Shown: positions 1 through 64,000, counted from the stretch's first letter. The stretch: 64,000 nucleotides of DNA from Haloarchaeobius sp. HME9146 (GCF_025399835.1 NZ_JAODVR010000001.1:2542001-2606000); one strand, 5' to 3'. The notes: generated from the letters alone by a model not told the origin. Numbers and translations are program-made.

Positions 1-309
1 GGGCCACGAATTTTCCAACCCCAAATTCTTCTCAAGTATACACACCAGAATTCTCTTGATGCGGTGCGTCTCCAACCGATCTGACATCCCAAGCGAACCC
101 GCAATTGCAGAAGGATTGATATAGCTCTGATATTCGGGCAATAAGCCTTCTTTCCGTTCCTCATCGATGGTGCAGTTAGGCTCTTCCCATGAGTCCACGA
201 CATCGGTAGGGGATTCAACATCACCCTCGTGCGTACGTTTTAGTAGAGATATTGCTCGGTGACATTGTCTTGGTGTCAGAGAGAGGGTTTCTCCGGAGGG
301 CCTCTGCAT
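1..309 (-). CDS. Partial hypothetical protein running off the left edge
   Basis: An uninterrupted frame of 103 codons starts at an ATG (309-307) and is still open at base 1, so the C-terminus lies outside the window. The visible part is hydrophilic with no signal peptide or membrane segment. A stretch near residues 67-92 (INPSAIAGSLGMS followed by RLETHRIKRIL) could be a helix-turn-helix, but I do not recognise a family. The DNA is AT-richer than the genes that follow, and codon use is less GC-biased, which could mean recent acquisition. A TATA-like AT-rich stretch lies upstream near 325-345. It could be a regulator or a fragment of a mobile-element gene. Confidence 0.45.
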   Translation of the reverse strand, partial: MQRPSGETLSLTPRQCHRAISLLKRTHEGDVESPTDVVDSWEEPNCTIDEERKEGLLPEYQSYINPSAIAGSLGMSDRLETHRIKRILVCILEKNLGLENSWP

Positions 310-733
310 ATCTACCGTGAATCAGAACAAGATAATAAACATATTCACCAGATAAACCCCGCTTAGAACCGATACACAACAAGCCCCGTTATCGATACCA
401 AGTGCAGAACTGATCTGGAGACTGGTTTAATCAGTCTATTCTGGAGGGTACAGCGAACCTTTGGCAGATTCTGTCATTCGGAACTACCGCTTCTTGGTGG
501 GACAGCCAAGTAAGAGGCTCAGATGGATCCGGTCAGACTGCGTTCGCCCGCGGTACTGTCTGGGGTGGTGGACGGTCAAATACGATCGAGCTTTTAGGAA
601 ATCACTTCCTCGACATCTCCGTTCTGAGCGCACCCACTATTTCATTAATAAGCAGTTCGCTTAGACGGCGTCAAACGCCTACATTCAACGAGTATAATGG
701 GAGGCTCCACCATATATTTTACAATCTCACATA
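310..733. other. AT-rich intergenic stretch without a recognisable gene
   Basis: No convincing gene was found between the left-edge gene and the first 48-nt repeat. A 67-codon TTG-started frame at 461-664 has no family resemblance and sits in AT-rich DNA, so I left it out. The stretch may be decayed sequence. Confidence 0.4.
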
Positions 734-781
734 ATGGATTTCATCTACCTGAACAAGGTCGAACAGCGCCAGAACAGGTAG
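734..781 (+). repeat. 48-nt repeat copy 1 (hairpin / 15-codon micro-ORF)
   Basis: Copy 1 of a 48-nt unit that recurs at 1905-1952; the two match at about 37 of 48 positions. Each copy is a complete ATG-to-TAG frame of 15 codons (here MDFIYLNKVEQRQNR). Each also has inverted ends: CTACCTG near the start pairs with CAGGTAG at the end. The copies flank the antiporter gene at 806-1816. I cannot tell whether the unit acts as a structured element, a translated micro-ORF or the remains of a duplicated gene end. Confidence 0.5.
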
Positions 782-805
782 CCGAGATCGGCGGTCACGG
801 GAGTC

Positions 806-1816
806 CTATCCGACGATTCCAAGGATACCGAGAGTCCACCGAACGATCTCAGAGGTAGCCAACAGGGCACCTTCCAACCGGGACAGGACTCGCCCCGTCC
901 AGAGGGCAGCGACCAACAGGAGAGAGATTCCAGCCAACCACGCGAACGTTTGCAGTGCCAGGCCGCTCACGGCGAGTGGACGAACGACCGCCGCAACGCC
1001 CAGGATTGCCGTGAGATTGTAGATATTGCTGCCGATCACGTTTCCGACCGAGACACCGAGGCTCCCCCGCTTGATTGCCACCAGCGAGACGGCGAACTCC
1101 GGGGTCGACGTCCCCGCTGCGACGATGGTCCCGCCGATGACCCACTCGGAGATGCCGACGCCGCGGGCTAACTCCGATGCAGCCAGCACCATGTAATCAC
1201 CGCTCACCAGCACCAGCGCCAGACCACCAAGCAAGAGTCCGACATCGCGCCCGCGGAATGTCACACGTTCGGTCGCTGCGCTGACCACGCCTTCGGTCGC
1301 TGCGCTGACCACGCCCCCGTCTCCGGTTAACTGACCGGTGGGTGTCGTCGAGTCCGTCTGGGTGGCACGGAGCAGATAGGCCGTATAGGCGACGAACACG
1401 CCTACCAGGAGTGTCCCTTCCAGCCGCGTAATCGTGAGGTCGAAGATCACGATGCCACCGACGAGCATGCTCCCCAGGAGTGCGGCGCCGTCACGATGGA
1501 CGAGTGATTCTGCAATCGGAATCACCTTCACCAGCGATAGCACGCCCAGGACGAACGCGAGATTGTAGATGTTCGAGCCGAGGACGTTGGCGACCGCGAT
1601 ATCACCGGCCCCTTTGAGCGCAGCGTCGACCGACACCGCCAGTTCAGGTGTCGACGTTCCCATCGCGACGATGGTCAGTCCGATGGTGAGGTCCGAGAGT
1701 CCGAACCGTCGAGCCAGCCGTACGACTGCATCGACCAGGAGCCGTGCCCCAATCCACAGTCCCAGTATGGAGAGCAGAATCACACCGATCTGGACGACCG
1801 GGCCGCCTTGAACCAT
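806..1816 (-). CDS. Calcium/sodium antiporter (CaCA family, YrbG-like)
   Basis: Membrane cation antiporter of 336 residues, the usual length for the prokaryotic two-repeat CaCA family. The two inverted alpha repeats are clear: GTSTPELAVS near residues 53-62 with Glu58, and GTSTPEFAVS near 235-244 with Glu240. Each is followed by a GSNIYNL segment (80-86 and again after 260). About ten membrane segments are predicted, with a hydrophilic loop between the halves at residues 152-190. That loop carries a short internal duplication encoded by a 24-bp tandem repeat. Known role of the family: Na+-driven Ca2+ export; the ion specificity here is inferred. It is transcribed alone and lies between two copies of a 48-nt repeat. 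Confidence 0.9.
   Translation of the reverse strand: MVQGGPVVQIGVILLSILGLWIGARLLVDAVVRLARRFGLSDLTIGLTIVAMGTSTPELAVSVDAALKGAGDIAVANVLGSNIYNLAFVLGVLSLVKVIPIAESLVHRDGAALLGSMLVGGIVIFDLTITRLEGTLLVGVFVAYTAYLLRATQTDSTTPTGQLTGDGGVVSAATEGVVSAATERVTFRGRDVGLLLGGLALVLVSGDYMVLAASELARGVGISEWVIGGTIVAAGTSTPEFAVSLVAIKRGSLGVSVGNVIGSNIYNLTAILGVAAVVRPLAVSGLALQTFAWLAGISLLLVAALWTGRVLSRLEGALLATSEIVRWTLGILGIVG
1268..1315. repeat. 24-bp tandem duplication inside the antiporter loop
   Basis: Two perfect head-to-tail copies of a 24-bp unit, 1268-1291 and 1292-1315, lie in the codons of the hydrophilic loop between the two halves of the antiporter. They add eight residues (VVSAATEG/VVSAATER on the coding strand) and keep the frame. 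Confidence 0.85.
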
Positions 1817-1904
1817 CGTCCGTGTCTACTGTCGGTCGGTCAATCAAAGTTGGGCACGCAGTTCACCCCATCGGTCGCAGAAGTTCTATCCACCGTTCTG
1901 TACC

Positions 1905-1952
1905 ATGCGTTTCAGCTACCTGGACACGGTCGAACACCGCAGCAAGCGGTAG
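1905..1952 (+). repeat. 48-nt repeat copy 2 (hairpin / 15-codon micro-ORF)
   Basis: Second copy of the 48-nt unit at 734-781, with the same length, ATG start and TAG stop; it encodes MRFSYLDTVEHRSKR. GCTACC (starting one base before the conserved CTACC) pairs with GGTAGC at the end, and an inner CGGT/ACCG pair can form. It lies just upstream of the antiporter start (1816, minus strand) and before the acetyltransferase gene at 2057. Confidence 0.5.
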
Positions 1953-2056
1953 CCGACTTCGCGTTCCCGAAAGCCTGCCATCTGTCACCACCACACAAGT
2001 GACAGGGACTGATAAGTGGCAATGGCGTGATTTTCTCCGCACGAGCAACACGCACC

Positions 2057-2524
2057 ATGCAACTCGTCGAAGCAACCGAGGACGACATCGACACCCTCAT
2101 CGACTGCTGGTACACCCTCGCATCGGGGATGGAGGACTATTCCAGATTCAACGAACTCGTGTACGACGACCCTGCCGAGGTCCCCGAAGACGGATTCGTG
2201 CGCCTCCTCGAAAGCGAGGATGTGACCAACTATCTGGTCGAGGTGGACGGCGAGACCATCGGCTGGGTGACGCTCCGGGAGGGCGAACACCCATCCAGAG
2301 AGTACACGAGCTACACCCAGCTCGTCAACCTGCTCATCGATGAGGAGTACCGGAACCAGGGCTACGGTGCCGAGGTCGTCTCGCGGGTGAAGGAACTCGC
2401 CAAAGAGAACGACTGTGACCATCTGAAGGTCTCCTGTGAGTGGGCGAACGAGAGTGCGCGACGCTTCTACCGGGACACCGGCTTCGAGGAGAAGCAGGTG
2501 GCGTTCGTGCAGGAGATAGAGTGA
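2057..2524 (+). CDS. GNAT family N-acetyltransferase
   Basis: A 155-residue GNAT fold enzyme that would move an acetyl group from acetyl-CoA to an unknown amine. The start MQLVEATEDD fits the beginning of the GNAT fold; the frame extends 10 codons upstream to 2027, but those residues do not look like part of the domain. Visible landmarks are the beta4 strand LVNLLIDEEYR, the acetyl-CoA loop YRNQGYGAEVV (motif A, around residues 104-114) and the C-terminal ESARRFYRDTGFEE motif. The substrate cannot be read from sequence. The gene stands alone. Confidence 0.85.
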   Translation: MQLVEATEDDIDTLIDCWYTLASGMEDYSRFNELVYDDPAEVPEDGFVRLLESEDVTNYLVEVDGETIGWVTLREGEHPSREYTSYTQLVNLLIDEEYRNQGYGAEVVSRVKELAKENDCDHLKVSCEWANESARRFYRDTGFEEKQVAFVQEIE

Positions 2525-2605
2525 GAGCGAACGCCAGTCCGTGAGTCAGTCACACACCACCAGTAGCGCTATCACCGTCTTCAGTCTCCGCAGAGACGTG
2601 AGGTG

Positions 2606-3233
2606 ATGCGTCGTTACCACGACTATCGGTATCCTCGTCCAGGGAATCGTCCTGGGCGTCTCCATCGCAGCACCCGTCGGCCCCATCGGACTCCTCTGTA
2701 TCCAGCGAACGCTCGCTGACGGTCGACGCTCTGGGTTCGTCAGTGGTCTCGGCGCAGCGTCGGCAGACGCAGTCTACGGGGCAATCGCGGGATTCGGCAT
2801 CACGGCGCTATCGTCGGTTCTGCTCGACCACCGGACCGGTATCAGAGTCGCCGGCGGACTGTTACTCCTGTATCTGGGGGCCCAAGCTGTCCGAGCCGAG
2901 CCAGCAGACGCGGCAGCTGGCTCGTCCCAAAGCCAGGGACTGACACGGGACTACGTGTCGACGTTCCTGCTGACCATCACGAACCCGGTCACGATCCTCG
3001 CGTTCGTCGGCATCTTCGCCGGTGTTGGCGTCGGTGTCTCCGGCGAGTACCTCGACGCTGCCGTCCTCGTGACTGGTGTGTTCACTGGGTCGGCGCTCTG
3101 GTGGTTGGTCCTGAGTACCGGCGTGAGCCTGTTTCGCGCTCGCTTCTCCCGTCCCGTCATGCGGCTGGTGAACCGCCTCGCCGGGCTCGTCATCTGCGGG
3201 TTCGGTTTGCTCGCGCTCTGGAGTGTACTGTAA
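2606..3233 (+). pseudogene. LysE family exporter with an out-of-frame start codon
   Basis: From 2610 to the stop at 3233 one frame reads a complete LysE-type transporter: GILVQGIVLGVSIAAPVGPI at the N-terminus, then the ADAVYG segment, and a last half with TNPVTILAFVGIF and two further membrane helices. The family exports amino acids or similar solutes. No ATG, GTG or TTG begins this frame before the GTG at 2956. A TGA precedes it at 2604-2606. An ATG lies at 2606-2608, one extra C (2609) out of register with the family sequence. So the gene looks as if a single base was inserted just after the start codon; a sequencing error or a non-canonical start are alternatives. The remaining 200 codons are undamaged, so any inactivation is recent. 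Confidence 0.7.
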
Positions 3234-3317
3234 TCGGGACCGTCGTCGACACCCCCCGTTCTCTCCGTGTGAGAAACTCGCACACGTTGATGGTCTCAGA
3301 ACACCTCTCTATCCATC

Positions 3318-4184
3318 ATGCCGACAGTACGGACGAACGACATCGAGACTTACTACGAGCGACGCGGAGACGGCCCTGCCATCGTCTTCGTCCACGGGTC
3401 CATCGTCGACTCCGGGATGTGGGACGACCAGGTCGCCGCTTTGCGTGACGAGTTCACCACCGTCGTCTACGACGTGCGCGGCCACGGCCGGACCGGCGGG
3501 TCGAGCCGGGACCGCTACGACATGGCCCTCTACGCGAGTGACCTGCACGAACTCGTTACTGCACTGGACCTCGACCGTCCCGTCATCTGTGGACACTCGA
3601 TGGGCGGCCTCGTGGCGCAGGCATACGCCATCGAGTACCCGGACGAGGTCTGCGGGCTGCTCCTCGCGAACACCTTCACACCGACCATTCTCACGCGAAG
3701 CGAGTGGTTCCTGCGCCGAGTCGCGATGAACGCGTTCCCCCCACTGGTGCGGGTGGTTGGTATCGAACGCCTCGAACGGTTCAACGTCTGGGTCGCGGAG
3801 CGGTTCTCGAAGGGGGTCAGCGGCGACTACGAGCGGGTCGAGATGCTCCGCGAGGACGGGACGACCATCACGACCGCGGAGTTCGGCAAGGTCATCAGGT
3901 CGATGGCCCGCGCCCACGAGCACCCGTTCGACCTCTCGGCCATCGGGGTTCCGACACTCATACTCTACGGCGAGAACGAGAAGGGGTTGGTGCGCGACCA
4001 CGCGAGACTGCTCTCGGACACGCTCGTGGACTGTGCGGTCGACGTGGTCCCCGGCGGTGGGCACGCCTCGAATCTCGACAACCCGGCGTTCTTCTCGGCT
4101 GCTGTCCGGCAGTTCGCGAACCGGGCCGTTGGCCGAAACGGTGAAACCGCAACTGGAGAAGACGCCGAGACGACCACGAAGTGA
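3318..4184 (+). CDS. Alpha/beta hydrolase
   Basis: A 288-residue soluble alpha/beta-hydrolase. The oxyanion-hole HGS is at residues 26-28. The nucleophile elbow GHSMGG places the catalytic serine at about 94. The histidine is in GGGHASN at about 249. The loop YGENEKGLV probably supplies the acidic residue, although it has Glu where Asp is more usual. Overall it resembles the haloperoxidase / 3-oxoadipate enol-lactonase group of small ester hydrolases; the substrate is unknown. Its stop is one base from the stop of the convergent acetyltransferase gene. The last 20 residues are a hydrophilic tail beyond the fold. Confidence 0.85.
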   Translation: MPTVRTNDIETYYERRGDGPAIVFVHGSIVDSGMWDDQVAALRDEFTTVVYDVRGHGRTGGSSRDRYDMALYASDLHELVTALDLDRPVICGHSMGGLVAQAYAIEYPDEVCGLLLANTFTPTILTRSEWFLRRVAMNAFPPLVRVVGIERLERFNVWVAERFSKGVSGDYERVEMLREDGTTITTAEFGKVIRSMARAHEHPFDLSAIGVPTLILYGENEKGLVRDHARLLSDTLVDCAVDVVPGGGHASNLDNPAFFSAAVRQFANRAVGRNGETATGEDAETTTK

Positions 4185-4185
4185 G

Positions 4186-4806
4186 CTACGGCCCGAACGT
4201 GACCGACGATTCTCCGACGCGCTCCCGGTACTGTGCCTTCGTCACTGTGTACCGATGGTGGTCGACGACTGCCCCGCCGGGGCGAACTGTCGAGTTCCGA
4301 ATCCGGCCGTCGTACTGGCCACCAAAGCGTTCGACGTACGTTTCGACCGCCCGCCGCGACCGGTCGTTTCGGTCCTGGACGGGAATCGCGACGAGGTCGA
4401 GGTCGAGCCGGTCGAACGCCAGCGCGAGCATCGCCAGTGCGCGCTCTGCGGAGTACCCACGGCCCCAGAAACGTTTGCGAAGCCAGATTGCCGGTTTTCC
4501 AGTCCGTGTCTCCCAGTCGACGATGAGCCCGCCGGAGCCGGCGATGTCGCCTGCCCCGTCTTCGCCCGGCTTCGGTCGGATGAGGTACTCGGCCCTGGTG
4601 CGGTCCTGCCATTGCGATTCCAGCGAATCGAGGTACTCGGCGGTCTCGGCGACCGTCTGGTGGGTGTCCCAGGGGAGGTAGCGTGTGACCTCGTCGATGC
4701 CGGGCTCGTGATGCGAGCAGACCTGATGGTACTCGATAGCGTCGACTGTCTCGTGACAGAGGCGCTCGAATCGAAGCCGGTCGGTCGAGATGGTCTCGGG
4801 GAACAC
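4186..4806 (-). CDS. GNAT acetyltransferase, RimJ/RimL type
   Basis: A 206-residue acetyltransferase of the RimJ/RimL branch, which acetylates protein N-termini or small molecules using acetyl-CoA. The N-terminus has the branch signature STDRLRFERL. The CoA-binding loop appears as RFWGRGYSAERALAML around residues 112-127. The C-terminal part carries the RSRRAVETYVERFGG helix. It is longer than the GNAT at 2057-2524 and not closely related to it. Its end meets the end of the alpha/beta hydrolase gene. Upstream on the same strand is hisH, 22 nt away, so read-through is possible but the functions are unrelated. Confidence 0.85.
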   Translation of the reverse strand: MFPETISTDRLRFERLCHETVDAIEYHQVCSHHEPGIDEVTRYLPWDTHQTVAETAEYLDSLESQWQDRTRAEYLIRPKPGEDGAGDIAGSGGLIVDWETRTGKPAIWLRKRFWGRGYSAERALAMLALAFDRLDLDLVAIPVQDRNDRSRRAVETYVERFGGQYDGRIRNSTVRPGGAVVDHHRYTVTKAQYRERVGESSVTFGP

Positions 4807-4828
4807 GCGCTACAAGTAAATCAGTCCG

Positions 4829-5473
4829 TCACTCAGCCGCGACCGTCTCCTCGGTGTACGACCGGGCGTACTCCACGAAGTTCTGGAGAATCGTGAGGCC
4901 GGTGTCGCCGCTCTTCTCCGGGTGGAACTGCGTCCCCATCACGTTGCCCGCCTCGTTCGCGGCCACGGCGGCGAAGTCGAAGCCGTAGTCGCAGGAGGCA
5001 ACGGTGTGGTCGGCGACGGCGGAGCCGTAAGAGTGGACGAAGTAGGCGAAATCACCCTCGTCGATATCGTCCACCAGTGGGTGGTCGCGTTCGATGGTAA
5101 GCTGGTTCCACCCCATGTGCGGGACCTTCACGTCGTCGCTCGGGAGGCGCTCGACCCGGCCCGGAATCAGGTCCAGCCCGTCGATGGTCTCGCCTTCGGG
5201 CGCACCCTCGGTGCTCTCCGTGAACAGGAGTTGCAGGCCGACACAGATACCGAGGATAGGCGTGTCTTCGGCGGCCTCGACGAGCACGTCGTGGAAGGGC
5301 TTCGAGTTCCGGACGCATTCGCCGAACGCGCCCACACCCGGAAGCACGAGCGCGTCCGCGGCGGCGATCTCGTCGGGGTCGTCGGAGATGGTCACCGTCG
5401 CGTCCGCGCGTTCCAGGCCGCGCTGGAGGCTCCGGAGGTTTCCGACGCCGTAGTCGATGATGGTGACTTGCAC
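4829..5473 (-). CDS. hisH: Imidazole glycerol phosphate synthase, glutaminase subunit
   Basis: HisH (214 residues, normal length) hydrolyses glutamine and passes ammonia to HisF, making imidazole glycerol phosphate and AICAR in histidine biosynthesis. The class I glutamine amidotransferase triad is complete: Cys77 in GICVGLQLLF, His184 and Glu186 in TQFHPEKSG. The N-terminal YGVGNLRSL and LPGVGAFG motifs are diagnostic for HisH. The partner gene hisF is not in the window, so the pathway genes are scattered, as is common in haloarchaea. Confidence 0.95.
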   Translation of the reverse strand: MQVTIIDYGVGNLRSLQRGLERADATVTISDDPDEIAAADALVLPGVGAFGECVRNSKPFHDVLVEAAEDTPILGICVGLQLLFTESTEGAPEGETIDGLDLIPGRVERLPSDDVKVPHMGWNQLTIERDHPLVDDIDEGDFAYFVHSYGSAVADHTVASCDYGFDFAAVAANEAGNVMGTQFHPEKSGDTGLTILQNFVEYARSYTEETVAAE

Positions 5474-5557
5474 ACCGTCCGTTCGCGAGCCCGCGGCTTA
5501 TCGATTGGTGTCCCCCCGAATGTCGCCGCGAGGATGGGGCAGTCGGGCACAGGTGTG

Positions 5558-6238
5558 TCAGTACTCCCAGAGCCGGCCGATGCGCGCGTCGATGTCCGGC
5601 TCGGCCTCACGGAGCGCCGCGACGGTACGCTCGCCGTTCACGTTGATGACGTGGACCTCGCCGCGCTTGCCGCCGTAGACGTCCTGGAAGTCGTAGACGA
5701 CGCCGATGACGTCGGCTTCGGCTGGAATCTCCTCGCTGCCGCGAAGGAACTCGACCTGCTGGTCGACGTTGTACTCGACGAGGCGGTTGACGGCCGCGCC
5801 CCGGTCGATGTCCGGGGGGAGCGCCTCGACGCCGCCTTTGAGGTGGGGCTTCAGCAGGTTGATGCAGTGTTCGATACCAGCTGGTTCGGAGCCGCCGACG
5901 GTCAGGAAGTCGTACGTCGCCGTGACGGCCCCACAGCCGGTGTGCCCCACGACGACGATGGTGTCGGTGCCGGTGTGTTCGACCGGGTAGAGCACGTCAC
6001 CGGCGACGACCTCGCCGGCGTCGGTCTGTTGCATCACGCGGTTGCCGATGTTGGCGCAGGTGAAGATGCGACCGGGCTGGTCGTTGCCCCAGATGTGGTC
6101 CTGGAGGACCCGTGAGTCCGAACAGCAGACGGTGACGACGTCAGGATGCTGTGCGTCCTGCACCTCGTCGAAGCGCCGCTCGAACTCGCTGGCGTGCTCG
6201 AGGTTGTTCTTCAGAAGCTGGACGAACGCAGAGTTCAT
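5558..6238 (-). CDS. Beta-class carbonic anhydrase
   Basis: Zinc enzyme (226 residues) interconverting CO2 and bicarbonate. The zinc ligands Cys39, His99 and Cys102 are present, in CSDSR and HTGCGAV. The Asp41-Arg43 dyad that gates the site is also there. No signal peptide, so it acts in the cytoplasm, where bicarbonate would feed carboxylases. The gene is divergent from the J-domain/ferredoxin gene, with a 135-bp AT-rich region between that must hold both promoters. Confidence 0.95.
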   Translation of the reverse strand: MNSAFVQLLKNNLEHASEFERRFDEVQDAQHPDVVTVCCSDSRVLQDHIWGNDQPGRIFTCANIGNRVMQQTDAGEVVAGDVLYPVEHTGTDTIVVVGHTGCGAVTATYDFLTVGGSEPAGIEHCINLLKPHLKGGVEALPPDIDRGAAVNRLVEYNVDQQVEFLRGSEEIPAEADVIGVVYDFQDVYGGKRGEVHVINVNGERTVAALREAEPDIDARIGRLWEY

Positions 6239-6373
6239 ATTTGTGTCAACACACGCATCTGGTTTATTCTCTCTCTTTGGCGTAATGCGTGGTCAGCCGT
6301 GGAACCCTGGACGTCATCCTGCAAGGCGTTCCGAGTGAGAGCGATTTAAGAGGCTGTTGTCGTTACTGATGCT

Positions 6374-7021
6374 GTGGAGTCTCCGTTCGAGATTCTCGGT
6401 GTGAGCCCGGACGCCGACGAGGACACGGTACGTCAGGCGTACCGCCGCCGAGCGAAGGAGACGCACCCCGACCAGGGCGGCTCGAAGCGGGAGTTCCAGC
6501 GGGTGAAAGCGGCCTACGAGACGATCTCGGAGGACGACGTCGACCAGTGGGGGGAGCGCCGCGGTGGCCCACGCCCCCGGCCGCGGCCCGAGCCCGAGCC
6601 GGCCGAACCCGAGGAGTTCCAGACCGAGGTCGAGTACCTCGAGTACCAGGTGCTCGACGACTACGGCTGGTCGCTGGACGACGACGACCTGTTCGAGAAG
6701 GCTCGACGTGCCGGCCTCGGCGAGGCAGACCACGGTCGCTTCGTCGTCACGGGAGACGACTCCCTCCTCGAAGCCGCCGAGGACGCCGGGCAGTCGTGGC
6801 CCTTCTCCTGTCGCGGTGGTGCGTGTGCGAACTGTGCCGTCGCCGTGGTCGAGGGCGAGATGGAGGTGTTCGTCGACCACGTCATCCCGCCCGAGCTGTC
6901 CGAGAAAGGTATCGTGCTCTCCTGTATCGGTACCCCGACCACCGAGACGATGAAGGTGGTCTGCAACGTCAAACACCTGCCCGAGCTGGAGGACCTCTGG
7001 TTGCCGCCGCGGCCGAACTAG
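6374..7021 (+). CDS. J-domain fused to a [2Fe-2S] ferredoxin
   Basis: A 215-residue two-domain protein. Residues 1-55 are a short J-domain with the HPD tripeptide at 31-33, which in this family stimulates DnaK. Residues 62-82 are a Pro/Glu-rich linker. Residues 85-215 are a plant-type ferredoxin with cluster ligands Cys146, Cys151, Cys154 (CRGGACANC) and Cys184 (LSCIG). Translation starts at a GTG at 6374; the ATG at 6369 is in another frame. Fusions of this kind are known in haloarchaea, where halophilic [2Fe-2S] ferredoxins are major electron carriers. Whether the J-domain recruits DnaK for cluster loading is inference. Confidence 0.9.
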   Translation: MESPFEILGVSPDADEDTVRQAYRRRAKETHPDQGGSKREFQRVKAAYETISEDDVDQWGERRGGPRPRPRPEPEPAEPEEFQTEVEYLEYQVLDDYGWSLDDDDLFEKARRAGLGEADHGRFVVTGDDSLLEAAEDAGQSWPFSCRGGACANCAVAVVEGEMEVFVDHVIPPELSEKGIVLSCIGTPTTETMKVVCNVKHLPELEDLWLPPRPN

Positions 7022-7088
7022 GGCTGCCTGGACGACCGGCTGCAGCCTGCACGACCCAATCTCGTCCACAGGCCACCTGGATCCGTAC

Positions 7089-8528
7089 TCAGGCCTCCTC
7101 GCTCACGCGCGGCTCGACGTTCTGGTTCAGCCGGAACAGGTTCTCCGGGTCGTACTTCGTCTTGACCGCGACCAGCTTGTCGATATTCTCACCGAAGAGC
7201 GCCTGCGACGGGTCCTCGTGGAACCCGGGGAAGTTCCCGTAGCCGCCGACGACGCCGGGCAGTTCCCGGACCTCGTCGATGCTCTCGCGCACCCACGCGA
7301 CGTTCGCGTCGGTGTCGGCCGGGTCCTCCCAGTTCGCCTCGAAGGTGAGCATGTACGGCTTGTCGCGGTGCCAGAACGCGCTCGCGTCCTGCGGCCGGTC
7401 CGCGATGGCCCCACCGAGTTGCCACACGTCCACCGTCGAGAGTTTCGACGGACACGCCTCCCAGCGCCGGACCAGTACGTCGACGAGGTCGTCGTCGAGG
7501 TCGGTGAGGTACGTCGCTTTCCAGTAGTAGTTGAGCCCGTCGGGGAACTCCTCGTCGAGCAGACACTGCAGGTCGGTAAAGGGCATCGGACCGCTGAAGT
7601 CACCGATGGGCGTCCCGAGTTCGCGGAACGGTGCGAGCGTCGCCTCGCCCGCCTCGGTCGGGCCGAGGTGGCATCCGAGAATCGCGACCATCGGGTCGCC
7701 CCACCGCTCGGCCGGGAACTCCTCCATCTCGGGGACGAACCCGAGGATGGGCAGAACGCTCGCCTCCCGAGGTGCGTCGGCGGCGAACTCGCGGGTCAGC
7801 CGGAGCGCCTCGGCTACGTGCTCCCTGTCGTGGACGACGAACATGCCGAACACTTCTGGACCGACCTCGTAGAGCGTGTACTCGAACGAGGTGACGACGC
7901 CGAAGTTGCCGCCACCGCCCTGGATCGCCCAGAAGAGGTCCGAGTGCTCGTCCGCGCTGGCAGTCACCACCTCGCCGGCGGCGGTGACGAGTTCGACCGA
8001 GCGGAGGTTGTCACACGCGAGGCCGTACTTCCGGCGCAGGTGGCCGACCCCGCCGTTGAGCGTCAGGCCGGCGATCCCCGTCTTGCTGACGACGCCGAGG
8101 GGCGTCGCCAGCCCGAACAGCTGGGTCTCCCGGTCGACGTCGCCGAGGGTCGCGCCCCCTTCGGCACGGACCGTCATCGCCTCGCGGTCGACGTGGACGC
8201 CGTTCATCTCCGAGAGGTCGACGACCAGCCCATCGTCACAGACGGCGGTGCCGGCGACGTTGTGGCCGCCGCCACGGACCGCCAGTGACAGCCCCTGGTC
8301 GCGGGCGAAGGTCACGGCCTGCACCACGTCGGCGACGCCCGAGCACCGGGCGATGACCGCAGGGTGTCTGTCTATCATCCCGTTCCACACCTGGCGCGCC
8401 TCCTCGTATCCCTCGTCGTCGGGGGTCAGCACCGTCCCGCGGAACGTCGCCCGGAGCGACTCCAGGGGTTCCCGGAGGGAGACGGTCGGCTCCGTGTCGG
8501 GTTCGGGTGTGCGTCGTTGGACGGGCAT
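7089..8528 (-). CDS. FAD-linked oxidoreductase, berberine-bridge / 6-hydroxynicotine oxidase type
   Basis: A 479-residue flavoprotein of the PCMH-type FAD family. Residues 84-95 (VRGGGHNVAGTA) form the FAD loop, with His89 at the position that covalently binds FAD in 6-hydroxynicotine oxidase. A second flavin-binding segment is GGVGHLRRKYGLACDN. The extreme C-terminus has the BBE domain motif KYDPENLFRLNQNV. No signal peptide. These enzymes oxidise alcohols, sugars or amines with O2 as acceptor; the substrate here is unknown. It is a single gene, convergent with the ferredoxin gene 67 nt away. Confidence 0.88.
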   Translation of the reverse strand: MPVQRRTPEPDTEPTVSLREPLESLRATFRGTVLTPDDEGYEEARQVWNGMIDRHPAVIARCSGVADVVQAVTFARDQGLSLAVRGGGHNVAGTAVCDDGLVVDLSEMNGVHVDREAMTVRAEGGATLGDVDRETQLFGLATPLGVVSKTGIAGLTLNGGVGHLRRKYGLACDNLRSVELVTAAGEVVTASADEHSDLFWAIQGGGGNFGVVTSFEYTLYEVGPEVFGMFVVHDREHVAEALRLTREFAADAPREASVLPILGFVPEMEEFPAERWGDPMVAILGCHLGPTEAGEATLAPFRELGTPIGDFSGPMPFTDLQCLLDEEFPDGLNYYWKATYLTDLDDDLVDVLVRRWEACPSKLSTVDVWQLGGAIADRPQDASAFWHRDKPYMLTFEANWEDPADTDANVAWVRESIDEVRELPGVVGGYGNFPGFHEDPSQALFGENIDKLVAVKTKYDPENLFRLNQNVEPRVSEEA

Positions 8529-8657
8529 ACTAGTCGGTACGAGGGGACGGTGAATCAGGGTCTGCCCTTATCTCGTCTCTGGAAAGGACAGAAAGCAGTC
8601 TCGAAGACGGCGGGCGACAAAAGCAGGCGGCTAAAAGTAGGCGGCCCGACGGCGCGA

Positions 8658-8786
8658 TCAGTCCGCGGCGTGGCGGGGCGCGTAGCCGCAGGATTCGCAC
8701 TTCAGGTAGTTGTCGACGGTACTGACACTGCCCGCGCAGGCGGGGCAGTCGAACACTGGTTCACTTGGTGGGTTCCGGACAGCCAT
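8658..8786 (-). CDS. 42-residue zinc-ribbon microprotein
   Basis: A complete short frame of 42 codons with two CPxC-type knuckles: CPAC at residues 14-17 and CESC at 30-33, the latter followed by GYAPRH. This is the pattern of the small CPxCG zinc-finger proteins that are numerous in haloarchaea. A TATA-like sequence (TTTACTTA on the coding strand) lies about 25-30 nt before the ATG, so the transcript is probably almost leaderless. The role of such proteins is mostly unknown; a few affect biofilm or motility. Too short for routine gene calling, but motif, start and promoter agree. Confidence 0.75.
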   Translation of the reverse strand: MAVRNPPSEPVFDCPACAGSVSTVDNYLKCESCGYAPRHAAD

Positions 8787-8979
8787 TATCGAGTTGGAGT
8801 CGGAGAAGGTAAGTAAACCTTCCTATTACTGGAATCAGACAATATTAATGAGTATTATTATCATGGTTCCGGGCAACAGTCACTCCAGGGCCCATCACCG
8901 GTCACCAGCGCGAGATGAGTTCGGCCCGAATGGCAGATGGTTTTATTAGCATCGGTGTGTATCATATCCCCGAAGACCG

Positions 8980-9159
8980 ATGCACCACTGTACGAACTGC
9001 GGCGACGACATCGAGACAGCGGACGTCCGGTACGAACGGCGAGTCCCAGACACCGACGCTATCGAGCGATTCTGTTCGGTCGGCTGTCTCACAGACGTCG
9101 ACGACCTGGACGAAGCTGCGGTTCGTGACCGGCTGTTCTCTACGTCGCAGGAAGTCTGA
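8980..9159 (+). CDS. 59-residue zinc-binding protein
   Basis: A small frame beginning MHHCTNCGDD, with a CxxC pair at residues 4 and 7 and a second pair, CSVGC, at 32 and 36, enough for one zinc site of the treble-clef or FCS-finger type. The rest is acidic. A TATA-like TTTTATTAG at 8941-8949 lies about 30 nt before the ATG, supporting this start and a leaderless mRNA. It is separate from the minus-strand zinc protein at 8658-8786; the two are divergent across about 190 nt. Function unknown. Confidence 0.7.
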   Translation: MHHCTNCGDDIETADVRYERRVPDTDAIERFCSVGCLTDVDDLDEAAVRDRLFSTSQEV

Positions 9160-9197
9160 CCGCCCGAGCAGGCAGGGCCCGGCGGGCCCCACTCACC

Positions 9198-10187
9198 TTA
9201 CGCCCGGCGGAGCAAGAGCGCGAGACCAGCGACGAGCGCGAGTACTCCGGTGGCCCCGGTGAAGCCCGGCACTGCGCTCTGCTGGTCTCCGGACTCGCTC
9301 CCGGATTGGGTCCCGGGAACGGTCGCGGAGTCCGTCCCGGTGGCTGCACCCGTCGTCGTCGTCGGTTCCGGCGTGTTGATGAGCGGCTGTGTGGTCGCCT
9401 GCGCGTTCTCGACCTTGCGGATGTCGAACCGCGAGCTGACGGTCTCGTCGCCGACCGTGATGGGGTCGTCCGAGTCCGCAGCGAAACTCCCGTCGCCGTC
9501 ACCGGCGTACAACACGGCTTCGAGTTCCGTGGACTTGTTCACCGAGAGCGAACCGAAGAAGGACTCCGACAGCGGGACGCTCACGTTCCCGTGCGAGCCG
9601 GCGTCGAGTGCCTTCGTCCCGACTATCTCGCCGGTGCTTCCGTCGTCGGTGACGTTCCGGAGGACGACGTAGCCCGGGCGGTCGAGGTCGACCCGGTGGA
9701 CGGTCACGGCACCGGCGTCGACGCGCTGGGTGGTGAACCCGCCGGTGACGACCCTGACCGCGCCGTCGGTACTCTTCCCGACGGTGACCTGCTGGCCGGC
9801 GTAGTTCCCGGCGATACCCTGGATCGGCGTGTCGGTGCCGGGTTCGAACTCGCCGTCACCGTCGTCGCGGTGCAGGACCAGCCAATACGAGCGCGTGCCG
9901 TTCTGGTCGGCCCAGTACTGGTCGCCGATGTCGACCGCGAAGTCGGTGTGAAAGCCCTGCTGGACGTGCGCGTTGCCAAGCGGCGGGCCGATCTCGCCAC
10001 CCTGGTTCTGGTGGACGACGAGGTGGCCAGGGTTGGTCATGAACATCGATTCGACGACGATGGTGCCGTCGCTGGAGACCTGCGCATCCACGCTCAGGTG
10101 GTTCCCGTGGGCCGCGGCCGGTGTCACCACGACGACCGCCGCGGCGACCACGAGGACGCCGACGAGGAGGGGGAGGGGGCGGCGCAT
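9198..10187 (-). CDS. Secreted surface protein with two DUF7282-like domains and PGF-CTERM anchor
   Basis: A 329-residue exported protein. An N-terminal signal peptide (residues 1-27) ends in AAAHG. Two related beta-rich domains follow; each contains a GDG(E/S)F acidic loop, as in the haloarchaeal DUF7282 family (name from memory). Then comes a Thr/Gly/Ser-rich linker and a C-terminal PGF motif, hydrophobic helix and RRA tail. In haloarchaea PGF-CTERM proteins are processed by archaeosortase A and attached to a lipid. Last gene of a three-gene operon with a metal-binding lipoprotein and a membrane protein; a role on the cell surface near metal uptake is inferred. Confidence 0.8.
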   Translation of the reverse strand: MRRPLPLLVGVLVVAAAVVVVTPAAAHGNHLSVDAQVSSDGTIVVESMFMTNPGHLVVHQNQGGEIGPPLGNAHVQQGFHTDFAVDIGDQYWADQNGTRSYWLVLHRDDGDGEFEPGTDTPIQGIAGNYAGQQVTVGKSTDGAVRVVTGGFTTQRVDAGAVTVHRVDLDRPGYVVLRNVTDDGSTGEIVGTKALDAGSHGNVSVPLSESFFGSLSVNKSTELEAVLYAGDGDGSFAADSDDPITVGDETVSSRFDIRKVENAQATTQPLINTPEPTTTTGAATGTDSATVPGTQSGSESGDQQSAVPGFTGATGVLALVAGLALLLRRA

Positions 10188-10224
10188 GATACCACGTCTG
10201 GACCGGACGAAAAAAGGCCTGTCG

Positions 10225-11307
10225 CTAGATGACGTAGGTCGCGCCGTCCATCTGGAGGAACGCTCGCTCGTACCCCTCGTGGCGGGCGACCTGCGGGGGA
10301 ACGACCACCTCTATCTCGACCTCGTCGCCCGACTGGAGCGACGGCACCGTCGCCCCGTAGTGGTAACTGAGGTCGGGGTCGACGGCCCGGGAGAGCTGGC
10401 CGTCGAACTTGGTCTGGCCGTCACGCACGAGCGCGTCGAGGCCCATCATCGGCAACAGCAGGTCGTTGTAGGGGGTCCGCGCGGAGACGTACAGGTAGGA
10501 CTCCCCCGACCCCGCGAACCGGCCGCCCTCGACGTACTTCGCGACGAGGTCGGCGTCGTCGACGCGCTCGGTCCCGATGGTCGTCCCGGGGAGCGCATCC
10601 GGCTTCGGCGCGAGCCCGACGGGCATGTCACCCATCTGCATCGGGCGGATGGCTCCCTTGTCGCCGGCCGCGTCGAGTTCCTGGATGGTGAGCTTGTCCC
10701 GGACCTGCTTCGTGAACTCGAAGTCGACCTCGGCGGTCGTGGGCTCGGCGAACTTGTCCGCGAACGACCCCATGCGCCCGATCTGGAGGCCCGCCACCGA
10801 GAGCTTCGCCGTGTAGCTGCCGTCGCCCGCGAGCGTGAAGTTGCCGCCGTAGTGAAAGCCCATGCGCTGGGACAGCATCGGGTAGATGACCTCCTCGCTG
10901 ACCAGCTCGCCGTCCTGCAGAATCTCGACGGAGAGGCTGGTGTCCGCGAGGACCTGCCCGCTCTCCTCGTGCCACACCTGCGCCATCAGGTGGACCGCGT
11001 GCTCGTCGGTCTTCTTCTTGGCTTCGCGCTCGGTGCCGGTGACGGTCCAGAAGTCGTGCGGGACCGCGAGCATGAGCCCGAAGGTGAAGTCGCCGTTCGT
11101 CACGGGGCCGAACATGGCCATCCCCTCGCGGTAGGACTGGACGTACACGCCCGTGGGACCGTCAGGTTTGGACGTGGTCGGCGGGGTCGATTGGCTGGTC
11201 GGTTCGGGCGGGGATGTGACGGTTCCGTCGCTACCGTCACCGAGACAGCCGGCCACTGCGGGGAGGGCGGCCGCGGGGAGGGCGCGGAGAAGGCGGCGTC
11301 GTCGCAT
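10225..11307 (-). CDS. Tp34/P19-type iron-transport lipoprotein
   Basis: A 360-residue lipoprotein. The start at 11307 gives MRRRRLLRALP, a twin-arginine-like signal ending in a lipobox (AVAGC); a start six codons earlier (11325) is possible but dilutes the signal. Residues about 50-190 resemble the Tp34/P19 iron-transport family: an REGMAM segment, HLMAQVWHEES, and the MGFHYGGNFTL motif with His/Met ligands. A second beta domain fills the C-terminal half and contains another YHYG motif. Known relatives bind copper or iron outside the membrane and feed a permease. The neighbouring 465-residue membrane protein, 90 nt upstream in the same direction, is the obvious partner candidate. Confidence 0.75.
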   Translation of the reverse strand: MRRRRLLRALPAAALPAVAGCLGDGSDGTVTSPPEPTSQSTPPTTSKPDGPTGVYVQSYREGMAMFGPVTNGDFTFGLMLAVPHDFWTVTGTEREAKKKTDEHAVHLMAQVWHEESGQVLADTSLSVEILQDGELVSEEVIYPMLSQRMGFHYGGNFTLAGDGSYTAKLSVAGLQIGRMGSFADKFAEPTTAEVDFEFTKQVRDKLTIQELDAAGDKGAIRPMQMGDMPVGLAPKPDALPGTTIGTERVDDADLVAKYVEGGRFAGSGESYLYVSARTPYNDLLLPMMGLDALVRDGQTKFDGQLSRAVDPDLSYHYGATVPSLQSGDEVEIEVVVPPQVARHEGYERAFLQMDGATYVI

Positions 11308-11397
11308 GGTGTCGTCTAGTGACATGCTGTAAAAAACCGTTGTGGTTCGGGCGTCGAACCGACGTGAGACGCGTGGAGACGGGCGATATCTTCCGGT

Positions 11398-12795
11398 TCA
11401 GCCGACCGTCGACACGACCGGCCGGGAGAACACCCACAGCGAGAGCACGGTGTACCCGAGCATGAGGACCACCACGGGAGCGTGACCGCGCCGGGCCAGG
11501 TCGAGCGACCCGAACACCCGGAGCGAGACGGTGTGGGCCGCGAGGACGGCCGCGACGTGCCCGACGACGACGAGCAACACCTCGGTCCCCCAGATGGCCT
11601 GCGGCGGGACGATGGCCAGCGGCGTCGCCACGACCGGCTGCTGGGTCGTCACCTCGACGAACGCGAGCAGGCTCCGGAGGACGTAGGGGTAGTTGTGCGC
11701 GAGGTCGTAGCCGACCGCGATGGGGAGCAGGGTCGCGCCGAACGCCAGGGTCGCCCGGCGGACGTCACCCTCGCCCAGAGCGGCCGCGAGGCGAACCACG
11801 AGCCAGAAGACGCCAAGGAAGGCGAAGAAGCCCACGACGTAGAGCAGGAGGCTCGCGTACACGCCGAGTCCGACCGTCTCCGCAGCCCAGACATTGAGCC
11901 CCTGGTACTCGGGGGTCGCCTCGAGCCCGTCGAAGCTGACGGTGTAGACCGCGGCCACGGCGAGTGCAGCCGCACCCCGGTCCGGGAGTGCCTCGCTGCA
12001 GGCTTTCCAGGGCGAGGTCTGGACGATTTGGAAGTCGCCGGTGTCGGCTCCGTCGGCTTCATCGGCTCCGGACGCCCCCTCGCCACGCCGAATCGAGAGC
12101 GGAGCGACCCGCCCCACGAGGCGGTAGAACGCCGCCAGCGGGTCCGCGTTGGCGAACCAGTCCCGCCCCCAGACGACCCCGCCGACGAGCATCACGGTCG
12201 CGTACAGGGCGATGGTCACCGCGGTCAGCCGCGGGCTCGTGGGAACCGCGCTCAGGTTCTCGGCAAAGCCGATGAGCACGAGGAAGCCGAAGGCCGCGGG
12301 CCAGGTGCCGAGCCCCGCGGGATACGCCAAGAGCGAGGGGTCCTCACCCTCCAGTCGTGCGAGCAGGTCGTACAGCGTCTCCCAGGGCGAGAGCGAGCGC
12401 CACGGGCTCCCGACCACGGCGGAGACCACGAGCAGCCCCTTGAACCAGACGGGCCAGACGAACACCGTCGCGAACTCCTTCGGGGTCTGTGGGCCGGTCA
12501 GCCCGGTGTAGATGGCCGCGAGGAATCCCACGAGGAAGACGGTGCGTGCCACCCACCGGACCGCCTCGCCCGCACGGGCGGGCACACTGACCAGCACGTC
12601 GTCGACCGCGGTCGGTACTGCGTCCATCCGGGACACGACGACCGCCGTCACGGCGACCGCGCCACCGGCGCTGAGGAACAGCAACCAGGCAGGAATGGGA
12701 GGTGCCGCCGACGTGTTCCCGTGGGCGCTGGCGGGGGTGGCCAGTGCCACCGAACCGAGCAACACGACCGTCAGCAGGCGCGAGAGCCGACTCAT
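11398..12795 (-). CDS. Polytopic membrane protein of the metal-lipoprotein operon
   Basis: A 465-residue membrane protein with a cleavable-looking signal (ends PASAHG) and roughly ten hydrophobic segments. Conspicuous aromatic/acidic motifs are FVWPVWFKGL, SPWRSLSPWETLYDLL and WGRDWFANADPLAAFYRLVG. I recall similar sequences in actinobacteria carrying an unreliable fenitrothion-hydrolase label, but no function is established. It is the first gene of an operon with the Tp34/P19-type lipoprotein and a PGF-CTERM surface protein, so a role in metal or solute passage is inferred from context only. A cytoplasmic loop near residues 240-265 is acidic. Confidence 0.65.
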   Translation of the reverse strand: MSRLSRLLTVVLLGSVALATPASAHGNTSAAPPIPAWLLFLSAGGAVAVTAVVVSRMDAVPTAVDDVLVSVPARAGEAVRWVARTVFLVGFLAAIYTGLTGPQTPKEFATVFVWPVWFKGLLVVSAVVGSPWRSLSPWETLYDLLARLEGEDPSLLAYPAGLGTWPAAFGFLVLIGFAENLSAVPTSPRLTAVTIALYATVMLVGGVVWGRDWFANADPLAAFYRLVGRVAPLSIRRGEGASGADEADGADTGDFQIVQTSPWKACSEALPDRGAAALAVAAVYTVSFDGLEATPEYQGLNVWAAETVGLGVYASLLLYVVGFFAFLGVFWLVVRLAAALGEGDVRRATLAFGATLLPIAVGYDLAHNYPYVLRSLLAFVEVTTQQPVVATPLAIVPPQAIWGTEVLLVVVGHVAAVLAAHTVSLRVFGSLDLARRGHAPVVVLMLGYTVLSLWVFSRPVVSTVG

Positions 12796-12899
12796 TGGCA
12801 GCGACTCGTCTCGCCCCCGTCAAAGAACCGTTGGTTCAGCCGTCGAAACTCGCGCGGGGACGGGCAACGTTTTTCCTCCGACTCTCCAAGCACCACGCG

Positions 12900-14126
12900 A
12901 TGCGCCCCCGGACGCTCGTCGCCCTGCTCGTCATCGTCGCCGGACTGGTCGGCGTCGCCTACGTCGGTCTCTCCGACGGCCAGGGCGGCGAACTCACGGT
13001 CGCGTGGACGAGCGACACCGCGGTCGAGGGGGGCAGCAACCACCACGAACCGGCCGTCGCGGTCGTCGACGGTGAACCGCTCGTGTTCGCCCCGGTCAGT
13101 TCGACGAAGGAGTTCGGGGACTGCGCGCTGGTCGCGCTCGATGCGACCTCCGGCACGGAGCAGTGGCGCTACGAGGTCCCCCGCGCGAACTGCACGACCC
13201 ACTCGGTCGCGGACCCGAGCGTCGCCGACCACGACGGTGACGGCTCCCGGTCGGTGCTCGCGACGACGACCGAGCGCGAGGTGGTGGCTTTCGACTCCCA
13301 CACCGGCGAGGTCGAGGACCGCTACCCACTCACGGCCTACGGCTACTCGAAGCCCATCGTTGCGAACGTCACCGGTGGGCCTGCCACGGAGACACTCGTC
13401 GCCGACGTGCGCGGCTACGTCCAGGCGCTCTCGCAGGCTGGCGAGCCGGTGTGGTCCGTGAATCGCTCGACCTACGTCTGGGCGACGCCCGCCGTCGCCG
13501 ACCTCGACGGCGACGGCCAGACCGAGGTCGCCATCGCGGGCCGTGACGGTCTCATCGCCGCCTACGGTACCGACGGCTCGGCCGAGTGGGAGACGAAGGC
13601 GGGCTACGCGGTCACCTGGATGACGACCGGGCAGCTCGACTCGGACCCGGCGGTCGAACTCGTCGTGGGCACGCAAGAGGGCTCCGTGGCGGCCTTCGAC
13701 GGCCGAACCGGCGAGTACGAGTGGCAACACGACACGAAACTCCTCTCGGCGGTCGAGGCGGTCGGCACGGTCGAGGGCGTCCCGACCGTCTTCGCCACCG
13801 CCGGCGACGGCTCGACGGTCGCCCTCGACGGCCAGGACGGGTCGGTCCGCTGGGAGAGCGCCGTCACCACGAAGGCGGTCCAGATGATGCCGCCGCCGGT
13901 GCTCGGCGACGTGGACGGCGATGGCGAGGACGAACTCGTGGTCGCGAGCAACGACGGCACCGTCTCGGTCATCTCGCCCGGGACGGGTGAGGTGCTGGCG
14001 AGCCACGAGCGCGACGTGGACGTACTCGCACACCCGGTGCTGTCGGATACAGACGGGGACGGGAGCGAGGAGATATACGTCATCTACACCGACGGGCGGG
14101 TGCAGCGGCTAGAGTACGAGTCGTAA
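12900..14126 (+). CDS. Membrane-anchored beta-propeller protein (FG-GAP/PQQ-like repeats)
   Basis: A 408-residue protein starting MRPRTLVALL, one N-terminal hydrophobic helix (signal peptide or anchor), then a beta-propeller on the outer side. Repeats carry the Ca2+-binding D-x-DGDG loop: VADHDGDG, VADLDGDGQTE, LGDVDGDGEDE and LSDTDGDGSEE. Between these are PQQ-like blades such as VALDGQDGSVRWES. An upstream extension of the frame to 12702 lacks a signal sequence and overlaps the divergent membrane gene, so I chose the ATG at 12900. Such propellers usually bind ligands or partners rather than catalyse. Divergent from the metal operon, with which it may share a promoter region. Confidence 0.8.
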   Translation: MRPRTLVALLVIVAGLVGVAYVGLSDGQGGELTVAWTSDTAVEGGSNHHEPAVAVVDGEPLVFAPVSSTKEFGDCALVALDATSGTEQWRYEVPRANCTTHSVADPSVADHDGDGSRSVLATTTEREVVAFDSHTGEVEDRYPLTAYGYSKPIVANVTGGPATETLVADVRGYVQALSQAGEPVWSVNRSTYVWATPAVADLDGDGQTEVAIAGRDGLIAAYGTDGSAEWETKAGYAVTWMTTGQLDSDPAVELVVGTQEGSVAAFDGRTGEYEWQHDTKLLSAVEAVGTVEGVPTVFATAGDGSTVALDGQDGSVRWESAVTTKAVQMMPPPVLGDVDGDGEDELVVASNDGTVSVISPGTGEVLASHERDVDVLAHPVLSDTDGDGSEEIYVIYTDGRVQRLEYES

Positions 14127-14190
14127 GCCATCCCGGGCATGGGGTGGAGCGCACCACAAACGGTTTAAAATATTGCTGACACGTTCGAGT

Positions 14191-15168
14191 ATGCGACGAC
14201 GACCCCTCCTCACAGCGACTGCCGCGCTCGTTCCCGCGACACTGGCCGGCTGTAGCGAACTTCCCGGCGGGAGCTCGGGTTCCCTGACCGTCGACCCGGC
14301 AAAGATGCCGACGGCCGACCTCACGATGACTCCGCTGGACGAGTTCCAGCTGGTCCGGCGAGCCCTTCCCCGGATAGAATCGGCGGGAGGCTCCAACGAA
14401 GATGCCCAGTTGTTCGAGCGGATACTCGACGGGGGCGCACAGACGCGAGCCATACGACCGCCACTCCCAGTAGACCGACACGTCCTGTTCGATGGCGACG
14501 TGTACGTCCTCTCCCACGAAATCGTCGACAAGACACCCGCAACCCGGTACTCCGTGAAGATCGACGTCGTCCAGGGGGCGGTGACCGAGGACGAGTCGGT
14601 CCAGTTCTCGGACCTCCCGGCGGTGGACCGCGAGGTGTTCCGTCGGTACGGGCTGGCGGACGGCGAGACCGTCGGTGTCGGGACCGGGTTCCTCTATACG
14701 GACGCCGAGCGCGAGGAATCGGTCCTGGTCCCCGACCCCGAGTACTCCTACATCGTCTGGGAGAACGGCAACGAGGCCGAAGTGGTGGTCGACCGCGTGG
14801 ATGAAGCCACCATCCACACGTATCGCTACAGCGCCGAACACGTCGCAACGATGGACGCGTACGCCCGCAAGCTCCGGGACCGGTTCGCGTTCGAACTCGG
14901 TGAGCTGCCGGCGGACCAGCGCGACATCGTGGAGACGGCAATCGAAGAGGACGCGTACGTCGTGGAGCCGGACGACGAGCTACCGTCGGTGTTCCGTGAA
15001 CTCACAGCCGAGTTCCGCGGCCGCGAACAGGTCCGCGCGCTCGACGAGACGCCCGACGACAGGCTGAACGGGGACTACCTCGTCAGGTATCGCGGGAACG
15101 GTTACTGGACGAGGCTTCGAATCGCACCCGACGCACTCGCGGCGACGAGCGAATCGACGAGTGATTGA
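14191..15168 (+). CDS. Haloarchaeal lipoprotein of unknown function
   Basis: A 325-residue exported lipoprotein: MRRRPLLTATAALV signal with an LAGC lipobox at about residue 23. The mature part is acidic, with no domain I recognise. The start is supported by a TATA-like TTTAAAA at 14164-14170, 21-27 nt upstream, which would give a leaderless mRNA; the in-frame ATG at 14173 overlaps that region and is unlikely. The gene follows the propeller protein in the same direction but has its own promoter. Anchored outside the membrane; function unknown. Confidence 0.7.
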   Translation: MRRRPLLTATAALVPATLAGCSELPGGSSGSLTVDPAKMPTADLTMTPLDEFQLVRRALPRIESAGGSNEDAQLFERILDGGAQTRAIRPPLPVDRHVLFDGDVYVLSHEIVDKTPATRYSVKIDVVQGAVTEDESVQFSDLPAVDREVFRRYGLADGETVGVGTGFLYTDAEREESVLVPDPEYSYIVWENGNEAEVVVDRVDEATIHTYRYSAEHVATMDAYARKLRDRFAFELGELPADQRDIVETAIEEDAYVVEPDDELPSVFRELTAEFRGREQVRALDETPDDRLNGDYLVRYRGNGYWTRLRIAPDALAATSESTSD

Positions 15169-15180
15169 ACGCAGCGCTGC

Positions 15181-15819
15181 TCAGGCCAGCGGTTCGTCTG
15201 GCCGCGGCAGGTCGTAGGTGTCCCTGACGGTATCCGCGAGCAGTCCGTCCTTCGCCAGCGCGATGTAGATGACGACGAACTCGCCGCCGGCAGGCCGCAG
15301 GACGAACACCTCTCGGTCGCCCGGTTCCTCGTTCTCGTTCACCCGCGCCACGAGGGGCTCGATTGGCCGCCGACCCGAGACGAACTCGTCGTACAGGTCG
15401 CCCGCCCCCTGTGTCTCGCCGAACACGTAGAGTACGCCGTTGACCGCGCCGTCGGTGTCGCGGGTGACCTGCGAGGCCATCGCCTCGCCCTGTGCCCTGG
15501 CGTTCTCCCAGGCGTCCTGGGCGGCCTCGAACAGGTTCGTCACGCCGTCAGCACTGGCGTAGAGCGTCCGCTTCTCGACGGCGAGCGATTCCACGGTGGG
15601 GTCCTCGGTGGCCCACGAGAGCTCGGCCTCGACGACGTAGCCGGGGCGGAGCCCCGAGACGGTCTCGTCGAGGTCGCCGTGCCCGGTGTGGGCTACGTCG
15701 ACCAGTTCGTACGCCTCCTCGGTCGGCTCGGTCGGGTCGTCGGGCAGCGAGACGAAGGTCCAGACGCCCTCGTCCCGCGGATTGGCGAGTACCCGGAACC
15801 GGCCGCGTGTGGTGGACAT
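15181..15819 (-). CDS. Cytoplasmic haloarchaeal protein of unknown function
   Basis: A 212-residue acidic soluble protein starting MSTTRGRFRV. The frame stays open upstream to 16038, but that part is Arg-rich nonsense lying over the neighbouring gene's end. The N-terminal half is a beta domain (RFRVL.....WTFVSL), the C-terminal half alpha/beta with a VLRPAGGEFVVIYIAL strand. I believe this matches a conserved haloarchaeal family listed as DUF6663, recalled and not checked. No catalytic motif is visible. It lies 80 nt downstream of the TasA-like pair in the same direction and converges with the lipoprotein gene. Confidence 0.65.
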   Translation of the reverse strand: MSTTRGRFRVLANPRDEGVWTFVSLPDDPTEPTEEAYELVDVAHTGHGDLDETVSGLRPGYVVEAELSWATEDPTVESLAVEKRTLYASADGVTNLFEAAQDAWENARAQGEAMASQVTRDTDGAVNGVLYVFGETQGAGDLYDEFVSGRRPIEPLVARVNENEEPGDREVFVLRPAGGEFVVIYIALAKDGLLADTVRDTYDLPRPDEPLA

Positions 15820-15899
15820 ACGCGGTTCGTTGTGTGTCACGACGGGTAAGCGTCGCGTTCGACCGCGGCGAAGATGCAGAGGTCGGTGCTGGCGACCGG

Positions 15900-16811
15900 T
15901 CACTCCTCGGCGTCGCAGGGCACCGCCTCGAACCCCAGTGCCACTGCAGTCGGCGAGTCCTCGTCGGCGTCGACCGTCGCCGAGTCGGGAATCGACCAGT
16001 CGAAGCGGACGGTCTGGACGCTCTCGGCTGCCATGCACGACCCGTCCACGGCCGGGTCGCCGCCGACGAGGACTGAGCCAGCGGCGACGGCGGTCAGGAC
16101 CTCCCCGAGCGTGCCCTCGACCAGGACGGTCTCGGTCGGGTCGGCGGCGTCGAGCGCCCCGGTGTGAACCACCGCTGCCAGGGCAGCGTCGAGCATCGGC
16201 GTCGTCTCGGCTCCGTCGGGGTCACCCCGCCCAGACAGCGGGAACTGGCCGGGCGGCGGGCGCGCGATGCCGAAGTCGGTCTGGAGCGGGACGACCGAGA
16301 TGTCGAAGGGGACCGACACGACATCGCGCTCGGCATCGAGCGTCGACTGCCCGCACGGTCGGCCCCGCATGACCGCCAGTCCGGGCTCGCCGGTGAGCAA
16401 CAGGTCGAACGCCACCGACCCCTCGTCGCCGGGCGCGGCGTCGGTCAGGTCGACGACCGGGCCGGCACCCCCACAGCCGAACGCCTCGCTCGCGGGTGCG
16501 AACTGTGCCTCGAAACACGTCTCGACCGCGGTCGCGCCGAGTCCCGGCGTCGCCGCGTCGATCTCCTCGCGGGTCAGGATGTCCCCCTGCTGGCCGTGCT
16601 CGACGCTGCCGGGGTGGGCGTCGACGCCGACCCCGTTGTAGGTCGCCTGCCAGGCCATTCGAAGCGATGGCTCCGTAGCGTGCATCGTCAGTGCGCGACT
16701 GTCCTCCCCCGGTTGTGCGCTGGCGCTGGCAGAACCGCTCGCCACCCCGATGCCGATGCCGGCACCGAGGAGCCCGAGTACCTGCCGTCGCCGTCGTTGG
16801 TACGTGGTCAT
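15900..16811 (-). CDS. TasA/SipW-substrate-like secreted protein
   Basis: A 303-residue exported protein. The start MTTYQRRRRQVLGLLGAG gives a twin-arginine-type signal ending near SASAQ. The core contains VVDLTDAAPGDEGSVAFDLL, similar to the D..PGD.G.v.f.l segment of camelysin/TasA-type proteins whose haloarchaeal relatives carry SipW-dependent signals. Four or more cysteines could form disulphides. It is paralogous to the next gene upstream (16946-18313), 134 nt away: same order of motifs, including GTL(G/R)EVL and a C-terminal AVPC. Probably a surface or matrix protein; fibre formation is inference. Confidence 0.65.
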   Translation of the reverse strand: MTTYQRRRRQVLGLLGAGIGIGVASGSASASAQPGEDSRALTMHATEPSLRMAWQATYNGVGVDAHPGSVEHGQQGDILTREEIDAATPGLGATAVETCFEAQFAPASEAFGCGGAGPVVDLTDAAPGDEGSVAFDLLLTGEPGLAVMRGRPCGQSTLDAERDVVSVPFDISVVPLQTDFGIARPPPGQFPLSGRGDPDGAETTPMLDAALAAVVHTGALDAADPTETVLVEGTLGEVLTAVAAGSVLVGGDPAVDGSCMAAESVQTVRFDWSIPDSATVDADEDSPTAVALGFEAVPCDAEE

Positions 16812-16945
16812 GATCGTCCCCTCTCCCCAGGACATGCTGACATACGCTGTACTCACTCTTAGCAGAGGGCCATGCCCCTCACCGTGACGATACGAGGAGC
16901 TAACACGATACCGCGAGACGCCGGCCCGAAAGGACGGGTCGCGGC

Positions 16946-18313
16946 TCAGTCGAGCGCCGTTTCGGTGGTCGCGGTCCATGCCGCGGGGTCGTGGAGCCGG
17001 TTCGTCCACCAGTCGTCGGTGCGGACCTCGACGGTGTTGCGGAAGGTCTGGCCCGCCGCACAGGGGCTGGTGTTCAGGGTCACCAGCAGTTCCCAGGTCT
17101 GCTTCGGTTCGACGGTCCCGAGGTGCCAGATACCCGTCCGGGGGTCGTACGTCTGGTCGTAGGTCAGGCCGCCGCCGGCGTCGCCCTTCGAGAAGTCGTT
17201 GAGCATCGACGTCGTGGGCCCTTTCCGGACGCGGATCGCCTCCACGTCGAGCCAGTCGTAGGGGTCGAGCAGGCAGTTCCCGTAGCCGGCGATGGTGGTC
17301 CGCTGGCTCGTCGGTCCGACCTCGCGTTTCGGGACGACCCGGACGTTCCGTGCCGTCGCGGGCCCGTCGTTCCGGACGCGGACGATGTAGACCAGCCGGT
17401 TCGAGCTCATCATGTACGAGCGCGTCGTCACCGAGAGCGCCGGTCTGGTCGAGGTGGGGCAGGGGACGGCCGTGAACCGGAGGTCGAAGCGCGCCCCATC
17501 GTCGGCCGCCACCGAGGCGGTCTCGGGCAGTCGCCAGGTGAGCCGGACGTGTGGGACCGAGGCGTCGTTGGTGCAGTCCAGCGTGTCCGTCGAGAGGTCG
17601 CCATCGAGGGGAACCGGTCGGTCCCCGACCGCGGCAAGCACCTCGCGGAGCGTGCCCTCGGCGAGGACGACGGTCGTCATCTCGCCGACGCCGGTGTGGC
17701 CGGTCTGGACCAGTTTCGCGGTGATGGCGTCGGCCATCGCCGTGGTCGCTGCCGGCGTCGCCGTGGGGAGGGGTTCCCCCGTTTCGTTCCCGGCCGTCGC
17801 CTGGGGCTGTTGCGCGCCGTTCGAGTGGAGCCTGCCGGTCACGCCGACGATGCCGTCTCTCCCGACCGGCTGGACGAAGAGGTCCAGCTGTCCCTCGTCT
17901 CCGGGCTGGATGCCCGTCAGGTCCATCAGGGGCTGGTTCCCGCTGGCACCGTAGAGCGCGTCGATATCGAGGAACTGCTCGCGGAAGGCGGTGTCAAGGG
18001 TTCGTGCAGAGAACATCGGGAACCGGTCACGGTACTGTGCGCGGGACCACAGGGGGGCCTGCTTTCCTGTCCGGTCGGCCGGATAGGCGTCGACGACGCG
18101 CCCGTTGAACTGCTCCTCCCAGGCGACGAGCAACCGGAACTCCCCGCTGTCTTCCTCGTCAGGTGATTCGAGCCCCGCGATGAGGTTGCTCCCCGGTGCT
18201 CCGCCGTCGTGGGCGACAGGGGCCGCCTGGCCGATGCCACCCAGTGTGCCGACTGCGAGGCCACCACCCACCAGCCGGAGCAGTCGTCGCCGTGTCAGAT
18301 GCTGTCTTCTCAT
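16946..18313 (-). CDS. TasA/SipW-substrate-like protein with extra C-terminal DUF11-like domain
   Basis: A 455-residue exported protein. The start MRRQHLTRRRLLRLVGGG carries a twin-arginine motif and a hydrophobic core ending GQAAP. Residues about 40-290 are homologous to the 303-residue neighbour, including LMDLTGIQPGDEGQLDLFV and EGTLREVLAAV. From about residue 300 there is an additional beta-sandwich (YIVRVRNDGPATARNVRVVP) typical of DUF11/CARDB-like repeats found in surface proteins. The pair is transcribed in the same direction, this gene first. A role in the envelope or extracellular matrix is inferred from family features. Confidence 0.65.
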   Translation of the reverse strand: MRRQHLTRRRLLRLVGGGLAVGTLGGIGQAAPVAHDGGAPGSNLIAGLESPDEEDSGEFRLLVAWEEQFNGRVVDAYPADRTGKQAPLWSRAQYRDRFPMFSARTLDTAFREQFLDIDALYGASGNQPLMDLTGIQPGDEGQLDLFVQPVGRDGIVGVTGRLHSNGAQQPQATAGNETGEPLPTATPAATTAMADAITAKLVQTGHTGVGEMTTVVLAEGTLREVLAAVGDRPVPLDGDLSTDTLDCTNDASVPHVRLTWRLPETASVAADDGARFDLRFTAVPCPTSTRPALSVTTRSYMMSSNRLVYIVRVRNDGPATARNVRVVPKREVGPTSQRTTIAGYGNCLLDPYDWLDVEAIRVRKGPTTSMLNDFSKGDAGGGLTYDQTYDPRTGIWHLGTVEPKQTWELLVTLNTSPCAAGQTFRNTVEVRTDDWWTNRLHDPAAWTATTETALD

Positions 18314-18526
18314 GGTATCGTCGTCCCAGTCTCCCCGCGCCCCCACGCCGCCATCGTATCGAGTTGACTACACGTCTCGCGGGCCTGTTTCAGGGTCGAG
18401 TGCGTCTAGGCCAGCATCGGATATAATATAGACTACCCGACACTTACGCCCAGGGAGTAACCGGTGCCTCAGCGCCACTCCGACGGAATCGGTTCTTTGA
18501 AAACCTGTTCCACCGTTGTTTCGACG

Positions 18527-19258
18527 ATGACCATCCCGACGTTCGTAATCGGCATCGCGGGCGGGACGGGGGCAGGCAAGACGACTGTCGCCCGCGAAGT
18601 CGCCGACACGGTGGGCGAGGCCGTGACACGGATTCCACTCGACAACTACTACCAGGACAACTCCGACCTCGAGATGGCCGAGCGCGAGGCGCTCAACTAC
18701 GACCATCCCGACGCGTTCGAGTGGGAGCTGCTCATCGAACAGCTCGACTCGCTGTTGATGGGCCAACCCATCGAGATGCCCCAGTACGATTTCTCGGTCC
18801 ACAACCGCAAGGAGGAGACGGTGACCGTCGAGCCATCCACCGTCATCGTCGTCGAGGGCATCTTCGCGCTCTACGACGACGCCATCACCGACATGTGTGA
18901 CCTTCGGGTGTACGTCGAGACCGACGCCGACGTGCGCATCCTCCGGCGCATCCGGCGCGACGTCATCGAGCGCGAGCGCGAACTCGCCGGCGTCATCGAC
19001 CAGTACCTCTCGACGGTCAAACCGATGCACGAGCAGTTCGTCGAGCCCACCAAGAAGAATGCGGACGTCATCATCCCCGAGGGCGCGAACCAGATGGCCG
19101 TCGACCTGCTGACCGAGAAGGTCGAAGCCGAGACCGATACGGCTGCCGGCGACCCCGAGGACCGTCGGTCGTGGGAGCGGGCAGTTCACGAGGACCGTAC
19201 CACCGTCGAACCGACGGAACAGCCGGTCGAGGACGCCGATTCCCGGTCGACGCGTTGA
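18527..19258 (+). CDS. udk: Uridine kinase
   Basis: Uridine/cytidine kinase (243 residues) that phosphorylates uridine with ATP or GTP in pyrimidine salvage. The P-loop GGTGAGKT is at residues 12-19. Further landmarks are the substrate loop LDNYYQD, PDAFEWELL, the YDFSVHNR segment and VVEGIFALYDD. The last 35 residues are an acidic, disordered tail beyond the fold. I chose the ATG at 18527 because it places the P-loop at the usual distance; an upstream extension to 18464 is not conserved-looking. A TATATTATA-like stretch at 18420-18428 is rather far for a leaderless start, so a leader of about 80 nt is possible. Confidence 0.92.
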   Translation: MTIPTFVIGIAGGTGAGKTTVAREVADTVGEAVTRIPLDNYYQDNSDLEMAEREALNYDHPDAFEWELLIEQLDSLLMGQPIEMPQYDFSVHNRKEETVTVEPSTVIVVEGIFALYDDAITDMCDLRVYVETDADVRILRRIRRDVIERERELAGVIDQYLSTVKPMHEQFVEPTKKNADVIIPEGANQMAVDLLTEKVEAETDTAAGDPEDRRSWERAVHEDRTTVEPTEQPVEDADSRSTR

Positions 19259-19308
19259 CGGGAGAAACAGGCAATTTTTATACGCGTGGGGGGCCGTACA
19301 TTGTTCAC

Positions 19309-19593
19309 ATGAGCACTGGAAACGAAGCTGGCGCCTCGGAACTTCGGCGGCCCGAGGAGGTCGAAGACGGCTTCCTCGCCCGCAATTCGTGGCTCAAGCC
19401 CTTCGCCCTCGTCGAAGTGATCTTCCTGGTCATGCTGCTCCTGCTCGACATCGCGAACGACATGTTCACGTGGATGCGAGGCGGGTTCAGTCAGGCGATC
19501 TTCGGGATGATACTGTCCCTGTTCGTCCTGGCACTCACCGCCGCCGTCATCGTGCTGATGATCAGTGCGTTCCGGTACGTCACCGAAGACTGA
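19309..19593 (+). CDS. Small two-helix membrane protein
   Basis: A 94-residue protein with a hydrophilic acidic N-terminus (1-28) and two hydrophobic helices, around 32-52 (LVEVIFLVMLLLLDIAND) and 63-88. No known domain. A TATA-like TTTTTATA at 19275-19282 lies 27-34 nt before the ATG at 19309, which fixes this start and rules out the longer frame that runs back to 19171 inside udk. It follows udk by 50 nt but has its own promoter. Function unknown. Confidence 0.75.
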   Translation: MSTGNEAGASELRRPEEVEDGFLARNSWLKPFALVEVIFLVMLLLLDIANDMFTWMRGGFSQAIFGMILSLFVLALTAAVIVLMISAFRYVTED

Positions 19594-19668
19594 CCCCACG
19601 GAGCCGTCCTGATTTCTCCGATTCCCATCCAGCGTCGCGACGACAGTCGCTCGCGATTCCGCGTCTCG

Positions 19669-20202
19669 TCACGCCAGCCCAGCGAGCAGGTTCCCGACAC
19701 CGTACGCGACCGACGCGGCGAGCATCCCGACCACCAGCATCTCAGTGCCGTTGACCAGCCAGGTCCGGTCGGTGACCAGGCTCCGACTCGCCCCGACGGC
19801 GAAGAACGCCACCGCCGTCACGAGGATGGAGAGTTCGAACAGCAGCCCTGTGTCGAGGATGTAGGGAAGCAGTGGCGTCCACCCGGCGACGACGAACGCG
19901 AGGAACGTCGTCAGCGCGGTCCGGCCGGGGGTCTTCCCGTCCTCGACGTGCTCCGTCCCGGATGCCTCCGCGTAGTCGAGTTCCGAGCGCCGACTCAGGA
20001 AGTTGCTCATGCCCATCGAGAACCCGTCGGCGAACAGGTTCGCCATCCCGAGGATGAGAACGATACCGGGGTCGAGGGCAGCGCCTGCGACGCCAGAGAC
20101 GACTGCGAACGTCGTCACGATGCCGTCGTTGGCCCCGTAGATGACCTCAGCGATGTACTGGCCCGAATCTTCGACCTCGTCCCCCAGCAGTTCCCGAAGC
20201 AT
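19669..20202 (-). CDS. VIT1/CCC1-family membrane transporter
   Basis: A 177-residue membrane protein of the VIT1/CCC1 family, whose known members move Fe2+ or Mn2+ out of the cytoplasm. Near the N-terminus is the family motif YGANDGIVTTFAVVSGVAGA. It is followed by LILGMANLFADGFSMGMSNFLS, with the conserved Asp/Met residues of the pore. Five hydrophobic helices are expected. Metal specificity is not readable, but iron or manganese detoxification is the likely role. It is convergent with the small membrane protein gene and divergent from the UspA gene (81 nt). Confidence 0.85.
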   Translation of the reverse strand: MLRELLGDEVEDSGQYIAEVIYGANDGIVTTFAVVSGVAGAALDPGIVLILGMANLFADGFSMGMSNFLSRRSELDYAEASGTEHVEDGKTPGRTALTTFLAFVVAGWTPLLPYILDTGLLFELSILVTAVAFFAVGASRSLVTDRTWLVNGTEMLVVGMLAASVAYGVGNLLAGLA

Positions 20203-20283
20203 CCTCGGCTACTACTCCTGCGGTGACCATAAGCTGCAGCGGCTGGCGACTCTGCTATCGCAGATGCGCACCTCTGTTCGAGC

Positions 20284-20709
20284 ATGGAATCCGTTCTCGT
20301 CGCCATCGACGGGTCGCCGTTGGCAGACCGTGCGCTCGAATACGCGCTCGACCGCTACCCCGACGCGGCCATCACGGTCCTCCACGTGGTCGACCCCGTC
20401 GAGGCGGTGTACGTCGCCGAAGCGAAAGGTCCCAGTGAGGGTCGCTCGTACGTCCAGGCCGCCAGGGAACACGGTGAGGAGCTGTGTGCCACGGCCCGTG
20501 GGCTCGCAGCAGACCGGGGTATCGAGGTGACCACCGCGCTCGAAACCGGGAACCCGGCGCGCGAGATACTGCGATACGTCGAGGCCGACGACGTGGACGC
20601 GATCGTCATGGGCAGTCACGGCCGGTCCGGTCTCTCGCGAGTGTTCCTGGGGAGCGTCGCGGAGACGGTGCTCAGACGCTCGCCGGTCCCCGTGACGGTC
20701 GTCCGTTGA
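20284..20709 (+). CDS. Universal stress protein (UspA family)
   Basis: A single-domain UspA protein of 141 residues. The N-terminal beta strand VLVAIDGSPLADRALEYAL and the C-terminal ATP-binding signature GSHGRSGLSRVFLGSVAE (G-x2-G-x9-G-S) are both intact, so it probably belongs to the nucleotide-binding Usp subgroup. Soluble. The precise role is unknown; such proteins are numerous in haloarchaea. Its promoter region is shared with the divergent VIT-type transporter gene. Confidence 0.93.
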   Translation: MESVLVAIDGSPLADRALEYALDRYPDAAITVLHVVDPVEAVYVAEAKGPSEGRSYVQAAREHGEELCATARGLAADRGIEVTTALETGNPAREILRYVEADDVDAIVMGSHGRSGLSRVFLGSVAETVLRRSPVPVTVVR

Positions 20710-20744
20710 GGCCCGGGTGCCGCGTCCGGTCGCGGCCGGTGCAC

Positions 20745-21593
20745 TCAGTCCGTGCCCGGGGCGTCATCCACGAGGACGACCGCCTCACCCGTGATGACCA
20801 GCTCCTCGTCGGTGTCGAACACGTCCGTCCGGAGGCGATAGCGGTCCTCGCCGACCCGGTCGATGACCTCACACACCGCGGTCACGCGGTCCCCGAGCTC
20901 GACCGGCCCGCGGAACGTCAGGTTCTGACTCAGGTAGATGACGAGCCCGGGCAGGCGCGCGAGGGCCGCACTGATGACGCTCGAGGCGAGCGCGCCGTGG
21001 ACGATTCGACCACCGAAGCGGGTCCCGGCCGCGTACTCGTCGTCCAGATGCAGGGGGTTCGTATCGCCACTCAGCGCGGCGAACTCCTCGACCTCGGTCT
21101 CGGTCAGAATCTGGGAGAACCGCACCACGTCGCCGACGCTCAGGCCCTGGTCGTCCCGGTCCTCGTAGCTCGTCGACCAGTCCTCCTCCACCTCGACGAC
21201 CGGTTCGTACTGGAAGCGCGGCAGGTAGTACGAAAGCTCCGTCACGGAGAGCACGCCCACGAGCGCTTCGCCCTCCGTGACGACCAGCTGGTCGATGGCT
21301 TCCTCACGAAGCAGGTCCGCGGCGTGTTCGACCGACCGCGATGCGGGGACCGTGACCACCGGCGACGACATGATCTCCGCCGCGGTCTTCGTCGTGGTGT
21401 CCGTGCCCGACGCGACGAGGGCCACCACGTCGCTCTTCGTGACGATGCCAACCGGGTCACCCCCGCTCGTCACCACCAGCGAACCAACGGCAGCGTCCCT
21501 GAGTCGCGCCGCACATGCCCGCACGGTCGCCTCCGTCGAGATGGACTCGACGGTCTGTTGCATCACGTCCCTGACCAGGGTCTTGATACGCAT
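20745..21593 (-). CDS. CBS-domain pair fused to a MaoC-type hydratase
   Basis: A 282-residue fusion. Residues about 8-60 and 75-125 are two CBS motifs (VGIVTKSDVVAL, VGVLSVTELSYYL), an adenosyl-ligand sensing module. Residues about 150-282 are a MaoC hot-dog domain with the catalytic D-x-NPLH-x-D motif in SGDTNPLHLDDEYA followed by GGRIVHGAL. The enzyme part should hydrate enoyl-CoA or a related thioester; the CBS part may tune it to energy state, which is inference. The start MRIKTLVRDVM at 21593 fits the CBS fold; a longer frame to 21689 has no such support. It is a single gene, convergent with uspA. Confidence 0.85.
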   Translation of the reverse strand: MRIKTLVRDVMQQTVESISTEATVRACAARLRDAAVGSLVVTSGGDPVGIVTKSDVVALVASGTDTTTKTAAEIMSSPVVTVPASRSVEHAADLLREEAIDQLVVTEGEALVGVLSVTELSYYLPRFQYEPVVEVEEDWSTSYEDRDDQGLSVGDVVRFSQILTETEVEEFAALSGDTNPLHLDDEYAAGTRFGGRIVHGALASSVISAALARLPGLVIYLSQNLTFRGPVELGDRVTAVCEVIDRVGEDRYRLRTDVFDTDEELVITGEAVVLVDDAPGTD

Positions 21594-21905
21594 ACGCGGG
21601 CTTACTCTCGGCTCGATGATAGTTCTGCCGACTGGAGAATCACCGGATTCAGCCCGGCCAGGCCACCCATTAACACTCATGGCAACCAACGATGATGGCT
21701 GACTCGAAACGTTCGAACAGAGGCGGGTCGACCCACCAGCGACATCCTGTCAGGAATCCGTGCAACAGGCAGCCCCCGCCCACGGGCTGCCGTCATCCGC
21801 TGGGGCAACACCGGTCGCACCCGCCTCGACGCCAGACGTGCCCGTCACGCGCCCAAGCCCACATTCTTTTGACGACCCACTAGAGAGCCTGTGCCAGCCG
21901 AGCCG
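21594..21905. other. Intergenic stretch with an 8-bp-stem hairpin
   Basis: No gene seen in about 310 nt between the CBS-MaoC start and the end of the lipoprotein gene. A strong hairpin, GGCAGCCC (768-775 of this 21-kb block, i.e. 21768-21775) pairing with GGGCTGCC (21784-21791) around an 8-nt loop, lies about 115 nt downstream of the lipoprotein stop and may end its transcript. No T-run follows on either strand, so a terminator role is tentative. Confidence 0.4.
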
Positions 21906-23066
21906 TTACGATAGCTGGACGCGGTTCTGGTTGTACGTCGTCGTCTTCCGGACCGCGGAGAACTCGTACGACCCGTCGAACGGTTCGGGGGAGGCGTTTT
22001 CCGGCACACTGCCGCGCGAGATGCCGCCCATGTAGAAGCCGTCGAACTCCTCGCGGTCCTTGTAGATGTAGACCGGCGTGCCCGGCTCGACAGGGCGTTC
22101 GAGCGGGACGACGGTCCGGTCGTGTGTGTCCACGTTCGTGAGCTTGAGACGCGACGCCCCCTCGATGCGGTTCCCGGACTCGATCTCCAGCCGGCAGAAG
22201 CGCCTGTCGTCGGTCAACGACGCGGAGACGACCGGCGCGTTCTCCCTCGCGTCCGCCAGCCAAGACGGGTCCGGGACGGAGGTCTCGCCGACCCCCTCCA
22301 CGGTGTACTCGCTCGTGACGCGCAGTTCGTCGCCGGTCGGCTCGCTCGCCTGGTAGGTCGCCTCCAGCGCCCGTATCACGCCGTCCTTGGTGACCTCCAG
22401 CCAGGCCGAATCGAGTCCGAGGAGCTCCCCGTCGAGGTGCCCGGGCGAGGTCGCACCCTCCTCGAAGCCGGTCGCCGCTACCCGCCACACAGCCGGCGAG
22501 TCGGCGACGAGTTCGGGCGCGCCCCACGAGAACACCTCGAGGAGCGCCTTCACCTCGACCGCCCAGGTGACGTTGGCGATGTCGAAGCCCTCGGCGTCCT
22601 CGCCGTAGGTCACCCGGTCGTCCATGTCCTCGCGCCAGAACGCCTCGGAGCCGTCGCGGTAGATGGTCACCTCACCGCTGCCCCCGCGCCGGGTCCACCG
22701 ACCGAGGGCCGACCCGCTGTCCACGTCGTACTCCTTTTGCCACATGACCTCGGTGTTCGTGACGTCGAACTTGGTCCACGCCGCCCGGAAACTCGATTGC
22801 AGGAGGGTCCGGACGTGCCCGGAGAACAGCAGTGGTGTCGCGCCGTCCTCGGAGAGCCCCATCGGATAGGCCGCCTGCGCTGAGTCGGCCGTCGTGGACT
22901 CCGCTTGCATCTCGGTCGCCGTCTCGCTTCCTGTCGCCGTTGTCGTCGCCCCGTCCGTGGCGGTCTGCTGTCCGGTTCCCGTCCCACCGCCTTCGCTCAG
23001 CCGAAGACAGCCAGAGACCGAAAATAGAGAGCCGCCGAGCAGGGAGATCACACCTCTGCGTTTCAT
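21906..23066 (-). CDS. Lipoprotein, second copy of a tandem pair
   Basis: A 386-residue lipoprotein: MKRRGVISLLGG signal and SVSGC lipobox (Cys about residue 20), then a Thr-rich low-complexity linker to about residue 65. The mature domain has no known catalytic motif. Its order of segments (YPMGLSEDGAT, HVRTLLQSSF, VFSWGAPELV, ASLTDDRRF, GTPVYIYKD) is shared with the gene upstream at 23127-24275. I recall this as a haloarchaeal lipoprotein family (DUF7537), unverified. It is an LppX/LolA-like size class, so a lipid or ligand carrier is possible but unproven. The start MKRRG at 23066 gives a proper signal. Confidence 0.75.
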   Translation of the reverse strand: MKRRGVISLLGGSLFSVSGCLRLSEGGGTGTGQQTATDGATTTATGSETATEMQAESTTADSAQAAYPMGLSEDGATPLLFSGHVRTLLQSSFRAAWTKFDVTNTEVMWQKEYDVDSGSALGRWTRRGGSGEVTIYRDGSEAFWREDMDDRVTYGEDAEGFDIANVTWAVEVKALLEVFSWGAPELVADSPAVWRVAATGFEEGATSPGHLDGELLGLDSAWLEVTKDGVIRALEATYQASEPTGDELRVTSEYTVEGVGETSVPDPSWLADARENAPVVSASLTDDRRFCRLEIESGNRIEGASRLKLTNVDTHDRTVVPLERPVEPGTPVYIYKDREEFDGFYMGGISRGSVPENASPEPFDGSYEFSAVRKTTTYNQNRVQLS

Positions 23067-23126
23067 CGTGTCGAGTAGTTCTCCCCATCGTACAAAAGTC
23101 ATTCCGCCGTCAGAATGAACCGCCGG

Positions 23127-24275
23127 TCACTCAGAGACGGGGACGCGCTCGCAGTAGTTGTTCGTCGTCCGGAACGCCGTGACGTTGTAGGACTTCTCGA
23201 ACGGGGCCGGGGACACGTCGCTCGGGACACTCCCGCGTTCGATTCGCCCCCGAGCGACCCCGGTTGCCATCTCCCCGTCCCTGTAGAGATAGGCGACGAC
23301 CCCTGGTTCGAGCGCCTGCTCTAGCGGCACGACCGTCTTCGTCTGTTGGTCGTCCGCGAAGACGGTGATGCGCGAACCGGGTTCGAGCCGGTTGCCCGCG
23401 ACCACCTCGAACCGGACGAACCGCCTGTCGTCGGTCAGCGACGCTTCGATGGTCGGCGCGTTCTCCCGTGCCGTCGGCAGCCACGACGGCGCGTCGACGG
23501 TCACCTCGCCGAGGGAGTCGACGGTGTACTGACTGCTGACCCGCAACTCCTGCCCGTCAAGCCGGCGGACCTTGTACGTCGCCTCGCTCGTGCGTATCAC
23601 ACCGCCTGCCGTGACCGTCATGGCCCCAGCGGTCAGGTCCAAAACCTCCCCCTCCATGTGTCCCGGGACGGCCGAAGGGGTCTCGATGCCAGTCGCCTCG
23701 ATCTGCCAGACCGCGGGAGACTCCGAGACGAGTTCAGGCGCGCCCCACGAGAACGCCTCCAGGAGTTTCTGTATCTCGACGCTCCAGGCGACCTTCCCGA
23801 TCTGGAATCCCTCGTTGTCCTTCCCGTACGTCGTCCTGTCCCCGAGTTCCTCCCGCCAGTAGGCTTCCGACCCCTGCCGGAAGATGCGAACCGGCCCGCC
23901 GTTCTGCCGCGTCCACGACCCGAGCGCCTGGCCAACGTCCGCCTGGTACTCCTTCTGCCACCGGAGCTCCGAGTTCGTGAGGTCCAGCTTCGACCACTCC
24001 ACGTGAAAACTCGTCTGAAGGAGCGCCTGTACGTGAGCCGAGTACAGCAGCTGCGTCGCGCCATTCTCCGAGAGTCCCATCGGGAACTCCGGCTCGTCGG
24101 GCTGGTCCGTCGTCTGTTCCTGCTCGGTCGCCGTCGCCGACGAGACTGCCGTCTGTGACCCTGTCGTCATCGACCCTCCTGCTGTTCCTGCGCCACTCCC
24201 CTCGGACAGCCGAAGACACCCCGAGACCGAGAAAAGAGACCCACCCAACAGTGAAAGCGCGCGTCTCCGTTTCAT
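23127..24275 (-). CDS. Lipoprotein, first copy of a tandem pair
   Basis: A 382-residue lipoprotein paralogous to the one at 21906-23066 along its full length. Signal MKRRRALSLLGGSLFSVSGC with lipobox Cys at 20, a Ser/Thr/Gln-rich linker to about residue 58, and a mature domain sharing FSWGAPELVSESPAVW and ASLTDDRRFVRFEV with its copy. The two genes are 60 nt apart in the same direction. The first 20 residues are more alike than the mature parts, so the duplication is not recent. Function unknown; exposed outside the cytoplasmic membrane. Confidence 0.75.
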   Translation of the reverse strand: MKRRRALSLLGGSLFSVSGCLRLSEGSGAGTAGGSMTTGSQTAVSSATATEQEQTTDQPDEPEFPMGLSENGATQLLYSAHVQALLQTSFHVEWSKLDLTNSELRWQKEYQADVGQALGSWTRQNGGPVRIFRQGSEAYWREELGDRTTYGKDNEGFQIGKVAWSVEIQKLLEAFSWGAPELVSESPAVWQIEATGIETPSAVPGHMEGEVLDLTAGAMTVTAGGVIRTSEATYKVRRLDGQELRVSSQYTVDSLGEVTVDAPSWLPTARENAPTIEASLTDDRRFVRFEVVAGNRLEPGSRITVFADDQQTKTVVPLEQALEPGVVAYLYRDGEMATGVARGRIERGSVPSDVSPAPFEKSYNVTAFRTTNNYCERVPVSE

Positions 24276-24457
24276 CTATCTCGACCAACTGGTCGGCCGC
24301 TAATAAATCGTTTCGCCGACTAGATGGGGCACAGCCGACCTGCAGGCGTCGCGAGACAGGTATCTGGAATAGATTCAGAGCCCTCCAGTCAGTGATTCAC
24401 CCGCTCACGAGTGCCGAGCACACGAGTTGCTCGGCGGGATAGTTCGCGGGAAAAGTA

Positions 24458-24576
24458 AGCCGGTGGAGGGAGTGTGAACCTCACTCGCTCCTTGCAGTCG
24501 CTCGGTGATTCAAATCCCTCGCGAGGCTCTTCAGTCTCACTTCGTTCGACAGAAAGAGCCGGTGGAGGGATTTGAA
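24458..24576. repeat. Partial tRNA-Thr copies next to the tRNA gene
   Basis: Bases 24458-24471 repeat exactly the 14 bp at 24557-24570, the 3' end of the tRNA-Thr gene, in the same orientation; similarity fades after that. A 12-bp piece of the T-arm also occurs inverted at 24509-24520 relative to 24565-24576. Direct repeats of a tRNA 3' end are what integrase-mediated insertion leaves behind, but there is no integrase gene here and only about 85 bp lie between the repeats. Possibly an old attachment site. Confidence 0.5.
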
Positions 24577-24631
24577 CCCTCGACCTATTCCTTACGAAGG
24601 AATCGCTCTAGCCAGTCTGAGCTACACCGGC
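24557..24631 (-). tRNA. tRNA-Thr (anticodon CGT)
   Basis: Full cloverleaf on the minus strand. The acceptor stem GCCGGTG pairs with CACCGGC, followed by discriminator T. The D-arm contains GCTC...GAGC. The anticodon stem ATTCC/GGAAT encloses loop TTCGTAA, placing anticodon CGT (reads ACG). The T-arm is GAGGG-TTCAAAT-CCCTC. No intron; CCA is not encoded. It lies between the lipoprotein pair and trm5. Confidence 0.95.
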
Positions 24632-24726
24632 GCGGGCGTACACTCGTCCGGCACCGTCCTCCGGCGCTCGAACGCATCTTCACGTACTGCGATGATACCA
24701 ATAAGGGTTGCGAATCGGTTCGACAA

Positions 24727-25710
24727 TCAGGCCCGCGTCAGGCGAACGTCCAGACAGACGTTGTCCTCGTGTGGCGCATACGACCGGACGGTCTGGCGGG
24801 TCTCGACGGTGACCTCGTACTCGGGCTCTGCGGCCTCGCGGATGGCGCGCTCGCCCGGCCCGAAGCGGTCGTCCTCGTGCTGGATGTCGTAGAAGTGGAG
24901 GACGCAGTCGTCGCCGGCGAGCGCGACCGCGGTGTCGACGAACTCGTTCGCGCTGTGGGGGAGGTTCATCAGGACGCGGTCGGCCCAGCCCTCGTAGTCC
25001 GCAGCCACGTCGCGCACGTCCCCGTGGACCGCAGTGACGCGGTCCGTGACGCCGTTTCGCTCGGCGTTCTCGCGCAGGTACTCGACGGCGCGCTCGTTCA
25101 GGTCGACCGCGACCACATCGGCCCCGCGCTTGGCGGCCGGGATGGCAAACGGGCCGACGCCCGCGAACATGTCGAAGACGTGCTCGCCGGGCTGGACCTG
25201 CTCGACGACGCGGTGGCGCTCGGTGGCCAGCCGGGGGGAGAAGTACACGTCGGCGATGTCCAGCGCGAAGCCACAGCCGTACTCGCGGTGGACGGTCTCC
25301 GTGTCGTCGCCGACGAGCACGTCCCAGTCTCGCACCCGCAGCTCGCCCTTGATCTCGGAGGCGCGGTTCACCACCGTCGAGAGCGGAAGGTCCGACGCGA
25401 CGATTGCGTCTGCGATCTCCATCGCTCGCTCGGGGTCGTCCTCGTCGATGATGGCGATGTCGCCGAGCCGTTCGAGACTCGGGTCGAAACCGAGGATGTC
25501 CGCAGGGGTCGTCGGCGTCCGCCGAGTCGAGGTGTCGTGGTCGACGACGTCGTACTCCGGCGGGACCGACTCCCGGTCCACCACCGGAATGTACACCCAG
25601 TCGTCGCCCGCCGATATCTCGTACTCCTCCGAGAGGAGGCCCGCCTCGGCGAGTGCCTGGCGCGTCTCCTCGCCGGCGGATCGCTCCACTCGCACGCAGG
25701 GGACGTTCAT
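24727..25710 (-). CDS. trm5: tRNA (guanine37-N1)-methyltransferase, Trm5 family
   Basis: A 327-residue class I methyltransferase that adds a methyl group from SAM to G37 next to the anticodon, preventing frameshifts. The SAM-binding motif FDMFAGVGPFAIP is at residues 179-191, and the Trm5 NLP motif (NLPHSANEF) at 249-257. An N-terminal D1-type domain (residues 1-70) precedes the RNA-binding region. The start MNVPCVRVERS at 25710 fits the family; the frame continues upstream into dph5 sequence without meaning. Divergent from dph5 (104 bp between starts). Confidence 0.93.
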   Translation of the reverse strand: MNVPCVRVERSAGEETRQALAEAGLLSEEYEISAGDDWVYIPVVDRESVPPEYDVVDHDTSTRRTPTTPADILGFDPSLERLGDIAIIDEDDPERAMEIADAIVASDLPLSTVVNRASEIKGELRVRDWDVLVGDDTETVHREYGCGFALDIADVYFSPRLATERHRVVEQVQPGEHVFDMFAGVGPFAIPAAKRGADVVAVDLNERAVEYLRENAERNGVTDRVTAVHGDVRDVAADYEGWADRVLMNLPHSANEFVDTAVALAGDDCVLHFYDIQHEDDRFGPGERAIREAAEPEYEVTVETRQTVRSYAPHEDNVCLDVRLTRA

Positions 25711-25813
25711 ATCGTGTGCGAACCGTGCAGGCGTCCTAACGCTGACGCTTCGGCCCGACTCTCCTCGCGCGCGAGGTCGAAACGTTATAGCCCGTGATGG
25801 CGCTACGGACGGT

Positions 25814-26611
25814 ATGCTCACCTTCATCGGCCTCGGCCTGTACGACGAGCGTTCCATCACCGTCGAGGGAGCCGAGCGGCTCCAGGCCGCCAACCGTGCC
25901 TTCGCGGAGTTCTACACGAGCAAGCTCATCGGCGCGGAGGTCGAAGACCTCGAAGCCTACCACGATATCGACATCGAGGTTCGAGACCGCCCGGGCGTCG
26001 AACAGCACCCCGACGACATCCTCGATGCCGCCGAGTCGGAGGACGTGGCGTTCCTGACCGCCGGGGACACGATGATATCCACGACCCACGTCGACCTCCG
26101 GCTGCGCGCCCAGGAGCGCGGCATCGACACCCGGATCATCCACGGAACGACCGCCCAGACCGCCACCAGCTCGCTCACCGGCCTGCAGAACTACCGCTTC
26201 GGGAAGGCGACCACGCTCCCCTTCGAGTACGCCCACGGCGGCGACGACGTGCCCGAGAGCGTCCGCCGGACCATCGACGCCAACCGCGAGCAGGGCCTGC
26301 ACACCGTGGTCTACCTCGACATCAAGGTCGGCCGCGGCCCCGACGGCGACGACCCCGACCACGAGGAGTACATGACCGCCGACTACGCCGCGAACCTCCT
26401 CGCCGAGTACTACCCCGACACCCTCGGCGTGGTCGTCGCCCGCGCCGGCAGCCCCGAGCCACTCGTCGCCGCGGACAGCCTCTCCGCGCTGGCCGACCGC
26501 GAGTTCGGCGACCCGCTCCACCTCCTCGTGATTCCCGGCGACCTGCACCTCATCGAAGCCGACGCGTTGCGCGACCTTGCGGGTGCACCCGAGGACCTGC
26601 TCGACGTCTGA
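25814..26611 (+). CDS. dph5: Diphthine synthase
   Basis: Dph5 (also dphB), 265 residues, normal length. It uses SAM to trimethylate the modified histidine of elongation factor 2, a step in diphthamide formation. Seen in sequence: MLTFIGLGLYDERSITV at the N-terminus, the SAM-pocket FLTAGDTMISTTHVDL, and TSSLTGLQNYRFGKATTLPF, all typical. TATA-like GTTATAG about 27 nt before the ATG indicates a leaderless mRNA. Divergent from trm5, so one short intergenic region controls two SAM-dependent modifiers of the translation machinery. Confidence 0.95.
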   Translation: MLTFIGLGLYDERSITVEGAERLQAANRAFAEFYTSKLIGAEVEDLEAYHDIDIEVRDRPGVEQHPDDILDAAESEDVAFLTAGDTMISTTHVDLRLRAQERGIDTRIIHGTTAQTATSSLTGLQNYRFGKATTLPFEYAHGGDDVPESVRRTIDANREQGLHTVVYLDIKVGRGPDGDDPDHEEYMTADYAANLLAEYYPDTLGVVVARAGSPEPLVAADSLSALADREFGDPLHLLVIPGDLHLIEADALRDLAGAPEDLLDV

Positions 26612-26698
26612 AGTAGTACTTCTCTCGCTCTCTCCTCAGCTTCGCCCCAGAGAGCTGTGGCTGTGGGATGCAGCGTCCGAAAGAAAGCGAAGTCAGGA

Positions 26699-26715
26699 AC
26701 CAGACGAGGTCCGGT
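26699..26715 (-). terminator. Hairpin terminator of the downstream S-layer-type gene
   Basis: Stem 26699-26705 / 26709-26715 with one mismatch and a 3-nt loop, ten bases past the stop codon. On the transcript it is followed by a T-rich tract with CTTTCTTTC. It corresponds to the perfect hairpin at 29382-29398 behind the paralogous gene; the surrounding 45 nt (26672-26718) is also conserved between the two. Confidence 0.6.
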
Positions 26716-26724
26716 AGTTAGCAG

Positions 26725-29085
26725 TCAGTTCTGGCGGCGGACCGCGAGCAGTGCCGCAGCGACGAGCGCGACCAGCGCGACGCCGATGCCGAAGCCGGGC
26801 TGTCCGCTCTGGGGCGAGTCCGGCTCGGCCGTCGTGGTGGTGGGCGGCTGCGTCGTGGTCGGCGGCGTGGTCGTGGTGGTGGGCGGCTGCGTCGTCGTGG
26901 TCGGTGGCGTCGTCGTAGTCGTCGTATCCGGTTCGATAATCTCCATCTCGGCGGTCGCGTTCGAGTCACCGACGTACACGCCGTGCGTGTAGGTGCCGGG
27001 CTCGGCATCCGCGGTCACCTCGAACTCGACGGTCTGCCTGTCGCCGGCCGCGACCGTCACCTGGTTGGATTCGACCACGTCACCGTCGAAGCGGAACTCG
27101 ACGGTCGCGGTGCCTTCGGTGCCACCGGTGTTCGAGACGGTCGCGGCGACGGTGAGGTTCTCACCCTGTGTGACCGTGCTCGGTGCGTCGAACGACGAGA
27201 CGCCGATGTCGGCGACGCCGACGGTCTGGCCCTCGACGCTGTCGAGTTGCGTCGCGGAGTTGTGCGCGGTCGCGGTGAAGTTGGTGCCCGCGGGCACGTC
27301 GCTGAAGTCGAGGTCCAGGGACCACGTCCCGTTGGGGCCGACGGTCGCCTTCCCAGTTTCCAGGAACGGCTCGAGCGGGTCGTCGCTGTTCACGCGGACC
27401 TGAACCGTGGACCCGGGGGCGAGCGTGCTCGTCCCGGAGATGGTCTGGTTCGCAGTGGAGACCACGCTGAGTTCGCGGTTCGCGTCGGTATCGAAGCTGA
27501 CCTCGCGGTTCGCGAGCTCGAACTCCGCGGTGACCGACTGGTCCGCGGACGCCAGGGTCCCGCTTTCGAGGACCGTGACGTTGGCCTCGAAGCGGTCACC
27601 GGCCTCGGTCGCGACCCAGTTGCCCGACCGGTTCGCCTCGAGGCTCTCCGTGGGCGTGACGAGGTAGTACGTGTCGTTCGCCCCGTCGGCGACGACCGTC
27701 GTGTTGTCCGGACCGAGGTCGATCTGCTTGCGCATGCGGTTCTTGTCCGGGTTCGTCTGCGTGACCGTCAGGGACAGTTCGCCACCGGTGAGGGCGAAGA
27801 ACCGCTCGGTGACGGAGCCGCCGTTCTGGACCGCGATGGCACCATCGAGGCCCTCGGCGTCGAGCTCGTGGACCAGCACGTCACCCGAGGCGATGGTGTC
27901 GTCACGGGTCAGCGTGCCCTCGGTGACTGCGTCCTGGACGTCCGACGCCGACTGCAGGGTGGTCCCCTGCGGCGCGGTCCAGACGTTCAGGGCGTTCGTA
28001 TCGCGCTGTCGGATGGTGAGCGTCCCGACGTCCTGGGCGTTGCCGGCCGGGTCGGTCCCGGCGTGTGAGGTGATGGTGTAATCGCCGGTGTCGATGAGCG
28101 ACGGGAGCTGGGTCTGGTTCTCCCCGGCGACGATGGAAGCCGAGTCCTCGCTGTCCAGCGCGCTGTAGGCCGCATCGCCGTGGCCAGTGGCGTTCCCCAT
28201 CGCGTACGTGTTCACGAGGAGCGTCACGGTGCCGTCGTCGTCACCGTCGGTGACGCTGACGTTGGCCGTGTAGCCCGCGTCCGGGCTGCCGACCTGCACG
28301 ATTCCCTGGCTCGTTCCGACGACGTCGAGCTCGACTGCTGCCACGTCACCGCGCTGTTCGATGATGACGGTGTCGACGACCTGCACGTTCCCCGCGGCGG
28401 CCTGGCCGACGCTCACGTCCACGGAGGCCGTGTCGCCGGTGTCCACGACGGTGAACGTGAACGTGTAGTTCCCGGGGTCGATACCGTCGAAGTCCGCCGC
28501 GAGCACGTTCTCGGTGCTACCGTTGGTGAACTTCACGGCGTCGTTCTCGGAATCGTCGTCCGTGTCGACGAGCGTCCCCGTGCCTCCGAGGACGCTCTGG
28601 ACCTGCAACGCGGTGAGCCCGGACGCAGAGACCCTGTAGTCGTAGCCGACACGGTTCGAGTCGAGGGTGAACGACGTCTGGGCGGCATCACCGTCGTTCT
28701 CGACGGTCACCGCGTCAGATTCCGCGCTGTACGTCTGGTTCGATATCTCGAACGTGATGTTCTTCGAGTAGTCCCCGACCGCGACGACGCGGTAGGTGTC
28801 GGTCTGGAGTCCCGACGTGTCGACGGAGATGCTTCCGTCCGCGTCCGTCACGATCTGGGTCTCGAATTTCCAGCCGTTGTCCGTCTGGCGATGCAACTCG
28901 ACGGTGTCCGACGATGCGAAGACCGTATCGTTGACGAGGACCTGGCCGGCCCAGTATCGCTGGCCGTCCTCAAGGTCATCGGCGGCCACAGCACTGCCGG
29001 AGAACGCGACGACGCCCGCGAAGACGGACGTGACCAGCAGCGTCGCCAGCAGGATGCTGCGAACCTTGTCTATGTTTCCTGTCAT
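26725..29085 (-). CDS. S-layer-type surface glycoprotein, copy 2
   Basis: A 786-residue surface protein of the haloarchaeal S-layer glycoprotein family. The start MTGNIDKVRSILLATLLV gives a long Sec signal ending in SAVAA. The ectodomain begins with the family opening GQRYWAGQVLVNDTVF, then S-layer-related beta domains, a CARDB-like domain (SVTQGEN...VSNTGGTEGTATV), a Thr/Pro/Gln-rich linker and a PGF-CTERM tail (PGFGIGVALVAL....RRQN) for archaeosortase A processing and lipid attachment. Many N-X-S/T sequons make it a likely AglB substrate. It is paralogous over its whole length to the next gene. The linker differs: TTTT-PP-TTTTQ here, (TA)n-P there. One of the two is probably the main cell-wall protein. 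Confidence 0.88.
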   Translation of the reverse strand: MTGNIDKVRSILLATLLVTSVFAGVVAFSGSAVAADDLEDGQRYWAGQVLVNDTVFASSDTVELHRQTDNGWKFETQIVTDADGSISVDTSGLQTDTYRVVAVGDYSKNITFEISNQTYSAESDAVTVENDGDAAQTSFTLDSNRVGYDYRVSASGLTALQVQSVLGGTGTLVDTDDDSENDAVKFTNGSTENVLAADFDGIDPGNYTFTFTVVDTGDTASVDVSVGQAAAGNVQVVDTVIIEQRGDVAAVELDVVGTSQGIVQVGSPDAGYTANVSVTDGDDDGTVTLLVNTYAMGNATGHGDAAYSALDSEDSASIVAGENQTQLPSLIDTGDYTITSHAGTDPAGNAQDVGTLTIRQRDTNALNVWTAPQGTTLQSASDVQDAVTEGTLTRDDTIASGDVLVHELDAEGLDGAIAVQNGGSVTERFFALTGGELSLTVTQTNPDKNRMRKQIDLGPDNTTVVADGANDTYYLVTPTESLEANRSGNWVATEAGDRFEANVTVLESGTLASADQSVTAEFELANREVSFDTDANRELSVVSTANQTISGTSTLAPGSTVQVRVNSDDPLEPFLETGKATVGPNGTWSLDLDFSDVPAGTNFTATAHNSATQLDSVEGQTVGVADIGVSSFDAPSTVTQGENLTVAATVSNTGGTEGTATVEFRFDGDVVESNQVTVAAGDRQTVEFEVTADAEPGTYTHGVYVGDSNATAEMEIIEPDTTTTTTPPTTTTQPPTTTTTPPTTTQPPTTTTAEPDSPQSGQPGFGIGVALVALVAAALLAVRRQN
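26830..26930. repeat. Thr/Pro linker-coding repeats
   Basis: DNA-level near-repeats of a GTCGTGGTGGTGGGCGGCTG-like unit encode alternating runs of T and P(P) just before the membrane anchor of the S-layer-type protein. Such spans are usually O-glycosylated in haloarchaea and prone to copy-number change. Confidence 0.7.
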
Positions 29086-29408
29086 ACTTGGTGGAGTAGG
29101 GCGGCGGCAACTCCTTTCGTGCACGTCAGCTGGAGGGCCTACTCGGCGCTGCCACCATGGGTAGGGGCACAGCGAAAACTATCGGACGTGTATGATAAAC
29201 TCCTTGTGGTAACTAAAATCTGATATTTAGTTTGGTAGTCCTCGACAACCATCCCGATGCCTCGGCCGGGGAGCGGACCAACGAGTAAACGCAGCTGTAC
29301 GATGCCAGGCGGGAGAGAATCAGCACGGGACCCGGCGTAGCCACTGTGTCTCGTAGCGTCCGAAAGAAAGCGAAGTCAAGGACCGGACGAAGTCCGGTTA
29401 GTTAGCGT
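29086..29408 (-). promoter_or_regulatory. Promoter and leader of S-layer copy 2, plus intergenic spacer
   Basis: TATA-like TTTATCAT lies on the minus strand at about 29192-29199, with a transcript start expected near 29165-29170. The leader therefore runs about 80 nt. It begins with a 30-nt block (29141-29170) that matches 26 of 30 bases of the block before copy 1 (31781-31810). A conserved CCTTGTGGT lies just upstream of the box in both. Within the leader an ATG at 29158 opens a 10-codon frame (MVAAPSRPSS) that stops at 29126. The rest (29200-29381) shows nothing I can name. Confidence 0.6.
29382..29398 (-). terminator. Hairpin terminator of S-layer copy 1
   Basis: Perfect 7-bp stem (29382-29388 with 29392-29398) around a 3-nt loop, ten bases past the stop codon, followed on the transcript by a T-rich stretch. 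The flanking 3' UTR (29355-29401) is nearly the same as behind copy 2. Confidence 0.65.
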
Positions 29409-31706
29409 TTAGTTCTGGCGGCGGACTGCGAGCAGTGCCGCAGCGACGAGCGCGACGAGCGCGACGCCGATGCCGAAGCCGGGCTGGCCGTCACTGTCAG
29501 GCTCAGCCGTGGTGTCGGGTGCGTCAGTTGCCGTCGGGGTGGCGGTGGCCGTCGCGGTCGCGGTCGGGGTTGCCGTCGCGGTCGCGGTTGCCGTCGCCGT
29601 TGCGGTTGCGGTGTCCGTTGCCGGGGCAGTGACCTCGAGTTCCGCGGTGGAGCTCATGTCACCGACGTACACGCCGTGCGTGTACGTGCCGGGTTCGACG
29701 TCAGCCGGGAGGCTGAACTCAACGGACTCGGTTGCGCCAGCAGCGACGGTGACCTCTTCGGAGGCCACGGTGTCACCGTCGAAGCGGAATTCGACGGTCG
29801 CCGTGCCGGATGCGCCACCGGAGTTCGAGATCTCCGCGGTGACGGTGACAGTCTCGCCCTGCTCGACCGAGCTCGGCGCGTCGAGGGACGCGATGCTCAG
29901 GGAAGCAGCGCCAGTGACCTGGCCGTCAGCGGTATCGGCTTCTGCCGAGCCACCGGGACGGTCAGTGTCACGGACGGAGACCGTGAAGTTCGTGCCTGCC
30001 GGGACGTCACTGAAGTCGACGTTAGTCGACCACGTACCGTCAGCCTGCACCTTCGCGGTGCCGGTCTTCAGGAACGGGTTGTCGGCGTCAGCACTGTTGA
30101 TACGGATGTTGAGGTCCGAGCCAGCTGCGAGCGTGCTCGTACCGGAGAGCGTCTGGTTCGTGTCGGAGCTCACAGCGACCTCGTCGTTCGCGTTGGTGTC
30201 GAGGGACACCGAGCGGCTGTCGATGTCGAAGCTCGCGGAGACGGCCTCGTCAGAGGAGGCGAGGTTACCGCTCTTGAGAACGGTGACCGTTGCGTCGTAC
30301 TCGTCGCCAGCGGCGACGGAGACCCAGCTACCCGAGCGCTCGGCCATGAGGCCGTCCGTCGAGGTAACGAGGTAGTACGTGTTGTTGTCGGCATCGGCGA
30401 TGACCGTCGTGTTGTCAGCGCCGAGTTCGATCATCTTCGGCTGGCGGTTCTGTGCCGGGTTGGTCTGCTCGACCTCCACGGACACGTCACTGACGTTGAA
30501 GAACCGGTCAGTGAGGGAGGAACCGTTTGCGACAGCAACTGCGCCCTCGAGGCCCTCAGCGTCGAGCTCGTGGACGAGGATGTCGCCAGCTGCGATGGAG
30601 CTGTCCTGCGTGATGACGCCGTCAGCGACTCCCGACTGGACGTCGGAAGCCGAGGAGACGCTAGCGTCTGCAGGCGCGGTCCAGACGTCCAGGCCGTTGG
30701 TGCTGCGCGAGCGGATGCTCAGCGTCGCAACGTCCTGGGAGTCGTCAGACGGGCTGGTGCCAGCGCGCGACGTGATTTCGTAGTCGCCGGTGTCGATGAG
30801 CGAGCCCAGCTGGCTCTGCTGACCGACAACCGAGGCAGTGTCCTTGCCCTCTGCGCTGAAGGTGGAAGCACCGTCGCCGGTGAAGTTACCCATCGCGTAC
30901 GTGTTGACGAGGAGGGTAACCGTACCGTCGCCGTTAACGTCCTCGACAGTGAGGTTTGCTTCGTAGCCAGCGTCGTCGCTACCGATGGTGACAGCACCGT
31001 TGGAGGTGCCGGTCACGTCGAGTTCGATAGCTGCAACGTCACCGAGCTCTTCGGTGACGATCGTGTCGACGACCTGAACGTTACCTGCGGCAGGCTCCTC
31101 GACGGTCACGTCAACGGAAGCCGTCTCGCCGGTGTCGACGACCTCGAAGTTGAACGTGTAGTTGCCCGCTGCAACGCCGGTGAAGTTACCGGTGAGCGTC
31201 TTGCTCGTGGAGCCGGACTGCGGGTTGGTACCGAAGATGTCCTCAACCTCAGAGTCATCCAGGTCCGGGGAAGTAACGTTGTAGTTGTAGTTCGCACGGT
31301 TGGACTCGACGGTGAAGTCGAGGTTGCTACCAGCCTTGACGGTGCTGGAGGCAGCCGAGACAGAGAAGCTCTGCTCGGAGACACTGAAGTTCCGGGTGGT
31401 CCCGTTGTTGTCGGTAAGGACGTAGTCACCGGTCGTCAGGTCCGTCGTGTCAATGGTGAAATTACCATTGGAGTCCGTGAGAACCTCACTCACGAACGTA
31501 CCGTCATCAGTCTGCAGTTCGATTGTTTCGTTCGCTCCGTAGATGTTGTTGGTGTCCTCAATGGTCTGGCCCGCCCAGTAGCGGTCGCCATCATTGAGAG
31601 GACTTGCAGCCGCACTGCCGGAGAACGCGATGGCGCCCGCGAATACGGACGTAATCATCAGCGCCGCCAGCAGGATGCTGCGTGCCTTGTCTTTGTTTCC
31701 TGTCAT
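29409..31706 (-). CDS. S-layer-type surface glycoprotein, copy 1
   Basis: A 765-residue paralogue of the 786-residue protein downstream. Signal MTGNKDKARSILLAALM... ends SAAAS, followed by LNDGDRYWAGQTIEDT, S-layer-related beta domains, a CARDB-like domain (SVEQGETVTVTAEIS) and a linker made of TA/PT repeats. The PGF-CTERM tail (PGFGIGVALVAL) is identical to that of copy 2. I count roughly a dozen N-X-S/T sequons, for example NFT, NGT, NVT, NYT and NLT. The N-terminal third is richer in Asn, and codons are less GC-extreme than in copy 2, as expected for a very highly expressed protein. Copy 1 is therefore my candidate for the main S-layer glycoprotein. Confidence 0.88.
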   Translation of the reverse strand: MTGNKDKARSILLAALMITSVFAGAIAFSGSAAASPLNDGDRYWAGQTIEDTNNIYGANETIELQTDDGTFVSEVLTDSNGNFTIDTTDLTTGDYVLTDNNGTTRNFSVSEQSFSVSAASSTVKAGSNLDFTVESNRANYNYNVTSPDLDDSEVEDIFGTNPQSGSTSKTLTGNFTGVAAGNYTFNFEVVDTGETASVDVTVEEPAAGNVQVVDTIVTEELGDVAAIELDVTGTSNGAVTIGSDDAGYEANLTVEDVNGDGTVTLLVNTYAMGNFTGDGASTFSAEGKDTASVVGQQSQLGSLIDTGDYEITSRAGTSPSDDSQDVATLSIRSRSTNGLDVWTAPADASVSSASDVQSGVADGVITQDSSIAAGDILVHELDAEGLEGAVAVANGSSLTDRFFNVSDVSVEVEQTNPAQNRQPKMIELGADNTTVIADADNNTYYLVTSTDGLMAERSGSWVSVAAGDEYDATVTVLKSGNLASSDEAVSASFDIDSRSVSLDTNANDEVAVSSDTNQTLSGTSTLAAGSDLNIRINSADADNPFLKTGTAKVQADGTWSTNVDFSDVPAGTNFTVSVRDTDRPGGSAEADTADGQVTGAASLSIASLDAPSSVEQGETVTVTAEISNSGGASGTATVEFRFDGDTVASEEVTVAAGATESVEFSLPADVEPGTYTHGVYVGDMSSTAELEVTAPATDTATATATATATATATPTATATATATPTATDAPDTTAEPDSDGQPGFGIGVALVALVAAALLAVRRQN
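29520..29630. repeat. TA/PT linker-coding hexamer repeats
   Basis: Imperfect hexamer repeats (GCNGTN type on the plus strand) encode the TATATATAT-PT linker of S-layer copy 1. Low complexity at DNA and protein level; length variation between strains would be expected. Confidence 0.7.
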
Positions 31707-31798
31707 AGGTTGTATTGTAGGTTCGTTTCGGCGGCGACATTACCTTTCACGCCTGATGCCTGTGGGGGGCGACCAGGTGTACTCGGTACTGTCACCAT
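31703..31798 (-). other. 31-codon upstream ORF overlapping the S-layer start codon
   Basis: The leader of copy 1 contains an ATG at 31798-31796 opening a frame MVTVPSTPGRPPQASGVKGN... of 31 codons. Its TGA (31705-31703) overlaps the S-layer ATG as ATGA. The uORF ATG sits within about 15 nt of the expected transcript start. Copy 2 keeps the start and first codons (MVAAPS) but stops after 10 codons. Confidence 0.5.
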
Positions 31799-32037
31799 GG
31801 GTAGGGGTACAACAGAAAGGCACGGACCATTGTTATAAATGCTTTGTGGTGAAGCACCAGTGGTGCGAACACGTCTCACACCCCCACTACCCCGTATTCT
31901 GGAGGTTTTCCGGTGACGCGATGAAATCGTAGCCGCCAGCACAAAGTACTTAAAGTAATCCGGGGTTCGGCCTCACAGATGGCGGAGAGAACGGCAGTAT
32001 ACGGCCGTTATCGGCCGATTGACTCGGTGTCGAGTTA
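31707..32037 (-). promoter_or_regulatory. Promoter and leader of S-layer copy 1, and spacer
   Basis: TATA box ATTTATAACA on the minus strand at 31840-31831 predicts a start near 31806-31810 and a leader of about 100 nt. The conserved 30-nt block 31781-31810 begins it. The CTTTGTGGT upstream of the box is shared with copy 2. In the remaining spacer, CGGCCG-TTAT-CGGCCG at 32002-32017 forms a 6-bp hairpin 20 nt past the VOC-gene stop and may terminate that transcript. Nothing else recognised. Confidence 0.6.
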
Positions 32038-32796
32038 TCACTCGCGTTCGAGGAGTTCGACCTCGTGGCCGTCGTTGGTCCGGGTGAACGCGTACATGTC
32101 GTCACAGCTCGCGGGGTCGCGGTAGTCGTCGGCGTCGCGCAAGACGAGGTCGTCCCAGGCGTCGTCCAGGTCGTCGACGCGCACGCAGACGTGGCCCCAG
32201 GAGTCGCCCTGGTCGTAGGAGCGACCGTCGTAGTTGTAGGTCAGCTCCATCGACATCGCTTCCTCGGGGGCGTCCTCGGGCTTCATGAAGTAGAGCGCGA
32301 ACGTGTCGAGTTCGGAGCGCCGGACGAGGTCGTAGTCGAGCTTGCGGGTCCACCAGCCGATGGCCGCGTCGGCGTCCTCGACGCGGACCATGGTGTGGTC
32401 GAGGCTCCACTTCGCGCCGTGGTCACGTTCGACGATCTCGACCTCGTGGCCGTCGGGGTCCTTCACGAAGGCGTAGGAGCCGCCACAGGAGTCGGGGTCG
32501 CGGTAGCCCTCGACGCCCTGGGTCATGAGTTCGTCGTAGGCGTCGTACACGTCCTCGACGCGGACCGCGATGTGGCCCCACGCGTCGCCCATCTCGTACG
32601 TGCGGTCGTCGTGGTTGTAGGTGAGTTCGAGCATCGCACCCTCGTCGTGCATGTCCTCGGGGCCGAGGTAGACGTTGGTGAAGGTGTCGGCCTCCCAGCG
32701 ACCCTTCTCCTCGTAGTCCAGGTGTGTCTGGTACCATTCGAGCGAGGCCTCCAGGTCTTCGACTCGCAGCATCGTGTGGTCGAGTGTCGCTGACAT
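32038..32796 (-). CDS. Two-domain VOC (glyoxalase-like) protein
   Basis: A 252-residue protein made of two tandem vicinal-oxygen-chelate modules, each opening with L(D)HTM(L/V)RVED and containing LELTYN(H/Y)D and YAF(V/T)..(P/N)DGHEVE(I/L)(L/V)E. This matches lactoylglutathione-lyase-like proteins; each module supplies His and Glu metal ligands (H of LDHTM, E of LELTY, E of HEVE). Halophiles lack ordinary glutathione and use gamma-glutamylcysteine, so the real substrate may be a methylglyoxal-thiol adduct of that; this is inference. The start MSATLDHTM at 32796 places the first VOC strand at the N-terminus; the longer frame upstream is not credible. Confidence 0.85.
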   Translation of the reverse strand: MSATLDHTMLRVEDLEASLEWYQTHLDYEEKGRWEADTFTNVYLGPEDMHDEGAMLELTYNHDDRTYEMGDAWGHIAVRVEDVYDAYDELMTQGVEGYRDPDSCGGSYAFVKDPDGHEVEIVERDHGAKWSLDHTMVRVEDADAAIGWWTRKLDYDLVRRSELDTFALYFMKPEDAPEEAMSMELTYNYDGRSYDQGDSWGHVCVRVDDLDDAWDDLVLRDADDYRDPASCDDMYAFTRTNDGHEVELLERE

Positions 32797-32896
32797 GGCC
32801 GGCGATATGCCGAGAAGCCTGATAGGGATACCGGAACGGGAAGTCTGCGTGGGTGGAAGACGAGGACTGGCTGCGAATCCTCGCGTGCGCGATGAA

Positions 32897-33367
32897 TTAT
32901 TTGTAAGCTTCGCGTCGAACCAGCGGCCAGTACACCCACCACGCGAGGACGATGGCGACAAGACCGCCGACCGGAATCGCGGTCTGGTTCGGGCGCGCAA
33001 GGAACCCGAAGGCGAGCCGGAAACTGGTGATGCCAGAGAGCGCGAGCAGGCCACCGGTCAGGCGCGGGTCCTCGTGACCGGTCGCCGCCGCGACCAGTGC
33101 TGCCGCGAGCGCTGCACCGAGGGCGAGCGTGGCCAGTGGCCAGGCCTGCAGGAACGGTGGCAGACTGGCGAATCCGCCGGTGAAACGAAAGAGGTAGTCG
33201 TGGAGGAACGTCACATGGAGTGGTTCCGGATCGACCAGCGCCCAGGGGAACACCAGCGTGAACTCGCCGTTCGCGAGGACTGCAGTCCACGGGGTGAGGA
33301 CGACGAGGAGGATGGCACCGATTCGGCGCAGGGCCGCGCGGGTGTCTGCAGTGGCTCCCACGCTCAC
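32897..33367 (-). CDS. Small polytopic membrane protein (TIGR04206-like)
   Basis: A 156-residue membrane protein with four or five hydrophobic segments: a first helix VVLTPWTAVLANGEFTLVFPWALV, two central alanine-rich helices, and a last AIVLAWWVYWPLV. I associate it with the haloarchaeal family TIGR04206, from memory. Its ATG overlaps the stop of the DRG GTPase gene by four bases (33364-33367), so the two are co-transcribed and probably translationally coupled. Function unknown. Confidence 0.7.
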   Translation of the reverse strand: MSVGATADTRAALRRIGAILLVVLTPWTAVLANGEFTLVFPWALVDPEPLHVTFLHDYLFRFTGGFASLPPFLQAWPLATLALGAALAAALVAAATGHEDPRLTGGLLALSGITSFRLAFGFLARPNQTAIPVGGLVAIVLAWWVYWPLVRREAYK

Positions 33368-34476
33368 TTGCGGAGGATGAGCTTCAGGATGTCCTCGTCC
33401 TGGAGGACGTGGTCTTCACCGACCTGCTGCCCGTCGTGTTTCGCACTCGGTCCGCGGATGCGCGCGAAGCGGAATCGCTTCTCGATGTCGCCGCCGAGCT
33501 TGGGCAGGGATTCGCCGATGGTCGACCCTTCGGGGACGACCAGGGGTTCCTCCCAGTCGATGCCGCGGCCGGGTTTGTCCATGTAGACGCGGATGAGGCC
33601 GAGGTGGTCCCAGATACGTTCTTTGAGGGCATCGAGGCCCTTCTCCTCCTGTGCGGAGATGAACGTCGCCTTGTCCGGGTTGAGGTCGCGCTTTCTGAGT
33701 TCCTCGTCGACGTGTTCCTTGTACTCGGGGTCGATGAGGTCGGCTTTGTTGACGGCGACGATGGACGGTGTGTACACGCGGTTGTCCATGATGCCGTCGA
33801 TGAGCCGGTCGATGTCGAGTTCCTCGCCGAGATTGATGTCCGCGTTGACGTAGCCGTGTTCGCGCAGGACCTGTTTGATCGTGTCGTCGTCCATCGGCTG
33901 GTCGACCGTGGAGGTGACCTTGATGCCGTCTTTGATCTTCTTGCGGATGGTCACCCGGGGTGGGGTCTGGTCGATACGGACCTTGTTCTTGTACAGCTCC
34001 TCGCGCAGGCGGTCGTACTGCTCTATCTCGAATACGGAGAGGACGAACACGAGGAGGTCGGCGCTCCGGACGACAGAGAGCACCTCTTTCCCGCCACCAC
34101 GACCTTCGGCGGCACCTTCGATGAGCCCTGGCACGTCCAGAAGCTGGATATTCGCACCCTTGATGTCGGCCATCCCGGGGTTAACCGTGAGCGTGGTGAA
34201 CTCGTACTCGCCGGTCTCGGAGTCGGCGTTCGTCATCGCGTTGATGAGCGTCGACTTCCCGACACTCGGGAACCCGACGAGCGCGACCGAGGCGTCACCG
34301 TGCTTCTCGACGGCGTAGCCCTGGCCGCCGCCGCTGCCCGACTGCTGTTTCTCCAGCTTCTCTTTCTTCTGTGCGAGCTTCGACTTCAGCCGGCCGATGT
34401 GGGCCTCCGTCGACTTGTTGTAGGGCGTGTTGGATATCTCCTCCTCGATCGCCTCGATCTCCTCTTTCAGCCCCAT
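33364..34476 (-). CDS. DRG-family GTPase (Obg-related, TGS domain)
   Basis: A 370-residue GTPase. A lysine-rich N-terminal helix (1-45) is followed by the G domain: G1 GFPSVGKS at 68-75, G3 DVPG at 114-117 and NKAD as G4. The DRG-specific insert (residues about 165-225) comes next, then the C-terminal TGS domain (YMDKPGRGIDW... to DEDILKLIL). Archaeal and eukaryotic DRG proteins act with ribosomes in translation. Cytoplasmic. First gene of a two-gene operon with the small membrane protein, an unusual partner with which no functional link is known. Confidence 0.93.
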   Translation of the reverse strand: MGLKEEIEAIEEEISNTPYNKSTEAHIGRLKSKLAQKKEKLEKQQSGSGGGQGYAVEKHGDASVALVGFPSVGKSTLINAMTNADSETGEYEFTTLTVNPGMADIKGANIQLLDVPGLIEGAAEGRGGGKEVLSVVRSADLLVFVLSVFEIEQYDRLREELYKNKVRIDQTPPRVTIRKKIKDGIKVTSTVDQPMDDDTIKQVLREHGYVNADINLGEELDIDRLIDGIMDNRVYTPSIVAVNKADLIDPEYKEHVDEELRKRDLNPDKATFISAQEEKGLDALKERIWDHLGLIRVYMDKPGRGIDWEEPLVVPEGSTIGESLPKLGGDIEKRFRFARIRGPSAKHDGQQVGEDHVLQDEDILKLILRK

Positions 34477-34588
34477 TTGGTGCTAGGTCCGCCGTCGGTA
34501 CCGAAAAACCTGTCCACTCGCTTCGTCGCCCACCCCCTGTGGCCCCCCCATTGCCAGCGGTAAGATACTTCGGTGCATTAATATCTAA

Positions 34589-34603
34589 CGGCCGTGACGG
34601 CCG
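34589..34603. promoter_or_regulatory. CGGCCG inverted repeat between TATA box and start of 34613 gene
   Basis: CGGCCG-TGA-CGGCCG sits between a TATA-like TTAATATCT (34578-34586) and the ATG at 34613, where a repressor would block transcription of a leaderless gene. A very similar CGGCCG-TTAT-CGGCCGAT lies at 32002-32019. An operator role is inferred from position only. Confidence 0.4.
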
Positions 34604-34612
34604 ATACGAGGA

Positions 34613-34813
34613 ATGCCAGACCCGTCGCAGCTCCGAGATAGCACCCAGATCGTGGTTCCCGACGACGCCCTGACAGAGGTGCGACAGGACCTGGACGAGG
34701 AGTTCATGCTCACCATCCTCGAGGAGGGTGGGTACTACCGCCTCGTCGGCAGTCCGGTCGAGATAAAACGGGCGAGCAAGTTCCTCGCCCGTCGCGGCGT
34801 TTCGATGCCCTGA
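34613..34813 (+). CDS. Small conserved haloarchaeal protein (VNG_1110C-like)
   Basis: A 66-residue soluble protein starting MPDPSQLRDSTQIVVPDDAL. The end, GSPVEIKRASKFLARRGVSMP, has the look of a small nucleic-acid- or ligand-binding alpha/beta fold. I believe it belongs to the conserved family named after Halobacterium VNG_1110C; unverified. Promoter: TATA-like box 27-35 nt before the ATG, with a CGGCCG inverted repeat in between. Function unknown. Confidence 0.7.
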   Translation: MPDPSQLRDSTQIVVPDDALTEVRQDLDEEFMLTILEEGGYYRLVGSPVEIKRASKFLARRGVSMP

Positions 34814-34883
34814 ACCCGGTTCGTATCGCCTCTCTACTACTCCCCGTTTTTCGCGCGACACTGTCACGACGACCGCGAGGTCG

Positions 34884-35561
34884 CTACGACTCTCGAAGCT
34901 CGGCGAGTGCAGCGAGCGTCCCCGTCGCGTGTGCACCCTCGAGAACAACGTCAGCAGCTGCTTTCGCGGCGTCGTCCGCGTTCGCGGTCGCGTAGCTTCG
35001 GCCGACGCGTTCGAAGGTGGACACGTCGTTCTCCGAGTCCCCGATCGCGACGAAGTCAGCGGGGTCGTAGCCGAGACGGGGGGCGACTTCTTCCAGCAGC
35101 CGGCCCTTGGACATGTCGCCCTGTTTGACGTGGTAGGCGTAGCCGGTGTCGACGACCTCGACGCCGTGGTCGGTCGCGATGCGCCGGAGGAGCTCCTCGT
35201 CGGCGTCGCGCCGGAGCGCGACCTCGGTCTCGCGCCAGCGGTTCACGAGGTCGGAGCGCCCCCAGCCGAGGTCGCCGCCGTTCTCGGTGAACGCCCGGAC
35301 CGCGGCGGTCGCTGATTCACCGTCACCGTGGACCAGCACCTCGTCGTCGACGAAGCCGATACCGCCGTTCTCCGCGATGACGCGCTCTTCGATGCCGATG
35401 AACTGGCAGAGCGCGACCGGGTAGGGGAACGCTTTCCCGGTGGCGATGACGACAGGAGCGGGCCAGTCACGGATGGGGTCGAACACGCGCGGGTCGACGC
35501 CGTGGTCGGGTCGCGTGAGCGTCCCGTCGATGTCGAGGACGAGCGGGGGGAGGTCGGTCAT
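34884..35561 (-). CDS. Phosphoglycolate phosphatase, archaeal HAD type
   Basis: A 225-residue HAD phosphatase of the Thermoplasma TA0175-like type. Motif I is DIDGTLT with nucleophile Asp10 and acid/base Asp12. Motif II is the IATGK segment, motif III the lysine in VKQGDMSKG, and motif IV IGDSENDVSTF. The C2-type cap lies between. The family hydrolyses 2-phosphoglycolate, a by-product of DNA repair or oxygenation. The start MTDLPPLVLDIDG at 35561 puts the nucleophile at the usual place. Stands alone. Confidence 0.88.
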   Translation of the reverse strand: MTDLPPLVLDIDGTLTRPDHGVDPRVFDPIRDWPAPVVIATGKAFPYPVALCQFIGIEERVIAENGGIGFVDDEVLVHGDGESATAAVRAFTENGGDLGWGRSDLVNRWRETEVALRRDADEELLRRIATDHGVEVVDTGYAYHVKQGDMSKGRLLEEVAPRLGYDPADFVAIGDSENDVSTFERVGRSYATANADDAAKAAADVVLEGAHATGTLAALAELRES

Positions 35562-35628
35562 ACCTGTCCTCGGGGCAGGCGAAGTAAATCGTTCACGCTC
35601 TCCGGTGCGAGGAGTCACTATGGCAGAA

Positions 35629-36807
35629 TCAGTCCGCCCGCAGGTCGTACAGCCGCCGGAAGACGAGCGTCGGGAACCGCGGTTCGAGCCGGCTCGGGGG
35701 CCGGCCAGCCCCGGCGGCGTGCTCGCTGGTCACGCGCTCGGTGATGCCAGCCTCGGCGAGTTCGTAGAGGAACCGCTTGACGGTCGCAGCCGACAGGTCC
35801 ACGTCGGGCGAGGCGGCGATAGCCTCCGTGGCCGCCCCGACGGACTTTGCCGACTCCTCATCGAGGTCGACGAGTTTCCGGAGGACCAGCTGGCGGTTCG
35901 CCGGGAGGGTCAAGACGCGACCGAGCGACACCGATGGCCGGGGCACAGCATCCATCCCCGTCTCAAGGTCACGCTCCCGGATACGGTCGTGGCCTGCCTC
36001 GCTCGCCACGTCAGCGGCACCGAACAGGCCAGCGAGTGCATCGTGGGCGTCGCCTTGCGCCCAGTCCGCGAGCCGGCGGACCTGCTCGTGTTCGATCACC
36101 TGTCGCGCGAGTCCGTCGGACGCACGCGCCGTCAACACGTCGACCAGGGTGTGGCGCTCGTAGGCCGGAATCTCGATGCGTTCCGGCGGCCGGACCGCGT
36201 CGTCGAAGCTGTCCGGGTCGTCGCGTCCGACGGCCACCCACGAGAGCGATTCGGAGACGGGGTCGAAGCACTCGTCGAGCAGTTCCAGCGAGACCGTGTC
36301 CGCCTCTTCGACGTGGTCGACCGTGATGACCGCATCGCAGGTCGGTTTCTCGAGGTGTGCGACCAGCCGGTCGCGGAGGTCGTCGCTGCCGACACCCTGC
36401 TTCGGGACCGATTCCTCGAGTAGACCGTCGATGACCGCGTGATAGAGGCCGAGCTCGTTGTTCGCACGCCGAGCGTCGACGTAGACGAACGCTGGCGCGG
36501 TGCCACTCTGTGCGCGGGTGGTCGTGTGGATGGCAGAGCCGCCGTGAGAGACCAGTCTGTCGAGGTGCGAGCAGAGGCTGGTCAGCACCGCAGACTTACC
36601 CGCACCCGGCGGTCCCCAGACGTAGGCGTTCGGGGGCAGGCGCTGGTCGAATACGGGGTTGAAGTAGTCGAGCAACCGTTCGAGCACCGGCCCGCGGCCG
36701 GTGGGCTCCTCGACGTGAACGTCCGGGCTGATCGCGTCGTAATCCAGGACTACCGGCGCGTCTGCACCGTTTCGCTGGCGGCGGCGTATTCGTGTCTTGA
36801 GGTCCAT
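35629..36807 (-). CDS. Cdc6/Orc1-like AAA+ ATPase
   Basis: A 392-residue AAA+ protein with Walker A GPPGAGKS at 65-72, a divergent Walker B (AVITVDHVEEAD where DE would be usual), a lid domain (residues about 235-290) and a C-terminal winged helix (TVKRFLYELAEAGITERVT). The layout is that of archaeal Orc1/Cdc6. The weak Walker B and the absence of origin-recognition repeats nearby suggest one of the many accessory Cdc6 paralogues of haloarchaea rather than the main initiator. Transcribed alone. Confidence 0.75.
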   Translation of the reverse strand: MDLKTRIRRRQRNGADAPVVLDYDAISPDVHVEEPTGRGPVLERLLDYFNPVFDQRLPPNAYVWGPPGAGKSAVLTSLCSHLDRLVSHGGSAIHTTTRAQSGTAPAFVYVDARRANNELGLYHAVIDGLLEESVPKQGVGSDDLRDRLVAHLEKPTCDAVITVDHVEEADTVSLELLDECFDPVSESLSWVAVGRDDPDSFDDAVRPPERIEIPAYERHTLVDVLTARASDGLARQVIEHEQVRRLADWAQGDAHDALAGLFGAADVASEAGHDRIRERDLETGMDAVPRPSVSLGRVLTLPANRQLVLRKLVDLDEESAKSVGAATEAIAASPDVDLSAATVKRFLYELAEAGITERVTSEHAAGAGRPPSRLEPRFPTLVFRRLYDLRAD

Positions 36808-36887
36808 AGTGTGTATCGCGGGCGACCGTATCGAAATCGGGACGGTGGTATGCCGGCGCTAAATAAAAGCCTGCTGGCAGTAGCCGA

Positions 36888-37970
36888 TCACGGCAGCGGG
36901 ACCCACCCGGCCTGGGGCAGGACACCGGCCATCGCGAGCACGGCGATGAAGAACGTGTTGACCACGATGGCGGCCGCGGGCGGGTCGAAGTGCGTGTCCG
37001 AGTGCGCGTAGAAGATGCGCTGGATGACCTCGCCGGTCAGCGCTCCGCTGATGCCGAAGGCAGCACCGACGAGGAGTGCAGGGACCATCGGCACCGCTTC
37101 TGCTGCAGGCACGATCGCGAGTGCGGCCGTGCTGGCGGGGAGGGAGATGTGGTGGGTGACCGGAATCTGTTCGACCCCACAGTTCAGGAACAGCAGGCTC
37201 GTCGCGCTGATACCGAACGCGAGGAAGTAGCTCCCCGTGGTGACGGCGACGTAGGCCGCGAGGATGCCGACCGTGAGGCCGATCATCGCGACGCCGCTCC
37301 ACTTGTACTGGTGGGGGAGCCACGGTTCGACCTTGAGCCGTTCCTTCTGGACCACGCCACCGTCGGCGACGACCTCACCGCCCTCGGCGGTCTGGCGCAT
37401 CTCCTCGGTCTCGAATGGGTCCATGTCGAAGATACTCCTTCCGCGGACCGTCCCGATGATGGAGTACCCCAGGATGAGCCGGTGGAAGACCGCAGAGAGC
37501 ACGACGCCCATGGCGATGGGGTCCCACGGCATCGCGAAGCCGAACGAGACCTGTCGGACGATCATGCCCAGAATGCCGAACAGGCCCCCGACCACGAGGA
37601 CGTCCGGCTTGGTACCGAGCGCGTGGGCGATGTTCTTCGCTTCGTGGTAGTCGAACCCGGTGTCCATGTATCCCTTCCGCGCGGCGTAGGCGGCCGCGGC
37701 TGCCCCGCCGGCGAAGGAGATGTGTGGCCCGAAGACGGGGCCGAACGCGATACTGCCGGTGATACCGACGGTGAACGCGTCCGCCCCGATGAGTCCCGCA
37801 CCGGCGAGTTCCGCCTTGAGGATGTTGGCGGACTCGCCGATGAGCACCATGAACCCGGTGAAGATGAATGCCGGGAGCGCCCCGAGGGCGGCCCCGAACG
37901 CGCCGCCAGCGAATGCGGCAATCCAGAGTTCAGGTTGTGCAAGTGCGTCGGCGACAGCCTGAACTCCCAT
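36888..37970 (-). CDS. Putative glycerol-uptake membrane protein (GlpX-like)
   Basis: A 360-residue integral membrane protein with about nine helices, Gly/Ala-rich (FAGGAFGAALGALPAFIFTG) and with a hydrophilic loop around residues 180-215. It starts two bases after the glpK stop, so both are on one mRNA. In Haloferax volcanii a membrane gene in the same place beside glpK has been called glpX and proposed as a glycerol facilitator. It is unrelated in sequence to aquaglyceroporins and to bacterial GlpX (a fructose-bisphosphatase), so the name is only positional. Transport of glycerol is inferred from context. Confidence 0.65.
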   Translation of the reverse strand: MGVQAVADALAQPELWIAAFAGGAFGAALGALPAFIFTGFMVLIGESANILKAELAGAGLIGADAFTVGITGSIAFGPVFGPHISFAGGAAAAAYAARKGYMDTGFDYHEAKNIAHALGTKPDVLVVGGLFGILGMIVRQVSFGFAMPWDPIAMGVVLSAVFHRLILGYSIIGTVRGRSIFDMDPFETEEMRQTAEGGEVVADGGVVQKERLKVEPWLPHQYKWSGVAMIGLTVGILAAYVAVTTGSYFLAFGISATSLLFLNCGVEQIPVTHHISLPASTAALAIVPAAEAVPMVPALLVGAAFGISGALTGEVIQRIFYAHSDTHFDPPAAAIVVNTFFIAVLAMAGVLPQAGWVPLP

Positions 37971-37972
37971 AC

Positions 37973-39514
37973 CTAGTCACCTCCGTCCTGGGCCCAGTCG
38001 AGTGAGCGCTCGACGGCGTCGTGCCAGCGGCCGAACTTGCGGTCCATCTCCGCCTCGTCGGCGTCCGGGCTGAACTGGCGGTCGACCTGCCAGTTGTCGC
38101 GCAGCTCGTCGATGGTGTCCCAGTAGCCCACGGCGAGGCCAGCCGCGTACGCCGAACCGAGGGCGGTCGTCTCGTCGACCTCCGGCCGGGCGATCTCCGT
38201 GTCGATGATGTCGGACTGGAGCTGGCAGAGGAAGTTGTTCTTGACGGCCCCACCGTCGACGCGCAGGCGGTTCATCTCGATACCGGAGTCGGCCTCCATC
38301 GCCTCCGCGACGTCGCGGGTCTGGTACGCGATGGACTCGAGGGTCGCCCGCACGATGTGCTCGCGGCGGGTACCCCGCGTCATGCCGACGATGGTCCCGC
38401 GGGCGCGGCCGTCCCAGTGCGGGGCACCGAGCCCGGTGAAGGCAGGGACGACGTAGACGCCGTCGGTCGATTCGACGCTGCGGGCGAGCTCTGCGGTCTC
38501 GGCCGGGTCGTTGATGAGGTCGACGTCCTCCAGCCACTCGATGGCGGCTCCCGTGATGAAGATGGAGCCTTCGAGCGCGTACTGGACGGGCTCGCCAGAG
38601 CGCTGGAATCCGATGGTCGTGAGCAGACCGTGGTCGGACGTGACAGCTTCTTCGCCGGTGTTCATCAGGAAGAACGACCCCGTTCCGTAGGTGTTCTTCG
38701 CGTCACCTTCGTCGAAACAGGTCTGCCCGAACAGGGCGGCCTGCTGGTCACCCAGCGCACCGGCGACGGGGACCTCCGCACCAAGGAAGCCCTCGGCGTC
38801 GGTGGTGCCGTAGGTATCCTCGTCGCTGGACGGACGAACCTCGGGGAGCAGGCTGGCCGGCACGTCGAACTCCTCGAGGAGTTCGTCGTCCCACTCCATC
38901 TCCCGGATGTTGTACAGCATCGTCCGGGACGCGTTCGTGACGTCCGTGATGTGGTTGCCCGTGAGCTTGTAGATGAGCCACGAGTCGATGGTCCCCATGC
39001 GGAGTTCCCCGGCCTCTGCGCGGTCGCGGACGTCCTGTGGACGCGACCGTTCCATCTTGATGGGGTCTGCATTGTCGAGCAGCCACTCGGCCTTCGTCGC
39101 CGAGAAGTACGCGTCGGCCTCGAGGCCGGTCTTCTCGCGGATCCATTCGACCTTGTCTTCCTCCTGGAGGACCTCGACGCGGTCGGTCGTCCGGCGGTCC
39201 TGCCAGACCAGCGCGTTGTGGATGGGCTTGCCCGTTTCAGGGTCCCAGATGAGCGTCGTCTCGCGCTGGTTCGTGATGCCGAGCGCCTCGAGCTGCTCGG
39301 CCTCGACACCGGCCTCGGTCAGCGCTCTCGTCACCACCTCCTTCGTGTTCTCCCAGATCTCCATGGGGTCGTGCTCGACCCAGCCCGGCTCCGGGTAGAT
39401 CTGTTCGTGCTTCTCGTAGGCGTTGGCGACCACCTGTCCGCTGTGGTCGAACACCATGAAGCGCGTCCCTGTCGTTCCCTGGTCGATCGCACCGACGTAG
39501 CTGTTTCGTGCCAT
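37973..39514 (-). CDS. glpK: Glycerol kinase
   Basis: GlpK, 513 residues, FGGY family: phosphorylates glycerol at C3 with ATP. The phosphate-binding DQGTTGTR is at residues 11-18. Further marks are LGITNQRETTLIW, the RVDGGAVKNNFLCQLQSDI segment and the C-terminal ETTALGSAYAAGLAVGYW signature. Substrate for haloarchaea comes largely from Dunaliella glycerol. A TATA-like ATAAAGT about 25 nt upstream of the ATG (39536-39543) supports a leaderless mRNA. Operon with the GlpX-like gene, divergent from glpABC. Confidence 0.97.
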   Translation of the reverse strand: MARNSYVGAIDQGTTGTRFMVFDHSGQVVANAYEKHEQIYPEPGWVEHDPMEIWENTKEVVTRALTEAGVEAEQLEALGITNQRETTLIWDPETGKPIHNALVWQDRRTTDRVEVLQEEDKVEWIREKTGLEADAYFSATKAEWLLDNADPIKMERSRPQDVRDRAEAGELRMGTIDSWLIYKLTGNHITDVTNASRTMLYNIREMEWDDELLEEFDVPASLLPEVRPSSDEDTYGTTDAEGFLGAEVPVAGALGDQQAALFGQTCFDEGDAKNTYGTGSFFLMNTGEEAVTSDHGLLTTIGFQRSGEPVQYALEGSIFITGAAIEWLEDVDLINDPAETAELARSVESTDGVYVVPAFTGLGAPHWDGRARGTIVGMTRGTRREHIVRATLESIAYQTRDVAEAMEADSGIEMNRLRVDGGAVKNNFLCQLQSDIIDTEIARPEVDETTALGSAYAAGLAVGYWDTIDELRDNWQVDRQFSPDADEAEMDRKFGRWHDAVERSLDWAQDGGD

Positions 39515-39748
39515 GGTTGGTCCGGGCGGCCGACTACTTTATCGAAGGTCGGCCACTGGGGGTAAAGTGTATGGTCCATCATGATAAAACCCTGTGAATA
39601 CAATCAACAATTCGACAAGAAACTCCACTTTCCGCCCGTATTCGGCGAGAGACACCGGGTAATCGAGGAACGACCCCAGAAGTTACTGAAGGCCTCCCCC
39701 CACAGGATAAAAAATAAAGTAGCTACGCCACGGAGTTGAGATAACTGG
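39515..39748. promoter_or_regulatory. Divergent glpK / glpA control region
   Basis: This 234-bp AT-rich stretch separates two operons of one pathway. A minus-strand TATA-like ATAAAGT at 39536-39543 serves glpK; a plus-strand ATAAAAAATA around 39707-39716 serves glpA. In Haloferax the regulon is controlled by GlpR; I could not identify an operator with confidence. Confidence 0.6.
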
Positions 39749-41416
39749 ATGGCATCGAGAACAGACGTTCTGGTCATCGGCGGGGGCTCGACGGGCACCG
39801 GTATCGCCCGAGACCTCGCGATGCGTGGGCTCGACGTGACACTCGTCGAGCAGGGTAACCTGACCCACGGGACGACGGGCCGGATGCACGGCCTGCTCCA
39901 CAGCGGCGGCCGGTACGCCGTCGCCGACCAGGCGAGTGCGACGGAGTGCATCGAGGAGAACCGCGTTCTCCGGGACATCGCGGGTCACTGCGTCGAGATG
40001 ACCGGTGGCCTGTTCGTGAAACGACCCGAGGACACCGAGGAGTACTTCGAGGAGAAGCTGCAGGGCTGTGCCGACTGTGGCATCCCCGCCGAGGTCCTCT
40101 CGCGGGAGGAAGCACGCGAGGTCGAACCCTACCTCGCGAAGGACGTCGACAAGGCCATCGAAGTACCCGACGGCGCGGTCGACCCGTTCCGGCTCTGCGT
40201 CGCGAACGCTATCTCCGCCGAACAGCACGGCGGGCGCGTCGAGACCCACGCGAAGGTCATCGACCTGTTGACCGACGGCGACCGCGTGACGGGCGCACGG
40301 GTGAAACACGAATCCGGACCGGGCAAGCGCGAGCACGGCCTGCCCGGTCAGGAGGAGGACATCCACGCCGACTACGTCGTCAATGCCACCGGGGCGTGGG
40401 CCGGCCGCATCGGCGAGATGGCCGGCGTGGACGTGGAGGTCCGCCCCTCCAAGGGGGTCATGGTCGTGATGAACGTCCGGCAGGTCGACACGGTCATCAA
40501 CCGCTGCAAGCCCAAGGGCGACGCCGACATCGTGGTTCCCCACGAGACCACGGCCATCCTCGGCACGACCGACGAGGAGGTCTCCGACCCCGAGGACTAC
40601 CCCGAGGAGGGCTGGGAGGTCGACAAGATGATAGACGAACTCTCCCAGCTCGTCCCCATCCTGCAGGACGCGAGAACGGTCCGGTCGTTCTGGGGCGTCC
40701 GCCCGCTGTACGAACCGCCGGACACCGGCACGACGGACCCGACCGACATCACGCGGGACTTCTTCCTGCTCGACCACGAGGAGCGCGACGGTCTCGATGG
40801 ACTCACCAGCGTCGTCGGCGGGAAGTTCACCACCTACCGCATGATGGCCGAGGACGTGGCCGACCACGTCTGTGACGTATTGGGCGTGAACGCCTCGTGC
40901 CAGACCGCCGAGGTCCCCCTCCCCGGCAGTGAGAACCCCGAACGCCTCGACAAGGGGATGAACGCCTACGGGCTGCGCTCCCCGGTCGCCCGCCGGAGCA
41001 AGGAGCGTCTCGGCTCGCGCGCAGACGACGTGCTCTCCTCGACCAGTCCGAACCCGGTGCTGTGCGAGTGCGAGGCCGTCACCCGCGCCGAGGTGCGGGA
41101 CGCCATCGACCAGTCCGGCACGGACCTCAACGCGGTGCGTATCCGAACCCGCGCCTCGATGGGCAACTGTCAGGGCGGGATGTGCTGTCACCGGCTCGCG
41201 AACGAACTCCACCCCGAGTACGATTCCGAGAAAGCCGGTGACGCCCTCGACGAACTCTGGCAGGAGCGCTGGAAGGGCGAGCGACATGCCCTGTGGGGTG
41301 AGCAGCTCGAACAGGCGATGCTCAACCACGCGATGCACGCGACCACCTGGAACCGCGGGAACGAACACGAGGCCGATGACATCGACTGGAGCGAGTTCGG
41401 GGGTGCCGACCGATGA
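39749..41416 (+). CDS. glpA: Anaerobic-type glycerol-3-phosphate dehydrogenase, subunit A
   Basis: GlpA/GpdA (555 residues), the FAD-containing catalytic subunit that oxidises glycerol 3-phosphate to DHAP. The Rossmann motif GGGSTGTG is at 11-18, followed by the [17 protein letters not shown] active-site region. The C-terminal third has a BFD-like [2Fe-2S] domain with VLCECEAV and [12 protein letters not shown] cysteines. The stop overlaps the glpB start (ATGA, 41413-41416). Electrons pass via GlpB and GlpC to the quinone pool. Confidence 0.96.
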
Positions 41417-42666
41417 TCGAAGACGACGTGCTCGTCGTCGGTGGTGGGCTCGCAGGTTCCACAGCAGCCCTCGCCGCAGCCAAGACTGGGGCGGACGTAC
41501 GCCTCGTCTCCGCGAAGGAGAGCACGATGCGCCAGGCGTCGGGGCTCGCTGACTGTCTCGGATACGCCGGGCCGGAGGGCGACCTGCTGGCCGACCCCTT
41601 CTCCGCCATCGACGACCTGCCCGAGGACCACCCCTACCGAATCACCGGCGAGGAGGCCATCCGCGAGGGCTTCGCACTTTTCGACGAGGTGACCGGCGAC
41701 GCCTACGCAGAAGCGGAGGGAGAAGACGACCGGAACGTCCTCGTGCCGACCACGCAGGGAACGGTCAAACCCACGTTCCGGTACCCGACGAGCATGGAAG
41801 CCGGCCTCGCGGGCGATGGGCGCGCCACCCTCCTCGTGAGCTTCGAGTCGGACCCGGACTTCGACGCCCCACTCGCCGCGAACCAGCTGGACGAGACGAT
41901 TCCCGGCGACGTGGCGGGGGTCGAGATATCCTTCCCGGTCGACCTCCGCGACGACGTGAAACCCACCAGAATCGCCAAGCTCCTGCAGGAGGACGGCGGT
42001 GTCCGGGGCGACCTCGCGCGCGCTGTCGAACCCCACCTAGAGGACGCGGACGCCGAGCGCGTCGGCTTCCCGGCAGTCCTCGGCGAGAAGCCCGGGCCGG
42101 TCGTCGACTCCCTGTCGAAGGCCCTCGGCGTTCCGGTGTTCGAGGTGCCGACCGGGCCGCCGAGCCTGCCGGGGATGCGCCTGCGCGACCGAATGCGGTC
42201 GGCCCTGCTCGACGCGGGCGTGGCCGTCACGACCGGCTGCCCGATGGTCGACTTCGAGGCCGAGGATGGCAGAATCGACGTGCTGGAGATGGACAGGAAC
42301 GGCGCAGCCATCCCCCACTACCCCGAGCAGGTCGTCCTCGCCACCGGCGGCCTGGTCGGCGGCGGTATCGACACCGACCGCGAATCGGTGCGCGAACCCC
42401 TGTTCGACCTGCACGTGCCCCACCCCGAGGACCGGTACGACTGGTCAGCCGAGGCCGCCTTCGGTGACCACGCGTTCGCCCGGTTCGGGGTGCGAATCGA
42501 CGACGACGGCCGCCCGCTCGACGAATCTGGGAGGGCGGCCTACGAGAACCTCCGCGCGGCCGGCAGCGTCGTCGGCGGGGCGGACTTCGCGACGGAACTC
42601 TCAGGCAGCGGCATCTCGCTCGCGACCGGCTGGCTCGCCGGCACGCGGGCAGGAGACAATCTATGA
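41413..42666 (+). CDS. glpB: Glycerol-3-phosphate dehydrogenase, subunit B
   Basis: GlpB (417 residues), a flavoprotein subunit with an N-terminal dinucleotide fold ([16 protein letters not shown], residues 8-23) and a C-terminal [23 protein letters not shown] that completes the fold. It links the catalytic GlpA to the membrane-bound GlpC. ATGA overlaps on both sides (41413-41416 and 42663-42666) show tight translational coupling within the operon. Confidence 0.95.
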
Positions 42667-43964
42667 GTACTGACGAGACGACTACCAACAGCGACGACGA
42701 GTTCGAACCGATACAGGTGTTCCCCGAGGGCGAGGCCGACCTCCGCCCCGGCGCGGACAGCTGCTACAAATGCTCGACCTGCGACACCTCGTGCCCCGTC
42801 GCCGAGGTGGACGACGAGTTCCCCGGTCCGAAGTTCCAGGGCCCCGAGCAGTGGCGGCTCAAGCAGAAGGAGGACACAGACATCGACAAGTCGGTGATGA
42901 AGTGCTCGAACTGCATGCGCTGTGACGGCGCGTGCCCGGCCGACGTGCCCCTCAGCCAGATGCACAACACGGCCCGCGCCGAGTACGTCGACGAACACTT
43001 GGACACCTTCTCGCGGGAGTACGTCCGCAACAAGATCCTCGCGAACTACGGCCGCCTCGGCAAGCTCGGCTCGATGTTCCCGCGTCTCACCAACTTCGTG
43101 ATGGGGAACTCCCTCATCCAGACGGTCAACGAGAAACTGCTCGGCATCACCGCCGAGCGCGACTTCCCCGAATTCGCGACCGAGACCTTCCGCGAGTGGT
43201 TCGAGAAACGTGGTGGTGCGCAGGTCCAGAGCGAAGAGAAACGCATCGCGTACTTCCACGGCGACTACGCGAACTATAACACGCCCGAGGTCGGAAAAGC
43301 GCTCGTCGAGACCTTCGAACACTTCGGCTACGAGGTCGCCGTCCCGGAACAGCGCTGTTCTGGCACTCCGATGTTCGCCAACGGGATGCTCGACGACGCC
43401 CACCGCGCCGCCAAGTTCAACGTCGAGACCTTCGCCGACCTCGTCGACGACGGCTACGACGTCATCTGCTCGTGCACCTCCTGTTCGATGGCGCTCCGCC
43501 AGGAGTACCCCGAACTGTTCGACTTCGAGGACACCGAGCGCGTCGCGGCACACACCTACGACGCCGTCGAGTACCTGCGCACCTTCGAGGACCTCGAAGG
43601 CGAACTCGGTGCTACCGAGGACTACGACGGGGAGTTCGACGACCTGGCCTACCACGCCCCCTGTCACGCCCGCAACCAGGGTCTCGACGGGCAGGCCGTC
43701 GAAGTCCTCGGGAACGTCGACGGCGTCGACGCACACGACGTCGGCGAGTCCTGCTCCGGCATCTCCGGCACCTACGGCTGGAAGGAGGAGAACTACGAGA
43801 ACTCGATGGCTATCGGTGAGGAGATGTTCGACCACATGGACGAGGCCCCCGCGGAGACCGGGCTGACCGAGTGTCCGACCTGTGCCATGCAGATGGAACA
43901 CGGGAGCGGCTACGACGTCCGGCACACGCTGGAGGTCGTCGCGGATGCGCTTGGGGGCGACTGA
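42663..43964 (+). CDS. glpC: Glycerol-3-phosphate dehydrogenase, iron-sulfur subunit C
   Basis: GlpC (433 residues) carries two [4Fe-4S] clusters: Cys34/37/40/44 (CYKCSTCDTSC) and Cys81/84/87/91 (CSNCMRCDGAC). Two CCG-type domains follow, with RCSGTPMF and HAPCHARNQ / GESCSGISGTYG. It anchors the complex to the membrane and passes electrons to menaquinone. Last gene of glpABC. Confidence 0.95.
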   Translation: MSTDETTTNSDDEFEPIQVFPEGEADLRPGADSCYKCSTCDTSCPVAEVDDEFPGPKFQGPEQWRLKQKEDTDIDKSVMKCSNCMRCDGACPADVPLSQMHNTARAEYVDEHLDTFSREYVRNKILANYGRLGKLGSMFPRLTNFVMGNSLIQTVNEKLLGITAERDFPEFATETFREWFEKRGGAQVQSEEKRIAYFHGDYANYNTPEVGKALVETFEHFGYEVAVPEQRCSGTPMFANGMLDDAHRAAKFNVETFADLVDDGYDVICSCTSCSMALRQEYPELFDFEDTERVAAHTYDAVEYLRTFEDLEGELGATEDYDGEFDDLAYHAPCHARNQGLDGQAVEVLGNVDGVDAHDVGESCSGISGTYGWKEENYENSMAIGEEMFDHMDEAPAETGLTECPTCAMQMEHGSGYDVRHTLEVVADALGGD

Positions 43965-44229
43965 GTCTGCAAGGCGTGGGTCGGATTGTGGTCTAGAGAA
44001 TATCGTTTTCTACCAGAAATTTAAGTGCTCTAAACTGTACGTGTAGGTATAGACCCGACTGGCACGCATCACCGGACGCTGGCGATGGACCGGGTGTCGA
44101 ATCGATGGGCAACGACGACTCCCTCCCTTGGACGCGTCACGATTCACACGGTCACCGCCTGCTGTGACATGCTGATGTAGTGGGAACACCGCCTAGGAGC
44201 GTAGACAACCGTCGTTATCACCAGAGAGA

Positions 44230-46308
44230 ATGAAAATAAGCTATCAGACGACCGAGGACCCAACTGGTGTGGTCATCAAAGACCACGTGAAGCAGCGTCA
44301 GGTTAGAGTAGTGACTGATCGAGATGTTGTGCCAGAAGTGAGTAGTACGTCCTCATTTAAATACCCGGTCGACGAGGCATTCACGATTAGGGCCAAGCGG
44401 TTGTCCCTTCGGCAATCACCGTGGGTGTATCTCCGAAGTTCAGACGGCGAGTACGACCAAACGATACGTACCCACGAGTCGATAGAACTTGAAGCCGGAT
44501 ACTACAGTTTAGATTTCACTACTCCGGTGAAAATATACGCGCGTTTCTCGGACGGTGCCTCGATCTCGAAAGGGATGGAAACGTTCCAAATCGAATTCTC
44601 GGAACCAACGGATATCGAGTTCGGTGTACGCTCCTACCACAAACGACCGGCCGGTTCGATTACAACTACGGGAGAGCCTGCCGATTTAATGTCCGCCATC
44701 AGTACTCTCTCTTCCTCTCTTAAAACCATGTCCTGCGAACGGTCATATCCCACTCTCAGAGGTTATCCTCCACGAATCGAACTTGGAGACGAACTACGCA
44801 TCCCAGATCAGTTCGAACGCCCAAAAACGGGGATAGAGTTCATCGTTCCTCCTCAACTTGATTACCTCTTCTCTGCAGCCCCGCTCACGTACTATTTGGG
44901 AGCAGAGCTCGTTCCCGGGCGCAGTCCTCGACTCGTCACTGACCATTTCGAATACCAGTTCGATACCAACGGAAGGTTTGAGACCGAGGTCAGTGAGTTA
45001 CTGAAACAGTTTTTGTTCCTCGATTGTGTGGTTCGGACAGAAGGATTGTACCAGGTCGACCTACACGAGCGCCATGAGGTCGAATCTTCTCTTCCCTTCG
45101 ACATAAAAAACATCTACGACTGGCCATTGCGTGAGCAGCTACCTTCCTATCTCGAGGTATCTTTCGACGAAATCGAACCTTACATCCCAAGATGGTGTCT
45201 CACCGCGTATCTCCCCCCTCGACCCAAAGACGTGAGAGCGATTCCACACATCGTGAACGAACTCGGGATCATCCGGGAGCCGCGCGCGCACGAGCGCGCC
45301 TTCGAGCGCTCTGTTTCTGAACCCGGGTCACCCAGGAGAGCGGTTAAGCCACAAAAGAGGAGTGTCGAAGATGAAGAAGAGCTACTGAATCTGGTAGAGC
45401 CGATAATAAGCGATGATTCGATCGAGCACGCGTGGTTCGGTGACGGTGTCCCTGTCGGAGCATCAAAATCGTCAGTAGAATCGTTCGAACACCAGCTTGA
45501 CGAGATAGAGAGGAACGACTCTATCGATATCACGGTCGTTTGTAACGACCCGAATATGATAGACGAGCAGGAAACTCTCGACCGGGTCTACGGTGACCGT
45601 GAAGAACATCCGTTCAGTGTGACTACGTTCTTCGGCGTCTCGAAGCAAAAACTGGCCGAAATCCTACAAGAAGGTCAGTCTGACCTCTTACACTACATCG
45701 GCCACGCCACCCCGGATGGACTACGTTGCAGCGACGGTGAACTGGATATCCGTGAGCTTGACGCCGTGTCATTGAATGTATTTCTCCTCAACGCTTGTCG
45801 TTCGTTCGAACAGGCTGAAGCACTTGTAAAAAAAGGCGCGTACGGGGGCGTCGCGACGCTCGGCGATATAGTTAACGAGCATGCTGTGGAGGTCGGGCAG
45901 GCGATAGCGCATCTGCTAAACCTTGGCTTCCCTCTTCGAGCGACAGTTGAATTAGTGCACAAGCACGGCAGTATCGGACAGCGGTATATTATTGTCGGCG
46001 ACGGTTCCCTCGACATCGTACAACCCGATGCAGGTGCTCCGATGATAAGTTCGATTGAAAAAATCGAGAACGATGATTACGAACTCTCCATCCAGCTCTT
46101 CCCTACGAAATTCCAACAGATAGGAACGACCGTCACGCCACATTTGGATGATATTAAGAAGCACTTCTTACATCCGGGAACTATCGGAGGACTGACCATC
46201 AATAAGAGCCAGTTAATCGACTACTTGACCTGGAACAACTATCCATTTGATATGGGCGGCGAGATTAACTGGAACGAGACGCTCGGTGTCGTCCTCTTCG
46301 AGGACTAG
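44230..46308 (+). CDS. CHAT-domain (caspase-like) protein
   Basis: A 692-residue protein. The N-terminal 370 residues are beta-rich and of unknown family, with a basic linker near 355-380. The C-terminal part (about 430-610) is a CHAT domain: LLHYIGHATPDG with candidate catalytic His492, and LLNACRS with Cys523, then GGVATLGDIVNEHAVEVGQAI. CHAT proteins of the separase/caspase clan are proteases in known cases. No signal peptide. Codon use is clearly less GC-rich than in glpC, so the gene was probably acquired. It converges on the tiny membrane protein gene at 46350-46487, 41 nt away; no other defence genes are seen. Alternatives: a non-proteolytic scaffold. Confidence 0.75.
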   Translation: MKISYQTTEDPTGVVIKDHVKQRQVRVVTDRDVVPEVSSTSSFKYPVDEAFTIRAKRLSLRQSPWVYLRSSDGEYDQTIRTHESIELEAGYYSLDFTTPVKIYARFSDGASISKGMETFQIEFSEPTDIEFGVRSYHKRPAGSITTTGEPADLMSAISTLSSSLKTMSCERSYPTLRGYPPRIELGDELRIPDQFERPKTGIEFIVPPQLDYLFSAAPLTYYLGAELVPGRSPRLVTDHFEYQFDTNGRFETEVSELLKQFLFLDCVVRTEGLYQVDLHERHEVESSLPFDIKNIYDWPLREQLPSYLEVSFDEIEPYIPRWCLTAYLPPRPKDVRAIPHIVNELGIIREPRAHERAFERSVSEPGSPRRAVKPQKRSVEDEEELLNLVEPIISDDSIEHAWFGDGVPVGASKSSVESFEHQLDEIERNDSIDITVVCNDPNMIDEQETLDRVYGDREEHPFSVTTFFGVSKQKLAEILQEGQSDLLHYIGHATPDGLRCSDGELDIRELDAVSLNVFLLNACRSFEQAEALVKKGAYGGVATLGDIVNEHAVEVGQAIAHLLNLGFPLRATVELVHKHGSIGQRYIIVGDGSLDIVQPDAGAPMISSIEKIENDDYELSIQLFPTKFQQIGTTVTPHLDDIKKHFLHPGTIGGLTINKSQLIDYLTWNNYPFDMGGEINWNETLGVVLFED

Positions 46309-46349
46309 ATTATCTGTGTCTATTTCTGCTACTCAAATGAAGGACGGAT

Positions 46350-46487
46350 TCAGGGCCCGACATTCGTACTGTTCCCAGCGGCGACCGGTGCCGCCTGCAT
46401 GAGCAGGAGTCCAATCATAAACAGCACGCCGATCATCCGCGGGTGTTCTGCGAGGTAGTTCGCCAGGGTGTCGTTGTCTTCTTCCAT
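46350..46487 (-). CDS. 45-residue membrane microprotein
   Basis: A complete 45-codon frame: acidic head MEEDNDTL, then a motif AEHPRMIGVLF leading into one hydrophobic helix (residues about 17-37) and a short tail ending NVGP. On the transcript GGTGGTG lies 6-12 nt before the ATG, and a TATA-like TTTTTTATAAG at about 46536-46546 gives a leader of about 25 nt. I recall a haloarchaeal family of such proteins with the same HPRM-helix-GP layout (perhaps DUF7503), not checked. Neighbour of the CHAT protein, convergent. Could be a substrate, effector or inhibitor; all speculative. Confidence 0.7.
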   Translation of the reverse strand: MEEDNDTLANYLAEHPRMIGVLFMIGLLLMQAAPVAAGNSTNVGP

Positions 46488-46705
46488 GACAACACCACCT
46501 TTGGTAGTGAATGACATTAATCTATCTTAAATTTACTTATAAAAAATACATATTTCTTACGTGTTTTGAAGACATATGTAGCTAATTTCTCCAAATCTGT
46601 GGACGCACGTTCCAATATTCTGCTCAAAATTTTCTGCTTGCCGCTAGAAATCACCGATAAAAATTACATTCGGATAATGTTTGGTTCGCTCTCCACCAGC
46701 CGGGC

Positions 46706-47635
46706 TCAGGCGTACTCGAAGTCCTCGGTCACGTAATCGACCCCGAGGACCAACACGCCACCGATCAGCGCGATACCCACGATGGCAGCCATCGATTCCC
46801 CCGAACTCAGATCGCCCTCGTCGAGGATGTCCACGAGCGGGAGTCGAAGCCCGCCCACCATGAGGCTCACCAGGAAGGTCAGCGTCGCCTCGCGGTAGTT
46901 GTCGAGTGCCCAGTCGATGATACGGGACATCGAGAGCAGGCCGAGCGCCATCCCGGTACAGAACGTGACGACCACCACGCCCGACTCGGCGACGGGGCCG
47001 AAGTCACCGCCGCTGGCGAGCGACAGCAGCCCGTCGACGAAGCGTTTCAGCGTCCCGGTCATGTACTCGTACTGCTGGAGGATGACGAGGAAGAACGACC
47101 CAGAGACGCCCGGCAAGACCATCGCCGAGACCGCGATAGCTCCCGAGACGAAGACGACCGGCGTCGAGTGCCCGAGCGCGTTCGACGGAATCATCGTCAC
47201 GCCGGCCGCGATGATGACGCCAGCCGCGCCGACGAGCAGTCGGCGGGGTGTCGAGACGTCGACCTCCTGGTAGAGGACGACCGCAGAGGCCGCGATGAGT
47301 CCGAAGAAGAACGCGGCCACCAGCGCGGGGTACTGCTGGATGGCGGCGTGGAGGACCCGGGAGAGGGTGATGACGGCCGTCGCGATACCGAGGCCGAGGA
47401 CGAGCAGAAACGGTGCGTCGACGCGGTAGAAGAGCTCGCGGAGGGCGGCCCGACCCGACTCCTCGTGCACACGAAGGACGTGTTGGAGGTCACGCGGGTC
47501 GAACGCGGTGATGGCCTCTATGAGCCGTTCGTAGATGCCGGTGATGAGCGCGATGGTGCCGCCAGAGACACCGGGGACGGTGTCGGCAGCGCCCATCATG
47601 AACCCCTTCAGGTAGACCGCGAATGACTCACGCAT
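46706..47635 (-). CDS. DUF368 membrane protein, polyprenyl-phosphate transporter candidate
   Basis: A 309-residue membrane protein with eight or nine helices and two copies of the family signature: ADTVPGVSGGTIALITGIYE near residues 18-37 and LPGVSGSFFLVILQQYE near 170. In bacteria DUF368 proteins (PopT) were shown to return undecaprenyl phosphate across the membrane. Archaea use dolichyl phosphate for N-glycans. This gene lies 47 nt downstream of aglB in the same direction, so a role in recycling the carrier released by AglB is a strong inference. Confidence 0.85.
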   Translation of the reverse strand: MRESFAVYLKGFMMGAADTVPGVSGGTIALITGIYERLIEAITAFDPRDLQHVLRVHEESGRAALRELFYRVDAPFLLVLGLGIATAVITLSRVLHAAIQQYPALVAAFFFGLIAASAVVLYQEVDVSTPRRLLVGAAGVIIAAGVTMIPSNALGHSTPVVFVSGAIAVSAMVLPGVSGSFFLVILQQYEYMTGTLKRFVDGLLSLASGGDFGPVAESGVVVVTFCTGMALGLLSMSRIIDWALDNYREATLTFLVSLMVGGLRLPLVDILDEGDLSSGESMAAIVGIALIGGVLVLGVDYVTEDFEYA

Positions 47636-47682
47636 CGCTCTCAGGTATCGCTGGAAGCGAGAAAACGGTTGTCCTTCGGTGA

Positions 47683-50600
47683 TTAGGCTGCGCGGGCGAG
47701 CGTGCCAGCCTCAGTCCGGACGAGTCGCGGCTGGTCTTCGTCGGCAGCGGATTCGGATTCGGAGCCGCTGGCCGCGTCTGTACTCACCGTGCTGTTCGAG
47801 CTACCGGTTGCGGCGGAGAGTTCGACGGTGATGGGTTCGCCGTCCTCGGTCATGATGGCCGATTCGGGCACCGCCACGGTCCCGGTCTCGTTAGAGTCCT
47901 CGACCGTGATGGTGTATTCGCCAGTCGCCTCGACGACGGTGTCGGTGCTCCCGTCCTCGACGGTCAGGGAGTCGTCGGTCGCGTACGGCACCGTGATCTC
48001 GAAGTTACCCTGGTCGTCCGTCTGGACCGTTTGCGTGTAGTTGAACGTCCGGTTGGTCGTCTGGGACTTGAGCTGGACCTTCGCGGTCACGTTCGTCGCG
48101 CTGGAGACGTCCGCCTGGCCGGCAACCGTCGCGCCGGGGACGCGCTCGTAGGTCTTGACGACCGATTCGACGCTCGTGTCGTACACGTGTACCTGCGGGC
48201 TGAACTGGTACTGCAGCAGTTGCTGGATGTTCAGTGCGCGGTTGACCGCCGCCGCCTGCCAGCGACCGTTCTGCTGGACCGCGAGGGACGCGAAGCCGAC
48301 CTGCGAGGGGTTCTCGTGGACGAGCCGGTAGTGCTCCAGCCCGTTCGCGTCGTCGAAGTACAGCCGCGACAGCATCGTCCGCTCGTACTGCTCACCCATG
48401 CCGGGCAAGACGACGGACGAGTTGTTGATGTTGACCTGCTTGTTGGTGTAGTAGGTCTGTGGGTCCGGCCCGGTCCAGGTAGCGATGGCACCGAACTTGC
48501 TGCTCGCCATCTGGTAGTCGATCATGACGTACCGGGTGTCCTCACTGGCCTGCTGGTCGTTCTGCTGGTCGACGAGTCGCTGGAGGTCCTCGTTCGAGAG
48601 CTGGTCGACGGGCTTGTCCGCCTGGTCGATGTTCGGCAGTGCCTCGAGCAGGAGGTTGGCGTGCGTCTCGTTCTGCGCGAGCAGGTAGTCGGACGCCGCC
48701 TTCGCGTTGTGCTGGAACGGGTTGGCGACCGGGATACGCTCGCCTTTCACCGTGATCCAGTGCCCGTAGTCCCACCAGGACATCACGCCGTACGCGCCTT
48801 CGGGGTACGCGAAGTCGTCCTGGTTCTCGTACGTCTCGTAGTACCCGAGTTCGTTGTTCGCACCGCCGTACTTCCCAGGTGCTGGCGTGCTGTTTCGCAT
48901 CCAGTCCGTGCTGTTGTCCCAGAGCATGACCGATCCGGGACCCATGCTGTCTGCCTGGGCGTCGACGGTCGTTGAGGTCATCGCCAGCACCGGCGTCAGT
49001 GGCATGACGACGAGCATGATGACCGCCACGATGGACATGACCTGATATGGCTCGACGTCGATATCGTCGGTCGAAACGTCCGGGATGCCGACGACCTGGA
49101 CGATGCGGCCGATGAAGAAGCCGTTCAGGACGGCCACACTCACGACGAAGTAGTAGTTGAACCGCACCTGCGTCATCGCCATGAGGAACATGAACGTCGA
49201 CCAGACGAGGACGAACAGGAGTTCGGAGCGATACTTGTCGCTCGAGTAGAGGTCCCAGACGAGCCAGACGAACGCGGCCGCGGCGACCACGTAGGTGAGC
49301 CCGTACTGTGCGCCCATGAACTGGGTCAGCGTCTGGACGAACGGCTCACCGGCACCGACGACCGCCTGCGCTTCGCCGATGGTCAGCGTGGTGTCGCTCT
49401 GTGCGAAGGCGATGGTGCGGTTGACGTTCCGGATGAGGATACCGAACGCGCCGGGGGCGACGAGTTTGAGTGCACCCAGTCCTGCCACGAGAATCGAGGA
49501 GATCGCCACCGGATAGTAGGCTTTCTTCTCGGCTTTCTCGTCTCGCGTGTACGCGACACCGCCGAAGAGCCCACCGAAGACGAGGATGAGCGCGAACGGG
49601 AGCCCGAGGAAGGGGAGTCCGGCGACCGCTGCGAGGATGATAGCGAAGAACAGGAGTCCGAAGGAGGCGAGGGAGGCGTTTCGCAGCGTCTCCGTCTCCA
49701 TCGTATCCCACGTCCGTGCCAGCCAGGCCATGAACGCACAGCCTGCAGCGAGGCCGAGGCCGAGTCCGACCTGCAGTGGCGAGAGTGAGGTCACGCCGAG
49801 ACTGAACTGGTCGATGCTCAGGAGGACGGTGAATGCGGAGGTAACACCGACGACCACACCGGTGAACGCGAGGTGGTCCGGGCTGCGCCCCGCGATGTAC
49901 TCGATGGAGAGCGCGATGGCGAAGAACACTCCGAGGATGCCGAGGAGCACCGCTGCGGGCGGCCAGACCCACATGTAGAGGCCAGCCGAGATACCGGCGA
50001 GGGCGGCCCACTTGCCCGGCGTCCGCATCGCATCCCAGTCGCGGTCCGCGACGAGCTCGTAGACGGGTTTCTCACGCTCGGCCGAGCGGAGCGCCACCAT
50101 GATGCCGAGCACGGTAAGCGCCTGGAACAGGACCTCCGCGACGTGGTGGTCGGAGAAACCGGCCGTTGACCGACGGAGGAACACGCCCGGAAGGAGCGCG
50201 AGGACCAGCGCAGCAGTGACACCACCGAAGCGCCCAGCGACGCGCTTGCCGATGAGGTACGTGGGAATCGCCACCAGCATCCCGAAAACGGCCGGCGCGA
50301 CCAGAAGTGTCATCGCGATAGTGTGCTGGGAGGGGTCGCCGAGGCCGACGATGAGTGCACCAGTCGCGACGAGTTGGTCGAACAGCGTCCCGAACTGGTC
50401 CGCACGAACCCCTGTCGGGAACTCGCTGTAGACGTCGTACGGCATCGTCGTCGGCCAGTGGCGAACCGTATAGGAGACCTGACGAAGGTGGTACCAGGCG
50501 TCGTTGCCAGCGTAGAACACCTCGCCGTTTCGTGTGAAGTTATCTAGTGGTTGCAGCCGCACCCAGAGCATGAAGGCCATGATCAGCCCCACACTGGGCA

Positions 50601-50685
50601 CGTGATACCAGCGTTTGAAAAGCTCGATGACGGAGTCCGAACGGACCTGTTCGGATTCCGTCTGCTCGCCAGTCGACGTGCTCAT
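47683..50685 (-). CDS. aglB: Oligosaccharyltransferase AglB
   Basis: AglB (1000 residues from the ATG at 50685) moves the glycan from dolichyl phosphate to Asn in N-X-S/T on the outer face. It has 13 or so N-terminal helices, with the first acidic metal-binding loop in AGNDAWYHLR. The catalytic WWDYG is at residues 637-641 (SWWDYGHW), and a long C-terminal extracellular domain ends in an Ala/Ser/Glu-rich tail. An upstream ATG at 50745 would add 20 residues. The TATA-like CTTATT at 50711-50719, 26-34 nt before 50685, favours the shorter form. Followed by DUF368 and divergent from an AglG-like transferase. Confidence 0.95.
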   Translation of the reverse strand: MSTSTGEQTESEQVRSDSVIELFKRWYHVPSVGLIMAFMLWVRLQPLDNFTRNGEVFYAGNDAWYHLRQVSYTVRHWPTTMPYDVYSEFPTGVRADQFGTLFDQLVATGALIVGLGDPSQHTIAMTLLVAPAVFGMLVAIPTYLIGKRVAGRFGGVTAALVLALLPGVFLRRSTAGFSDHHVAEVLFQALTVLGIMVALRSAEREKPVYELVADRDWDAMRTPGKWAALAGISAGLYMWVWPPAAVLLGILGVFFAIALSIEYIAGRSPDHLAFTGVVVGVTSAFTVLLSIDQFSLGVTSLSPLQVGLGLGLAAGCAFMAWLARTWDTMETETLRNASLASFGLLFFAIILAAVAGLPFLGLPFALILVFGGLFGGVAYTRDEKAEKKAYYPVAISSILVAGLGALKLVAPGAFGILIRNVNRTIAFAQSDTTLTIGEAQAVVGAGEPFVQTLTQFMGAQYGLTYVVAAAAFVWLVWDLYSSDKYRSELLFVLVWSTFMFLMAMTQVRFNYYFVVSVAVLNGFFIGRIVQVVGIPDVSTDDIDVEPYQVMSIVAVIMLVVMPLTPVLAMTSTTVDAQADSMGPGSVMLWDNSTDWMRNSTPAPGKYGGANNELGYYETYENQDDFAYPEGAYGVMSWWDYGHWITVKGERIPVANPFQHNAKAASDYLLAQNETHANLLLEALPNIDQADKPVDQLSNEDLQRLVDQQNDQQASEDTRYVMIDYQMASSKFGAIATWTGPDPQTYYTNKQVNINNSSVVLPGMGEQYERTMLSRLYFDDANGLEHYRLVHENPSQVGFASLAVQQNGRWQAAAVNRALNIQQLLQYQFSPQVHVYDTSVESVVKTYERVPGATVAGQADVSSATNVTAKVQLKSQTTNRTFNYTQTVQTDDQGNFEITVPYATDDSLTVEDGSTDTVVEATGEYTITVEDSNETGTVAVPESAIMTEDGEPITVELSAATGSSNSTVSTDAASGSESESAADEDQPRLVRTEAGTLARAA

Positions 50686-50710
50686 TGTACGGGAAAAGTC
50701 TGAAGCGACG

Positions 50711-50780
50711 AATAAGCCTTGTGTAATCCGTTCATGTGTAGACACCTTCCCTTCACCCGATTTTCAAAACCCTTATTCGC
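50711..50780. promoter_or_regulatory. Paired divergent promoters for aglB and the AglG-like gene
   Basis: The two promoters share a core: on the minus strand GGCTTATTCGTCGCTTC (about 50720-50704) before aglB, on the plus strand CCCTTATTCGCGCTTC (about 50769-50784) before the transferase. Each lies 20-35 nt before its start codon. The likeness suggests joint control. Confidence 0.5.
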
Positions 50781-50802
50781 GCTTCCATGATTGGTGCGAA
50801 CA

Positions 50803-51741
50803 ATGAAAGTATCCGTCGTCGTCTGTACCTATCCGACGGACCGCTACGAGTGCTTCCACGAGTGCGTCGAAAGTGTGCTCGAACAGACATACGAAGACCT
50901 CGAGGTGGTACTGGTTATCGACGGAAACGAGGAAGTGTACGAGTGGACTGTCGATGATTTCGGTGACGTGCCTAATCTCCGAATCCACTGTAACGACGAG
51001 AACCGTGGTATCTCCTACAGCCGGACGAAAGGTGCGGAGCTGGCCGACGGTGAGATTGTCGCGATGATCGACGACGATGCCACTGCGGAACCGGACTGGA
51101 TAGAGACGCTGGTCGGGACGTACGAGAGTACGGATGCACTGGCAGTTGGTGGAGACGTTAGGCCAGACTGGCAAGTCGAGAAACCGGATTTCTTTCCCGA
51201 CGAGTTCTATTGGCTCGTCGGCTGCGTCGAACCAGGGTTCGCCGAGGATGGTGAAGAAGTCCGGAATACGTATGGGTCGAACATATCCTACCGGCGCGAT
51301 GTGTTCTTGAACGTCGGTGGGTACGACCCGAACACGGGTCGGAAGGGCGAGAAACACCTCCAGGCGCACGAAGCCCCCGTCGGAATTCGGATGCTAGAGG
51401 AGTACGGGAGAGGGATGGTATTCATTGAGGACGCGGTCGTCCACCACAAACTCTTCGACTACCGGGGCGACTACAGGTGGCTGGTCAGCCGGTCGTTCTG
51501 GCAGGGATACTCGAAGCGAGTCATGGACCTGCTGTACCCCAACGCACCCGACGACAAGAGCGCGTACCTGAAGCAGCTTATGACGCAGTACGTGCCGAAA
51601 CGGATTGCCGAACTCGTTCGGTCCCCGTCGATGCCGAAGGTGAAACAGTTGGTCACGATCTTCGTCTTCACCGCTGTCGTCGGACTCGGCTACCTGTACG
51701 CGATGGTGACGCCTGACGTCGTCGAGAAGGCGAACGCGTAA
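50803..51741 (+). CDS. GT2 glycosyltransferase, AglG-like
   Basis: A 312-residue family 2 glycosyltransferase. The GT-A fold opens with VSVVVCTYPTDRYECFHEC. The metal-binding Asp triplet MIDDD lies at residues 90-92. A region with VGGYDPNTGRKGEKHLQAHE follows, and a C-terminal hydrophobic helix (residues about 286-305) anchors it on the membrane. Length and layout match Haloferax AglG, which adds a hexuronic acid to dolichyl-phosphate-linked sugar; the sugar added here is unknown. Start chosen at the ATG at 50803, 25 nt after a TATA-like CTTATT. A decayed copy follows directly. Confidence 0.85.
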   Translation: MKVSVVVCTYPTDRYECFHECVESVLEQTYEDLEVVLVIDGNEEVYEWTVDDFGDVPNLRIHCNDENRGISYSRTKGAELADGEIVAMIDDDATAEPDWIETLVGTYESTDALAVGGDVRPDWQVEKPDFFPDEFYWLVGCVEPGFAEDGEEVRNTYGSNISYRRDVFLNVGGYDPNTGRKGEKHLQAHEAPVGIRMLEEYGRGMVFIEDAVVHHKLFDYRGDYRWLVSRSFWQGYSKRVMDLLYPNAPDDKSAYLKQLMTQYVPKRIAELVRSPSMPKVKQLVTIFVFTAVVGLGYLYAMVTPDVVEKANA

Positions 51742-51787
51742 GCACGAGCAGTAAGTTGTCGCATCGGCGTGGAAGATACCGAAGCTA

Positions 51788-52190
51788 GACTCATTCCCCG
51801 CGGAGTTTTACTGGCTCTACGGCTGTGAAGAGAAGGGCCTCAGTCAGCACATGAAGGAGATGTAGAAAATAAACGGATCCAACAGCTCGCTCTGTCGTGA
51901 CGTGCTATTGAACGTCGGTGGATTCGACGAAAAGGTTGGGCGAAAAGGTGACAAGCACATCCAGGCGCACGAGAGTACAGTGGGTGCCAGGCTGCAAAAG
52001 GAATACCTGCGTAGTGTGATTTATAATAAGGGAGCGGTGGTACATCACAAACGATTCGAGTACCGTGGTGACTTCAGATGGTTAGTGAGCCGGTCCTTCC
52101 GGCAGGGCTACTCGAAGCGCGTCATGGGCCACCTGATTCCCGATGCGTCTGCGGACAAGAACGAGTATCTCAAATATATCGCTCTTGTCA
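51788..52190 (+). pseudogene. Decayed second copy of the AglG-like glycosyltransferase
   Basis: Translated in one frame, this stretch aligns with residues about 124-280 of the intact neighbour: FPAEFYWLYGCEE, then a TAG stop at 51863-51865, then LLNVGGFDEKVGRKGDKHIQAHE and FRWLVSRSFRQGYSKRVM. The first 120 residues with the catalytic Asp triplet are absent, and similarity fades after about 52190, where the frame runs on to 52423 without family sense. A tandem duplication that has lost function. Confidence 0.8.
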
Positions 52191-53067
52191 CGCAGGTTTC
52201 TGGTCGGGGAGAGTTGATACTGCGAAAGCGTAGCGGTCGAGACGATGCGCATGCGTCACCCGATATGTTCCCATTTGAACTGCTAAGATCTGAGGAGGAC
52301 ACCACATCAAGGCGTCCCAAAAGACAAGTTGACAGTATATCTCAGACCGTTCCAACTCCGACGACGAATCTTCGAAAGCCTAGTCAAGAAGCACTCAAAG
52401 TGGTTTTTCGAGCAGTTCTCTGACTCACCAGCAATGTACTTCACAAGAGCGTTTATTTTAGGGACCGATTCTGAAGAGACGAGTAAAATTCTATCGGCGT
52501 GGCATCGAGCGATGTCGAAACCACGGGTAGATACGACGGGTCGCACGCGACTCAGTATTGGAGGCACAACTATCATGCTCACCACTTTTGTCTTGTTATT
52601 TTTTGTACCAAGAAGAGGCGTAGCGACCGGCTTTGAAATTCTCAGTATACGGATTACTCTCCCTGGAGCCGGATTTTAACAAAATACTCTCACGATGACA
52701 TGGCAAAGTTGTGATTGGTTGTCTTCAGCTACCGCCTGAGAGGGGTGAAAATAGAAGATGCGTTGAAAAGCGTCATATTGAAGACTGCGACAAAGAGCTC
52801 AAGATTTTCAGGAATGATTTATTCACAGTGCACTTTGTGTTGTACTTGCCTCCTACAACAAGTATGTAGTAACTGCGATTAATACGAGGTGGTGACCGCT
52901 CGTACACGGGGTTGTTCGTACAGGTCTGGACCGTCAAGCTCTCGGTTCGAAGATGTAGTCCCCATGCCAGTCCAGTTCAATAACGGCGAGTCACCGTAAC
53001 ACCGCACAACATCTGTCCAGATACGTCTGGAAATTTTTTAATAAACCTCGGGCCAAGTAGCAGCCTA
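52191..53067. other. Debris-like AT-rich stretch
   Basis: No credible gene in almost 900 nt. A 117-codon frame at 52329-52679 has a plausible first half (LRRRIFESLVKKHSKWFF) and a meaningless end, and no family could be assigned; it may be a fragment of a lost gene. The rest has stops in all frames and many A/T runs. Confidence 0.45.
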
Positions 53068-54069
53068 TCAAGGCTTCTCGAGGTCTCGTGACGGGAGGTT
53101 CCTATTTGATTGGGTGTAATAGAAGTACACAGAACCGAACACCACCATCGACACGATGGTGATCATTCGATCTACGAGAACAAATGCGAGACCATCGCTT
53201 GCAGCGATGCCGAAGAACACGAGCGTTGATGTGGTAATCGCCTCTACGATGCCGATGCCAGCAGGCGTAATTGGTAGTCCGGTAAGAACCGTAATGAGAA
53301 TCGCGATGAGAAAGATATTGAGAAGACTCATATTAATTCCTACAGACATCGTGACGAGCCCAATTCGAACCACGTTCATCGACCAGATGACGATGCTCAA
53401 CAAAAGAAACACCAACGTACCGCTGAATGTTGTCGTTGCAGTAAATCCCCTCAAAAACTCCACAGATATATCTCTTACCTTCTGAGGGACCAGTTCATGG
53501 TAAGATAAAATCACATAGAATGCCGTTACACTCATACCAACGATGCTGACACCTAGTGCGGCAGTGCCGGAAAGGCGCGATAATATGAGTCGTTCAAATA
53601 ACGATGCCGATCCGATGAGAAGACCGAGCAGGAGAAGCGTGATATCCGTTGTTCGTTCTACCGCGACGGTACCAATGTGAGCACTCTTACTTTCGCCGTA
53701 TTCTTCCGATGCAGAATAACAGCGATAGAGGTCTCCACTTTTTGCAGGAAGAATCGTATTGAAGAACAGACTCAAGAACATCAGTCTGTTTGCTGAACGT
53801 AGTTCCGGCTCCAACCCCATCCCTGATAACAAAAATCGCCACCTGATTGTACGGAATAAAATTGTCGCGTAAAACACGATGAGGGATAGAACCCAGATTT
53901 TTAAATTAGCTGATTTAACCTGTTCTATTGCAATAAATATGTCGACAGTCGTCCAAAGGTACACTGTAGAAAATGCCAAAACCGCTAGTGTTACTCCATG
54001 TCTCACGAATGGATGTGACCCATAGGACTGAATTCGATTCATCAAAGGTCTGCTCATACGTTCACGCAC
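53068..54069 (-). CDS. Flippase-like membrane protein (UPF0104 / AglD C-terminal type)
   Basis: A 333-residue membrane protein with about eight helices, of the lysylphosphatidylglycerol-synthase-TM/UPF0104 family. Typical marks are FRTIRWRFLL, FFNTILPAKSGDLYRCY (the conserved PA..GD..R) and ITPAGIGIVEA (the P-x-x-G-x-G-x-x-E motif). In haloarchaea this domain forms the C-terminal half of AglD and occurs alone in glycan clusters, where lipid-sugar translocation is suspected. Low GC. Transcribed after the sulfatase gene (27 nt gap). Confidence 0.85.
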   Translation of the reverse strand: MRERMSRPLMNRIQSYGSHPFVRHGVTLAVLAFSTVYLWTTVDIFIAIEQVKSANLKIWVLSLIVFYATILFRTIRWRFLLSGMGLEPELRSANRLMFLSLFFNTILPAKSGDLYRCYSASEEYGESKSAHIGTVAVERTTDITLLLLGLLIGSASLFERLILSRLSGTAALGVSIVGMSVTAFYVILSYHELVPQKVRDISVEFLRGFTATTTFSGTLVFLLLSIVIWSMNVVRIGLVTMSVGINMSLLNIFLIAILITVLTGLPITPAGIGIVEAITTSTLVFFGIAASDGLAFVLVDRMITIVSMVVFGSVYFYYTQSNRNLPSRDLEKP

Positions 54070-54096
54070 ACAAATCTCACAAGTCAGCCCGCCAGT

Positions 54097-55398
54097 TTAT
54101 AAGTCACTTTTTGAGGCCACATCGAATCCTGCCTTCACGATGTCCGTTGATTCCTTATCGGTTTGAGTGCTAATCGCCGCAATCCTTGCTAGTTGCTCAT
54201 GAAGTACGTCGTTATCTATCTCCGCATCTTCTCCTTTCTGTAGGTCATACAGTTTCGATCCTTGATTAGTCTGGATGTACTTGTACCGGCGACCGCGTAC
54301 TGCGATCTTTTCTCCGTTCATTGATTGCGAGGTTACGAATTTCTCCCCGTATGCTGTCTCGTTCCGGCCGACAGCTTCGTCAACGACAATTTTCGAAAGG
54401 GATCGGAGAGATACCGGTTCCTCCACTCTTCCCGCCCGTTTACTATTGATAATGAGCAGTGGGACATGTATATTCTCTTCGTATAAGTACGAGTGATACT
54501 CTTGTTCTCCATTCTGGCCGAACGCTCCTCCGTGATGTTCATACGTTCCATGTTCACCAAATGACTCTCCGTGGTCAGATGTGAAGATGATTGTTGGGTC
54601 GTCGTCTGCTAAGTCCCTGGTGATTCGGTCTACGAACTCATCGACGTACTTGATAGAGTCACAATACGACTGTACCAAGTTTTGGTGTGCTCGCTTACCC
54701 AGCGGGGGTTCGTAGTTCTTGTACCGGAGTTTCCAGTTTGCGTAGTAGAGATCCGGCTTGGAAATTGATCGGTGGTCCTCTGATGGCAAATACGGGTGAT
54801 GGGCATCCATCAGGAATATCCAGATGAAGTAAGGTTCGTCGGACTGATTTGTCCATTCAATAATCTCGTTGTAGAAATCACTCCACGGCTTGAATGCCTC
54901 TTCTCGTTGGAACCAGTTCATCATAATCCGAACTGGCATATAGAGTCGACTTCCGCTGAATGTACCTTTTAAAAAACGTTCATATAGCTTATTTCGAGAG
55001 CCGTCCAAGAAATCTTGATACTTATCAAAACCATTTCCGTATCCGAAGTACCGAGACGTGAATGGGTTAGGGGTGAATGCTGCAGTCCGATATCCAAGCG
55101 ACGACATGCGCTGTGCAAGATTCGTCCGGGCCTCCATGTGCGGTGCAATCTGGTCGATTCGCTCGTCTATCGTGGTCTGACTGTTCGGTCGAGGAACTGG
55201 GTAGTGGCCGGTGAGGATTGCAGGAACGGATTCCGACGTGCTCGGTCCCGGAGCAATCGCATTCTCGAAGACTAAACCATCTTCTGCGAATGTGTCCAAT
55301 GTAGGTGTCGTGGGTTTCTCGCACCCCATAAACCCACAATGGTCTGCTCGGAGACTATCGACCGTTACAAGAACGATATCGTCTAATTCTTCATCCAT
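54097..55398 (-). CDS. Sulfatase-family hydrolase or transferase
   Basis: A 433-residue member of the alkaline-phosphatase superfamily. Metal site 1 is VTVDSLRADH with Asp14. The usual C/S-x-P-x-R nucleophile region reads PGPSTSESVPAILTG, so Ser or Thr would be the nucleophile rather than a formylglycine made from Cys. FTSDHGESFGEHG gives the second metal site. No signal peptide or helix. It may act on sulfated or phosphorylated glycans. Unlike the three relatives at 60-63 kb it lacks the final LGY tail; the short gene directly upstream ends with one. Confidence 0.82.
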   Translation of the reverse strand: MDEELDDIVLVTVDSLRADHCGFMGCEKPTTPTLDTFAEDGLVFENAIAPGPSTSESVPAILTGHYPVPRPNSQTTIDERIDQIAPHMEARTNLAQRMSSLGYRTAAFTPNPFTSRYFGYGNGFDKYQDFLDGSRNKLYERFLKGTFSGSRLYMPVRIMMNWFQREEAFKPWSDFYNEIIEWTNQSDEPYFIWIFLMDAHHPYLPSEDHRSISKPDLYYANWKLRYKNYEPPLGKRAHQNLVQSYCDSIKYVDEFVDRITRDLADDDPTIIFTSDHGESFGEHGTYEHHGGAFGQNGEQEYHSYLYEENIHVPLLIINSKRAGRVEEPVSLRSLSKIVVDEAVGRNETAYGEKFVTSQSMNGEKIAVRGRRYKYIQTNQGSKLYDLQKGEDAEIDNDVLHEQLARIAAISTQTDKESTDIVKAGFDVASKSDL

Positions 55399-55434
55399 TT
55401 TGTTATTAGAAGTTCAATAGTTGGGCTGCAGTCC

Positions 55435-55644
55435 TCAATCGATGTATCCCAGTGACTTCAACCGATCCTTTACTTCTCCTTCATCGACCGACTCGCGGTT
55501 CTCTGCATTCTTTTCAACTTGGTATAGTACTTCCTCCAGAACGTATTCAACGTATTCTTCCGTGCTATCGAAACGGGTTTTCGACACTCGGTCCTCAATT
55601 CGTTGGACTAACGCATTAGATAGAGAAACCGTTTCTTTTGCCAT
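55435..55644 (-). CDS. Ribbon-helix-helix protein with a LGY tail
   Basis: A 69-residue protein. The start KETVSLSNALVQRIEDRV is a typical CopG-type ribbon strand and first helix, and TEEYVEYVLEEVLYQVE is the second helix. The acidic tail ends VKDRLKSLGYID, nearly the same as the last residues of the sulfatase-type proteins downstream (MDRLRDLGYVQ, QRLKNLGYL). It lies 36 nt upstream of the sulfatase gene in the same direction and may regulate it or serve as an antitoxin-like DNA binder. Confidence 0.75.
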   Translation of the reverse strand: MAKETVSLSNALVQRIEDRVSKTRFDSTEEYVEYVLEEVLYQVEKNAENRESVDEGEVKDRLKSLGYID

Positions 55645-55751
55645 TGTTAATTAACGGCAAATTAGAAAAGCTGTTATTTAACGATTTCGCACTTCTTGTG
55701 ATAGTCTTCGAACAGAACATTAATTACTTGCTAGCGGATGTTGTCGTTTAG

Positions 55752-57098
55752 ATGCAACGGCTGTTATCTCAGCGACGTTCAAACTCGTGGCTGATAGGAA
55801 CTGTTTGTCTATTACTAATAATACAGTTCATCTCGGTTGCTAGGACTGTAACTTCAACCTCAAAAACGGAGATTACACCCGATGTTTTGTATTACCTTCA
55901 TTTCGGGTGGTCTATCACGCAAGGGGTAACTCCTTATGTTCATTTTTGGGACCCTAAGCCGCCGCTTGTTCACGAATTGAGTTTTCTCATGGCAACTATC
56001 ACTGGGGAAAACATGTTATTGTTGTATATATTCAGTATCGCAGTGACAGGGCTGGCAGCCGTTCTCTGCGGTGTACTGGTTGCACTATTAACATTCGAAC
56101 TAACAGATAGTGGTTCTGCTGCAGTATTTTCTGCCGCAGCTCTTTATTCATTCGCAGGGTTCCACATCACGGCCTCACAAGGTTATCGCCCAAAATTCTT
56201 CGCCGCACTTTTTGGACTGCTCGGAATCTATCTTCTGCTAAAAGAGCGGAATTTCTCGGCCGGGCTTTTTACTGCGATGAGTGCCGCTTTCTGGCAACTT
56301 GCAATCATATATGTGCTCGTTGTAGCCGGTTACCTAATCTTTCACCGGGATAAAACGTCACTGCTGTGGTTAGTAGCTGGAGCTCTTACAGCTGTTATCC
56401 TCGTCGTCTTTCCATTTTTCATCTGGTGGGATGTCACCGCGTTAGTTGGCGGTGCGATTATCGCACCCCTGTCTTCATCTGATAGCTGGTCACTGCTTGA
56501 GCTCCTCACTCGATTATACAATGTTCCACTTCGTTTAAAATACGCTACTATAGTCGTCGTATTCGCGATTCCTGCCACGGTTACTGCCGTTGCTGATGAC
56601 GAACGAGATCCGGTTATTGCCGTGGCTGGGACTGCGTGGTTCGCACTTCAAATACTGTTCCTCGACTTCGATGGCACAGTTGACCTCGTTGTTTGTTTCC
56701 CTTTCGTAGCAATCTTGATGGGCTATTATTTTTCTTCATTAAGGATTAACCGACAGCAAACTCTTGCACTCGTTTTCGCTGTCTGTTTACTTGTGAGTGG
56801 GATTGGTTCAGGTGGTCTGGGACTTGTATTTGGTTCCGTCCAGACGAACGACACAGGAATTGATCAGACCGACCGGGGTATCTACGGAGCCATCGGTACG
56901 CTCGCAAAACAACAGATGGGTGTCTCAGACACCACGAATCAACCAGACGAGTCTGTCCGAGACAGTGTTCCCTCCATTTACACGCTTTATTGGGAAAAGC
57001 AACTCCCAGATCGGTGCCACTATTGGATTAACAAGCAATCAAAAACGTATATCGAACGAACGGGGACGGACCCGACCCAGGAGGTTTGCACCTACTAA
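55752..57098 (+). CDS. GT-C membrane glycosyltransferase (GT39/ArnT-like)
   Basis: A 448-residue membrane protein with ten to twelve helices. The first outer loop has acidic and aromatic residues: TPDVLYYLHFGWSI, then HFWDPKPPLVHE, the DPKPPL segment of ArnT/PMT-type enzymes that use polyprenyl-phosphate sugars. In Haloferax, AglS of this superfamily adds the last mannose from dolichyl-phosphate-mannose outside the cell. AT-rich with frequent TTA/ATA codons, so transferred. Its stop overlaps the UbiA start (TAATG), and the three genes that begin here are one operon. Confidence 0.75.
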   Translation: MQRLLSQRRSNSWLIGTVCLLLIIQFISVARTVTSTSKTEITPDVLYYLHFGWSITQGVTPYVHFWDPKPPLVHELSFLMATITGENMLLLYIFSIAVTGLAAVLCGVLVALLTFELTDSGSAAVFSAAALYSFAGFHITASQGYRPKFFAALFGLLGIYLLLKERNFSAGLFTAMSAAFWQLAIIYVLVVAGYLIFHRDKTSLLWLVAGALTAVILVVFPFFIWWDVTALVGGAIIAPLSSSDSWSLLELLTRLYNVPLRLKYATIVVVFAIPATVTAVADDERDPVIAVAGTAWFALQILFLDFDGTVDLVVCFPFVAILMGYYFSSLRINRQQTLALVFAVCLLVSGIGSGGLGLVFGSVQTNDTGIDQTDRGIYGAIGTLAKQQMGVSDTTNQPDESVRDSVPSIYTLYWEKQLPDRCHYWINKQSKTYIERTGTDPTQEVCTY

Positions 57099-58000
57099 TG
57101 TCCTATTCATATCCTCCATTGACGCTAATTAGAGGACTCGTCTACGAGGTCCGGCCTTGGCAGTGGTACAAGCAGGGTGTAATGTTCCTTGGCATCGTCT
57201 TCTCGAAAAATTTGTTCGAAATGAACAAAATGCTGACGCTAATCGTTGGTGCTGCTTCGTTCACAGCAATTGCGGGAGCAACCTACATTTTCAACGACAT
57301 CAGCGACATTGAGGAGGACCGCGCTCATCCACGGAAGCAGCATCGGCCAATTGCCAGCGGTGATCTTCCGGTTTCAATCGCAGCGGTGGTTGCTGGCTTC
57401 CTTGTCGTTGGCGGCTTGACTGCCGCATACTGGGTTGGAACACTCTTTTTCGGCATGCTTATTATATACATTGCCCAAAACGTGTTATACTCACTGTATC
57501 TCAAGCGAGTGGCGCTCGTTGACGTACTCGTTATCGCTTTCGGGTTCGTCCTTAGAGCAATCGCTGGAGTCTTTGCGATTGATGCAAAACTGAGTCCTTG
57601 GCTGATTGTAAGCACATTTCTGTTGGCATTAGTACTTGCGCTCGGAAAACGGCGAGGAGAAATCGAAAACGTCGAAAATATCAACCAAACCCGACCTGCA
57701 CTGCGTGTTTATATGAGAGGCTCGATTGATAATTTGCTTTTAATTACTATGTCGAGTCTTTTGATGGCATATTCACTTTATACGTTCTCCGGGACGAGCT
57801 CAATGATGATGCTTACTATTCCTTGTGCGTTTTTTGGCGTTTTCCGATATCACTATTTGTTGGAGTCAAAAAATATTGCGGGTAAGCCAGAATATTTGCT
57901 CACCGACCCTCAAACCATACTTAATATGTTAATTTGGGTTGCGCTGTCAATCATAGTTCTTTATGAGGTACCACAACTGATTCTATCGTATCTGGTATGA
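57098..58000 (+). CDS. UbiA-family polyprenyl-phosphate phosphoribosyltransferase
   Basis: A 300-residue UbiA-fold membrane enzyme with about eight helices. The first Asp-rich motif NDISDIEEDRAHPRKQHRPIA binds Mg-diphosphate. RPWQWYKQGVMF near the start and DVLVIAFGFVLRAIAG...ALGKRRGE are specific to the branch of decaprenyl-phosphate phosphoribosyltransferase, which moves ribose-5-phosphate from PRPP to decaprenyl phosphate in mycobacteria. In an archaeon dolichyl phosphate would be the acceptor. Overlaps genes on both sides (TAATG before, ATGA after). Confidence 0.85.
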   Translation: MSYSYPPLTLIRGLVYEVRPWQWYKQGVMFLGIVFSKNLFEMNKMLTLIVGAASFTAIAGATYIFNDISDIEEDRAHPRKQHRPIASGDLPVSIAAVVAGFLVVGGLTAAYWVGTLFFGMLIIYIAQNVLYSLYLKRVALVDVLVIAFGFVLRAIAGVFAIDAKLSPWLIVSTFLLALVLALGKRRGEIENVENINQTRPALRVYMRGSIDNLLLITMSSLLMAYSLYTFSGTSSMMMLTIPCAFFGVFRYHYLLESKNIAGKPEYLLTDPQTILNMLIWVALSIIVLYEVPQLILSYLV

Positions 58001-58635
58001 AACTGTACGACCTCCAAGTACACACAGATGCGTCGCCTTGTTCGCGGATATCTCCCGAAAAACTGGTCGAGGGCGCAGTTGATGCAGGCCTCGATGGTAT
58101 TGCGGTCACGGACCACGATACGATAAAAAATGTTAAATTCGTCGAGCAAGCTGCTCCCCCGAGTCTAGATATTATTCCTGCCGCAGAAATAACGACTACT
58201 CAAGGACATCTACTTGCATTAGGGATTTCTGAGGTACCTCCACAGACCGACCCAATTAGTGTTATCGAGCATGTTCATGACCAAGGTGGGGTTGCTGTAC
58301 TTTCACATCCTTTCGATACATTTCGCCAGTATTACAATCAGGATTTGGAAGAGATAGCCGCCCACGTAGACGGCGTCGAAACCTGTAACTCTCGATGTAT
58401 TATGCCGAGGTTCAACAGAGAAGCAAAGCAATTTGCAGAAGAATATGATCTCGCCCAAACAGGCGGGAGTGACGGTCACTTTCAACTGGAGCTAGGTCGG
58501 GCATATACCCTTTGTCAGGGTGACCCACTAGATGCGATTCGGAACGGAGATTGTGCTCCCAGAGGTCGCGGTAGTTATTTATCTGGTCATATCGCGACGA
58601 AGGTTCACCAGAGCCTAACTCGAGTCGGGATTTAA
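57997..58635 (+). CDS. PHP-domain phosphoesterase
   Basis: A 212-residue PHP protein with metal ligands in LQVHTDASP, AVTDHDTI, LSHPFDT and GGSDGHF, so the trinuclear site is complete. Soluble. Relatives are histidinol phosphatase and nucleoside 3',5'-bisphosphate phosphatase. It starts within the end of the UbiA gene (ATGA), and the natural guess is that it removes the 5-phosphate of the lipid-linked phosphoribose made there. Known function of the family is broader. Confidence 0.85.
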   Translation: MKLYDLQVHTDASPCSRISPEKLVEGAVDAGLDGIAVTDHDTIKNVKFVEQAAPPSLDIIPAAEITTTQGHLLALGISEVPPQTDPISVIEHVHDQGGVAVLSHPFDTFRQYYNQDLEEIAAHVDGVETCNSRCIMPRFNREAKQFAEEYDLAQTGGSDGHFQLELGRAYTLCQGDPLDAIRNGDCAPRGRGSYLSGHIATKVHQSLTRVGI

Positions 58636-59089
58636 ATATGGGCGTCAAGGTCGTTGTCAAGATAACGTGGGTTGAAACAGTCAAATAAAACGCAACATTT
58701 TAAATTGCACAGGTTAATTATTGTATTTAAGTGTTTAAAATTGGTGCGTATGTTTGGGTCGGTTTCTAATAAACGGACAAGCAATCTATTTTGCTTGAAT
58801 CATTGTAGACGAAGCGATGAGCACGCATTCGTACGAATATACACAGCAATAGTGGGATATACTGGCATCGCTCTTTTGAAGCAGATAGTTGAAAGTCCCT
58901 CGGAGGCCTGTGCCCGGTTTACAAATGCCGTTTCTCGATTTCCCGAGACACGTTATCAAGTCGGTTGCCTCAACTGCGAATCGCAGGTCACCGCCCATCA
59001 ACAATGTACTACACAAGAACTTGTTCAAGCGTAACTACCAGTGTTCGATTTTCGGTGAGGTTGCGCTCTGGGCTGCCGACTAGGCCAAT
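58636..59089. other. AT-rich stretch without a clear gene
   Basis: About 450 nt between the convergent PHP and GT4 genes. A 64-codon frame at 58889-59083 contains a PFLDFPRHVIKS stretch that faintly recalls the C-terminal part of asparagine-synthase-like proteins, but it is too short to call. The base composition matches the debris at 52-53 kb. Confidence 0.4.
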
Positions 59090-60160
59090 TTAGACTCGGT
59101 ACATTGAGGCGTGCTCGGCAGCGATGTCCGACCAGTCGTGGTTCGTCTCGGCTGTTTCTCTGTTCTGGGTGCCGATGGAGTCCAACTCTTCCAGGGAGAA
59201 CTCAGAGAGCCGTTTGAGCCCCTCGTCAAGGTCGTCGTACAGGATGTTGTCAGGGGGAGAAACGGACTTGATGCTCCCTTTATCCGGAGCGACGAACGGT
59301 ACCCCGAGAGTCATCGCGAGTAAAACAGAGCCGGAGTTGAAGATGTGCTTGTACGGGAAAACCGCTGCATCGGCGGCCGAAAAGTACAGCGGGACCTCCT
59401 CGTCAGGGATGTATTCCATGTGGAGGTGTACCGTATCATCCCCTCTCGCAAGCTGTTCAATCTCGTCTCGCAGGTCCGTATACTTGGGATTACCCGCGAC
59501 CACGAGACACGCACCGTCTTCGTCAAGTGCCTGAAATCGCTCGATGAGCAGCGGAACCTGCTTGTACGGTCGAATCACTCCGAAGAACAGATACACCCGT
59601 TCGCAGTCGTCGACGCCAATCGCCTCCCTCGCTTCTTCTCTGGAGTAGGATTGGTCCTCATAGAGCGGACGATAGTTCCCGTGAGCGACCTCGTAGACCT
59701 CTGGGAGCGATACGTCCAGATACGATTCAATCTCTTCGCGAGTCCGACTATCCCACACCTGCACACCGTCGACGGTGCGGAGAAGACGGCGGCTCACCCA
59801 CTGGTCGAGGTCCTCGTATCGTTGTTCGTGGTTGCATCTGTTGTGGATGGTCCACACCACTCTCTCACAGACTATCGATGCCATCCAGACCTGCAGCAGG
59901 AAGACGATGGCAGCGACATGACACACCAATCTGCTTAGGGGCAGCGAGTACAGCTGACGCTTGCTCCCGAAAAGGAAATACGGGTGTGTCCAATGGACGT
60001 GAAGTACATCTACCCTCGACAAGATTACCTGGAGAAGCAACGGGGAAAATGGGATGTTCCACCGCTCGCCGATCACTTCGACCCCCTCCTCCCGTAGCGC
60101 CGAAGAGAGCAGCTCCTGATATTGGTTCCCCGAAAAGAAGGGGGCGAACATCACTTTCAT
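59090..60160 (-). CDS. GT4-type glycosyltransferase
   Basis: A 356-residue GT-B fold transferase. The N-terminal half has a hydrophobic patch near residues 75-98 that may dip into the membrane. The C-terminal half shows YLFFGVIRPYKQVPLLI, LVVAGNP, and PLYFSAADAAVFPYKHIFNSGSVLLAM, the GT4 nucleotide-sugar site with its E/N-x7-E-like pattern altered. It would add a sugar to the lipid-linked glycan on the inner face. Single gene, divergent from the 60301 gene across 140 nt. Confidence 0.85.
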   Translation of the reverse strand: MKVMFAPFFSGNQYQELLSSALREEGVEVIGERWNIPFSPLLLQVILSRVDVLHVHWTHPYFLFGSKRQLYSLPLSRLVCHVAAIVFLLQVWMASIVCERVVWTIHNRCNHEQRYEDLDQWVSRRLLRTVDGVQVWDSRTREEIESYLDVSLPEVYEVAHGNYRPLYEDQSYSREEAREAIGVDDCERVYLFFGVIRPYKQVPLLIERFQALDEDGACLVVAGNPKYTDLRDEIEQLARGDDTVHLHMEYIPDEEVPLYFSAADAAVFPYKHIFNSGSVLLAMTLGVPFVAPDKGSIKSVSPPDNILYDDLDEGLKRLSEFSLEELDSIGTQNRETAETNHDWSDIAAEHASMYRV

Positions 60161-60300
60161 ACACTGAAGGTCCCCTATCTGAATAAAAAAGGCTTCTGAC
60201 CACCGCGCGCACGCACTGTCTTCTGTCGTGCTCTTCCCTGGGAGTTCAAGAACTGACCGATGCGTATTTCAGAGGCCCCCGATTGATTCATGCTAGACGC

Positions 60301-61227
60301 ATGTATTCGGTAGCCCAACTCAAACGGGGGTTACGCGCGCCCTCCCTCTTCCTCAGAGAACTCAACTATCTCTACCACACCCGTTTGAAAACTCGCGATT
60401 ACAACACTGCCGGTGTGGATCTGATGACACAGGACTGGGATTACCTGTGTCTCCTCGATGCGTGCCGTTACGACATGTTCGAGGACCAGTCGACGCTGCC
60501 CGGTACCCTCGAATCCCGTCAGTCTCGAGGGTCCAACACGGTCGAGTTCCTTCAAGCAAACCTCGCGGACCGAGAGCTACACGACACGGTTTACGTCACG
60601 GCGAACCCCCAGTACCGACGACACTTCGACGAGCTCGATGCAGAGTTCCACGCGGTCATCGATGTCTGGCAAGACTCCGGGTGGAACGAAGTGTACAATA
60701 CGGTGCTTCCGGAAACGACGACCGAATACGCGCTGGAAGCTGCCCGAGAATATCCTGACAAACGGTTGCTAGTGCACTACATGCAACCGCACTACCCGTT
60801 CATCGACGATGAGACCGACTTCGACAAACGGCACCTTCACAACGAGATGGACGACACCATCGACTTCTGGCACGAGATAATGTTCGGACAGCTGGCGCTC
60901 ACGCCGTCCGATATCTGGCCACTGTATAAAAAGACGCTCGCAGCGGCTCTCCCGCACGTCGAAGAGTTCATCACAACGCTGGAAGGCAAGCACGTCGTCA
61001 CGGCAGACCACGGTAACTTGGTCGGTGAACGGGCATCGCCCGTTCCGGTCACTGAGTGGGGGCACCCGAGAGGAATCTACACGGAAGAACTTGTGAAGGT
61101 ACCATGGCATGTGTACCAGTGGGGTGACCGACCAGAGATCACTTCCGAAGAGCCAATCGACCAAGCAGCTGGTGTCGAAGACGACACGACGATGGACCGA
61201 CTGCGGGACCTCGGGTACGTTCAATAG
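60301..61227 (+). CDS. Compact alkaline-phosphatase-superfamily protein 1
   Basis: A 308-residue protein with a metal site in LCLLDACRYDMF (Asp), a candidate nucleophile in RGSNTVEF, LVHYMQPHYPF, and VVTADHGNLVGE. The C-terminal end reads MDRLRDLGYVQ. It is shorter than sulfatases and has no signal peptide. Related to the 314-residue protein at 62770-63714. Possibly a phospho- or sulfotransferase or hydrolase acting on glycans. Starts at the ATG at 60301; the TTG-started extension adds six residues without support. Confidence 0.75.
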   Translation: MYSVAQLKRGLRAPSLFLRELNYLYHTRLKTRDYNTAGVDLMTQDWDYLCLLDACRYDMFEDQSTLPGTLESRQSRGSNTVEFLQANLADRELHDTVYVTANPQYRRHFDELDAEFHAVIDVWQDSGWNEVYNTVLPETTTEYALEAAREYPDKRLLVHYMQPHYPFIDDETDFDKRHLHNEMDDTIDFWHEIMFGQLALTPSDIWPLYKKTLAAALPHVEEFITTLEGKHVVTADHGNLVGERASPVPVTEWGHPRGIYTEELVKVPWHVYQWGDRPEITSEEPIDQAAGVEDDTTMDRLRDLGYVQ

Positions 61228-61299
61228 CAACTCCACCGGGAGTGACCGCGTGTTTCTCGCTACACAATGCTTATATCTGTCTTACTGTAGAACTCCGGT

Positions 61300-62694
61300 A
61301 TGGCGCAACGGAACATCGTACTCGTCGTTCTGGACTCGGTCCGGAAGGACTTCTTCGACGAGTACGCCCCGCGAATTCGAAGCAGATCCGACATTTCCTT
61401 CGAGCAGTGTCGGGCAGTGAGCTCCTGGAGCACACCGAGTCACGCGAGCATGATTTCGGGGGAACTTCCGTCGGTGCACGGTGTACACACCCATTCTCCA
61501 AGTTTCAGTTCTTTGCCGCTTGAGCGGACATTCTTCGACGAGCTGGACGAAGCGACGACGATCGGAGTCAGTGCGAACGAGTTCGCGAGCTCGTCCTACG
61601 AGTTCGATCGTTACTTCGACCGGTTCGTCGAGACCTCGGCGACGCACTGGTATCCAGATGGCGCAGACCCACTGGAAGCCCTCGACGAAATCGATTCGGA
61701 AGGGGCGTCGAAGCATCTCCAACTTCTGCGGTCGATTCTCGGGCATCCGAACACGAGTAAGAGTCTGGTGAACCTCCTGGTCGCTGCCGCACACAGTCTC
61801 TCGGAGAGCAGGCCGGTACCGAAACCGGTCGACGACGACTTGACCCCCGTCCTCCGCGCGGCAAAGCGAGAAGTGCGTGACGTAGATTCTCCCTACTTTC
61901 TCTTCTTGAACATAATGGAGGCCCACATGCCGCTACAGCACGTGGTTGGGTTCGATTCCGAGCTGCACGACGCTCCGTGGTCCTGGAGTTCCTCCTCGAA
62001 GGGCGTCTGGGAACTCATGGATGGTGACCACGAGGACTACTGGGAGACCCGGGAAGGCGTCTACGCGGCCGCAATCGATTATATCGACCGCAAGGTGGCT
62101 TCCTTCGCGGAGTGGCTCGACGCGAGAGACGATTGCGAGACGACCATCATCGTCACTTCAGATCACGGAGAGAACCACGGCAGGGAGTCAGAGGGCGGGC
62201 TCGTCAACCACAAAAGTAGCCTGTCGGAAGGATTGCTCCACGTCCCTCTCGAGATTATCAACCCGCCGAAGGACCTGGAGTCGGTCACCGACTTCGTCTC
62301 GCATGCGAAGCTGCCCAGATTGATCACGGGAATCGCGAACGGGTCCGTCCCAGACGTCACTGAAGAAGTGATAACGGCCGAACTGGTGGGACTCAGCGCA
62401 GGCCCTGAACCCCCCGAGGACTACGATTACTGGGATCGTGCGATGAGATGCGCGTACCGGAGCTCGGAGAAGGTCGTCTGGGATTCCTTAGGCGAGACAC
62501 AGTGGTTCGAGTTGGAACCCGAAACAAGTTCCACGGAAACGAGAGTCGAGTCGACCGATGGCATCCCGGACTGGGCTACTGACCGATTCGCAACCGAAAT
62601 AGTGGATTTCAAGCGGGAAGCAGTCTCCAATGCCTCGAAACCGGACGTTAGTGGGTCGACGGAGCAACGTCTGAAGAACCTCGGATACCTATGA
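61300..62694 (+). CDS. Sulfatase-type enzyme with LGY tail
   Basis: A 464-residue member of the alkaline-phosphatase superfamily: LVVLDSVRKDFFDEY, WSTPSHASMISGELPSVHG (Thr/Ser in place of the sulfatase Cys), NIMEAHMPL, and VTSDHGENHGRE. The end reads EQRLKNLGYL. TATA-like CTTATATC at 61269-61276, about 25 nt before the ATG. The middle (about 125-180) is less conserved and may set specificity. Its substrate is probably a charged group on a surface glycan. Confidence 0.82.
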   Translation: MAQRNIVLVVLDSVRKDFFDEYAPRIRSRSDISFEQCRAVSSWSTPSHASMISGELPSVHGVHTHSPSFSSLPLERTFFDELDEATTIGVSANEFASSSYEFDRYFDRFVETSATHWYPDGADPLEALDEIDSEGASKHLQLLRSILGHPNTSKSLVNLLVAAAHSLSESRPVPKPVDDDLTPVLRAAKREVRDVDSPYFLFLNIMEAHMPLQHVVGFDSELHDAPWSWSSSSKGVWELMDGDHEDYWETREGVYAAAIDYIDRKVASFAEWLDARDDCETTIIVTSDHGENHGRESEGGLVNHKSSLSEGLLHVPLEIINPPKDLESVTDFVSHAKLPRLITGIANGSVPDVTEEVITAELVGLSAGPEPPEDYDYWDRAMRCAYRSSEKVVWDSLGETQWFELEPETSSTETRVESTDGIPDWATDRFATEIVDFKREAVSNASKPDVSGSTEQRLKNLGYL

Positions 62695-62769
62695 TTTACG
62701 CTAGAATTTCACGAGGACGTAACACTTTCCGCGTGATTAATATACGTACCGAGGAATTCGATAACGAGA

Positions 62770-63714
62770 ATGAGTCTACTGAAGCGTGCGCTCTCCCGGT
62801 TCAGTGAGAACGTGAAGGACGACGGTCTCACGGGAGTGAAACTAACCGCTTACGACTATTACGTCGGTGCCCTCATGATGAGTGGCCTGTACTCGAGGGT
62901 CGATTCGACCAACGTGTTCGAGGAGGAGTGGGACGTCCTCGTCCTCCTCGACTGTGCACGACCCGAATTCATCTCGGAGGTCGAAGACGAATACGAGTTC
63001 CTCGAGTCGGGGGCTTCCGAATCGACACTTGTCTCCGTCGGGTCGTCGTCTGAACATTGGCTCGAGAACACCTTCGTGGACACGTACGCTGACGAGATAT
63101 CCGAGACAGCGTACGTGACCGCAAACCCGAACTCCGAGCGGACGGTCTCGAGTTCCCAGTTCGCCCTCCTGGACGAAGTGTGGCGCGACGAGTGGGACCC
63201 AGACCTGCAGACGATTCCAGCGGAGGCAGTGACGGACCGTGCGATCGAAGCAGCACGCGAGAACGATTTCGATCGGCTCATCCTTCATTACATGCAACCC
63301 CATCCACCGTTCGTCCCCGATATGGACATTGACGCGATGCGGGTGACTCCACCGGATAAAGAGGAAGCTGGCAGCAATATGCGAGACCTTGTGTTGAAAG
63401 ACGGGTACGAGCCGAGCACGCTGTGGGACGCACACGTGGAGAACCTGCGATACGTGCTGGACAGTCTGGAGGTACTCCTCAGGAGTCTCGATGCCGATTC
63501 GGTCATCATCTCGGCCGACCACGGGCAAGCGTTCGGCTCCTGGGGGCTGTATGGCCACCCGAGCAGGGTCCCATTGCCAGCGCTCTACACTGTCCCGTGG
63601 GTCGAGGTATCGGCGACCGATACGGGAGAGTACGTCCCCGACCCTGAACGTCGTGCCACACAACGTGACGAGGACCTCGACTCGAAATTAGAAGCGCTAG
63701 GGTACAGGACGTAG
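62770..63714 (+). CDS. Compact alkaline-phosphatase-superfamily protein 2
   Basis: A 314-residue paralogue of the 60301 gene. LVLLDCARPEF gives the first metal Asp, VGSSSEHWLENTF the nucleophile region, LILHYMQPHPPFVPD, and IISADHGQAFGSWG the second metal site. Ends DSKLEALGYRT. A TATA-like TTAATATAC lies about 27 nt before the ATG. The CARPEF/CRYDMF difference near the first metal site sets it apart from its paralogue. Confidence 0.75.
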   Translation: MSLLKRALSRFSENVKDDGLTGVKLTAYDYYVGALMMSGLYSRVDSTNVFEEEWDVLVLLDCARPEFISEVEDEYEFLESGASESTLVSVGSSSEHWLENTFVDTYADEISETAYVTANPNSERTVSSSQFALLDEVWRDEWDPDLQTIPAEAVTDRAIEAARENDFDRLILHYMQPHPPFVPDMDIDAMRVTPPDKEEAGSNMRDLVLKDGYEPSTLWDAHVENLRYVLDSLEVLLRSLDADSVIISADHGQAFGSWGLYGHPSRVPLPALYTVPWVEVSATDTGEYVPDPERRATQRDEDLDSKLEALGYRT

Positions 63715-63797
63715 GTGTTCGATGCACAAACCCGTCGACCGACACGCACGAACACGAACCACAACGCCCATCTTCCAGACGTAGATAGCTACAGTGG

Positions 63798-64000
63798 ATG
63801 GCCGACTCTTCGCTCAGAGAACTGCTCAAAGGAAGCGGCCTCGTGTTCGTCGGCCGAATTTCTGAACTCGGTATCTCGTTCGCTGTCGCACTGATCGTCG
63901 CCCGGGAACTCGGGAAGGAAGGATACGGAACAGTCAGTCTCGGCGCGACCGTCTTGGCGGTCGTCTCTACCCTGGTGGTCCTCGGGACCCATACCGGGGT
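63798..64000 (+). CDS. Oligosaccharide flippase, N-terminal part (Wzx/AglR type)
   Basis: Open to the right edge: 67 codons are seen. MADSSLRELLKGSGLVFVGR followed by ISELGISFAVALIVARELGKEGYGTVSLG is the first helix pair of polysaccharide-biosynthesis MATE/PST flippases, which move lipid-linked glycans outward. Its place at the end of the glycan cluster fits. Confidence 0.8.
   Translation, partial: MADSSLRELLKGSGLVFVGRISELGISFAVALIVARELGKEGYGTVSLGATVLAVVSTLVVLGTHTG

Follow-up and report, generated by a model that had tools for sequence, protein, structure and literature searches.

In the literature that was found, polyprenyl-phosphate pentofuranose donors have been described in bacteria only. 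The closest precedent for the locus analyzed here, absent from an earlier note on this DNA, is provided by the three-component extracytoplasmic pentofuranose systems, such as that encoded by ORF12 to ORF15 of Citrobacter youngae O1/O2 (Kelly et al. 2024, PMC11127046). These combine a UbiA-type polyprenyl phosphoribose synthase with a linked 5'-phosphatase activity (a fused HAD phosphatase in Citrobacter), a MATE flippase, and a GT-C glycosyltransferase of family GT136, while an optional SDR epimerase, present or absent between relatives, sets the sugar. In Citrobacter this epimerase, ORF13, converts undecaprenyl-P-ribose to the xylose form, and the known systems draw on unrelated families for the phosphatase slot (PMC11127046). 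The mycobacterial decaprenyl-P-arabinose (DPA) pathway uses a synthase of the same UbiA branch, Rv3806c, followed by 5'-dephosphorylation, epimerization, flipping, and GT-C use, and leads to cell-wall arabinan; its downstream components (phosphatase Rv3807c, epimerase pair DprE1/E2, flippase Rv3789, and the GT-Cs Emb/Aft) belong to families other than those found here.

Among archaea, comparison can be made with AglD/AglR/AglS of Haloferax volcanii, where a PF15971 GT-C adds one last sugar outside the cell from a DolP-sugar and the agl locus also carries AglB and AglG. AglS adds the terminal mannose of the Haloferax N-glycan. The Haloferax donor is made by a GT2 DolP-mannose synthase from a nucleotide sugar, whereas at the locus described below it would be made from PRPP by a UbiA protein and a phosphatase.

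This locus lies in a 64,000-nucleotide stretch of the Haloarchaeobius sp. HME9146 genome, referred to here as the window. Its operon is best read as a variant of the bacterial pentofuranose pathways, both the mycobacterial and the Citrobacter type, with dolichyl phosphate expected as the carrier and with a PHP protein, probably an LPG_synthase_TM protein, and PF15971 or PMT_2 GT-Cs as the archaeal components; neither a MATE flippase nor a GT136 GT-C was found in the conserved archaeal block. We put the probability that the operon makes and uses dolichyl-phosphate-linked ribofuranose at roughly 0.6. No paper on an archaeal UbiA/PHP pathway was found in the open-access literature searched.

Organization of the operon

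Three consecutive open reading frames on the plus strand encode an AglS-like GT-C membrane glycosyltransferase (positions 55752 to 57098; 448 aa), a putative UbiA-superfamily polyprenyl-phosphate phosphoribosyltransferase of the DPPR synthase branch (57098 to 58000; 300 aa), and a PHP-family phosphoesterase (57997 to 58635; 212 aa), the last proposed to be a dolichyl-P-ribose-5-phosphate 5'-phosphatase. Their Pfam matches were Mannosyl_trans4 (PF15971, 9e-29), UbiA (PF01040, 8e-25), and PHP together with PHP_C (PF02811 and PF13263), respectively. The coordinates confirmed the overlaps on which an operon had previously been proposed. At the first junction (TAATG), the last A of the GT-C stop codon TAA (57096 to 57098) is the A of the UbiA start codon (ATG at 57098), and at the second (ATGA), the PHP start codon (ATG at 57997) overlaps the end of UbiA at 58000.

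The UbiA protein as a probable phosphoribosyltransferase

The top NCBIfam match of the UbiA protein was decaprenyl-phosphate phosphoribosyltransferase (NF008977, 1e-65), with a score of 222 bits that is slightly under the curated cut-off of 234; three methanogen-side relatives exceeded this cut-off. Sequence matches in the PDB were solely to structures of M. tuberculosis Rv3806c (8j8j, 2e-29). In the cryo-EM work on Rv3806c, residues R22, K28, Y70, N73, D77, K87, R90, Y138, K143, and K191 contact PRPP, Mg, or the lipid phosphate (PMC10994848). All ten are identical in the window protein, where they correspond, in that order, to R19, K25, Y63, N66, D70, K80, R83, Y131, K136, and K184, with Q135 and Y157 of Rv3806c replaced by N128 and F150. 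The ten residues are also retained in nearly all of 38 other archaeal and bacterial UbiA proteins compared, K143 being Arg in two of them. The loop II motif NDxxDxxxD (N66, D67, D70, and D74) is invariant in 22 haloarchaeal UbiA proteins and the same in Rv3806c, and the window protein also retains the catalytic motif that was mutated in Citrobacter ORF15.

Seven other UbiA proteins encoded by the same genome scored 1 to 25 bits and do not have this set of contact residues. In a phylogenetic tree they fell on the opposite side of one branch from the window protein, so that the latter was not placed with quinone- or lipid-type paralogues. As this was a quick tree with very long paralogue branches and 77% support for the split, the contact residues are given more weight than the branch. 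A placement with quinone or lipid prenyltransferases is rejected on the tree and the ten contact residues, and the assignment made in the earlier note, to the PRPP:polyprenyl-phosphate phosphoribosyltransferases, is strongly supported by the same residues and by the separation from the paralogues. With a predicted PRPP and lipid phosphate site of the Rv3806c type, the window protein very probably has DPPR-synthase-type activity.

The GT-C protein and its donor

The GT-C protein scored 100.8 bits against PF15971 (gathering threshold of 33). Its predicted model (pLDDT of 74) had ArnT, GPI-MT-I, ALG6, and ALG9 as the best PDB folds, at weak Foldseek E-values that indicate a generic GT-C, and a sequence search of the PDB gave no match. 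It belongs to the family of AglS, a DolP-mannose mannosyltransferase, and its nearest relatives in the tree are not linked to UbiA and stand apart from a UbiA-linked clade of Natrialbaceae. In eight Natrialbaceae loci, which carry this UbiA/SDR-linked clade, a PF15971 GT-C is found beside SDR and UbiA genes. PMT_2-type GT-Cs adjoin the SDR or flippase gene in other relatives, and PMT_2 or PF15971 neighbors occur in many loci, while the window is alone among the loci compared in having a PF15971-type GT-C that overlaps UbiA. A GT-C near UbiA-PHP is a recurrent but exchangeable part. The co-occurrence of three genes anticipated by the earlier note was recovered for UbiA-PHP and for a nearby GT-C of the same fold class; the exact trio with a PF15971 GT-C was rejected as a conserved operon, the conserved unit being UbiA-PHP-flippase plus SDR, with GT-Cs that vary.

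These findings bear on which sugar the GT-C protein transfers. UbiA and PHP might make lipid-P-ribose while the adjacent GT-C is an ordinary AglS-type transferase of DolP-mannose or another hexose, carried in the same imported glycan cassette, and a different GT-C uses the pentose. Its PF15971 membership, its grouping in the tree with UbiA-unlinked GT-Cs, and the fact that a comparable GT-C overlaps UbiA nowhere else in the loci compared are all consistent with this arrangement; however, the start/stop overlap implies co-translation of GT-C and UbiA, the eight Natrialbaceae loci also place a PF15971 GT-C beside SDR and UbiA, and donor promiscuity is possible in GT-C enzymes (ORF12, PMC11127046). 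This arrangement is considered unlikely, though not negligibly so. Because the GT-C is of the AglS family and groups with UbiA-unlinked relatives, a pentose donor is read from the operon overlap itself, and DolP-mannose could be used instead. The earlier suggestion that the GT-C transfers the pentose is thus kept for its overlap with UbiA and weakened by its family and relatives; on balance, the window GT-C is favored as a user of the lipid-P-pentose.

Coupling of PHP to UbiA

A survey of 293 genomes of the haloarchaeal order identified 32 copies of the window-type UbiA in 30 genomes. Its distribution is patchy, covering 13 of 87 genera, and four other genomes of the window's own genus are without it. 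Directly downstream of all 32 copies, on the same strand and within about 125 bp, lies a PHP gene of one distinctive subfamily, which is present in 31 genomes, 30 of them with UbiA (a naive hypergeometric value of 4e-40, with shared ancestry ignored). The linkage extends beyond the haloarchaea. In the methanogen-side class to which genome G312 belongs, 13 UbiA copies were found in 12 of 150 genomes, and, by our reading of their coordinates, 12 of the 13 are followed within 3 kb by PHP in the same orientation, about half of the pairs touching. A UbiA-PHP-flippase block occurs in genomes G312 and G295 and on one contig from Thorarchaeota, and with one gene inserted in G374. No PHP of the linked subfamily was found in the bacterial UbiA neighborhoods examined, and no other phosphatase was recurrently linked to UbiA in the loci compared.

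Several loci depart from this pattern. Genome G168 (L031:5457-7069) carries linked-family PHP and flippase genes without UbiA, beside GT4 and GT2 genes. One UbiA match (G547:C2:4330654-4331532, L191) spans two stop codons, a TGA and a TAA, and is perhaps decayed, and other methanogen-side copies show one TGA.

The predicted model of the PHP protein (pLDDT of 92.8) has the PHP domain of RNase AM as its nearest PDB fold (7ug9, 5.7e-12), and its other fold matches are phosphoesterases that act on ribose phosphates. Across the aligned haloarchaeal sequences, residues H9, E64, H94, H104, D159, and H161 do not vary. At the metal site, the first His of the HxH motif is Gln (Q7) in haloarchaea, with a single HxH exception (L054), and position 71 is His in haloarchaea versus Glu in other archaea, which keep HxH. 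The subfamily signature HPFDxxR ... NSRC ... SDxH, TK is common to these archaea.

The invariant adjacency in haloarchaea and its recurrence in distant archaea lend good support to the earlier view of PHP as a phosphatase dedicated to UbiA. Its specificity cannot be read from its sequence; we infer that its substrate is the UbiA product, on which it probably acts as a 5'-phosphatase. It might instead be a regulatory or repair phosphoesterase, acting for example on PRPP-derived by-products, with dephosphorylation left to another enzyme, as nucleotides and RNA are the substrates of related PHP enzymes (7ug9 and 2yb1) and G168 has its PHP and flippase genes in the absence of UbiA. Against this stand the strict coupling to UbiA of proteins bearing the subfamily signature across archaeal classes, the lack of another recurrently linked phosphatase, and the use of unrelated families for the phosphatase slot in known systems, which together make such a role improbable.

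Flippase-like and SDR partners

Apart from the window, 29 haloarchaeal loci were compared, and in 28 of them the gene directly after PHP encodes an LPG_synthase_TM flippase-like protein. With this protein as the putative flippase, most relatives have synthase, flippase, and GT-C in one locus. A protein of this linked family is a fairly likely candidate for the flippase. The flippase-like gene of the window (53068 to 54069, minus strand; PF03706, 6e-39) is a distant relative that lies in an AT-rich island on the strand opposite to the operon. Among five paralogues in the genome, its product was the best match to the profile of the UbiA-linked flippases (52 bits); at only ~25% identity to that family it was rejected as an orthologue, but it may substitute for the linked flippase as the candidate of the window module. 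Elsewhere in the same genome (L163:730-2589), a GT2 domain is fused to LPG_synthase_TM, which suggests a link between this domain and DolP-sugars.

In ~24 of 30 haloarchaeal loci, a gene next to UbiA and divergent from it encodes an extended SDR that has the motifs TGGxGFxG and YxxxK. Independently, the same SDR type is encoded immediately upstream of UbiA in the cyanobacteria Oscillatoria and Spirulina and in one Verrucomicrobiales genome. This agrees with ORF13 of Citrobacter, a proven SDR epimerase. Since no SDR orthologue was found in the window genome (best match, 28%), plain ribofuranose is predicted as the product of the window operon, by analogy with Citrobacter O1 versus O2. In three non-haloarchaeal archaea, a DUF362 gene lies within the UbiA-PHP-flippase block or directly next to it (L157:7611-8672, minus strand; L159:6095-7261, minus strand; L160:9607-10731, plus strand) and is a candidate redox or epimerase partner. 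From the gene set first proposed, UbiA and PHP stand; the LPG_synthase_TM and SDR partners, which alter the model, had been overlooked.

The agl locus and the proposed acceptor

Agl genes flank the operon on one side and additional glycosylation genes on the other; a Wzx-like gene lies farther off, outside the window (L062). To the left of the operon are AglB oligosaccharyltransferase (47683 to 50745, minus strand; TIGR04154, 1e-240, with STT3 and AglB domains), which marks an N-glycosylation locus, and AglG, the glucosyl-dolichyl phosphate glucuronosyltransferase (50791 to 51741, plus strand; NF041394, 515 bits against a cut-off of 440). The G+C content is 46 to 48% at 52 to 59 kb versus 58 to 70% across most of the region leftward. 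This dip and the agl flanks suggest that the AT-rich stretch is a swapped-in cassette for the terminal sugar of an N-glycan. On the strength of the agl context, the AglB-dependent N-glycan is tentatively proposed as the acceptor, at somewhat less than even odds. It is very improbable that the UbiA acceptor is instead a different isoprenoid lipid phosphate, such as a phosphatidic-acid-like archaeal lipid, giving a glycolipid and not a glycan donor: the acceptor is not legible from the UbiA sequence and archaeal lipid phosphates are, to our knowledge, all isoprenoid, but the lipid-phosphate residues K28 and K191 of Rv3806c are conserved, and both the neighbors (GT-C and flippase-like) and the agl setting speak for a lipid-P-sugar donor.

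Other genes of the region were also recorded. A fragment of a second AglG (51902 to 52423, plus strand; NF041394 positions 168 to 277 of 304) lies next to the intact AglG gene, on the border of the AT-rich island, and is likely an insertion remnant. Beside AglB is a gene for a VCA0040-like polyprenyl-phosphate transporter (46706 to 47635, minus strand), which possibly recycles dolichyl phosphate. A 692-aa open reading frame with no Pfam match (44230 to 46308, plus strand) lies in DNA of lower G+C content (about 52%) adjoining the agl genes. A gene for a protein of the sulfatase/alkaline-phosphatase superfamily (54097 to 55398, minus strand; PF00884, 7e-44) separates the flippase-like gene from the operon; sulfatase-superfamily genes also occur at 61300 to 62694 and 62770 to 63714, with a possible fourth relative, lacking a Pfam match, at 60283 to 61227.

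Proposed pathway and its implications

In the proposed pathway, UbiA would use PRPP to form dolichyl-P-ribose-5-P, from which the soluble PHP protein would strip the 5'-phosphate to give dolichyl-P-ribofuranose. In most relatives the SDR epimerase, absent from the window genome, would then convert the ribose to another pentose. The lipid would be flipped by an LPG_synthase_TM protein, encoded immediately downstream in relatives and perhaps at 53068 to 54069 in the window, and a GT-C, AglS-like in the window, would move the pentose outside the cell to a surface glycan, for which the AglB-dependent N-glycan is the leading candidate. Nothing direct on pentose in glycans of these organisms, including haloarchaeal N-glycans, was found in the open-access literature searched; the sole hint in the literature found came from GC-MS of a Natrialba exopolysaccharide, and these data are weak.

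Beyond the window, we lean slightly toward the view that several archaeal classes have their own dolichyl-phosphate-pentofuranose pathway from PRPP, with a PHP 5'-phosphatase, an LPG_synthase_TM flippase, and interchangeable epimerases (SDR in haloarchaea and possibly DUF362 on the methanogen side) and GT-Cs, which decorates surface glycans with ribose or epimers of ribose. If true, this would provide a source for archaeal pentoses and a function for this PHP subfamily, and for some LPG_synthase_TM proteins as DolP-sugar flippases. Pentoses would be predicted in the surface glycans of carriers, including Halococcus, Natrialba, Natrinema, Haloarcula amylolytica, and others. It would also mean that unrelated proteins can fill the phosphatase and flippase slots of a tuberculosis-type pathway, and haloarchaea would offer a nonpathogenic, genetically tractable place for studying such a pathway.
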